NCBI GenBank assembly: GCA_014799595.1
Contig: JAAVHR010000016.1
Location: 8,756 to 51,837, forward strand
Origin: Clostridiales bacterium
GTDB lineage: Bacteria > Bacillota > Clostridia > Lachnospirales > Lachnospiraceae
Direction of reading: 5' to 3'
Length of the DNA stretch: 43,082 nt
A program made the position numbers and the translations under genes. The notes under the pieces were generated by a model that worked only from the letters and a program-made list of their open reading frames with translations, ran no database searches and was not told the origin of the DNA. Position 1 is the first letter of the stretch, and each line of letters opens with the position of its first letter. This document shows, in pieces, positions 1 through 43,082 of this stretch.

Positions 1-1200
1 AAGTGCCTCTTCTACTTCTTTTGCTGCTGCCTGCACTGCTGGATTCTCCATGGTTGCCTTCTTATCTTTGACTCTTACATTTTCTAAAAGCTGAGGATAA
101 ATTACAACCTCCTTCACCAATTCTGACAAACTGGTCTTCTTTTCCAAAATAACTTCCATAATCATTAATGCAGTTAATACCCCATCTCCAGTTGCTGCAT
201 ATTTGCTAAAAATAATATGTCCAGACTGCTCTCCACCTATAATATGATCATTTTTCATCATATTTTCATAAACATATTTATCTCCAACAGCAGTTTTTTC
301 ATAGGAAATCCCTTTCTTATCTAATGCTTTATATAATCCCAAATTAGACATTACAGTAGTTACAATAGTATTGTTATTCAATTCTCCCTTTTCCTTTAGG
401 TAGCTTCCACATACATAAAGAATTAAATCTCCATCTACTATATTCCCTTTATCATCCACTGCAAGACAGCGGTCAGCATCTCCATCAAAGGCAAATCCCA
501 CATCAAGTCCATTCTCTTTAACATATTCCTGCAACACTTCAATATGTGTAGAACCACAATTGGTGTTGATATTGGTTCCATCTGGATGATTGTTAATAAC
601 ATACGTCTTAGCACCAAGAGCATCAAATACACCCTTTGCAATCTCATAAGCAGATCCATTGGCACAATCTAAACCTACCTTCATATCTTTGAAAGATCGG
701 GTTACCAAGGACATAAGATAGCCGATATAACGATTACGTCCGATTATGTAGTCTGTAGTACGTCCAATCTTCTCTTTTGTAGCAAATGGAATAGCATCCT
801 CCGGTCCATCAATATATTCTTCTATCTTCTGCTCTACTTCAGCCTCCAGTTTGTGTCCCAACCCATTTAATACTTTAATACCATTATCATAAAACGGATT
901 ATGGCTGGCTGAAATCATAATTCCACAATCAAAATTTTCACTTCTTACCACATAAGATACACTTGGTGTAGTAGTCACATGAATTAAATACACATCTGCT
1001 CCACTGGCAGTAAGACCTGCAGACAATGCATCTTCAAACATATAACTGGATCTTCTGGTGTCCTTTCCAATTACAATTCTAGCTTTGTGTTCCTGACCAT
1101 AATAATATCCTAAAAATCTTCCTACCTTATATGCATGCATCACATTCAAATCCACATTTGCTTCCCCACGAAAACCATCTGTTCCAAAATATTTTCCCAT
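1..1200 (-). CDS. glmM: Phosphoglucosamine mutase, C-terminus cut by window start
   Basis: Minus-strand translation from the ATG at 1200 reads MGKYFGTDGFRGEANVDLNVMHAYKVGRFLGYYYGQ...IGKDTRRSSYMFEDALSAGL...ISASHNPFYDNGIKV...AFDGDADRC. It contains the catalytic SASHNP and DGDADR motifs. Confidence 0.95.
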   Translation of the reverse strand, partial: MGKYFGTDGFRGEANVDLNVMHAYKVGRFLGYYYGQEHKARIVIGKDTRRSSYMFEDALSAGLTASGADVYLIHVTTTPSVSYVVRSENFDCGIMISASHNPFYDNGIKVLNGLGHKLEAEVEQKIEEYIDGPEDAIPFATKEKIGRTTDYIIGRNRYIGYLMSLVTRSFKDMKVGLDCANGSAYEIAKGVFDALGAKTYVINNHPDGTNINTNCGSTHIEVLQEYVKENGLDVGFAFDGDADRCLAVDDKGNIVDGDLILYVCGSYLKEKGELNNNTIVTTVMSNLGLYKALDKKGISYEKTAVGDKYVYENMMKNDHIIGGEQSGHIIFSKYAATGDGVLTALMIMEVILEKKTSLSELVKEVVIYPQLLENVRVKDKKATMENPAVQAAAKEVEEAL

Positions 1201-1243
1201 ATTTTTCTTCCTTTCTAATCCACTGATATAATTCCTAAAATCT

Positions 1244-1377
1244 GTAACTGTTCAGATACATGAACAGTTACGTTCTAAGCCCATGAAGATTCGCCTTCGG
1301 CGAAGGGCTTAGAACAATCAACTTTCATTTTTCTTACGAAACACGCAGTAAATGCGTGTTTCTACCTGAATAATTCC
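1244..1377 (+). mobile_element. MITE-like palindromic element, copy A (134 bp)
   Basis: Starts GTAACTGTTCAG and ends CTGAATAATTCC (degenerate TIR). Near-identical inverted copy of 15294-15427. TAAAATCT is duplicated at 1236-1243 and 1378-1385, within a 16-bp direct repeat ATAATTCCTAAAATCT at 1228-1243 and 1370-1385. Confidence 0.85.
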
Positions 1378-1426
1378 TAAAATCTTTATTTTTCATTGTA
1401 TCACAGCCTTTTATGCGTGTAAAGAA

Positions 1427-1459
1427 CAAAAAAGAGCCATTGTTTTACAACAACAGCCC
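1427..1459 (-). terminator. Probable rho-independent terminator downstream of the SASP gene
   Basis: Minus strand GGGCTGTTGTT-gtaa-AACAATGGCTC followed by TTTTTT. Confidence 0.55.
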
Positions 1460-1489
1460 TTCTCGTTTTTAGTACGTCATACTCTTTAG

Positions 1490-1667
1490 CCTCAATTATT
1501 TATGACATATATTGCAGACCGCTGCTATCGCAGTTATGTGCTGCTTGACAGCATCACCTTTCTGCAATTATCGTCAATTGACCTATTAAGGCATGACAAT
1601 GTCTTTATTTGTAAACCTTCGGTTTACATAAGACTTAGGTCATGCTTAAGGTCGTGAATAACCTCGG
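1490..1667. repeat. Second intergenic repeat type with CCTCAATTATT ends
   Basis: Left end CCTCAATTATTTATGACATATATTGCAG; right end GTCGTGAATAACCTCGG is an imperfect reverse complement. Contains the internal hairpin GTAAACC-ttc-GGTTTAC. Related ~28-bp motifs lie at about 3464-3490, 24612-24639 and 29600-29627. Confidence 0.5.
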
Positions 1668-1671
1668 TTTA

Positions 1672-1887
1672 CTATTTCTCTGATTTACCAGACATAGATT
1701 CTTCCTGACGCTTAATCATCTGACGAACCATTTCTCCACCAACAGAACCATTCTGTGCACTGGTTAAATCGCCATTATATCCAGCTTTTAAAGGTACTCC
1801 TAATTCGTCAGCAACTTCCATTTTGAAACGATCCATAGCTTCTTTTGCTTCTGGAACTTCCATTCTTCCTGAACTATTGTTAGCCAT
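1672..1887 (-). CDS. Small acid-soluble spore protein, alpha/beta type
   Basis: MANNSSGRMEVPEAKEAMDRFKMEVADELGVPLKAGYNGDLTSAQNGSVGGEMVRQMIKRQEESMSGKSEK is a typical SASP with the FKMEVADELG germination-protease region. The start is set at the internal Met, preceded by GGAGGTG. Confidence 0.92.
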   Translation of the reverse strand: MANNSSGRMEVPEAKEAMDRFKMEVADELGVPLKAGYNGDLTSAQNGSVGGEMVRQMIKRQEESMSGKSEK

Positions 1888-2156
1888 ATTGTCACACCTC
1901 CATTTCAGTAAGTGATTAATTTGGATAAGCGGAGACGATATCCACTTATCCTTTGTTTTCACGCCGGTCTGTAGATATTTGTCTTGCTTATCTTAATTCT
2001 AGTATGTGCGTTTCCTTTCACAATATTCTGGGAAATTTTGTTATCCATTATGTAAATCAAACTTGAAAAATATACTGATACCCTTTATGATGTAAAAGTG
2101 ATGGTAAACTGACTAACTACAAAACAGACATTTATATTTTTACAAAGGAGTATATT

Positions 2157-3425
2157 ATGGAAAAATTAATGGTTAGAGTAAAAAGAAAAGCAATGCATGC
2201 CAGAATGTCTATACTATATCTTATCAAATGGTTTTCCTGTGCTTCAATTACTGGAATTGTATGCGGATTAGTAGGAAGTGCTTTTCATAAGGCTGTAGAA
2301 CAGGCAACTTCACTTCGTGTCCAACACCCAATCCTAATTTGTTTCCTTCCATTTGCCGGACTAGCAATTGTAGGCTTCTATCATATTACTAATATGTTAG
2401 AAGATGGCGGAACAAATCGTATTATAGCTTCCATTCGCAGTTCAAAAGCAATTCCATTCCGAATGGCACCTTTGATTTTTATTTCAACTGTAATTACTCA
2501 TCTTTTCGGAGGCTCTTCTGGACGAGAAGGTGCTGCACTGCAGATTGGCGGCAGTATTGGTTCTACCCTCGGCAGTATCTTCCGGCTGGACGAAAAAGAC
2601 ATCCATATCATTACTATGTGTGGTATGAGTGGAGTATTTGCTGCACTGTTTGGCACTCCGGTTACTGCTACTATTTTTAGTATGGAGGTTATCAGTGTAG
2701 GTGTCCTTTATTATGTGGCATTTATTCCTTGTCTGCTCTCTGCTATTCTTGCTTTTGATATTGCCAAATATTTTGGTATGAAACCTGTATTCTACCACCT
2801 TGCTTCTATCCCAGAAGCAGATTTACCAACTATATTAAGAGTAGTGATTCTTGCAGCTCTTTGTGCTATAGTTAGTATGATTTTCTGCTTTGCCCTCCAT
2901 AAGACAACCAACTGGTATAAACGGCTTTTATCAAATGCTTATCTTCGTATACTGGTAGGAGGTTTTTTGGTAGTAGTCCTTACCTTTTTGGTACAAAGCC
3001 AAGACTACAACGGTACTGGTATGCATATCGTATCTGCTGCAATTTCAGGACAGGCAAAACCAGAAGCCTTCCTGTTAAAACTTATCTTTACGGCACTTAC
3101 CTTAGGTGCTGGATTTAAAGGTGGTGAAATTGTTCCTTCTTTCTTTATTGGAGCTACCTTTGGTAATATTGCTGGTGCACTGCTTGGACTTCCTCCTTGT
3201 TTTGGTGCTGCAATTGGTCTTATTTCCATGTTTTGTGGTGTTGTAAACTGCCCAATTGCATCTCTGCTTCTTAGCTTAGAATTATTTGGAGCAGAAGGAC
3301 TTATGCTCTTTTGCCTTGCCTGTGCTGTCAGTTATGTATTATCTGGTTATTACAGCTTATACAGCAGCCAGAAAATTGTATATTCCAAATTATCACCAAC
3401 TTATATTAATAAAAGTACTTATTAA
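2157..3425 (+). CDS. ClC-family voltage-gated chloride channel / H+/Cl- antiporter
   Basis: 422 aa, polytopic, with the GGSSGREGAALQIGGSIGS selectivity motif and GAGFKGGEIVPSFFIGATFG. Confidence 0.92.
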   Translation: MEKLMVRVKRKAMHARMSILYLIKWFSCASITGIVCGLVGSAFHKAVEQATSLRVQHPILICFLPFAGLAIVGFYHITNMLEDGGTNRIIASIRSSKAIPFRMAPLIFISTVITHLFGGSSGREGAALQIGGSIGSTLGSIFRLDEKDIHIITMCGMSGVFAALFGTPVTATIFSMEVISVGVLYYVAFIPCLLSAILAFDIAKYFGMKPVFYHLASIPEADLPTILRVVILAALCAIVSMIFCFALHKTTNWYKRLLSNAYLRILVGGFLVVVLTFLVQSQDYNGTGMHIVSAAISGQAKPEAFLLKLIFTALTLGAGFKGGEIVPSFFIGATFGNIAGALLGLPPCFGAAIGLISMFCGVVNCPIASLLLSLELFGAEGLMLFCLACAVSYVLSGYYSLYSSQKIVYSKLSPTYINKSTY

Positions 3426-3492
3426 ACTAAGGTAACTAAGCTTATTTACAACCTTAAACATGATATAAGTCGCCAATAATTGAGGATAAATT

Positions 3493-3542
3493 AAAAGCCT
3501 ATGAAGTATCTTCTTAATTACAGACATTTCATAGGCTTTTTA
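3493..3542. terminator. Bidirectional terminator between convergent genes
   Basis: AAAAGCCTATGAA ... TTTCATAGGCTTTT hairpin with A/T tracts on both sides. Confidence 0.75.
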
Positions 3543-3553
3543 GCAATATTCAA

Positions 3554-5131
3554 TTAGTTTGTTAAACCAGCAAAATATGATTTCACAATTTCCTTCATAG
3601 AATCTGGCACTTTATTACTTTCTACATCACTATATGCCTGATTCGCATAATCTCCAACTACCTGGCTATAATTTACAGAATTCCCTGCCCATGCAAGTCC
3701 ATTCTTAGAACTTTGGGTATAAGACTGACCATCCCCACTGTTTTTACCAGTAAGATTTTCATCATCTCCTACTTTTTCAGGAATGGTTACTTCCTCTGAA
3801 GTATTCTTTACATATTCTTTTTCCACACCGTTTTTACTTCCAGTATTATAGCCACCTCCATTTCCTGAACCATTACCATTTCCATTTCCTGAACTACTGC
3901 CACTTCCCGAACTTCCACTTCCCGAACCATTTCCACCTGTTCCGCCTTCTCCATTGTTGCCATTTGAACCAGAAGATCCTCCCATTGAAGCAGTTGCCTG
4001 TTCAGACACATTTGCATTTCCTGCGGAAGCTAACATTTGAGACATTTGTCCACTTAGTGCTTGCAGTTGCTGATTAGACAAATTACTATTTGACAAAGCA
4101 TTATTGGCTTGTGCTAAGGCTTGGGTAAGCTGCTGCATATCCTGAGCCGATAATAACCCATTACTTGCTGCTTGTTGTACTTCTTCAGACAATTCCATAA
4201 GTTCTGTGGAGTTGCTTTGGTTTCCATTATTTTCCTCTTCGGATTGTTCTTTCTGACCATTTCCCTCTGACTGGCCAAGCTGCTTCTGTAACTGTTCTAA
4301 TTGCTCATTTAAAGCCTTTTCCTGTTCTTCTTGTTCTTTTTCTTCTGCTGTTTTCTTTATCATATCTTTTTTTTCTAATATTTCGGAAAGTTGGCGGCTA
4401 AGCTCGCTATCCTGTTTTTCTAATTCATTCTTAAGTTTTGTCTCCATGCGTTCTTTTGCCTTTTCTAAATCCTTTTCTTTTTCAGACTCTTTAATTTCTT
4501 TCAAAGAATCTTCCAAAATTTTTTGCAATTCGGCTAACTCTGCTTTATTTACCTCTTCTAGCTTCGCTACTTCCTTCTTTACTTCCTCTACCTTATCTTT
4601 TTCTTCTTCTACTACTTTCTTCAACTCATGAAGTGCTAATGCTTGACTCTTTGCATTAGAGGGTATAATTGCAGCAATGAAAAATGCTAAAGCAGAGAAT
4701 CCTAATAAAAGCATATTGGTAAAAGACCATTTAAATGGCAGTCTCTCTTTTATGGAATACATAGAAATGGCATCCAATGTTCTTTGTTTTTGCAAAGAAC
4801 TGATGGCATCCTTCTTTTCTTTTAATTCCATAGAAGTAACCAATTGCTCATCCATACCCTTACTATCTATGATAAGTGCAATTTCCTGATTATTCGGGCA
4901 ACGGATTATGGTATATAAAAGCCCAAGAACTATAGTTATGCCAACAGTCATCATTGCCCAATAAAACGAACCATATATCGGAAAAAATAATGCTGCCACA
5001 TGTATACTGGTTCCCACCAATAATCCTATAATAGCAAAAACAATCGAATTTTGTAGTAATAAATTCCCTATAATTTTTCTTTTTGCTTTCCGAAAAAAGC
5101 TCCAAATTTTTTTATCTTCCATTTTCCTCAC
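3554..5131 (-). CDS. Membrane protein with coiled coil and Gly/Ser/Asn-rich segment, unknown function (ABC cluster)
   Basis: 525 aa. Two N-terminal TM segments, a third at FSALAFFIAAIIPS, a long Glu/Lys coiled coil, then a low-complexity GSGSGSSGSGSSSGNGNGNGSGNGGG region. Co-directional and adjacent to the ABC genes. Confidence 0.75.
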   Translation of the reverse strand: MRKMEDKKIWSFFRKAKRKIIGNLLLQNSIVFAIIGLLVGTSIHVAALFFPIYGSFYWAMMTVGITIVLGLLYTIIRCPNNQEIALIIDSKGMDEQLVTSMELKEKKDAISSLQKQRTLDAISMYSIKERLPFKWSFTNMLLLGFSALAFFIAAIIPSNAKSQALALHELKKVVEEEKDKVEEVKKEVAKLEEVNKAELAELQKILEDSLKEIKESEKEKDLEKAKERMETKLKNELEKQDSELSRQLSEILEKKDMIKKTAEEKEQEEQEKALNEQLEQLQKQLGQSEGNGQKEQSEEENNGNQSNSTELMELSEEVQQAASNGLLSAQDMQQLTQALAQANNALSNSNLSNQQLQALSGQMSQMLASAGNANVSEQATASMGGSSGSNGNNGEGGTGGNGSGSGSSGSGSSSGNGNGNGSGNGGGYNTGSKNGVEKEYVKNTSEEVTIPEKVGDDENLTGKNSGDGQSYTQSSKNGLAWAGNSVNYSQVVGDYANQAYSDVESNKVPDSMKEIVKSYFAGLTN

Positions 5132-5161
5132 TCCCTATCCAAAAAATCCTTTCCTTAATTC

Positions 5162-6061
5162 CTATGCCTGTTTTGATTTCTTTACTTTTTTAATAGGATT
5201 CAAACGTTTTGTTGCAAGGAATAAGCATAAAAATGCCACAAGAAGCTGTGCAATAATACTAATAATCAACCAAGTCCCAGGCTCCATATTTCCCCAGAAA
5301 TTATTTGACATTCCATTTAAGGAAATACCCTGAAAAACCCTTGCTGTCACTATCTGATTACAAATAAGTGCTAAAACAGAGATCAGTGGATTCAATAAAT
5401 TTATCACTACTAGATTACCTACATCTACTGCAGTTTTTCCATCGGCATTCGCCTCTTTTACCGCATAAACAATTGGAACTATCGCATAAAATACAATAGA
5501 TGTAAGAATCAACATTCCATAGGTGTACACTGTTGCAACAATAGACTTCTTAAAAATGGTAGAAAATAAAATACCAAAACTTCCCAAATAAATTGCAAGT
5601 ACAAACACATATAACATAATCTGTACCATATCCCATACAGTAACACCACCTATAGAAAAAACAATACAAAGGATTGGCAAACTGGATATGATATAAAGTA
5701 ACAAGGTACTAATGGAAGATACCAGTTTTCCTGTTACAATCTGCCAAGGTGTCAAACGTGTAGTCAAAAGTATCTCTAATGTCTGTTTTTCTCTCTCTGA
5801 TGCGATAGAGCCTGCTGTAATTGCCGGAATAACAAACGCTATCATAGCCATTTCCATAACAGCAATGATTGCATAAAGATAAATGACTGAACTTAGATTC
5901 ACATAACTATATGAAGTACCACCTGATATATCAAACATAATGTAATACGCAAACAGACCAAGAGCTGCTAATATACCATTAAATACAAATAATCCCACTG
6001 CTGTCTTTTTTGTTCTGACAGACAATTTCATTTCTTTTATACAAACCGGATTTCTAAACAT
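5162..6061 (-). CDS. ABC-2 type transporter permease
   Basis: 299 aa, about six TM helices, PAITAGSIASEREKQTLEILLTTRLTPWQIVTGKL motif typical of ABC-2 permeases. Confidence 0.88.
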   Translation of the reverse strand: MFRNPVCIKEMKLSVRTKKTAVGLFVFNGILAALGLFAYYIMFDISGGTSYSYVNLSSVIYLYAIIAVMEMAMIAFVIPAITAGSIASEREKQTLEILLTTRLTPWQIVTGKLVSSISTLLLYIISSLPILCIVFSIGGVTVWDMVQIMLYVFVLAIYLGSFGILFSTIFKKSIVATVYTYGMLILTSIVFYAIVPIVYAVKEANADGKTAVDVGNLVVINLLNPLISVLALICNQIVTARVFQGISLNGMSNNFWGNMEPGTWLIISIIAQLLVAFLCLFLATKRLNPIKKVKKSKQA

Positions 6062-6064
6062 TTT

Positions 6065-6991
6065 TTATTCCTCCTCATTTCCTGTAATCTGCATAAACAA
6101 GGATTCCAAATTTCCTTCTTCTCTTCCATAAGAAGAAATAACTGCTCCATGTCTAACCATATCGCCAAGTAATCTGCCTTCTTCCATGCTGTTTCCCTGA
6201 AATCCAATATATACCTTATCACTACGGATAGAAATATTTTCAATAGCTGGATTCTCTTTTAGGAAATGTATCGTTTCGTCTTGACCTTCTTCAAATTTGA
6301 CAACTAATGGATTAGAACTATTCATTCTTGACATAATTTCATCTACTGTTCCACTGACAACAAGCTTTCCATGCTCTACAATTCCCACATTCGTGCACAT
6401 TTCTGCAAGCTCAGGAAGAATATGGGAACTAATTAGAATAGTTTTCCCCATATCTGACAAATTCCGTAGAATCTCTTTCATCTCAAAACGTGCCCTTGGA
6501 TCCAGTCCCGATGCAGGCTCATCTAAAATGAGAAGTTCCGGATTGTGAATCAAACATCTTGATAAGCATAGTCTTTGCTTCATTCCTCTTGACAATCCAT
6601 CTACATAAGCATTCTCTTTATCTGCCAAATTTACAAGATCCATCATTTCTAAACAAAGTTTTCTTGCTGACTTTCCATAAAATCCATAAATGGATGCAAA
6701 AAATTCCATATATTCGATTGCCTTTAAGTTGTCATAAACACCAAAGAAATCCGGCATATATCCAATCTTGTCTTTTACCTTAGTAGGGTGAGCTGTTACA
6801 TTTACATCCCCCACCATAACTGTGCCTCCATCTGCCGAAAGCAGCCCAGACATAATACGCATGGTCGTTGTTTTCCCTGCACCATTTGGTCCTACAAAAC
6901 CAAATAATTCACCTTTTTTTATATCCAAATTCATACCATCTAAAGCTTGAAATTTTCCATAATTTTTTCTTAATTCCTCTATCTTAACCAT
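6065..6991 (-). CDS. ABC transporter ATP-binding protein
   Basis: Walker A GPNGAGKTT, signature LSRGMKQRL, Walker B LLILDEP. Confidence 0.95.
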   Translation of the reverse strand: MVKIEELRKNYGKFQALDGMNLDIKKGELFGFVGPNGAGKTTTMRIMSGLLSADGGTVMVGDVNVTAHPTKVKDKIGYMPDFFGVYDNLKAIEYMEFFASIYGFYGKSARKLCLEMMDLVNLADKENAYVDGLSRGMKQRLCLSRCLIHNPELLILDEPASGLDPRARFEMKEILRNLSDMGKTILISSHILPELAEMCTNVGIVEHGKLVVSGTVDEIMSRMNSSNPLVVKFEEGQDETIHFLKENPAIENISIRSDKVYIGFQGNSMEEGRLLGDMVRHGAVISSYGREEGNLESLFMQITGNEEE

Positions 6992-9362
6992 TCTTCTTTA
7001 CCTCCTTTGTGAGGGAAATTACTGGAACATAAATATCTCCTTCTTCTTTGTTCTTGGCACTCATACGGATTCGTACAATATTTTCTTTCCCTACATATTT
7101 CTCTACATCTGTTACTTCTCCCTCTTGATCCGCTTTAAAAATGACCTCATATTTTTTTGTTTCCCAGTTGTATGCTTCAATCTCGCCTTCGTAAAGTTCT
7201 CCATAATATTGTCCGATACTTTTGTTAATAGAAGGATTCAATAGTTCAGAAAAATAAATTTCTGTTAAACGTTCATTCTCTTCCAATGTATATTCTATCA
7301 CAAGGTCTTCATCTAAATATGCAGTATGATCACCAGAATAATAGGAACCTTTCACAACCACACCTTCTGGCATAATATCTGGAACATAGATCTCTCCATT
7401 ATCTGCTCTATAGCTAATTTTAATTGGGAATTTCACCAAAGAAATACCATAGCTTTTTATTCCCCATCTTTCTTTCACAGTAGCAGCATCAGTATCCATA
7501 TATCCATATACTACATCTTTCTGTTGCCCGTTATCGATATAGTTTTGAAAGACATCATCCAGCGCATCGACATATCTGGCTTCCTCTAAAGACCATTTTT
7601 GTTTATCTGAATTTACCCCCAAAATCTTATAATAATTGCTTTGTTGTCCATAACTATATGTATAAAGAGTAAAAGGTTTTTTGTTGGTTATTTCTACCTT
7701 TTCCCCAGGTTTAATTGTACCCAATTTGTATAGTTTTTGTTCTGTCCAAAGAACTGCATTTTTTATGGTAAATCCTGTTTCATTGATAAAGGTTCCACTG
7801 AGGGTTGCATTTAGATAATGCATATCACTTTGATAATTTCCATCTAGGGTTTCTTCACTCTCTGACACTAATTTCGCTGTTTCAAATGCCTGATTATTCT
7901 TTAATGCAATTATTTTTTTATTATCTTTAGTTATAAATCCGATATTATAATCATCATATCCCTCATTATCATAATCATCATAATAGCTAAAAGCAGATTT
8001 TGCATATACTTGTGTTTTCTCTGGCACTGCAATTTCATAATCAGCATTGTTTGATGATGCAACATCCATATAAGTTATATTTTTTACATTAGAATTGCCT
8101 TCCTCCTGAAATTCCATTACTTGTGTATAATTCATATAAGTTCCACTTATACGGGTTTTGGATCCTATAGCAATAATCACACCAGCAAATATTACACCTA
8201 TTATTGGCACCACTGCCCATGTCCATTCCAATTTATCTTTTTTCTTTAAAACCAAAAATACACCTATAGTAATAAGAATAATGTATATGCATAACACAAT
8301 TGCAAAGTTTTTAATAGATGGTATCTCATTTGCACCTTTCAGAATAGAATCTGCCCCAAAACCATAATAGGAATAACTATAATTATCTGTCCCATTTTCC
8401 AACCGTTCCTGCAATACTGTACTATACTGTCTCTTTATTGCATTTATATATTCATAACCTTTTTTACTCCATGCAGATTTATCTATCCCCAGATTTTTAT
8501 TTGCCACACAAATTACTCCAAGTCCTTTTTCTACTTTATGTAATACAATATCATCTATGATATCATCTATTATCTTTTCTCCTTGAAAAGAAATATCTGC
8601 AATTCCTTGTTCTGCATTACCAATTCTGCCAGTTAAATAATCATCTTGGAACATCCCAAGAGTCCGATTCACCTGTTCACCTGTTCCAACAATTAAAGTA
8701 CCACCATGTTCTACCCACTCTTTTATTGCCTCATACTGCTCTTTTTCTAAATCTCCTGTATTAAAATTGTTGATAAGCAATACATCCATTACATTCATTC
8801 CAAAAGAAGAAATATCTTCTTTGCTTAGATATGCCACCTTTTCACGATCCCAGTAGCCTAACTCCTGTTTTTCGTCAGATAAAATTCCAATCAAACACTG
8901 TTCTTCTGTAAGTATGGATACTTTTACTTTCTTTTTGGCTAAAATATTTTCCTTCTTATCTGTAATATGTACCATAATACGATTGCTATTGTTAGTCCAT
9001 CTCATTTCCTGGCTAACTGTTTTTGTTTCCCCGGCTGCCAGTACTAAATCTGTCTGGTACATTATATTTTTCCCATAATCTTCATTTATCATGATAACCT
9101 GTATATATCCGGTAAAATCTTCTTCATTATTTGTAACTGTGGTTACCAGCTCCATATTCTCATTACGTCTTACATAATTGCCCATTCTGGCTTTGCTATC
9201 CACAACAAATCTTTCTTTTTTCTCTTTGGTGTTTTTATCTCCTGTTTCAGCCTGTGCCACTGTATTCATAAGACACAAATTCAAAATCCCAATCATACTA
9301 ACAATCATAAATGCATATAAGAAAATAATATGTTTTATACTAACACTTTTTTTCCCTTTCAT
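6984..9362 (-). CDS. Large membrane protein, GATase-like domain and ectodomains; paralogue of 11436-13751
   Basis: 792 aa with signal peptide, a GATase-like stretch (DVLLINNF...EWVEHGGTLIVGTGE), two central TM helices and a C-terminal ectodomain. Overlaps the ABC ATPase start. Confidence 0.8.
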   Translation of the reverse strand: MKGKKSVSIKHIIFLYAFMIVSMIGILNLCLMNTVAQAETGDKNTKEKKERFVVDSKARMGNYVRRNENMELVTTVTNNEEDFTGYIQVIMINEDYGKNIMYQTDLVLAAGETKTVSQEMRWTNNSNRIMVHITDKKENILAKKKVKVSILTEEQCLIGILSDEKQELGYWDREKVAYLSKEDISSFGMNVMDVLLINNFNTGDLEKEQYEAIKEWVEHGGTLIVGTGEQVNRTLGMFQDDYLTGRIGNAEQGIADISFQGEKIIDDIIDDIVLHKVEKGLGVICVANKNLGIDKSAWSKKGYEYINAIKRQYSTVLQERLENGTDNYSYSYYGFGADSILKGANEIPSIKNFAIVLCIYIILITIGVFLVLKKKDKLEWTWAVVPIIGVIFAGVIIAIGSKTRISGTYMNYTQVMEFQEEGNSNVKNITYMDVASSNNADYEIAVPEKTQVYAKSAFSYYDDYDNEGYDDYNIGFITKDNKKIIALKNNQAFETAKLVSESEETLDGNYQSDMHYLNATLSGTFINETGFTIKNAVLWTEQKLYKLGTIKPGEKVEITNKKPFTLYTYSYGQQSNYYKILGVNSDKQKWSLEEARYVDALDDVFQNYIDNGQQKDVVYGYMDTDAATVKERWGIKSYGISLVKFPIKISYRADNGEIYVPDIMPEGVVVKGSYYSGDHTAYLDEDLVIEYTLEENERLTEIYFSELLNPSINKSIGQYYGELYEGEIEAYNWETKKYEVIFKADQEGEVTDVEKYVGKENIVRIRMSAKNKEEGDIYVPVISLTKEVKKNG

Positions 9363-9381
9363 AATTTCTTTTCCTTTCTAT

Positions 9382-10644
9382 TTATATTTTTTCTGTTAGT
9401 TCTCCTATTGGCAAGGTAATAGAAAATACAGTTCCTTTATAATCACTGGATACACTAATTTGTCCATGATGAAGAAGAATTACCTTCTTTGCAATGGCAA
9501 GTCCCAGACCAGTTCCTCCAGTTTCTAGTGAACGGGAATTCTCCACCCTGAAAAACTTATCAAAAATATGTCCCAAATCTTCCTCTGAAATAATCTCTCC
9601 AAAATTGGTCAAAGTCAGATAAATGTTTTCTTCATCCTCTTTTAAACAGACTCTTATCACTTTTCCATCTTTTCCATACTTGACTGCATTGCTAAACAAA
9701 TTGGCAATTCCCCTTGCCAGCAAGTCCGGATCTGCCATAAGCCGTCCTTGTACCAATTCGTCTTGCACAATACATTCTAATTTAGCCTCTTCAAAACTAG
9801 GGTAAAATTCCTCCACCATTTGCTGCATAAACTTTTTAAAATTCAAGTTGTGCTTATTTATTTGTACCTTCTCTGCTCCCACTTTGGTAAACTCAAATAA
9901 ATCGTTAATAAGTTTTTCCAAGCGTTTTGATTTATCATAAGCAATAGTGACATACTTTTCTCTATCTTCATTTGTCAATTCATTTTTTCTTTTTACTAAA
10001 TCAAGATAACCAATAACAGAAGTCAAAGGTGTCCGTAAATCGTGTGCCACATTGGTAATCAAATCACTTTTTTCTTTCTCATACTCCCGTTCATTCTCAA
10101 TCAATGTCTGTATTTCCCTTGTCATATTGTTTATCTTTTCTGCAATATTAGCAATTTCATCTTCTCCTATAACTCTCACGGACTTGCGGAAATCTCCTTT
10201 TGCGATCTCATCAATTCCATTAGATATTTCTGCCAGATAATCTGATGTTTTATGGGTAAACATGTGAAAATATGTCAAAAAGATTCCTATATAAATCAAA
10301 ATGGCAATCGTAATTAATAGGTAAAGAAATCTTTGTATCTTCTCAATATGAGCAAGAAATCTTTTTCTGGAACCATTCGCTACAATCACTTCATTTGCAA
10401 TCTTGTCTTTTGGTCTATACTCTGGCTTTTTGTCTTCTTCTGTATCTTTTTCTTCCAAAACCTCTTCTGTCACTGTCTTCTCCACCATCTCCTGTGTAGA
10501 AACCTTCAATCTATCCTTAGTAAAAAGATCAACTGCAAAAAAAATTCCTGTAATCAATACAACTTCTGTTACCAATGCTAAAATTAAGCTTAACAGGCTG
10601 TAAAGCATTATTTTAAACCGAAAACTTCTCCAAAAATTATTCAT
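9382..10644 (-). CDS. Sensor histidine kinase (VanS-like)
   Basis: HAMP-like region, H-box HDLRTPLTSVIGYLDLV, N-box NLFSNAVKYG, G-box GGTGLGLAIAKKV. The start is set at the internal ATG overlapping the response-regulator stop (gATGAATAA). Confidence 0.93.
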   Translation of the reverse strand: MNNFWRSFRFKIMLYSLLSLILALVTEVVLITGIFFAVDLFTKDRLKVSTQEMVEKTVTEEVLEEKDTEEDKKPEYRPKDKIANEVIVANGSRKRFLAHIEKIQRFLYLLITIAILIYIGIFLTYFHMFTHKTSDYLAEISNGIDEIAKGDFRKSVRVIGEDEIANIAEKINNMTREIQTLIENEREYEKEKSDLITNVAHDLRTPLTSVIGYLDLVKRKNELTNEDREKYVTIAYDKSKRLEKLINDLFEFTKVGAEKVQINKHNLNFKKFMQQMVEEFYPSFEEAKLECIVQDELVQGRLMADPDLLARGIANLFSNAVKYGKDGKVIRVCLKEDEENIYLTLTNFGEIISEEDLGHIFDKFFRVENSRSLETGGTGLGLAIAKKVILLHHGQISVSSDYKGTVFSITLPIGELTEKI

Positions 10645-11332
10645 CGATTTTATATCCCACTCCCCATACTGTTTTGATAATCTTGGCATTTCGAGGGTTT
10701 ATCTCTATTTTTTCCCTTAAACGTCTGATATGTACCATAACTGTATTATTCGCCTCATACATCTTCTCGTTCCACACCTGTTCAAAAATCTCATCTGTGC
10801 TATACACTTTCCCTGGATGGGAGGCAAGCAATGTGACTATTTTAAACTCAATTGGTGTGAGTTTTACCTCTTTTTCATTGGCAATCACTTTATGGTTTAT
10901 CGTATCAATACGTAAATTACTTACCACAATCTCTTTTGCCTGCCGTTCTTGTGGCACATTAAAGGTGGTATATCTTCTTAATTGGGATTTTACCCTTGCC
11001 ATAAGTTCTAGTGGATTAAAAGGCTTAATTACATAGTCATCTGCACCATTACTAAGTCCTACAATTTTATCCAAATCTGTAGACTTTGCACTAAGCATAA
11101 TGATAGGAAGATTACTCTTCTCCCGAACCATATTACACATTGTTAGTCCATCCACTTCCGGCATCATAATATCTAAAATCATCAAATCAATCTGTTGTCT
11201 TTCAAATATTTCCATGCCTTCTTTTGCACTATTTGCTTTGTATACCTGATAACCATCGCTGACCAGATGAATTTCTACTAAATCTGCAATTTCTTTATCA
11301 TCATCTACTACTAGAATACTTGCTCCTGGCAT
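10637..11332 (-). CDS. OmpR/PhoB-family response regulator
   Basis: Receiver domain (VVDDDKEIADL, DLMILDIMMPEVDG) plus winged-helix C-terminus (TPIEFKIVTLLASHPGKVYSTDEIFEQVW). Confidence 0.94.
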   Translation of the reverse strand: MPGASILVVDDDKEIADLVEIHLVSDGYQVYKANSAKEGMEIFERQQIDLMILDIMMPEVDGLTMCNMVREKSNLPIIMLSAKSTDLDKIVGLSNGADDYVIKPFNPLELMARVKSQLRRYTTFNVPQERQAKEIVVSNLRIDTINHKVIANEKEVKLTPIEFKIVTLLASHPGKVYSTDEIFEQVWNEKMYEANNTVMVHIRRLREKIEINPRNAKIIKTVWGVGYKIDE

Positions 11333-11435
11333 CTTATCTCCCCTTTCTTATAGTCCGATATATCTTCTATATCCTACCATAGATTTTGAGAAAAAATCCT
11401 TACAAAAAACTTACAATATTTTAAACTTTATATTA

Positions 11436-13751
11436 CTATTCAGCCTTTTTTACAGATAATGATATCACTGGAAGGTACTCCCATTCTTCCTCATCATTTG
11501 TTCTTTTGTTGGTTTTAAACCGGATTTTTAATATATTCTCTTTATTTACATAATTCTCGGTTTTTCTTATGCTTTTTTCCTTACCACTTTCAAAAACCAT
11601 CTCATATTTCCCTGTCTTATAATTATAAAGCAAAACTTCACCATCAAAAACAGCTTCTTCTTTCTGATCCATAGAAGGATTGCCATCTTTCAAATAATAA
11701 ATTCCTGTTAAAGTATCTCCCTGTTTTAGGGTGTATTCCATATCCACGCTTCGTGTCTTAGAATAATTAAAAGTATAATCCGAGTCTATTACACCATCTA
11801 CATCCTTAGCTGCTACAAGAAGATTTGGCACAAATTCATCACTTTTATAAGTATAATCTATCTCTACAGGCATCCTGCAGGTGGTAATTCCATCACAGTC
11901 AATGCCCCACTCCCCATTCATTTTTTCCCTGTCTTCTTTTAAATCAATGCAAGAGAAAACCCCTTCATTCCCTTCAAACAATCCATCATAGAATATAGTT
12001 TGATAACGTATAGCTTCTACTGTCATTTTTTTTTCATCTTTTGTACCAAACAATCTCTCTGAAAATGCATCCCTATTATCTGTTGATATTAGAGTATTTT
12101 TATTAATTTCTTTTGTTTCCCCATCTTTTATAGTACCTAGTATATGGCATTCGTTTTCTGTTATCAAAACAGCATATTTGAGAGTATATCCCGTATGGTT
12201 TGTAAAAGTTCCCTGACAATGGAATTGTTCACTATTAATCTTGCTTTCATAACCTTTTCCCATCTTACGGTTTTGTTCAGATATAAGGAGATTTTTCTCA
12301 AAAGCTGATACATATTTTACAGATACATACTGGTTCTTCTCTCCTTCATAAAAACCAAGCTTATAGTTATCAGAGGAAGTTGTCTGTTCTGAATCAACAT
12401 CTCCCTCTTCTGAATATACGGTTCTTCCTTCTGGTATTGCTAATGTATAATTTTGATTATTGGCAGAACTAATCTGTAAAATATTTTTTTCCTTGGGATT
12501 CGTATCACTCTCATCAGAAAAACGAATCTCTCCCCGATACATGATAAATGGTCCTGCAATTCGTGTATTACTTGCCATTATATATACCACTATAATAAAG
12601 ATAAAAGCCAATACCGGAACCGCCATCCATGTTTTTTCCAGTTTATCCCTTTTCTTTAAAATAAAATAAACACCAAAAGAAACACATATAATATAAATTA
12701 AAAAAACGATACCATAAAGAAATATATTGGGAAGATTGCTGGCATCCTTTGCTTGTAATTCATCACCTACATATAGACCATTCTCATTTCCTGTATTCGG
12801 AAATTCTGTTATTCCAAATTGTTGGTTGAGCTGGTAATCTATATACCTTTTTCCTTTTTCTTTCTTTTCATTGTTAGCAACTGCCAAATTTACATCATAT
12901 ACCCAGATACTTCCTTTTCCTGCTGAAATACTGTGTATATTGTAATTTCCTTTTTTATCTTCATAAATGGTCTCTCCTTCAAAGGATAACTTGGCTCTAT
13001 TATCACTTGAAAATTCTCCTATTTTCCCTTTCAAAAAATCATCCTGAAATATTCCAAGGGTATCACTAGCATTTTTCCCTGTTCCTATAACTAAGTCTCC
13101 ACCTTCTTCTACCCATGTCTTTAAAGTCTTGTATTGTTCCTTGCTAAGCTTTGCTGTCTGAAAATCATTGATATAAATCCGATCTAAGGCATCTATTTCC
13201 TCTGCAGTCTCTGGCATATTCTTCTTATCTAACCAGGTTACATTTGTATAATTCTGTAAATATCCCATATCTGGTTTATTTTCTGTAAGCACACCTGTCA
13301 AATACTCATAACTGCCTGATAAATTTACTTTTATCCGTACCTTCTTAAGTACTTTTTCATCTTCATCTGTAATACGCACTAATATATTCTTATAACCACT
13401 TTGCATACGAAAAGGGATCTCTATGTTTTTTGTTTCTCCTTTTCCAATAGAAAACTCTTTCTGCTTCATAGTATTATAATTATTTACCACAGTAATGATT
13501 TGAATCAGTCCATTAAAATTCTCACCATGATTGGTAATCGTTACTTTCATCTGACTGTTTCTGCCTACTTTTACATAGTTGCTAAGTGCAGTTTCTGCCT
13601 CTATATCAAACTGATTATTTTCTTTTTTCTCTCCTGTTTCTGCTTTTATCATACCTTCTTGACGGAAAATTCCTAACAGACATAATACTATACAAAACAG
13701 AAGAAGAATCTTTTTCCATAAATTCTTTTTCATGTTCATTCCATCCTCCAT
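11436..13751 (-). CDS. Large membrane protein, paralogue of 6984-9362
   Basis: 771 aa with the same architecture and shared motifs (signal peptide, YVKVGRNSQMKVTITNHGENFNGLIQI, EEGGDLVIGTGKNASDTLGIFQDDFLKGKIG, LKKRDKLEKTWMAVPVLAF, SNTRIAGPFIMY). Confidence 0.8.
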   Translation of the reverse strand: MEDGMNMKKNLWKKILLLFCIVLCLLGIFRQEGMIKAETGEKKENNQFDIEAETALSNYVKVGRNSQMKVTITNHGENFNGLIQIITVVNNYNTMKQKEFSIGKGETKNIEIPFRMQSGYKNILVRITDEDEKVLKKVRIKVNLSGSYEYLTGVLTENKPDMGYLQNYTNVTWLDKKNMPETAEEIDALDRIYINDFQTAKLSKEQYKTLKTWVEEGGDLVIGTGKNASDTLGIFQDDFLKGKIGEFSSDNRAKLSFEGETIYEDKKGNYNIHSISAGKGSIWVYDVNLAVANNEKKEKGKRYIDYQLNQQFGITEFPNTGNENGLYVGDELQAKDASNLPNIFLYGIVFLIYIICVSFGVYFILKKRDKLEKTWMAVPVLAFIFIIVVYIMASNTRIAGPFIMYRGEIRFSDESDTNPKEKNILQISSANNQNYTLAIPEGRTVYSEEGDVDSEQTTSSDNYKLGFYEGEKNQYVSVKYVSAFEKNLLISEQNRKMGKGYESKINSEQFHCQGTFTNHTGYTLKYAVLITENECHILGTIKDGETKEINKNTLISTDNRDAFSERLFGTKDEKKMTVEAIRYQTIFYDGLFEGNEGVFSCIDLKEDREKMNGEWGIDCDGITTCRMPVEIDYTYKSDEFVPNLLVAAKDVDGVIDSDYTFNYSKTRSVDMEYTLKQGDTLTGIYYLKDGNPSMDQKEEAVFDGEVLLYNYKTGKYEMVFESGKEKSIRKTENYVNKENILKIRFKTNKRTNDEEEWEYLPVISLSVKKAE

Positions 13752-13848
13752 TACTCATAATATTCATTTGTTTTATCCTACCATATCTTTTTTATGGAAA
13801 TCCTTACAGAAAACTTACAATTTGTGACTTTTTTTATAAGTAGACAAA

Positions 13849-13897
13849 AAGAACTTCCTAATAGACGAAAATATATACAGTCTATTAAGAAGTTCTT
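13849..13897. terminator. Terminator-like hairpin
   Basis: AAGAACTTCcTAATAGAC ... GTCTATTAaGAAGTTCTT, 18-bp stem with one mismatch. Confidence 0.6.
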
Positions 13898-13908
13898 CCC
13901 AAGTGCAT

Positions 13909-14232
13909 TTATCCTTTTGTCATACCTACAAAATACAATACCAAAACACATATAAATAATATACTATTTTCAATTAATCCAACAATTGGTCTGGTATTTT
14001 GGGCATCTGGATCACGAAGTCCCTTAATTGCCATTACAATGGCTCCTATGATTACAAAAAATAATAAAAATCCTAACACCCCTATCCAAAGACCTGCTTC
14101 TCCTTCTGCCATATATGCCATTAAAAATAACAACACATATCCCATAACAACTCCAAACCCCATCAAGATGGAAATTAATCCTGGAATAGATTTGTATTGT
14201 TCAATAGATGCATATTCATTTTTTCTTCCCAT
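13909..14232 (-). CDS. Small membrane protein of unknown function
   Basis: 107 aa with three hydrophobic segments. Confidence 0.65.
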   Translation of the reverse strand: MGRKNEYASIEQYKSIPGLISILMGFGVVMGYVLLFLMAYMAEGEAGLWIGVLGFLLFFVIIGAIVMAIKGLRDPDAQNTRPIVGLIENSILFICVLVLYFVGMTKG

Positions 14233-14255
14233 ATTTCTTCTCCTTTTCTTTATCC

Positions 14256-14283
14256 GTAACTGTTCAGAACCATGAACAGTTAC
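14256..14283. mobile_element. 28-bp minimal TIR-TIR element, copy I
   Basis: GTAACTGTTCA-GAACCA-TGAACAGTTAC perfect 11-bp palindrome. Flanks CTTTATCC / GTTTATCT match 6/8. Confidence 0.65.
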
Positions 14284-14322
14284 GTTTATCTTTAATTATT
14301 CACACAAGTCACCTGTCTGATC

Positions 14323-14455
14323 GTAACAGTTCAGCCGAGGGCTGCTCTGTTACGGAATGGGGCAAGCTTCGCATATAAATTGCCCCATTCCCCTCCTGTT
14401 TTATTCTTTTATACGGTCTGCACAGCGGAGTGTGCAGACCTACCTGAACTGTTAC
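14323..14455. mobile_element. MITE-like element, copy G (133 bp)
   Basis: Perfect 12-bp TIRs GTAACAGTTCAG / CTGAACTGTTAC. Internal hairpins GGAATGGGGCAA..TTGCCCCATTCC and GGTCTGCACA..TGTGCAGACC. Flanks GTCTGATC / GCCTAATC match 6/8. Confidence 0.75.
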
Positions 14456-14465
14456 GCCTAATCAT

Positions 14466-14924
14466 CTATAAAAAGTATTTCAATCGTTTCTTTTGTGTAA
14501 GGAAAAATAAATATCCTAACATTCCACCCATTGTATTCATCAACAAATCATCTACATCAAAAGTTCCCACTTGAAAAGATAACTGAATCAATTCTATAAA
14601 CAGGCTAAATTCAAAACTATATAATACCACACAGAAGAAAGTTCTATTCTGCTTGCTTACAATAGGCAATAAAAACCCAAAAGGTGCAAAAGCAAGTACA
14701 TTTCCGAATATATTCACAATGAATCCTTCCCATCCAATAACATCCCTATATTTAATAAAACGCTTAATCTCCTGTAGTGGTATTAAGTTATAATGATATT
14801 CTCCAGTCTCTCCTCTGCCATATCGTTCACTAAAGAACAAAAAATATGCCAAAACCGCCAGATACACTACAAAAATGCCAACAACTACTGGTTTTCCCCA
14901 TTTTTTCACCGTTTTGGCTTTCAT
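14466..14924 (-). CDS. VanZ-like family membrane protein
   Basis: 152 aa; NIFGNVLAFAPFGFLLPI ... ELIQLSFQVGTFDVDDLLMNTMGGMLGY. Confidence 0.88.
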   Translation of the reverse strand: MKAKTVKKWGKPVVVGIFVVYLAVLAYFLFFSERYGRGETGEYHYNLIPLQEIKRFIKYRDVIGWEGFIVNIFGNVLAFAPFGFLLPIVSKQNRTFFCVVLYSFEFSLFIELIQLSFQVGTFDVDDLLMNTMGGMLGYLFFLTQKKRLKYFL

Positions 14925-15038
14925 ACCCCTCTCCGCCTTTCTTACCTACCATTACATTCTATTTTACAATTCCAAAATAGTCTGAACCTATTATATCAAT
15001 TCTCCATTCTCCAGTAAACTAAAAATTATTATTGAACT

Positions 15039-15222
15039 GTTACAGTTCAGCCATGTCATTCATATTTTGCCAGTATACACTAAGGATAAAATTTTTTAAA
15101 ATTGGCTGACAAAATATGAATGTATGGCGTTAAGCATATAAAAGTATATGTACAACTTGCCCTCTGTGAGCAAGCTCCCTCGTGCAAGTTGCACATATAC
15201 TTTTGCATGACTGAACTGTTAC
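15039..15222 (+). mobile_element. MITE-like element, copy J (~184 bp)
   Basis: GTTACAGTTCAG ... CTGAACTGTTAC. Body is an inverted relative of 21294-21480 (shared AAAAGTATATGTA..GAGCAAGCTCC..ACATATACTTTTGCATG and TCATTCATATTTTGCCAG). No clear TSD. Confidence 0.65.
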
Positions 15223-15293
15223 TTACAAATTAAAAACAACACGCCACAGCCTTATTCTGACTATAGCGTATTGTTTTCTTTTGTATTATGTCT

Positions 15294-15427
15294 GTAACTA
15301 TTCAGGTAGAAACACGCATTTACTGCGTGTTTCGTAAGAAAAATGAAAGTTGATTGTTCTAAGCCCTTCGCCGAAGGCGAATTATTATGGGCTTAGAACG
15401 TAACTGTTCATGGTTCTGAACAGTTAC
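15294..15427 (-). mobile_element. MITE-like element, copy B (134 bp)
   Basis: GTAACTATTCAG ... CTGAACAGTTAC. Perfect 8-bp flanking duplication TTATGTCT (15286-15293, 15428-15435). Inverted copy of 1244-1377. Confidence 0.9.
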
Positions 15428-15447
15428 TTATGTCTTTGGTTTATATC

Positions 15448-17889
15448 CTACTTACGAAGTTCAATTCCTAGTTTTTCCAATCCTTTTAGAATTTTGTCCA
15501 TTACATTAGTAATTTCTTTTTCCTCTAAAGTATGGTCTGCTGCACGGAAGGAAATGGAATAAGCCACAGATTTATAACCTTCTGTAATCTGCTCTCCTTC
15601 GTATACATCAAATAAAGTACAGTTCTCCAATAATTTTCCGCCATTTTTGCGGATAACTTCTTCTACCTGGCCTACTAAAATATCTTTTTTCATTACCATG
15701 CTAAGGTCTCTGCTTACTGCAGGATATTTGGCAATTCCTGTATATTTTATATCAAAGTTAGACAGCTCTACCACTGTTGGCATATCCAAAACTGCCACAT
15801 AAGCTTTTGTTCCTATGTCATAGCTATCTAAAACTTCTGGATGCACTTCACCCAAATATCCAACCACTTTATCACCATAAAGAATATTTGCCTGTCTGCC
15901 TGGATGTAAGAAATTCTTCCCTGCATCTGGATTGTATGTTTTCATTTCTTTTAATCCGGCTGCTTCAAGAACCTCTTCTACCACACCCTTTAAATCAAAG
16001 AAATCTCCATTTCCAAACATTCCCAAAGTCAACTGGGTTCTTTCGTCTGGAAGTTCCGTAACCGGCAATGCCTTTGGAATATATATATTGGCAATTTCAT
16101 ATAAACGTACGTCTTTATTTCTGCGGTTATAGTTCGTTGCAAGGGAAGTCAGCATACCATTTAATGGAAGAGTACGCATTATACTATAATCTTCTCCTAA
16201 AGGATTTGTAATCACAACGGTATCACGAAGACTATCCTTTTCCTCTATTCTTAATTTGTCAAATACCTTTGGACTTTCAAAGGAGTAAGTCATTGCTTCA
16301 CAGAATCCAAATTGCTCTGCTACATTTCTTACTATCTTCTCTACACGAAGTTTCAAAGTAAGTCCACCATTTGTACATGAGCCGCTTGGAAGTGTCATTG
16401 GAATTTTATCATAGCCATAGAAACGAGCCACTTCCTCTGCTACATCTGCAAGACATTTGATATCTTGTCTCCATGTAGGGATTATAAGTTCCTTTTTTTC
16501 TCTGTCAACAGCAAAATCAAGCTTTTCAAAATAACCAATCATGGTATCTTCATCAATATCTGTTCCTAATAATTTATTGATTTTCTCCACATGATATGCC
16601 ACATGCTCTGGTTTTCTTTCTTCTGGATATATGTCTACATATCCTCCTACTACTTCACCGGCACCAAGTTCTGTTATCAACTGGCAGGCACGGTTCATAG
16701 CTTCCATAGCAGTATTTGGGTCTAAACCTTTTTCAAATTTTGCCTGTGCATCAGTTCTCATGCCAAGTTTCTTACCAGATAAACGTATATTTGTTCCATC
16801 AAAGCATGCTGCCTCAAACAACATAGTTGTTACATCATCTGTAATTTTTGAATTTTCTCCACCCATAATTCCGGCAATACCAATTGCTTTTTCACCATCA
16901 CAAATGGTTAAAATACTTTCATCCAATTCTCTCTCTTGTCCGTCCAATGTGGTAAATTTTTCACCCTTTCCGGCTCTCTTTACTACAATTTTCTTTTCTG
17001 CAATGGTATCTAAATCATAAGCATGCATCGGCTGTGAATATTCTGCCATAACATAGTTGGTAATATCCACAATATTGTTAATTGGACGAATGCCAATTGC
17101 TGCCAATCTTCTCTGCATCCATTCTGGTGAAGGTGCAATTTTAATATTTTTTACAACTTTAGCCACATAACGGGTACATAAATCTGTTGCCTGTACATCT
17201 ACAGATATATAGTCGCTGGTCTTTTCGCTATTTTCTGTTACTTTTACTACAGGCGGACAGAACGGTTTGTCAAAGGTTGCTGCTGCTTCCCTTGCAATAC
17301 CAAGAATACCAAAGCAATCCACACGGTTTGATGTCACTTCATACTCTACCACTACATCATGAAGTCCTAATAATTCTGGTACACTGCTGCCAATTGGTGC
17401 ATCTTTGTATGTTTCATTATCACTTAAAATGTAAATTCCATCTGGTGCTGCATCTGGATACATATCCGTAGTAGAGCCTAATTCATCAATAGAACACATC
17501 ATTCCAAAAGATTCTACTCCCCGCAATTTTCCTTTTTTAATTTTAATTCCATCTGGATGAGGCTTGTCATCATGGGCACTCCCTGCCACACGTCCCCCAT
17601 CTAATACAACTGGAATTTTATCTCCTTCTTTTACGTTAGATGCACCAGTTACAATCTGTACCTGCTCTCCTTCTTCGGAAATCTGTACCTGACAGATAAT
17701 TAACTTGTCTGCATCTGGATGTTTTTCAATTTTAAGAATTTTTCCTACTACAATTTTCTCTAAATTCTTGTCTAATTCTTCATATCCTTCTACTTTTGTA
17801 CCAGATAATGTCATTGCATCCACATATTCCTGTGTTGTACAGTTCAATTCTGGCACATATTCTTTTATCCATGATAAAGGTGTATTCAT
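15448..17889 (-). CDS. pheT: Phenylalanine--tRNA ligase beta subunit
   Basis: 813 aa; MNTPLSWIKEYVPEL, tRNA-binding domain, B3/B4 and B5 domains, C-terminal FDX-ACB domain (KYPAVSRDLSMVM). Confidence 0.97.
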   Translation of the reverse strand: MNTPLSWIKEYVPELNCTTQEYVDAMTLSGTKVEGYEELDKNLEKIVVGKILKIEKHPDADKLIICQVQISEEGEQVQIVTGASNVKEGDKIPVVLDGGRVAGSAHDDKPHPDGIKIKKGKLRGVESFGMMCSIDELGSTTDMYPDAAPDGIYILSDNETYKDAPIGSSVPELLGLHDVVVEYEVTSNRVDCFGILGIAREAAATFDKPFCPPVVKVTENSEKTSDYISVDVQATDLCTRYVAKVVKNIKIAPSPEWMQRRLAAIGIRPINNIVDITNYVMAEYSQPMHAYDLDTIAEKKIVVKRAGKGEKFTTLDGQERELDESILTICDGEKAIGIAGIMGGENSKITDDVTTMLFEAACFDGTNIRLSGKKLGMRTDAQAKFEKGLDPNTAMEAMNRACQLITELGAGEVVGGYVDIYPEERKPEHVAYHVEKINKLLGTDIDEDTMIGYFEKLDFAVDREKKELIIPTWRQDIKCLADVAEEVARFYGYDKIPMTLPSGSCTNGGLTLKLRVEKIVRNVAEQFGFCEAMTYSFESPKVFDKLRIEEKDSLRDTVVITNPLGEDYSIMRTLPLNGMLTSLATNYNRRNKDVRLYEIANIYIPKALPVTELPDERTQLTLGMFGNGDFFDLKGVVEEVLEAAGLKEMKTYNPDAGKNFLHPGRQANILYGDKVVGYLGEVHPEVLDSYDIGTKAYVAVLDMPTVVELSNFDIKYTGIAKYPAVSRDLSMVMKKDILVGQVEEVIRKNGGKLLENCTLFDVYEGEQITEGYKSVAYSISFRAADHTLEEKEITNVMDKILKGLEKLGIELRK

Positions 17890-17945
17890 TTTATCTTACC
17901 TCCAAATTTTAGTTTGCTGATTTTTCGGTTTAACAAACTGGATTT

Positions 17946-18482
17946 TTATTCAAATTCCTCAATATGTTCAGAGTATTCTCTACTCGCATTTTCGCTGTTT
18001 ACTGCTTGAAAAATTTCTACTCTTTCATCACCATCTAAATATTCTCTAATATTAAAAGTCAACAGTATATCTGAATGGTTTTTATTTATGGCTTGCTTAA
18101 AGCGGATCAGTGCATTTTTACAATGCTCTATCATTTGATCACAATGCTTATCAAACAGTTCTGTATATTCATAGGTTTCTGGATTTGTAAAACGGTTTTC
18201 ATTGTCATCTAAGTATTTCTGCATATCCGCCGAAACGGTTTCAAAAGTATCAAATAAATCCCATTCTTCTTCGCAATACTTATAATACCAATAATCTTCC
18301 GAATCAACTTCAGCTTGTTCTTCTAAATAGTGAGTTGTATTTGCAACAACACCAATCGAATCCATTTCTCTCGCACAATCCAAAGAAAAGATATAGAGGT
18401 CATCATTTTCCTCTATCCAACTATTAAAAACATCTATCATCTGTTGAAAAATGCTATTTTCAAATTTTTCATAATCAAACAT
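17946..18482 (-). CDS. DUF4303-like acidic protein
   Basis: 178 aa; IFSLDCAREMDSIGVVANTTHYLEE ... YWYYKYCEEEWDLFDTFETV pattern resembles DUF4303. Lies between pheS and pheT. Confidence 0.65.
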   Translation of the reverse strand: MFDYEKFENSIFQQMIDVFNSWIEENDDLYIFSLDCAREMDSIGVVANTTHYLEEQAEVDSEDYWYYKYCEEEWDLFDTFETVSADMQKYLDDNENRFTNPETYEYTELFDKHCDQMIEHCKNALIRFKQAINKNHSDILLTFNIREYLDGDERVEIFQAVNSENASREYSEHIEEFE

Positions 18483-18529
18483 TTAGGTTATCCTCCAATT
18501 CCGATGTATGAAAGATTTATCTACTTCCA

Positions 18530-19549
18530 TTAAAACTGTTTCAAAAATCTCACATCATTTTCATACAACAATCTCATATCATCTATTTCATATTTTAGAA
18601 GTGCAATTCTCTCTAAACCGACTCCAAATGCAAATCCCACATATTCTTCTGGATCAATTCCACTCATTTCCAATACATGAGGGTGTACCATTCCACATCC
18701 AAGAATTTCAATCCATCCTTCTCCCTTACAGAAACGGCACCCTTTTCCTCCACATTTAAAGCAGGAGACATCCATCTCGGCACTTGGTTCTGTAAATGGG
18801 AAATGATGTGGTCTGAATTTTACCTTTGTATCTTCTCCAAAGATTTCTTTTGCAAATTGCTGTAGAGTTCCTTTTAAATCTGCAAAGGTTACATTCTTAT
18901 CTACAACCAGTCCTTCTACCTGATGAAATGTTGGTGAATGGGTTGCATCCACTTCATCGGAACGGTATACACGTCCTGGTGCTATAATCCGGATAGGAAC
19001 CTTTCCTTTTTCTAACTCATGCACCTGAATAGAGGAAGTTTGTGTACGAAGCACAATATCCTTATTGATATAGAATGTGTCCTGTTCATCCTTCGCCGGA
19101 TGGTTCGCAGGAATATTCAATGCCTCAAAGTTATAGTAATCCATCTCTACTTCAGGCCCCTCTAAAACCTCATAACCCATTCCCACGAAAATTCTTTCTA
19201 TTTCTTCTAAAGCAATAGTATTAGGATGGCGGTGTCCCATCATTGGTTTCTTCGCAGGAAGAGTTACGTCTATAGTCTCTTTTTTCATTTTTTCTTCACG
19301 AAGTTTCTTTTCAAATGCAGCCTTCTTCTCTTCTAAGATTCTCTCGATCTCTTCTCTGGCTTCATTCACCAACTGACCTACTTTTGGTCTATCCTCTGGT
19401 GCTACATCCTTCATAGATTTCAACACAGAAGTAAGTTCACCTTTCTTTCCTAAAAAAGCAACTCTTACATCATTGAGTGCTTCTAAATGCTGTGCTGCAT
19501 TGATTTGTTCCAATGCACTGTCTTTCAAACTTTTTAATTTTTCTTTCAT
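18530..19549 (-). CDS. pheS: Phenylalanine--tRNA ligase alpha subunit
   Basis: [44 protein letters not shown] ... class II motifs, [17 protein letters not shown]. Start is at the internal Met; upstream residues of the listed ORF fall in the leader. Confidence 0.96.
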
Positions 19550-19594
19550 GATTTGCTCCTTTCTATTGTATACCTTCAGGTGTAACATCAAATC

Positions 19595-19910
19595 AAAAAA
19601 ATCCCTTGTATGTATTTCTACATACAAGGGACGAAATGTATTCCGCGGTACCACCCTGATTCAGTATCTTCTAAGTGCTTCCTAAAAACACTTCTTAACT
19701 GTTACTATCTCATTATGTGCGTAACGGACACAACCGTTATATCCTACTTGACAAGCGTTCAGATATACAACTCTGGTGTGAAATTCAAATACCATCTGAA
19801 CCAAAGGACTGTTCCAGCCATGCAGTCCTCTCTCTGTTGGAAAATGTTATTCTCTCTGCTTTTTGCAGTGCACCATCTTCGTCTTTTTCTTCAAGTTATA
19901 AAAATCTTTT
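19595..19910 (-). promoter_or_regulatory. T-box leader upstream of pheS (Phe, UUC specifier)
   Basis: Minus strand AGGGTGGTACCGCG at 19657-19644, terminator CCCTTGTATGTA-gaaa-TACATACAAGGG + TTTTTT (19630-19595), Stem I specifier context GAATTTCACACC with TTC at 19782-19780. Confidence 0.9.
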
Positions 19911-19984
19911 CCTTATGATTTTATCACAATAAATCTTCGTGTCAAGTTCTATTTTTTATTTTGCAGGACAAACATATAAATAAG

Positions 19985-20050
19985 GTTACTGTTTTATGTT
20001 CTTGGCACATAGCTTGACAGCAAGTGTCAAGCTTGTGAGTGAACAGTAAC
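19985..20050 (-). mobile_element. MITE-like element, copy E (66 bp)
   Basis: GTTACTGTT ... AACAGTAAC with internal AGCTTGACA..TGTCAAGCT hairpin. Perfect 8-bp flanking duplication TAAATAAG (19977-19984, 20051-20058). Body recurs inverted at 29766. Confidence 0.87.
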
Positions 20051-20057
20051 TAAATAA

Positions 20058-20088
20058 GTTACTATTCAGTCAGAGTCTGAACTGTTAC
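20058..20088. repeat. Short TIR-pair relic
   Basis: GTTACTATTCAG-tcagagt-CTGAACTGTTAC directly adjoining copy E. Confidence 0.5.
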
Positions 20089-20091
20089 AAT

Positions 20092-21243
20092 TCATAACCT
20101 TTCAAGAAATTCCCTTGCTGCTTTAGCTCCACCACATTGCTTAAATCCACTTGATATCTTTTTTGCTGCTAATTTATATTGATTATCTGTGAGAATTCTT
20201 TCTGTAGCTGCAAGTATATCCTCTTTCTTGGTTGTCAGTAATTTTATTCCTGCACCAAGTTCCTCTGCACGTATTGCAACGGCTCCCTGTTCAGGTGTCT
20301 GTGGAAACAAAATCAATGGAACTTCATAATACAAAGCTTCCGAAACAGAATTCATGCCACAATGAGTAAGAAACACATCTGCGATTGACAAAACTGCCAT
20401 TTGATCTACTGAGGTATATACCTTAATATTTTCTGGCAAATCTATGTATTCTTTTTCGTTCTCTCCTAAAGAAATAATTACCTGATAGTCTGTATCCCGA
20501 TATGCCTCTATGCAGTTTCTATAAATTTCTTTATTCTTCATCACTGTTCCCATGGAAATATAAATGGTCTTTTCTGCTGTTTTTTCTATTCTGCTCTCCA
20601 ATGACCGGATAGAAGGTCCAATAAAACAGTATTTATCTGAAAATGTATCTGCACAGGGCTGAAATTCCTTAGATGTATATACAATGGTATTGGTTTCATT
20701 ATCATTCTGAACAATATCCAAAATGCCTTTTATGGGATATCCCTTCTTCTGTAATTTCTTAATCATTTTATTTATCTTAGGCATTGAGAAGAACATTTTA
20801 AATAATCCTCCAACCTCCTGTTTCATATACTTCGAGGAATATTGGTTAAACGCAAATGTAGTAGTTGATGATACATACGGAATATCATACTTCATTGCTG
20901 TAAGTTTCCCCCAGTATGCAATTGAGTCTGATACAATTAAATCCGGCTTAATCTGTGCCACTTTCTCTGCTACCATATCATCTAATGCTAATGTTGACTT
21001 AACTAAAAGTTCTGTAGCAAATGCCATATCCTTTCCTACTCTCTCTCCATTTCCTTTATCCTCCATTTCAAAATCATACGAATCGCAAGGAATAAACTCT
21101 GCTCCTGCTTTTTCTATCTTCTCCCGAAATTGTTCAAAAGAAAAATAAGTAACCTCATGTCCAGCCCCTGTAAGTTCTTTTACTAAATTCAATGTCGGAT
21201 TTGTGTGCCCATGTGCTGGTATGGAAAACCAAACTATTTTCAT
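20092..21243 (-). CDS. MGT-family (macrolide-type) UDP-glycosyltransferase
   Basis: 383 aa; MKIVWFSIPAHGHTNPTLNLVKELTGAGHEVTYFS, C-terminal THCGMNSVSEALYYEVPLILFPQTPEQGAVAIRAEELGAG. Confidence 0.9.
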   Translation of the reverse strand: MKIVWFSIPAHGHTNPTLNLVKELTGAGHEVTYFSFEQFREKIEKAGAEFIPCDSYDFEMEDKGNGERVGKDMAFATELLVKSTLALDDMVAEKVAQIKPDLIVSDSIAYWGKLTAMKYDIPYVSSTTTFAFNQYSSKYMKQEVGGLFKMFFSMPKINKMIKKLQKKGYPIKGILDIVQNDNETNTIVYTSKEFQPCADTFSDKYCFIGPSIRSLESRIEKTAEKTIYISMGTVMKNKEIYRNCIEAYRDTDYQVIISLGENEKEYIDLPENIKVYTSVDQMAVLSIADVFLTHCGMNSVSEALYYEVPLILFPQTPEQGAVAIRAEELGAGIKLLTTKKEDILAATERILTDNQYKLAAKKISSGFKQCGGAKAAREFLERL

Positions 21244-21293
21244 CTTTATCTCCTCTTTTAAATGTATTGAAATTTATAGTTACAATATTTTCA

Positions 21294-21480
21294 AATACAG
21301 TTCAACCATGCAAAAGTATATGTAAAAATTGCACGAAGGAGCTTGCTCATAGAGGGCAAATTGTACATATACTTTTATATGCTTAACGCCATACATAAAT
21401 ATTTTGTCAGCCAATTTATAACAGTTTTAGCCATGTCGTAGTATTCTGGCAAAATATGAATGACATGGCTGAACTGTTAC
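21294..21480 (-). mobile_element. MITE-like element, copy K (~187 bp)
   Basis: Ends in CTGAACTGTTAC. Body is the inverted relative of 15039-15222. The left TIR is degenerate (AATACAGTTCAA), so the start is approximate. Confidence 0.6.
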
Positions 21481-23060
21481 ATTTCCTGCCTTTCTATGAT
21501 GCAGCTATGGGGTTTCATCGTATTGTCCTTATCATAATTGATTCCCACAAGAAGGATTTCACCACTGTATCCTTCCAATGCCTGTGTATAATGTCTGTCT
21601 TTTATCTGCTGTATGGCGGTATCTGCCGTCTTGTTATATTTTAGTTCTACTACGAGTGCAGGATTCCTAGTATGGGGAAGGGGCAAAAATACCACATCTG
21701 CAAAGCCACGTCCTGTTGGCAGTTCCCTGATTAATTTGTAGTCTTTCCTTGCACTGTAATAGGCAAGCCCGATGGCACATCCAAGGGAATTTTCATCGTT
21801 GTAGACCAGTATGGAGGATACTTCCGTATGTGCCTTATCCAGTGCCCTTGCAACACTTTCCCCATCGCCACGCAGAGTATCTTCCAGCAGTTTTTCTGAT
21901 GCCTTCAGGATACGCATAACCTCTGGCCAGCCGCCGACACTCATGGCATTTTCAAATTCCCTGACAATCTCCCTGTTGGGAATAAATACCTCCTCCGTCT
22001 CTGAGTCATATCCAAGATATCCTAAATGAATCAATAATGTCAGCACATCATCCTTTGATTCGAAATTCCGCATATCATTCCGGAAACTGCGTGTATTCAC
22101 TCTGACACGCCCTCCACCAAGCATCTGCACAATATCCGGCCGCAATCCGTCATAGTCCATATCCATATAGACTTTCAGTGCATCATAGGTTTCCGTGGAA
22201 GTCCAATAACTTGAAAAATCCCCACAAGTCATTGCTGCCACAACAGATCTCGGATTGTATATGTGCTTAAACCTCTTGAACATATATCCGTCATACCAAC
22301 TTCCGGTTTCGGCAAAATCCATCTCATACCGTTCACACAATCCCTTTACTTCCTCTTCTGTGAAACCTGTATATTCCTCAAAAACATACTGATTTGTCAT
22401 GGAATATTCCCAGAACATATTCAGTGCTGAATGCTGCCCGTACTTTTTCACAGGGAGGATTCCCGTCATATAGGCAAGTGCCACATAGGACTGGTCTTTT
22501 AAAAGATATCTTAAAAAATCAAGATATTCTTTCTGCAGTTCTTCCGATTCCTGCCTTTCACGCATCACACAGTCCCACTCATCGATGAGGAAAATAAATT
22601 GTTTATCTGTATTTTCATAAATCTGTTCCAGTACAGCAGCAAGAATCGTTTCCCCCTCCGAAAACATTTCCCCATACACCTTGCGGATATCCTCAATAAC
22701 AACCTGTTCCAGACATTCCGTAAACTCCATATTTTTTGCTCTTTTTGCCCTTATTAGAAACTGTTGCATATTTAGAAATATTACTTCATATTTATTCAAA
22801 TGAGTCTGAAAAGTTTTATCTTTTTCTATTTTGTATCCTGCAAATAAATCTGACGAATCATAGCCCCTGCTATAATATGCTGCAAGCATTTTGAGTGCCA
22901 TAGACTTTCCGAAACGTCTTGGTCTGCTGACACAGATAAACTTTTGTTCTGTATTTATTAAATGATTTGTACAAGCAATTAATCCTGTCTTATCTACATA
23001 AATTTCAGAATTAATTGCCTCTTGAAACCCCTTATTTTTTGGATTCAGATAAATTCCCAT
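21477..23060 (-). CDS. AAA-ATPase-like protein with C-terminal PD-(D/E)XK nuclease-like domain
   Basis: 527 aa; YVDKTGLIACTNHLINTEQKFICVSRPRRFGKSMALKMLAAYYSRG (Walker A-like), FIFLIDEWDCVM (Walker B), NPALVVELKYNKTADTAIQQIKDRHY (nuclease-like core). Confidence 0.9.
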   Translation of the reverse strand: MGIYLNPKNKGFQEAINSEIYVDKTGLIACTNHLINTEQKFICVSRPRRFGKSMALKMLAAYYSRGYDSSDLFAGYKIEKDKTFQTHLNKYEVIFLNMQQFLIRAKRAKNMEFTECLEQVVIEDIRKVYGEMFSEGETILAAVLEQIYENTDKQFIFLIDEWDCVMRERQESEELQKEYLDFLRYLLKDQSYVALAYMTGILPVKKYGQHSALNMFWEYSMTNQYVFEEYTGFTEEEVKGLCERYEMDFAETGSWYDGYMFKRFKHIYNPRSVVAAMTCGDFSSYWTSTETYDALKVYMDMDYDGLRPDIVQMLGGGRVRVNTRSFRNDMRNFESKDDVLTLLIHLGYLGYDSETEEVFIPNREIVREFENAMSVGGWPEVMRILKASEKLLEDTLRGDGESVARALDKAHTEVSSILVYNDENSLGCAIGLAYYSARKDYKLIRELPTGRGFADVVFLPLPHTRNPALVVELKYNKTADTAIQQIKDRHYTQALEGYSGEILLVGINYDKDNTMKPHSCIIERQEM

Positions 23061-23091
23061 AAAAGATACCTCCCTTATTTTTAGCCCTTCT

Positions 23092-23104
23092 GTAACTGTT
23101 CAGG
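23092..23104. repeat. Solo TIR-like sequence
   Basis: GTAACTGTTCAGG upstream of the AAA-ATPase gene; no convincing partner end nearby. Confidence 0.4.
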
Positions 23105-23335
23105 TTTACATTCTACCTTTCTTTAGCAGTTATTAAAAAACTACAACATATTATAACACAAAATAATTAAGGTATGGGTACTGATTTGATATGCTTGTAA
23201 AAATTTCGAAAGAACAAATAAGAATAAATTTTCATTCTGAAGGCGGCAGAATGAGGCGTAGTGGTGGCTACGTCGATTGACACCAACACAGCAGATGGAA
23301 ATTTAAGCAAGTAAAAACATCATTATTTAACTGCC

Positions 23336-24463
23336 TTAATAATATTCTACATTTCCATCCATAAGAAGCCACATCGGACGAAACAACTGGGATATCTGCC
23401 AGCATCCAAATCCGTACAAAGGATATTCCCTCAACAAATTATATTTTGCCCATATACTTCTTGCATCTTCAAACCAGACTTCATGAGTTGTATTTCCCAC
23501 AACATAATGAAAATAAGGAGTTTGTGCTTTTTCATCAAATTCTATTACAGCCTGATTGGCAATAGCAATTTGCACTGCTTCTATATTTCCAATAGTTCGT
23601 GCTTTCGATTCCCCCCGTACATAAGGAAGTGTCCAGTCATAACCATAATTGGGAATTCCCATCGTAATTTTTTCTTTTGGAATCTCGCTTACTGCATAGT
23701 CTAATACCTGCCTTACTTTATCCAGAGGGGCTACTGCCATAGCAGGTCCATACGTATATCCCCACTCATAAGTCATGACAAATACTCTTGTTGCAGCCTC
23801 TCCTAATGCCCTATAATCCTTTCCTTCATATAAGAGTCCCTGTTGGTCTGCTGAGGTTTTTGGTGCAAGATCTACTGTCACCTCACCTCCCAATTCCTCC
23901 ATCATTAATGTAACATCTCTGACAAATTCTGTAAATAAATCCCTGTCTTCTGCCAAAATATATTCAAAATCTACATTAACGCCTCGATAACCACCTTGTA
24001 GTACCTCTTCATATAAATTTTGAATCAAAAAATTTCTGGCTGTAGTATTCGAAAGCATCCGATGTATCAATTGGTTACTAAAATTTCCATCTGGACCAAA
24101 TGGCGTTAATGTAATTACCGGACTTGTTCCATAAGTAAGAGCTTCATCTACCATCCAGTCTACTGGAAGCACAGGTTCTATCAACTCTCCCTCTGGAGTA
24201 AATCCATAAGAAAATACAGAAAGTTCTGAAAGGAATGGTAAAGTCTGCTGTAACACCCATGGGTTGATAAAAGGATAGGCAAACCCATTAGCAAAAATTC
24301 CCCGATTTGCCATAAAAGACTCTGTTAAAATTAACAGAGCCTGACCTATTGCAAGTGCATAAGGATATGCCAATTGATTTGCCTCAATAATCCATTGTAC
24401 TGGTACTGCAAACTGTGTGGCAATCCGATCCACACTGTCTCCTTCTTTTACAACATAAATAAT
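23336..24463 (-). CDS. LysM domain + GH18 protein (YaaH/SleL-like, spore cortex-type)
   Basis: MIIYVVKEGDSVDRIATQFAVPVQWIIEANQLAYPYALAIGQALLIL (LysM), then VNVDFEYILAEDRDLFTEFVRDV and TMGIPNYGYDWTLPY (GH18). Confidence 0.88.
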   Translation of the reverse strand: MIYVVKEGDSVDRIATQFAVPVQWIIEANQLAYPYALAIGQALLILTESFMANRGIFANGFAYPFINPWVLQQTLPFLSELSVFSYGFTPEGELIEPVLPVDWMVDEALTYGTSPVITLTPFGPDGNFSNQLIHRMLSNTTARNFLIQNLYEEVLQGGYRGVNVDFEYILAEDRDLFTEFVRDVTLMMEELGGEVTVDLAPKTSADQQGLLYEGKDYRALGEAATRVFVMTYEWGYTYGPAMAVAPLDKVRQVLDYAVSEIPKEKITMGIPNYGYDWTLPYVRGESKARTIGNIEAVQIAIANQAVIEFDEKAQTPYFHYVVGNTTHEVWFEDARSIWAKYNLLREYPLYGFGCWQISQLFRPMWLLMDGNVEYY

Positions 24464-24577
24464 CATTTCAAATCTGCTCCCTTCGTCTTGAAGGATTTGC
24501 TGCTTACATGATTTTATGTAGTTTTGCATTGTTTTATGTCTTATTCCTTTGTCTGATGTTCTAATTTTTGTCTAATT

Positions 24578-24605
24578 GTAACTGTTCAGAAGCATGAACA
24601 GTTAC
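24578..24605. repeat. 28-bp TIR-TIR palindrome, copy N
   Basis: GTAACTGTTCA-GAAGCA-TGAACAGTTAC, followed by CTGCAATATAAGTCATGAATAATTGAGG (second repeat type). No clear TSD. Confidence 0.6.
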
Positions 24606-24729
24606 CCTAGCTGCAATATAAGTCATGAATAATTGAGGTTTTATCTTGTTATTTAAAACTTTTATTGTTATACTAAATGCATAACAAATATTTTAAAATA
24701 CTCCTATATCAGGAAAGGATGGATAAGTT

Positions 24730-25281
24730 ATGGCAAACACAATGATTTTTTTAGCCAATGGATTTGAAGAAATTGAAGGACTTATGGTGGTAGATTTACT
24801 CCGTCGGGCAAAATTGAATATCGAGATGGTTTCTACTACTGGAGATATTATGGTAACTGGTTCCCATGGCATTACAGTAAAAGCAGATGCCCTAATTGAA
24901 GATGCAGACTTCTCCAAGGCAGATGCATTTGTACTTCCAGGTGGTATGCCTGGAACCCGTAATCTCCAATCACATAGTTTACTTAATGAAGAATTAAGGA
25001 AAGCGAATGAGGCAGGCAAATTATTATGTGCAATCTGTGCTGCACCTTTGGTGCTAGGTGCCAATCATATTTTAGAAGGCAAAAACGCATGTTGTTATCC
25101 TGGATTTGAAGAAGAACTTCTAGGTGCAATTACCAATGAAAATCCTGTCACGCATGACGGTAATACCATAACCAGCCGTGGACTGGGAACTGCCATTGCC
25201 TTTGCTGCGGAAATTATTACTACACTTTGTGATAAAGAAACTGCAAATCAGGTTTTGGAATCTATTATTTATGTTAAATAA
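24730..25281 (+). CDS. DJ-1/PfpI family protein
   Basis: 183 aa; MIFLANGFEEIEGLMVVDLLRRA, nucleophile region LLCAICAAPLVLG. Confidence 0.92.
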   Translation: MANTMIFLANGFEEIEGLMVVDLLRRAKLNIEMVSTTGDIMVTGSHGITVKADALIEDADFSKADAFVLPGGMPGTRNLQSHSLLNEELRKANEAGKLLCAICAAPLVLGANHILEGKNACCYPGFEEELLGAITNENPVTHDGNTITSRGLGTAIAFAAEIITTLCDKETANQVLESIIYVK

Positions 25282-25299
25282 ATTGAACAAAAGATTTTT

Positions 25300-25341
25300 A
25301 AAAAAAGGCTGTTGCACTAAGTTATTACAACAGCCTTTTTT
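25300..25341 (+). terminator. Rho-independent terminator after the DJ-1 gene
   Basis: AAAAAAGGCTGTTG-cactaagttatta-CAACAGCCTTTTTT. Confidence 0.85.
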
Positions 25342-25363
25342 CTATCACTCTTTAATTTCTACT

Positions 25364-25487
25364 ATATCTGTTCAGTACCTGAACAGATATGAGATTTTAG
25401 CCCATAAAAATTCGCAAAGCGAAGGGCTAAAATCTTGTAAAACTCGGATTTATCAAGCAAATCCTCGAGTATGTTCTGAACAATTAA
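25364..25487 (+). mobile_element. MITE-like element, copy C (124 bp)
   Basis: ATATCTGTTCAG ... CTGAACAATTAA (degenerate TIRs). Inverted copy of 32395-32518. Flanks TTTCTACT / TTTTTACT match 7/8. Confidence 0.85.
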
Positions 25488-25490
25488 TTT

Positions 25491-26549
25491 TTACTTTCTT
25501 AAACTTCGTCTCATAGCATCCTGATTGATACAATGATACAATGCATCATTTTCATCAATTTTCCCATCTTTATATAACTTTAGAATACTGTCATCCATAG
25601 CAATCATTCCATCTTCTTTGGAGGTAGCAATTGTTGCTGGTATCTGGTGAACCTTTCCATCACGGATCAGGGTACGTACTGCATTATTAACCTTTAAAAT
25701 TTCAAATGCAGGAGCCAGTTTACCATTCACTGTAGGTATTAATTGTTGAGAAATCACCGCCTCTAAAACCATGGAAAGCTGGAAACGTATTTGTTGTTGT
25801 TGTTCTGGTGGAAAAACATCTACAATACGGTCAATCGTATTGGATGCTCCAACTGTATGTAAGGTAGACAACACCAAATGTCCTGTCTCAGCGGCAGTCA
25901 TCGCAATCTCAATGGTCTCTAAATCCCGCATTTCTCCAATCAAAATAACATCTGGTGCTTCACGAAGTGCTGCTTTTAATGCTCTGCTGTAATTGGCACT
26001 ATCTATACCAATCTCTCTTTGACTGACAATACTCTTATTATGTGCATGAAGAAACTCAATAGGATCTTCCAAAGTTAAAATATGACAATTCCGGCTTCTA
26101 TTAATTTTGTCAATAATATATGCTAATGTGGTACTTTTTCCACTTCCCGCAGAACCAGTAACTAATATCAATCCCTTTTGTTTTTTTCCAATATCCAAAA
26201 TCGTCTGTGGAATTCCCATTATCTGTACATGTGGTAATTCAAAATTTACCACTCGGAGAACAGCTCCCCAAGAACCTCTCTGTTTAAACACATTTACACG
26301 GAATCGTCCGACATGTGGAACAGATATAGAAAAATCATCATCTCCTAATTCTCTATTCTGGTTATTTCTTCCTGCAAGAACATAGAAACGGTCAATCAAT
26401 ACAGATAACTCATCTGGTAGTAATATCTGTTTCTCTTGTTTTTCAATAACCCCATTAATTTTAAAGGAAACTGGTTGCCCTACCACCAAAAAAATATCTG
26501 ATGCACTTTTCTCTACTGCCAGTTTTAACATTTCTTCCAATGATATCAT
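25491..26549 (-). CDS. pilT: PilT-type twitching ATPase
   Basis: VTGSAGSGKSTTLAYIIDKIN (Walker A), ILIGEMRDLETIEIAMTAAETGHLVLSTLHT, and NAVRTLIRDGKVHQIPATI, matching the PilT AIRNLIRE-type motif. Confidence 0.9.
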   Translation of the reverse strand: MISLEEMLKLAVEKSASDIFLVVGQPVSFKINGVIEKQEKQILLPDELSVLIDRFYVLAGRNNQNRELGDDDFSISVPHVGRFRVNVFKQRGSWGAVLRVVNFELPHVQIMGIPQTILDIGKKQKGLILVTGSAGSGKSTTLAYIIDKINRSRNCHILTLEDPIEFLHAHNKSIVSQREIGIDSANYSRALKAALREAPDVILIGEMRDLETIEIAMTAAETGHLVLSTLHTVGASNTIDRIVDVFPPEQQQQIRFQLSMVLEAVISQQLIPTVNGKLAPAFEILKVNNAVRTLIRDGKVHQIPATIATSKEDGMIAMDDSILKLYKDGKIDENDALYHCINQDAMRRSLRK

Positions 26550-26560
26550 ATCCTGCCTCC

Positions 26561-27091
26561 CTACTCTGCTGTTATTAAACCATCCCACAACTCTACATTT
26601 TGTTCAAATTCCTCTATATCCCCTGCAGCTTTTACCATACGCCATACCTCTACAGAAAGACGGCGATCTCCATATAATGCCAATTTGACTTCCAATTGTA
26701 TTCCTTCCCTTATTGGAATTGCATACTCTATTGTTCCTAGCTTATCCTCTGGCTTTCCAGTAAAAATTACAATGTCTTCCAAATTAAGCTTCACATTTTG
26801 AAGCTTTTCCAGTTTCTCTTGTCCAGAAACATTTATATTTTTAAGCTTCTCTTCTAATTCTTCTACCTTAGAACTTTCTATGACCTGTTGTATATAACAC
26901 AAGGCATACTCTGCCACTCCATCTGCCGTATAATATTCCTGCACACTTTCTCCTGTTCTTTTAGCTAATTGCAATTCGCTGTTAGATGCACGAATTGACA
27001 AAAGAGCAAAGACGGATAAAGCAAATACCAGTAAAATCAGGACAACAGATGAAGTTCCTACATTGATTATTAAACCTTTATTTTCTTTCAT
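26561..27091 (-). CDS. Pilus-associated (PilX-like) membrane protein
   Basis: 176 aa, single N-terminal TM (VGTSSVVLILLVFALSVFALLSIRASNSELQLAKRTGESVQEYYTADGVAEYAL), between pilT and pseudopilin genes. Confidence 0.6.
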   Translation of the reverse strand: MKENKGLIINVGTSSVVLILLVFALSVFALLSIRASNSELQLAKRTGESVQEYYTADGVAEYALCYIQQVIESSKVEELEEKLKNINVSGQEKLEKLQNVKLNLEDIVIFTGKPEDKLGTIEYAIPIREGIQLEVKLALYGDRRLSVEVWRMVKAAGDIEEFEQNVELWDGLITAE

Positions 27092-27115
27092 AAAACTTTG
27101 CTCCCTCCTGATATC

Positions 27116-27664
27116 CTATTCTGATTTTGTATCCTGCAAATGGGAAAAACTCATATGATATAATTCCTCACTATCCTTTTCCCCCATGACGGACACATAT
27201 CCCTTTAAACGATATATGTACACTTCATAATTTGCCATAACACTACCTTGTACCTGCTCTTCATAAGGAATAACAATGACACTGTAAGTATCTTCCTCTT
27301 TTACGGTTTCCCAGTTCTCGTCAAAATGCCCAGTATATACAGCAATGCCATCCTTCATATCTTCCGATTCATCAATTTTACTAATTTCATAACTACCATT
27401 TTTCTGCTGTGTAATCCGTCCAACAGTCTTTTCTAACCCAAGATCACCTGCTGCCTCTTCAAAAACTTCATAAGATTTCACCGTTTCAGCAATGGTCTCT
27501 GCCAAAACTACCGCTTTACTCTTGTCCTTCGCCCTATTTTGCAGGGTATTCGCAGATAAAAACAATTCCAATATAAATACACTTGCAACTGCAAAAATTC
27601 CAATAGTAATAATGATTTCTAACATAGGCATCTTTGCAGAACGTGATTCTAATCCCTTCGCCAT
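27116..27664 (-). CDS. Pseudopilin-like protein
   Basis: 182 aa; KMPMLEIIITIGIFAVASVFILELFLSANTLQNRAKDKSKAVVLAETIAE resembles a pilin N-terminal helix with a conserved Glu. Confidence 0.65.
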   Translation of the reverse strand: MAKGLESRSAKMPMLEIIITIGIFAVASVFILELFLSANTLQNRAKDKSKAVVLAETIAETVKSYEVFEEAAGDLGLEKTVGRITQQKNGSYEISKIDESEDMKDGIAVYTGHFDENWETVKEEDTYSVIVIPYEEQVQGSVMANYEVYIYRLKGYVSVMGEKDSEELYHMSFSHLQDTKSE

Positions 27665-27667
27665 AAT

Positions 27668-28177
27668 CTACTCCAATCCTTGTTCTTCTAAACTTCTTTG
27701 TGTACTACGTAACGACAACACAAGGTTCTCCTCTTCTTCTCCGTTACCTGCCACAAATTGCAAACGGTTATCTTCTATACTATTGACCTGAAACTTGGTA
27801 AGATCGGTTACTTCCAGCCCATCTGCCAGTTTATATTCCATACCTTCCTCCTGAAACAATTCCCGAAGTTTCCCTTTATAGCAATAAATCATGGTCCGAT
27901 AAGTTCCACTTTGTAATTCTTCCCGCAAAACCAGAATTGGCACACCTTCTTCTTCCGTAATAGAAATACTATCCGATCTATCGCACTGTCTTACCTTCGT
28001 TGCCACATAAGAAAGGGATGCACGAAGGGAGAAATTCTCTGCATTATTCTCTACAATGTTTTTATATACATGAACACCTACATTTACCAAGACCAGCGAA
28101 CCTATAACAAAACTACACAAAATCGCTAAAATTCCAGCATAGTTGGCAATCCATGTACCTGGCTGTTTCTTCTCCAA
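27668..28177 (-). CDS. Pilus-cluster protein (DUF4860-like)
   Basis: 169 aa; N-terminal TM, then SLSYVATKVRQCDRSDSISI and a beta-rich tail. Confidence 0.6.
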   Translation of the reverse strand: MEKKQPGTWIANYAGILAILCSFVIGSLVLVNVGVHVYKNIVENNAENFSLRASLSYVATKVRQCDRSDSISITEEEGVPILVLREELQSGTYRTMIYCYKGKLRELFQEEGMEYKLADGLEVTDLTKFQVNSIEDNRLQFVAGNGEEEENLVLSLRSTQRSLEEQGLE

Positions 28178-28191
28178 TCTAATCCCTCCTC

Positions 28192-28518
28192 TTATTCTCT
28201 TTCAAACACATCTATATTCGGCATAACATTGGATGCAAATACTTCATAATCTATAAAATATTTGTCATGATTATATTCTAAACCATAATTCTTTTCTAAA
28301 TATTCTACATTGCTAGGATATTCTCCTTCAATGGTATAACATTGTACAACTGCTTTTCTGGCAGATTGCCGAAGCAAGTCTATGTTCTGCATATTACTTA
28401 TATAATCAAAGTAAAATCCTCCTGCCAGAAGAGCACCAACAACCACCAAGAATGTAATACCTGGAAATAAGAATTCTTGTTTCCACCCAGAATAATCTTT
28501 CATTTTTAAACTTTTCAA
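28192..28518 (-). CDS. Pilin/pseudopilin-like single-TM protein
   Basis: 108 aa; TM then RQSARKAVVQCYTIEGEYPSNVEYLEKNYGLEYNHDKYFIDYEVFASNVMPNIDVF, resembling small pilin-like globular domains. Confidence 0.6.
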   Translation of the reverse strand: MKSLKMKDYSGWKQEFLFPGITFLVVVGALLAGGFYFDYISNMQNIDLLRQSARKAVVQCYTIEGEYPSNVEYLEKNYGLEYNHDKYFIDYEVFASNVMPNIDVFERE

Positions 28519-28530
28519 GGTTCCTCCCCC

Positions 28531-29577
28531 CTAACCAATTGCCGTAATAATACTAATTAATGGAAGCATAATAGATATCAATATAGCACCCACAATTAAG
28601 GATAAGGATAATACTAAAGTAGTCTCTAATTTTGTACACATACTTCCAAGCTGGCTGGTAATTTTTTCATCATATTGTTTACTAATATCTTTAAGAACAT
28701 CTTCTGTCAGCCCTGATTTCTCTGCTACCCCAATCATCCTGCCTTGCATTCCTGTTACTAACTTACTTTCTTTTAATGCTTCTGCCAATGATTTTCTATC
28801 CTTCACTGCTTTATAACATTGCTCTACCTGTTTTTGTATCTTTGGATCTTCTACCACATCTTTTGCCATATTCAAAGATTCTTCTGAATCCATTCCACTT
28901 GATATCATCACAGACATCGAAGATACAAACTTGCCAATTGCCATAAGACGAGCTGTCTTTTTAGTAACAAAGAAACTGCCACTCCATTTTTTTAAGATTC
29001 TTTGTCCACCTTCTGTACGATACCAAATCAATAAACCTATTGCCACTGCTAAAATCACTAATGCCACAATAGCAACTACTTCTCCTGTTGTCATACCAAC
29101 TCTCATAACCCGGCTGCTGGAACTTGCCACATCTACATTTAAATTACGGAATACATTCTGAAACATAGGTAGAATTTTTAATACAAGTACCAATAAAATA
29201 ACAGCGATCATTGCAAACATTATCATTGGATAAGCAATTACATTGCGGATACTTTCCTTCAGACTTGCCTCTCTGTCATAGTATGCAACCATGGCATCTA
29301 GCACTTCTTCTAATTTTCCGCTTTTTTCTCCAATATGTACCATACTAAGTAAATATCTAGGAAATGCTCCTGTTGCTTTCATTGCATGATAAAAAGTCTC
29401 ATTATCCTTTAGGCATTCATCCATCTTTTCTAATACTTCTTTTGTCTTCTTATCTTCCACTTCCTCCAGAAGCATGTATACCCCTTCATTAAGAGAAATA
29501 CCGCTCTTTAAGACCATTCCAATTTGTTTACAAAATCCCTCTAGTTCTTCTGTAGTAAATTTTCTTTGCTTCTTCAT
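28531..29577 (-). CDS. pilC: Type IV pilus / type II secretion inner-membrane platform protein (PilC/GspF)
   Basis: 348 aa; two T2SF repeats (FCKQIGMVLKSGISLNEGVYMLLEE and FVSSMSVMISSGMDSEESLNMA), three TM helices. Confidence 0.88.
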   Translation of the reverse strand: MKKQRKFTTEELEGFCKQIGMVLKSGISLNEGVYMLLEEVEDKKTKEVLEKMDECLKDNETFYHAMKATGAFPRYLLSMVHIGEKSGKLEEVLDAMVAYYDREASLKESIRNVIAYPMIMFAMIAVILLVLVLKILPMFQNVFRNLNVDVASSSSRVMRVGMTTGEVVAIVALVILAVAIGLLIWYRTEGGQRILKKWSGSFFVTKKTARLMAIGKFVSSMSVMISSGMDSEESLNMAKDVVEDPKIQKQVEQCYKAVKDRKSLAEALKESKLVTGMQGRMIGVAEKSGLTEDVLKDISKQYDEKITSQLGSMCTKLETTLVLSLSLIVGAILISIMLPLISIITAIG

Positions 29578-29634
29578 AATACGCCTCCTCTTACTTAATC
29601 CTCAATTATTCACAACTTATATTGCCATTCTTTT

Positions 29635-29681
29635 GTTACTATTTACTGCCATGTAAAAGGTATATGATCATAAATAGTAAC
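29635..29681. mobile_element. Short MITE-like element, copy H (47 bp)
   Basis: GTTACTATTTA ... TAAATAGTAAC perfect 11-bp TIRs. Flanks ATTCTTTT / GTTCCTTT match 6/8. Confidence 0.6.
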
Positions 29682-29765
29682 GTTCCTTTATACAGTATAT
29701 CATATTTTCTTGTAAAATTACTATCCTTTTCTACAAATTTTTATGGAATAAATATAAGAAAGGAT

Positions 29766-29950
29766 GTTACTGTTCACTCACAAGCTTGACACTTGCTGTC
29801 AAGCTATGTGCCAAGAACATGGAACAGCCAAGAATCCAGCCTTTCGCTGAAGGCGAACTTTTAATAGGCTGGATTCCGTTACAGTTTGCACCGTAGGTGT
29901 GAACTGTAACTATTCTGGCACTTTATGAATGAACCCCGCTGGTCTGTTAC
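29766..29950 (+). mobile_element. Mosaic MITE-like element, copy L (~185 bp)
   Basis: Begins GTTACTGTTCACTCACAAGCTTGACACTTGCTGTCAAGCTATGTGCCAAGAACAT (reverse complement of the copy E body), then a new hairpin, then TATTCTGGCA..TATGAATGA..CTGTTAC shared with the end of copy K. Confidence 0.65.
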
Positions 29951-29956
29951 ACAGGA

Positions 29957-32302
29957 CTACAGAAATGTCAAACACTTAACAATCAAAGCACAAAACCATG
30001 CAACTGCACACTGTCCAATCACCACACCTACTGCCCATTTTTTCCCAAGTTCCCGTTTTACAGATGCTACTGCTGCAATACATGGTGTGTAAAGCAGACA
30101 AAAAATTAACAATGGCATAACCGCATTAACAGATAAACCTGCTAGTAAAACCTCTGTAGACCCAAACAGTATAGTCAGAGTAGATACAACACTTTCCTTT
30201 GCCATAAATCCTGTAATCAATGCCGTAGAAATTCTCCAATCTGCAAACCCCAGTGGTTCAAAAACAGGTGATATAACCCCTGCAACTACTGCTAAAATAC
30301 TATCTTTTGAATCTGTAACCATTCGAAAATGCAAGTCAAAATTCTGTAAAAACCAGATTACAATGGTAGCTAAAAATATAACAGTAAAAGCACGTTGCAG
30401 GAAGTCTTTTGCCTTTTCCCATAAAAGTTGTGCTACATTTTTTATTCCTGGCATACGGTAACTGGGAAGTTCCATAACAAATGGCACTGCTTCACCTTTA
30501 AAAATAGTATTTTTAAAAATCATAGCAACCAAAACCCCTACCACAATTCCTATAAAGTATAACCCAACCATAACTAAACCACTATATTTTGGAAAGAATA
30601 CTGCTGTAAAAAATGCATAAATAGGCAGCTTAGCTGAACAACTCATAAATGGAGTAAGTAGAATTGTCATCTTACGGTCACGTTCCGATGGAAGAGTCCG
30701 GCTTGCCATGACTCCGGGAACCGTACATCCAAAACCAATTAGCATTGGTACAATGCTTCTTCCGGACAGACCAATTTTTCTTAACATTTTATCCATAACA
30801 AAAGCCACTCGTGCCATATATCCGGTATCTTCCAGCAAAGACAAAAAGAAAAATAATGTTACAATAATTGGCAAAAAACTCAGAACACTTCCCACTCCAG
30901 TAAAGACACCATCTATAATAAGAGAATGGACAGATTTATCAATTCCCCAAACCGTAAATGTCGTATCCACTGCTTTGGTCAGCCATTCAATTCCATTTTC
31001 GATAATTTCCTGCATCCATGCTCCAACCACATGAAAAGTCAGCCAGAATACCAATGCCATAATACAAACAAAAGCTGGAATCGCTGTATATTTTCCTGTT
31101 AAAATCTGGTCTATTTTCCTACTTCTGGCATGTTCTCTACTCTCATGAGGTTTTACTACTGTTTCTTTTACTAGTTTATGTATAAAGGTATAACGCATAT
31201 CTGCAATAGCTGCTGCTCTGTCCAGTCCACGTTCCAATTCCATTTGTTTAATAATATTCTCTATCATAGTTAATTCATTTTCAGAAAGATGCAAAGCATT
31301 TTGAATATGCTCATCTCCTTCCACAAGTTTGGTTGCGGCAAAACGTATGGGTATATCTGCAGTTTCTGCATGTTGCTGGATCAAATGCATAATGCTATGC
31401 AAACAACGATGCACTGCACCACTATGATCTTTTTCTCCACAAAAATCCATTCTTCCTGGTTTTTCCTGATACTTTGCCACATGCACTGCATGCTGGATCA
31501 ATTCATCTACACCCTCATTTTTTGCAGCAGAAATTGGTACAACTGGTATCCCTAACATTGCTTCCATCTCATTAATATGAATGGAACCTCCATTTCCCCT
31601 GACTTCATCCATCATATTCAAAGCCAGTACCATAGGAACTCCCAGTTCCATAAGCTGCATGGTAAGATATAGATTACGTTCAATATTTGTTGCATCTACA
31701 ATATTAATAATTCCAGTAGGCTTCTCTTTAATTATAAATTGACGTGTCACAATTTCCTCACTGCTGTATGGTGACATAGAATATATTCCTGGCAAATCAG
31801 TAATTTCTGTATTCTTATATCCCTTCATATCACCACTTTTTCTGTCCACCGTCACCCCTGGAAAATTCCCTACATGTTGTTTCGATCCTGTCAACTGGTT
31901 AAACAATGTGGTTTTCCCACAATTCTGGTTTCCGGCAAGGGCAAATGTCAAAGTTTTCCCTTCTTCTATTGGATGTTCTCCTGCTTTTACATGATATCTT
32001 CCGCCCTCTCCTAAACCTGGATGTTCTGTCTTTCTTGGCTGTCTTATCAACATATCCTTTGATTCTTTTTCCATATTTTTAACAGGGCTGATCTCTATTT
32101 TTTCTGCATCACTTAGACGTAAAGTTAACTCGTACCCATGAATACGCAATTCCATAGGGTCTCCCATTGGAGCATATTTTATCAAGGTTACTTCTGCTCC
32201 GGGAATTAATCCCATATCTAAAAAGTGTTGCCTCAGAGCACCTTCTCCGCCTACATTAGTAAGTTTCGCAGACTGCCCTATTTCTAAGTCTTTTAATGTC
32301 AT
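29957..32302 (-). CDS. feoB: Ferrous iron transporter, FeoA-FeoB fusion
   Basis: 781 aa; N-terminal FeoA SH3-like domain (LRQHFLDMGLIPGAEVTLIKYAPMGDPMELRIHGYELTLR), G domain GNQNCGKTTLFNQLTG and DLPGIYSMSPYSSEE, polytopic C-terminus. Confidence 0.95.
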   Translation of the reverse strand: MTLKDLEIGQSAKLTNVGGEGALRQHFLDMGLIPGAEVTLIKYAPMGDPMELRIHGYELTLRLSDAEKIEISPVKNMEKESKDMLIRQPRKTEHPGLGEGGRYHVKAGEHPIEEGKTLTFALAGNQNCGKTTLFNQLTGSKQHVGNFPGVTVDRKSGDMKGYKNTEITDLPGIYSMSPYSSEEIVTRQFIIKEKPTGIINIVDATNIERNLYLTMQLMELGVPMVLALNMMDEVRGNGGSIHINEMEAMLGIPVVPISAAKNEGVDELIQHAVHVAKYQEKPGRMDFCGEKDHSGAVHRCLHSIMHLIQQHAETADIPIRFAATKLVEGDEHIQNALHLSENELTMIENIIKQMELERGLDRAAAIADMRYTFIHKLVKETVVKPHESREHARSRKIDQILTGKYTAIPAFVCIMALVFWLTFHVVGAWMQEIIENGIEWLTKAVDTTFTVWGIDKSVHSLIIDGVFTGVGSVLSFLPIIVTLFFFLSLLEDTGYMARVAFVMDKMLRKIGLSGRSIVPMLIGFGCTVPGVMASRTLPSERDRKMTILLTPFMSCSAKLPIYAFFTAVFFPKYSGLVMVGLYFIGIVVGVLVAMIFKNTIFKGEAVPFVMELPSYRMPGIKNVAQLLWEKAKDFLQRAFTVIFLATIVIWFLQNFDLHFRMVTDSKDSILAVVAGVISPVFEPLGFADWRISTALITGFMAKESVVSTLTILFGSTEVLLAGLSVNAVMPLLIFCLLYTPCIAAVASVKRELGKKWAVGVVIGQCAVAWFCALIVKCLTFL

Positions 32303-32331
32303 TGCCAGAATCCCTCCATAATGGAAGAAAG

Positions 32332-32357
32332 CGAGCCTATCACAAATGTGACAGGCT
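32332..32357. terminator. Hairpin between glgP and feoB, possible terminator
   Basis: GAGCCTATCACA-aa-TGTGACAGGCTC; the T tract is weak. Confidence 0.45.
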
Positions 32358-32394
32358 CATTTTCTACTCTTATAAAAACTATAGAAACTAAGAT

Positions 32395-32518
32395 GTAACT
32401 GTTCAGAACATACTCGAGGATTTGCTTGACAAATCCGAGTTTTACAAGATTTTAGCCCTTCGCTTTGCGAATTTATATGGGCTAAAATCTCATATCTGTT
32501 CAGGTACTGAACAGATAC
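32395..32518 (-). mobile_element. MITE-like element, copy D (124 bp)
   Basis: GTAACTGTTCAG ... CTGAACAGATAC. Perfect 8-bp flanking duplication ACTAAGAT (32387-32394, 32519-32526). Inverted copy of 25364-25487. Confidence 0.92.
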
Positions 32519-32525
32519 ACTAAGA

Positions 32526-34979
32526 TTATAAATCCACTTTTACTTTCTCTAAATGCCAAATTTCTTTTGCATACTCTTCAATCGTACGATCGGAAGAGAA
32601 CTTACCACATTTTGCAGTATTTAAAATTGCAGATTTTGCCCAACCTGCTTCATCTTTATAAGCCTTCTCTACCTTTTTCTGAGCTTCCTCATAGGAACGG
32701 AAGTCTTTTAAAATAAAGTATTGGTCTGCTCTCTCTCCACCATTACGTTCTAATAGCGAATTGTAAATCTCACGGAATAATTCTGGATTATCCTTAGAAT
32801 AAAATCCGTTGATAAGCTGTGTTAATACTGCACGGACATCCTGATCGGTGTTATAAATATCCTTCGGATTATACTGATCATTATGCTCATACGCAATAAC
32901 TTCGTCGGAACTTAAACCAAAGATAAATGCATTCTCTTTTCCAACTTCTTCTACAATTTCTACATTAGCTCCATCCATCGTTCCAAGAGTAAGAGCACCA
33001 TTCAACATAAACTTCATGTTACCAGTACCAGAAGCCTCTTTACTTGCAGTAGAAATCTGTTCTGAAACATCTGCTGCAGCAAAAATCCATTCTGCATTGG
33101 ATACTCTGTAATCTTCAATAAATACAACTTTAATCTTTCCATCAATGGACTTATCATTATTGATTACATCACCTACACTGTTAATCAACTTAATAATCGC
33201 TTTGGCTCTACGGTATCCCGCAGAAGCCTTTGCTCCAAAAATAAAAGTTCTTGGATAAAATTCCATAGCAGGATTCTGTTTCAATTGATTATATAAATGC
33301 ATAATGTGTAAAATATTCAACAACTGACGTTTATATTCATGCAATCTCTTTACCTGTACATCAAAAATAGAACGAGGATCTACTTCAATACCATTGTGTT
33401 CTTTGATGTATTTTGCTAAGCGGACTTTATTTTGATATTTAATCTGCATAAATTCCTTCTGGCATTTTTCATCTTCTGCATAGATTGCCAGATTATCAAT
33501 ATGGGACAAATCCGTAATCCAATCTGAACCAATCTTTTCAGTTACCCAGTCAGCTAACAACGGATTACCATGCAGCAAGAAACGTCTCTGGGTAATACCA
33601 TTTGTTTTATTATTAAACTTCTCAGGCATCATCTGATAGAAGTCTTTTAATTCCTGATTCTTAAGAATCTCTGTATGAAGTCTTGCTACACCGTTTACAG
33701 AGAAACTTGCGGCAATTGCAAGATGTGCCATCTTAACCTGGCCATCATAAATTATTGCCATCTTCTTTACTTTTTCAAAGTCATTTGGATACTTCTCCTG
33801 TATCTCCATAATAAAACGTTTATTAATCTCTTCTACAATCTGATAAATACGTGGCAATAATCTGGAGAATAATTCCAATGGCCATTTTTCAAGAGCCTCT
33901 GACATAATAGTATGATTTGTATATGCACAAGTCTTATTGGTAACTTCCCAAGCCTCATCCCAGGATAAATCATATTCATCCAATAATATTCTCATCAATT
34001 CTGCAACAGTAACGGTTGGATGTGTATCATTAAGCTGGAAACATACTTTTTCATGAATATTACGAATGTCATCATGATTCTGCATATATTTGTTTACTGC
34101 ACGTTGAATACTTGCAGATACAAAGAAATACTGCTGTTTCAAACGTAATTCTTTACCAGCATAGTGGTTATCATTTGGATACAATACTTCGCAGATAGTT
34201 CTTGCAAGGTTCTGCTGTTCTACTGCCTTCTGATAATCACCTTTATCAAAAGAATCTAAACTAAAAGTATCAATTGCCTCTGCATCCCAAATACGAAGTG
34301 TATTTACAACATTATTGTTGTAACCAACAACTGGTAAATCATAAGGAACTGCACGAACAGACTGGTAATTCTCCTGCACATATCTCTCTTTTCCATTCTC
34401 ATCACGCTGTACAGTTACATAACCACCAAATTTAACTTCAACTGCATATTCTGCTCTCTTCATCTCAAATGGATTGCCATTCTTCAACCAATCATCTGGT
34501 GTTTCAATCTGAAATCCATTTTCAATCTTCTGTTTAAACATACCATACTTATAACGGATACCGCATCCATAAGCAGGATATCCCAAAGTTGCTAAAGAAT
34601 CCAAAAAACAAGCAGCAAGCCGTCCAAGACCACCATTACCAAGGGCAGCATCTGGCTCCTGATCTTCGATTACATCAAGGTCAAGTCCTAATTCTTCAAT
34701 GGCTTCCTTGATTGCCTGATTGCCCTTTAAATTGATAATAATATTTCCCAATGCTCTTCCCATTAAGAACTCCATGGATAAATAGTAAACTGTCTTTTTG
34801 TCTTCTTTTTCAAACTGTTTGTGGGAAGCCATCCATTGATCTACTACAATATCCTTTGCCGCATAAGCAACAGCCTGAAATAACTGTCCTTGTTCTGCAT
34901 CTTCTACCGATCTGCGGAATAATACCTTTAAATTGTCCACTACACTTTGTTTAAATTCTTCTTTGTTAATTTCAGCCAT
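32526..34979 (-). CDS. glgP: Glycogen/starch phosphorylase
   Basis: MAEINKEEFKQSVVDNLKVLFRRSVED ... NGGLGRLAACFLDSLATLGYPAYG ... PLP region EASGTGNMKFMLNGALTLGTMDGANVEI. Start at the internal Met preceded by GGAGGGG. Confidence 0.96.
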   Translation of the reverse strand: MAEINKEEFKQSVVDNLKVLFRRSVEDAEQGQLFQAVAYAAKDIVVDQWMASHKQFEKEDKKTVYYLSMEFLMGRALGNIIINLKGNQAIKEAIEELGLDLDVIEDQEPDAALGNGGLGRLAACFLDSLATLGYPAYGCGIRYKYGMFKQKIENGFQIETPDDWLKNGNPFEMKRAEYAVEVKFGGYVTVQRDENGKERYVQENYQSVRAVPYDLPVVGYNNNVVNTLRIWDAEAIDTFSLDSFDKGDYQKAVEQQNLARTICEVLYPNDNHYAGKELRLKQQYFFVSASIQRAVNKYMQNHDDIRNIHEKVCFQLNDTHPTVTVAELMRILLDEYDLSWDEAWEVTNKTCAYTNHTIMSEALEKWPLELFSRLLPRIYQIVEEINKRFIMEIQEKYPNDFEKVKKMAIIYDGQVKMAHLAIAASFSVNGVARLHTEILKNQELKDFYQMMPEKFNNKTNGITQRRFLLHGNPLLADWVTEKIGSDWITDLSHIDNLAIYAEDEKCQKEFMQIKYQNKVRLAKYIKEHNGIEVDPRSIFDVQVKRLHEYKRQLLNILHIMHLYNQLKQNPAMEFYPRTFIFGAKASAGYRRAKAIIKLINSVGDVINNDKSIDGKIKVVFIEDYRVSNAEWIFAAADVSEQISTASKEASGTGNMKFMLNGALTLGTMDGANVEIVEEVGKENAFIFGLSSDEVIAYEHNDQYNPKDIYNTDQDVRAVLTQLINGFYSKDNPELFREIYNSLLERNGGERADQYFILKDFRSYEEAQKKVEKAYKDEAGWAKSAILNTAKCGKFSSDRTIEEYAKEIWHLEKVKVDL

Positions 34980-35140
34980 GTGAAACCCCTCCATATAAAC
35001 TTTTCTTTCTTTGTAAGCATGTATCCCTATGTTTCCATTGTCATACCCCACAGAATCATACATGTATACAGTAATTTTTAATTCTTATCTGCTTATGTAT
35101 TACTTCTATTATTCACTAATGAAGTAATTATTATGCTATC

Positions 35141-35773
35141 TTATCGGTTTCTTCCTTGCATCTGTTGTTTCATAATGTATTTTGCTAAGAAATCGCTAGG
35201 TTTGCTTAATGCACATCCATAGATATACTCATTCCGCTCTTCACTTACTTTCTGTATCCGGACAATATGACCATTTAAAAGTGCAACTTTCCCTTCTGCT
35301 ATTTCAAAACGGATCTCTGCTCTCTTTCCTATGTCAAATTCTTCCTCACTTACGAATCCAAAACCAGTCTCACTTACATCTTTTAGAATAACGGAATATT
35401 TCTTTACTCCCTCTGCTGTGGTAATTCCCACTCTTGTTTGCTTTCCTACAAACAAGCGAAAAGCATTTCTCCGATTGGTATACTCTCCTTCTTCTTTGCT
35501 TAGTGTAATTTTGTAATACAACTCTTTTTTTAGTATAACCTGATCAATCTTAATATCAGGCCATACATAAAGTTTACCTCTTTGATTATAAAGCAGATTA
35601 CCAATCATCTCTGTTGGAAACTTTACATAAGTACCATCGCTCTTGATAATTTTTTCTGCCAATACAATATTCTTCTTTACACCAACAATTGCTGTATCAT
35701 ATACTTCTTTCTGGCTTCCGGCATAATATTGTATTTGTACTACCGTTCCAGCCTTTAACTCAGCTATATGCAT
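35141..35773 (-). CDS. PilZ-domain (YcgR-like) c-di-GMP-binding protein
   Basis: 210 aa; RRNAFR (RxxxR) and DVSETGFGF (DxSxxG) PilZ motifs, N-terminal YcgR-like domain. Confidence 0.85.
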   Translation of the reverse strand: MHIAELKAGTVVQIQYYAGSQKEVYDTAIVGVKKNIVLAEKIIKSDGTYVKFPTEMIGNLLYNQRGKLYVWPDIKIDQVILKKELYYKITLSKEEGEYTNRRNAFRLFVGKQTRVGITTAEGVKKYSVILKDVSETGFGFVSEEEFDIGKRAEIRFEIAEGKVALLNGHIVRIQKVSEERNEYIYGCALSKPSDFLAKYIMKQQMQGRNR

Positions 35774-36107
35774 ACTACCGCCTCGCTTTCTCTTTTGTAA
35801 GATCCTTATTGCTTGAAAATTTGTTATTTTAAAACCTGTTAAAAATTATTTCCATCTGTCAATTTCATTGCGAGTATTATCGATAGCATATTGGGCCACC
35901 AATCTTTCCTGTCTTTGCAACAATCAGAACACCAAATATTGTATACAGCTTTCTAAAACATACTTATATACATTCTTTGCAATACAGTGTTCCACATTTT
36001 TGAAACTTACATACAAGCCAGATAACAATTGCAATTTCTATTATAACCTTTTTGTAACTTTTTCTCAAGTATTTTCAGAAAATCTCTTTTCAACAAGGTT
36101 ATATTCG

Positions 36108-36183
36108 TTTACTGTTCACACCCAATGTCCAACCATACAACATCCTCGTGGTGGCTTGATTTATACATTGGTTGAATTGTAAC
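36108..36183. repeat. Degenerate GTTAC-type palindromic element
   Basis: TTTACTGTTCACACCCAATGT ... ACATTGGTTGAATTGTAAC; no TSD seen. Confidence 0.35.
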
Positions 36184-36230
36184 CAGTATATGCATTTTAT
36201 CTATAACATAATTCCTAATTTGTATAAATT

Positions 36231-38075
36231 TTATTCTTTTACACTAATATTACATACATATTTTTTTCCAGCAACTTTAACTGTTATTTTTACATTTCCG
36301 GCTTTTTTTCCTGTTACTTTTCCACTATTATTTACAGTTGCAACCGCCTTATTGGAAGAACTCCATGTTACTTTTTTCTTTGTTCCAGACACTTTAAAAC
36401 TTGTACTTTTTCCTACAAAAACCGTTGCCCTGGTTTTATTTAAATAGGCTCCGTTAGTGCCTTTTATTGTAGTAGCTGTTTTACTTACCGAAGAAGTTTT
36501 CGCCTTTGGATAACTTCCATTGTTCCAAGTATGATTTTTCTTCATAAAAGAATCCTTTACAAATAAATATGTGATTCCTGCTTTTTTATTGGTATTATCT
36601 ACTTTTCCATTTTTCCCTGTTTTCACTGGGTCATTCAGGGTACAATCCACATGGTACCATTTCCCACCTACACAAACCAGATTCCATGCATGCCCCTGTT
36701 GTCCAGAACCACTTTTCACATAACCATTTACTTTTTTACATGGAATCCCATACATATCCATAATTTCCATAAAAGCATAAGAATATCCTTCACACACTGC
36801 CAGACCTTTTTCTAATGCCCCTTGGGCAGTGTAGCTTTCATAAGGCAGATATTGAAGACCTTGATAATATCTCTTATCATACGAGACATTCCGAGCCAGC
36901 CATTTATTGGCAGCTAATACCTTCTCATAATCAGACATATTGGGGGTAACATACGCTTCCTTTATTACTTTACATACATTTTTCTTTGTTCTCTTTAATA
37001 CTTGGAAAGTATAAGTATGTGTGACATTATCAAGTTTTAAAGTTATTTTTGCTTTTCCCGTCTTCTTTGCTTTTAAAATTCCATAAGACGAAACAGATAA
37101 CACTTTACTGTTAGAACTTTTGATAGAAAGTTTTGTTCCACCATAATTATAAATATTAAATTGACGTTCCTCACCCACATACATGTGACTGCTCTTTGCA
37201 TCAATCTTTTGGGCAGTTGTGGTGCTGGTTAAAATACCCCTTTCATATTTTTCCATATATTCTTTCTGTGCATATTGGTATGCAGCAGATCCTTCTGGTG
37301 TTACAAAAGTAAGTATCTGGAAATTACATCCCTTAAATGTTTTTTTTGATGCACCAATATTTTTCACAGATGCTGGTATTACAATCTGATACAACTTGCT
37401 GCAGCCTGCAAATGCACTTTTTCCTATGGTCTTTGTACCATCTGGCAGATTTATCTTTTTCAAACTGGTACAATTTTGAAAAGCAGCATCTCCTATCGTA
37501 GTAAGTCCTTTTTGTAAAGTTACTTCTGATAAATTGGAACAGTTTTGAAAGGCTCCTTGTGAGATTTTTTCACAATTCCCGCTGATGCTAGCACCTGTAA
37601 GACTTTTGCAAGACGCAAAAGCATATTTTCCCATCTGGATAACTGTTGTTGGTATGATAACAGATTCTATTTTCGCACCACTAAATGCACGTTCCCCTAT
37701 AGAAACCAACCCTTCTGGCAATATAATTTCTTCTGCTGATGTCTGGTAAAATCCATAATCTCCAATTTTTTCAATATTGATTCCAAGAACAATTTTCTTT
37801 GCTTGCAAAGACTCGCCAAATACGTTGCTGCAAATACTTGTAACTGGTTTTCCCTGATAGGTATCCGGAATAACCAATTCTTCTTTATCTTGTAATACTG
37901 CTATAACTTCATAAGAATCTGTTTCTTCCTGAAAATTGTAAGCAAATACTTCTTCCTCTGCTGTTTCCTCTACTTCTTGTGCCTGAATCTCTGTTGTTTT
38001 CATCATAAAACACACAAATCCCAGAAAAAGAATCATGCAAATTCCGTATATTTTTTTATAATTATATTTTTTCAT
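36231..38075 (-). CDS. Secreted BspA-type LRR + transglutaminase-like + Ig-like (Big_2) surface protein
   Basis: 614 aa; signal peptide, several LRR_5 units (IGDYGFYQTSAEEIILPEGLVSIGERAFSGA...), transglutaminase C/H/D (GLAVCEGYSYAFMEIM ... GHAWNLV ... YHVDCTLNDP), Ig-like repeats (VTWSSSNKAVATVNNSGKVTGKKAGNVKITV). Confidence 0.88.
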   Translation of the reverse strand: MKKYNYKKIYGICMILFLGFVCFMMKTTEIQAQEVEETAEEEVFAYNFQEETDSYEVIAVLQDKEELVIPDTYQGKPVTSICSNVFGESLQAKKIVLGINIEKIGDYGFYQTSAEEIILPEGLVSIGERAFSGAKIESVIIPTTVIQMGKYAFASCKSLTGASISGNCEKISQGAFQNCSNLSEVTLQKGLTTIGDAAFQNCTSLKKINLPDGTKTIGKSAFAGCSKLYQIVIPASVKNIGASKKTFKGCNFQILTFVTPEGSAAYQYAQKEYMEKYERGILTSTTTAQKIDAKSSHMYVGEERQFNIYNYGGTKLSIKSSNSKVLSVSSYGILKAKKTGKAKITLKLDNVTHTYTFQVLKRTKKNVCKVIKEAYVTPNMSDYEKVLAANKWLARNVSYDKRYYQGLQYLPYESYTAQGALEKGLAVCEGYSYAFMEIMDMYGIPCKKVNGYVKSGSGQQGHAWNLVCVGGKWYHVDCTLNDPVKTGKNGKVDNTNKKAGITYLFVKDSFMKKNHTWNNGSYPKAKTSSVSKTATTIKGTNGAYLNKTRATVFVGKSTSFKVSGTKKKVTWSSSNKAVATVNNSGKVTGKKAGNVKITVKVAGKKYVCNISVKE

Positions 38076-38145
38076 AGAAATTCCTCCTTGTATTTCTATC
38101 TATGTCATACAATTAAGCTCTACTACCTATATGTATTCCCCAGAC

Positions 38146-38193
38146 AAATGGCTGTATAGATGTGTGCCTTAACACACTATCATACAGCCATTT
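38146..38193 (-). terminator. Long hairpin downstream of ileS
   Basis: AAATGGCTGTATAGATGTGTG-ccttaa-CACACTATCATACAGCCATTT, near-perfect 21-bp stem. Confidence 0.55.
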
Positions 38194-38202
38194 ACTCTAA
38201 AA

Positions 38203-38423
38203 GTGTTATCAATAGATATACCATTGGTTTGTGCTTGCACAAAGACCAATTGGTATATCTATCGTAGAACCTGATGTATATGAGCATATAAGGCGATAGC
38301 CTAGAATGCAAATACACATTAGGCGGTTATGAAAGCACGCAGTGCGGAGTAACCGACACTTTCATTTTTGGTGATGCTACCGAAGGCAGCATATAGGTTT
38401 ACTATGGAAATGTTATCGATTAA
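38203..38423. repeat. Structured intergenic element downstream of ileS
   Basis: Near-direct repeats GTGTTATCAATAG and ATGTTATCGATTA flank a ~200-bp segment rich in hairpins (ATAGATATACCATTGGTTTGTGC-tt-GCACAAAGACCAATTGGTATATCTAT; AGGCgatAGCCT). Confidence 0.4.
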
Positions 38424-41400
38424 TTCGTTCTACAGCCATTGTTACAGTCTCACCATTTACATCCCATTCTTTTACATAACCATCTATATCACCAAGAATA
38501 ATGCTGTCTGCCAAAACTTTTTCTTTAATGCTGTCTGCATTTCTCTTTAAGACTTGTGCAATCTTATCATTGCCATCTGCATAAACATGAATGCGATCCA
38601 TCACTTCAAAATCTGCTTCTTTACGCATTGTCTGAATCTTGCTGATAAGCTCAAGAACATATCCTTCCTCAATAAGCTCTTCATTCAGCGTAGTATCCAG
38701 AACTACAGTAATACCATGATCGCTTTCTGATACAAAGCCTTCCATCTGTGCAGCTTCAATCAGTAAATCATCTTTTTCCAAAACTTCATCTTTATCATTA
38801 AAGTGAATGGTTAAATTACCCTTTTCATTTAATTCGTCCATCGCTTCATTACCATTTAAGTTTGCAAGAAATTCTTTTAGGGCATTGATATCTTTACCAA
38901 ACCTTTTACCTAAAGTCTTTAACTGTGGCTTAAAGGTGTAAGAAGTAAATTCTCTTACATCCTCAGTAAAGATAACTTCTTTTACATTCAATTCTTCTGC
39001 AATAATTTCTTTGTAGAAATCAGACAATTCATTCTCTGCTTTCACAAACATCTTGCCAATTGGCTGTCTATTCTTAATATTTGCAGTATTTCTGCAGGCA
39101 CGTCCCAATACAACTGCTTCTAGTACCTCCTCCATATCTGCTTCAAGCTTTTTGTCGATCCATTCTTCTTTTACTGTTGGGAAGTCACAAAGATGAATAC
39201 TCTCTGGAGCATTCTCATCTACGCTTCTTACCATATTCTGGTAAATATCCTCTGTCATAAAAGGAATCATTGGTGCACTTGCTTTACAAATGGTAACCAA
39301 AGCAGTATATAAAGTCATATATGCATTAATCTTGTCCTGTTCCATTCCTTTTGCCCAGAAACGCTCACGTCCACGACGTACATACCAGTTACTCATTTCA
39401 TCTACAAATTCCTGTAATGCTCTTGCTGTCTCTGGCAGCTTGTAATTTGATAAATTCTCATCTACCGTTTTTACAACTGTGTTCAGCTTAGAAAGCAGCC
39501 ATTTGTCCATAACCGGAAGATTCTCATAATCTAAAATATAATTCTTTGGATTAAATTCGTCAATTTCCGCATACAAAACAAAGAATGCATAAGTATTCCA
39601 AAGAGTACCCATAAACTTACGTTGTCCCTCGGTTACTGCCTTTCCATGGAAACGGTTTGGCAGCCATGGAGCACTGTTAATATAAAAATACCAACGAATG
39701 GCATCTGCACCATATTCATTCAATGCTTCCATTGGATCAATAGCATTTCCTTTGGACTTAGACATCTTCTGCCCATTCTCATCCTGCACATGACCAAGAA
39801 CAATAACATTCTTATATGGAGCCTTATTAAATAACAAGGTAGAAATTGCAAGGAGAGAATAGAACCATCCTCTGGTCTGGTCTACCGCCTCAGAAATAAA
39901 ATCTGCCGGGAACTGTTTCTCAAATAAATCTTTATTTTCAAATGGATAATGATGTTGTGCAAATGGCATAGAGCCTGAATCAAACCAGCAGTCAATCACT
40001 TCTGGTACTCTCTTCATCTCTTTGCCGCAATCTGGACATTTGATGGTTACCGCATCAATGTATGGACGATGCAATTCTATATCATCTGGACAATTATCCG
40101 ACATACTCTTTAATTCTTCAATACTTCCAATGGCATGCTGGCATCCACAACTACATTCCCAGATATTTAATGGTGTTCCCCAGTAACGGTTACGGCTTAC
40201 ACCCCAGTCCTGCACATTTTCTAACCAGTCACCAAAACGTCCTTTTCCAATAGTTGCTGGAATCCAATTAATGGTATTGTTATTTGCAATCAAATCATCT
40301 TTTACTGCTGTCATTTTAATAAACCATGATTCTCTTGCATAATAAATTAATGGGGTATCACATCTCCAACAGAATGGGTAACTATGCTCAAATTTCAACG
40401 CTTTAAATAGCAGTTTCTTTGCAGCCAATGATTTAAACACAAGTTCATCTGCCTTCTTACAGAATACACCTGCCATGTCGGTAACTTCTGGTTTCATTTC
40501 ACCTTTTTCATCTACTAACTGTACAAAAGGCAAATCATATTTTCGACCAACCTTCGCATCATCTTCACCAAATGCAGGAGCGATATGAACCACTCCAGTA
40601 CCATCTGTCAAGGTTACATAGGTATCACAAACCACATAGAAAGCTTTTTTGTTTCCAACCATGGTACGGTCACCAGGGTCTCCTACTGTTCCATCTGGTT
40701 TGTTAAAAGCATAATCAAACAATGGTACATACTGTTTGTGTTCTAAATCTGTACCCACATAAGTCTCTACTACTTCGTATTTTCCATCAATCACAGAAGA
40801 AAGTAATGCTTCTGCCATAATATAATATTCTGTTCTAACAGCAGTATCTTCTTCTCCTTCTTTTACCACATCATTTTTTTCATTTACCTGCACTTTTATC
40901 TTTACATATTGCTCGTTTGGATTCACACAAAGAGCCACGTTAGAAGGCAATGTCCAAGGGGTAGTGGTCCATGCTAAGATATACTCATCTTCTGTGCCTG
41001 CTACCTTAAACTTTGCAATAGCAGATTTTTCTTTTACATCTTTGTATCCTTGTGCCACTTCATGAGAAGAAAGGGGAGTTCCACAACGTGGGCAGTAAGG
41101 CACAATCTTATGGCCTTTGTACAAAAGTTTTTTATCCCAGATATTCTTTAAAGCCCACCATTCTGATTCAATAAAATCATTGTGGTAGGTAACATAAGGA
41201 TTGTCCATATCTGCCCAGAAACCAACAGTTCCCGAAAAATCTTCCCACATACCTTTATATTTCCATACAGATTCTTTACATTTTGTGATAAATGGCTCTA
41301 AACCATATTCTTCAATTTGTTCTTTTCCATCCAAGCCAAGAAGTTTCTCTACTTCCAATTCTACCGGAAGTCCATGGGTATCCCATCCGGCTTTTCTTGG

Positions 41401-41637
41401 CACCATTTTTCCTTTCATGGTCTGATATCTTGGAATCATATCCTTGATAACACGGGTCAACACATGACCAATGTGAGGCTTACCATTAGCTGTTGGTGGT
41501 CCATCATAAAAAGTATAGGTTTCTCCTTCTTTTCTTGAATCCATACTTTTCTTAAAAATGTCATTATCTTTCCAAAACTTCTCTACTGCTTTCTCTCTGT
41601 CAACGAAATTAAGATTCTTATCAACTTTCTGATACAT
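38413..41637 (-). CDS. ileS: Isoleucine--tRNA ligase
   Basis: 1074 aa; HIGH-type motif GKPHIGHVLTRVIKD, KMSKSKGNAIDP, C-terminal anticodon-binding domain. Confidence 0.97.
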   Translation of the reverse strand: MYQKVDKNLNFVDREKAVEKFWKDNDIFKKSMDSRKEGETYTFYDGPPTANGKPHIGHVLTRVIKDMIPRYQTMKGKMVPRKAGWDTHGLPVELEVEKLLGLDGKEQIEEYGLEPFITKCKESVWKYKGMWEDFSGTVGFWADMDNPYVTYHNDFIESEWWALKNIWDKKLLYKGHKIVPYCPRCGTPLSSHEVAQGYKDVKEKSAIAKFKVAGTEDEYILAWTTTPWTLPSNVALCVNPNEQYVKIKVQVNEKNDVVKEGEEDTAVRTEYYIMAEALLSSVIDGKYEVVETYVGTDLEHKQYVPLFDYAFNKPDGTVGDPGDRTMVGNKKAFYVVCDTYVTLTDGTGVVHIAPAFGEDDAKVGRKYDLPFVQLVDEKGEMKPEVTDMAGVFCKKADELVFKSLAAKKLLFKALKFEHSYPFCWRCDTPLIYYARESWFIKMTAVKDDLIANNNTINWIPATIGKGRFGDWLENVQDWGVSRNRYWGTPLNIWECSCGCQHAIGSIEELKSMSDNCPDDIELHRPYIDAVTIKCPDCGKEMKRVPEVIDCWFDSGSMPFAQHHYPFENKDLFEKQFPADFISEAVDQTRGWFYSLLAISTLLFNKAPYKNVIVLGHVQDENGQKMSKSKGNAIDPMEALNEYGADAIRWYFYINSAPWLPNRFHGKAVTEGQRKFMGTLWNTYAFFVLYAEIDEFNPKNYILDYENLPVMDKWLLSKLNTVVKTVDENLSNYKLPETARALQEFVDEMSNWYVRRGRERFWAKGMEQDKINAYMTLYTALVTICKASAPMIPFMTEDIYQNMVRSVDENAPESIHLCDFPTVKEEWIDKKLEADMEEVLEAVVLGRACRNTANIKNRQPIGKMFVKAENELSDFYKEIIAEELNVKEVIFTEDVREFTSYTFKPQLKTLGKRFGKDINALKEFLANLNGNEAMDELNEKGNLTIHFNDKDEVLEKDDLLIEAAQMEGFVSESDHGITVVLDTTLNEELIEEGYVLELISKIQTMRKEADFEVMDRIHVYADGNDKIAQVLKRNADSIKEKVLADSIILGDIDGYVKEWDVNGETVTMAVERINR

Positions 41638-41665
41638 TTCTAATCCTCCTTTTTTTCTCTCATTT

Positions 41666-41693
41666 GTAACTGTTCAGAACCATGAACAGTTAC
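41666..41693. mobile_element. 28-bp minimal TIR-TIR element, copy F, between NUDIX and ileS
   Basis: GTAACTGTTCA-GAACCA-TGAACAGTTAC with perfect 8-bp flanking duplication TCTCATTT (41658-41665, 41694-41701). Confidence 0.85.
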
Positions 41694-41703
41694 TCTCATT
41701 TTA

Positions 41704-42228
41704 CTAATTCTCTCTTGTAATCCATCCACTTTCCCGCAACTGCTGTATCTGGTAAAATATCCAGTCTAGATAGTCATATTCCCAGAATTCTTTCTTCTTC
41801 ACCATATCCATAATAATCTCTGGTGTTGCCCATTTGGCATCTGTCACTTCTTCTTTTTGTAAAGTAAGGTCAGATAATTCAGCATCGGAACGTACCATCC
41901 AGACACAACGGTAACGTCCTGGCTTCTGGGTAATACTAAGCAAACGAAAATCTTCTTTTGGTGGTGTAATTCCCAGTTCTTCTTCTAATTCCCTGCAACA
42001 TCCAGCAAACATTTCTTCTCCTGCAATTACAGATCCTCCAGTAATTGCCCACATTCCTGGTTTCGTCTTTAATGTATTGGCTCTCTTTTGTATAAGTATT
42101 TCTCCTTTATGGTTCACTGGATATACATGAACAATTAAATGATAATCACCTTGTGGCATCTCTTCCCCCCTTATGTGGGTTCTGCCTGTTTTTTGTAGGT
42201 ACTGGTCGTACACATCCCATAATTCCAT
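41704..42228 (-). CDS. NUDIX hydrolase
   Basis: 174 aa; NUDIX box variant GGSVIAGEEMFAGCCRELEEELGI. Confidence 0.9.
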   Translation of the reverse strand: MELWDVYDQYLQKTGRTHIRGEEMPQGDYHLIVHVYPVNHKGEILIQKRANTLKTKPGMWAITGGSVIAGEEMFAGCCRELEEELGITPPKEDFRLLSITQKPGRYRCVWMVRSDAELSDLTLQKEEVTDAKWATPEIIMDMVKKKEFWEYDYLDWIFYQIQQLRESGWITREN

Positions 42229-42309
42229 ATTTTTCCCCCTTCATACATTTGTGAAAACGAAGTAGATACCCTGTCCACAATGCAAACATTTTTGTATATC
42301 CTGCCAGAT

Positions 42310-42560
42310 ATACAAAAAGCTTTCGTCCCAAACAGGACGAAAGCTCTAGCAATCTTAACCACCTATTCGACTGTACTCTGCAAAATGCATTCATACATGC
42401 TCCATATAACGGTGGAACCCGGCCCAGCTTACTTATTCTTTCAGCTTGCAACTTAGGAGTGATATTCCACTGCATATACTAGTACTGGTTTCCCACTATC
42501 ACCAGCTCACTGAAACACTTCCATGCAGTTTACTGTCTCCATCTTCGTCTTTTCACACTC
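42310..42560 (-). promoter_or_regulatory. T-box leader (Ile, AUC specifier) upstream of NUDIX-ileS
   Basis: Minus-strand start GAAAAGACGAAGATGG resembles the pheS leader start. Specifier context GTGGAATATCACTCC with ATC at 42463-42461; AATAGGTGGTTAAG region; terminator AGAGCTTTCGTCC-tgttt-GGGACGAAAGCTTTTTG (42345-42314). Confidence 0.8.
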
Positions 42561-42878
42561 TACGTTAAATATCATAGTATAAAATGATAAAAAAGTCAAT
42601 GTCAGGTCACTTAAGATTTTTTAAATTTTTTTGTTATTAAAATATAAATACCACTGCTGTCTTTTTTACTTTATTAAATGTCTTTAATACTTTACCATTC
42701 TTGTCCTTAATTTTTGTTACATACTTGCAATTCAAAACAAAAGTAGTCAGCACATTATGAAATTTAATACTCTTGTTTACATAATATGCAAATGTGCTGG
42801 TAAGAATATCCATAGTCTCCATTTCATCAAAACCTGTTGGTTCTGGTGTTTTTTTATCATCCTTATCACTTGGTGTTG

Positions 42879-42952
42879 TCAAACAGTCATCGTGAGAAGA
42901 AAAGCATCCATATCCACATATTTTGTAGTATCATACCGAAAACCATCTACAC
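42879..42952 (-). pseudogene. Fragment of a GH13 alpha-amylase-family gene
   Basis: Minus-strand frame reads C-VDGFRYDTTKYVDMDAFLLTMTV-stop, matching GH13 conserved region II (GVDGFRxDaakh), with an in-frame stop just upstream. Confidence 0.5.
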
Positions 42953-43082
42953 ATTATTTTCTTACCCAGTCAGTCATTTAATAATATAGTATCTTGCCTG
43001 CTTTTTATTTCCTGTCCTGCTAAAATATGCATCCAACTCTCCTTGTTCCTTAGATAATCTTCCTTACCTCCTTATTACTTAT

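Follow-up and report, generated by a model that had tools for sequence, protein, structure and literature searches.

The 28-bp DNA at positions 41666-41693 of the window (the whole stretch of 43,082 nucleotides analysed) is best explained as the minimal form of a non-autonomous element (MITE). This form would arise by internal deletion of a longer parent, and would also either insert as 28 bp or collapse at once to that length; we hold this combined reading with modest confidence. Whether this DNA, with 11 bp at each end and a spacer of 6 nt, is a mobile unit in its own right, inserted by a putative 8-bp-duplicating transposase, is close to an even call. Coordinates are collected in Table 1.

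Table 1. Features in the window, and loci (L numbers) in the genomes compared
Feature	Coordinates	Strand	Remarks
28-bp element	41666..41693	.	left TIR 41666-41676, spacer GAACCA 41677-41682, right TIR 41683-41693
Left 8-bp target duplication TCTCATTT	41658..41665	.	single copy at G006 empty site
Right 8-bp target duplication TCTCATTT	41694..41701	.	single copy at G006 empty site
NUDIX hydrolase gene	41704..42228	-	ORF list; name from preliminary description; upstream of element
ileS	38413..41637	-	ORF list; name from preliminary description; downstream of element
T-box leader	42330..42554	-	E 9.5e-16; upstream of NUDIX-ileS
Solo 28-mer	14256..14283	+	6/8 duplication CTTTATCC/GTTTATCT, degraded; G006 site empty
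Solo 28-mer, spacer GAAGCA	24578..24605	+	without duplication
134-bp parent MITE	1244..1377	+	28-mer left module 1244-1271; duplication TAAAATCT; also in sister species
134-bp parent MITE	15294..15427	-	28-mer module 15400-15427; duplication TTATGTCT; three hairpins in fold
Long/solo ortholog pair	L019:9467-9603 (G000) / L153:6514 (G006)
Long/solo ortholog pair	L022:12078-12372 (G000) / L163:13493 (G006)		solo carries right-end T
Long/solo ortholog pair	L019:3567 (G000) / L153:12307 (G006)
Long/solo ortholog pair	L029:11851 (G000) / L152:8702 (G006)		second repeat inserted beside
295-bp form with Clostridiales-1 RNA	L022:12078-12372, L015:3320-3614, L026:11350-11644, L169:8594 on
About-156-bp repeat AAAACNCCCATGC...	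L149:4892-5047, L152, L007:19896, L015, L016, L027 and others
Other MITE-like repeats	25360-25499, 32383-32522, 15084-15219, 21297-21432, 19989-20050, 29766-29827

Positions 41658-41701 read TCTCATTT-GTAACTGTTCA-GAACCA-TGAACAGTTAC-TCTCATTT, that is, two inverted TIRs around 6 nt between perfect repeats, just as the preliminary description had claimed. The arms pair at 11 of 11 bp, as the terminal inverted repeats of a MITE should. Allowing up to one mismatch, the window contains 24 matches to the TIR 11-mer where 0.76 would be expected by chance. The open reading frames and the sequence agree in placing the element between NUDIX and ileS. On the minus-strand operon transcript the NUDIX stop codon sits 10 nt before the 28-mer and the AGGAGG ribosome site of ileS lies 3' of it; both genes and this site were left intact when the copy entered. 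The T-box that had been proposed upstream of the two genes is supported by a match of 74 bits, though this is under the Rfam gathering score of 93.

Origin by insertion follows from the orthologous site in a sister species (G006, 96% identical over 1.6 kb). This site, which reads CCTTTTTTTTA-TCTCATTT-TACTAA, lacks both the 28-mer and one copy of the duplication, so the 41666 copy is an insertion with an 8-bp duplication, and it entered the NUDIX-ileS gap after the split from the sister species. The preliminary description had suggested a search for empty sites, and had named two observations that would speak against it: a longer element in relatives at the same site with the same duplication, or TCTCATTT duplicated where the 28-mer is lacking. 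Neither is seen here in the sister species, where TCTCATTT stands once and an element of greater length is absent. In the more distant G003 (85%) the gap holds an unrelated insertion remnant. At another site, L157:7577-7597 in G006, all that separates the two duplications in the ortholog of a solo is TTAC, the footprint of an imprecise loss. At L012:13440-13618, compared with L175:150, a different MITE is nested within a 28-mer in one species only, and the outer duplication CTTGTTCT is retained.

The family is abundant. The pattern TIR-N4-10-TIR has 160 exact matches in the element's own genome (3.44 Mb, 84% complete) and none in the reversed control; these 28-bp copies, about 160 in all, are non-coding and dispersed like those of a MITE. 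The same pattern search finds 196 and 27 copies in two other genomes of the genus and none in four further ones. Exact 28-mers are also present in Faecalicatena orotica NLAE-zl-C242 (Lachnospiraceae), a Eubacteriales MAG and a Ruminococcus sp. MAG, and other Clostridia assemblies carry identical solos with duplications. Plasmid and phage searches gave weak or partial matches only, to the long elements.

As RNA the 28-mer is predicted to form an 11-bp stem (-14.8 kcal/mol, z -2.3), and the earlier inference from sequence that the operon mRNA would carry an extra hairpin is borne out to that extent. It could be argued from this fold that the 28-mer is a functional hairpin under selection, which stabilises 3' ends or binds a protein, and that its duplications are coincidental or a relic. 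However, no U-run follows the hairpin on the operon strand, a terminator-like match being found on the opposite strand only. Moreover, the site is empty in G006 and the exact family is missing altogether from four congeners. We consider this explanation very improbable.

Copies similar to the 41666 element had been noted at two other places in the window and as the terminal module of 134-bp copies; all of these are real. In about 0.6 Mb of the own genome, with C or T allowed in the right arm, 35 of 50 28-mers (about 70%) form the left module of a long element and the remaining 15 are solo. The long elements measure 134-137 bp or 295 bp (134-296 bp overall), sizes standard for MITEs, and consist of the 28-mer, a second hairpin, a third hairpin and a right end CTGAATAGTTAC; on folding, the parent forms strong hairpins one after another. 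Long and short forms have the same kind of 8-bp duplication. When all element lengths are taken together, 73 TIR pairs have a duplication matching at 7 or more of 8 positions, against none in an offset control. Across five genomes, a count that the preliminary description had called for, 41 of 67 solos have such a duplication (shuffled mean 0.85, maximum 5), with identity ending at exactly 8 bp. The solos thus resemble MITEs in having target duplications at many independent sites. A second MITE family has analogous solos of 30-33 bp with duplications.

The long element also carries a passenger. In the 295-bp form a complete Clostridiales-1 RNA (RF01699) lies between the second and third hairpins. 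Six orthologous sites have this RNA in one species and lack it in the other, and therefore the RNA family travels partly as a MITE passenger. The window itself has a Clostridiales-1 RNA at 38200-38362 (90.7 bits), just downstream of ileS and outside any GTAAC MITE that we noticed. A second repeat, about 156 bp long (AAAACNCCCATGC...), is represented by 15 distinct copies; 13 of them sit immediately 3' of a TTAC, in most cases where a MITE of the 28-mer family has its GTTAC end. Elements of the IS608 type (IS200/IS605) prefer TTAC as target, a preference that the placement of this repeat resembles, which suggests that MITE ends serve as its landing sites. Other MITE-like families in the window have GTAACAGTTCA, GTATCTGTTCA or GTTACTGTTCA ends.

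The structure of the parent accounts for how a 28-mer can be left behind. The left end of the 134-bp element is itself a palindrome of two TIRs, and therefore each long copy holds an internal second right-type end, TGAACAGTTAC. Together with TGAA(T)AGTTAC, the true right end, it makes up a pair of 11-bp direct repeats about 106 bp apart. Loss of the stretch between them leaves an exact 28-mer within the original duplication, and such loss is documented at four orthologous sites, where G000 has the long form and G006 the 28-mer with an identical duplication. At one of them (L163:13493) the solo has the T specific to the right end, as the exact recombination product should. This T is found in 7 of 44 solos (about 16%) and in 1 of 62 long modules in three congeners; T-type 28-mers are mostly solos with duplications and C-type ones mostly modules. 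The T/C difference was rejected as a full test of origin: a T points to deletion and a C is ambiguous, because uninterrupted homology favours C. Deletion is a real route for some solos. The preliminary description had offered transposition as 28 bp or a deletion product that kept both ends; the second is now established at the four sites above, whereas the first is suggested by frequencies. The 41666 copy may have arisen by either route.

It is conceivable, at odds of roughly one in three in our judgement, that deletion is the only route. All solos would then have entered as a 134- or 295-bp MITE, and lost their inside later through slippage or recombination of the internal and terminal 11-bp repeats, aided by the hairpins between; the 28-mer would never be mobile by itself. 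The four ortholog pairs with their common duplications and the excess of right-end T among solos speak for this, as do the parent's strong hairpins, which favour slippage, and the existence of other internal deletions (50 and 69 bp). The age distribution of solos does not fit it well. Sites in stretches from both species were classed by hand from script output, loci selected for carrying the T being excluded, and an insertion was taken as lineage-specific when the other species had one duplication copy. Lineage-specific insertions comprise 11 solo and 18 long copies (n=29), and shared sites 12 long/long, 4 long/solo and 8 solo/solo (n=24). The solo fraction is thus 38% (11/29) in the former and 33% (8/24) in the latter (Fisher p 0.78), so that recent insertions include solos as often as shared sites do. 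An in-situ deletion rate fitted to 4/16 predicts 2.0 solos among the 29 recent insertions, about one-fifth of the 11 observed (tail 1.7e-6; 0.005 at the rate's upper confidence limit), on the assumptions of a constant deletion rate and of empty sites being ancestral. G003 is empty at both of the T- or C/T-type solo sites inspected (71, 73), and no site seen contradicts the second assumption.

Two other genomes are also hard to reconcile with deletion as the only route. F. orotica has about 14 solos, seven of them with 8/8 duplications, and just three long copies, which are diverged (93-96% identical to the query element) and in two of which the internal repeat is mutated. The Eubacteriales MAG keeps young long copies with perfect 11-bp repeats. 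The GGACCA spacer of F. orotica was considered as the mark of a solo-specific sub-lineage and rejected: two diverged long copies carry GGACCA or a near variant, and therefore the spacer cannot decide on direct spread. From these comparisons of sequences, deletion alone seems insufficient. For many solos, the frequency and age data, together with F. orotica, favour 28-bp insertion and insertion-coupled collapse alike; a possible caveat is that long copies collapse more readily when newly inserted than when old.

In the mechanism that we prefer, a MITE with ends GTAACWGTTCA and an 8-bp target duplication would be mobilised in trans by a transposase recognising these ends. After internal deletion, the transposase could insert the 28-mer as a unit, because two correctly oriented ends are present. 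Alternatively, the long form would insert and collapse during or right after insertion. Both routes would yield fresh 28-mers with perfect 8-bp duplications. Synapsis of ends separated by just 28 bp makes high physical demands, and a mobile 28-mer would perhaps move by way of a hairpin or by pairing its ends with those of another copy. Profile searches found no IS66 transposase (PF03050) in G000, G003, G006 and G009, and a coarse motif scan of IS66 loci in other genomes found no matching ends. No long TIR pair with an 8/8 duplication, as expected of an autonomous element, was present in the loci scanned; at 7 or more of 8 positions, 2.7 Mb gave six long pairs against one in the control, none convincing. 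With PF03050 absent from the genus carriers and no autonomous element in 2.7 Mb, the family is therefore not filed as IS66-derived.

The 28-mer is only about half the length of the smallest mobile elements usually described, and if it is mobile, we know of no smaller TIR transposon. We found no paper on it, most subscription journals being outside our reach, and within the literature searched a 28-bp form that is abundant and has duplications of its own is new. Insertion of 28-mers as such would bring the lower size limit of a TIR transposon down to hardly more than a pair of binding sites, and models of how a transposase pairs the ends on one short duplex would have to be revised. Should collapse from 134 bp be their only source, they would be a bacterial parallel to solo LTRs, documented unusually well by ortholog pairs that show the states before and after. 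In both cases the family places hairpins in operons of gut Lachnospiraceae, and a cultured species, F. orotica, allows direct tests.

Several known systems resemble the 28-mer in part. In Tn10-type nearly precise excision and in solo LTRs, short remnants arise from recombination between repeats inside the element. The 28-mer similarly retains ends and target duplication, but unlike these remnants it has two full ends, is abundant and possibly inserts independently. To our knowledge, REPs make no 8-bp target duplications. They are palindromes of 20-40 bp with GTAG or CGTC tags (PMC3733652). A REP-like palindrome moved as single-stranded hairpin DNA by a REP-associated tyrosine transposase (RAYT) would account for the size, palindromy, intergenic place and high copy number of the 28-mer. 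However, clean 8-bp duplications and empty sites are unexpected of that chemistry, the ends are GTAAC rather than the REP tags, and the 28-mer terminates MITEs with the same kind of duplications, so that we rate a REP origin as the least probable of the explanations weighed. IS66 has GTAAGCG ends and 8-bp repeats (PMC11946415), with GTAAC ends in some members (PMC12888890). The 28-mer is like IS66 in that its ends begin GTAA (GTAAC) and its duplication is 8 bp, and unlike it in having only about 11 conserved end bases and no GTAAGCG. Bacterial MITEs are usually 50-500 bp, although 39-bp QMITE1 copies are mentioned (PMC10969869). The family shares with type II, IS-mobilised MITEs its non-coding nature, terminal inverted repeats, target duplication, high copy number and intergenic location; although the solo 28-mers fall below the usual size range and no autonomous partner was found in the loci scanned, the 134-bp parent is a standard MITE.
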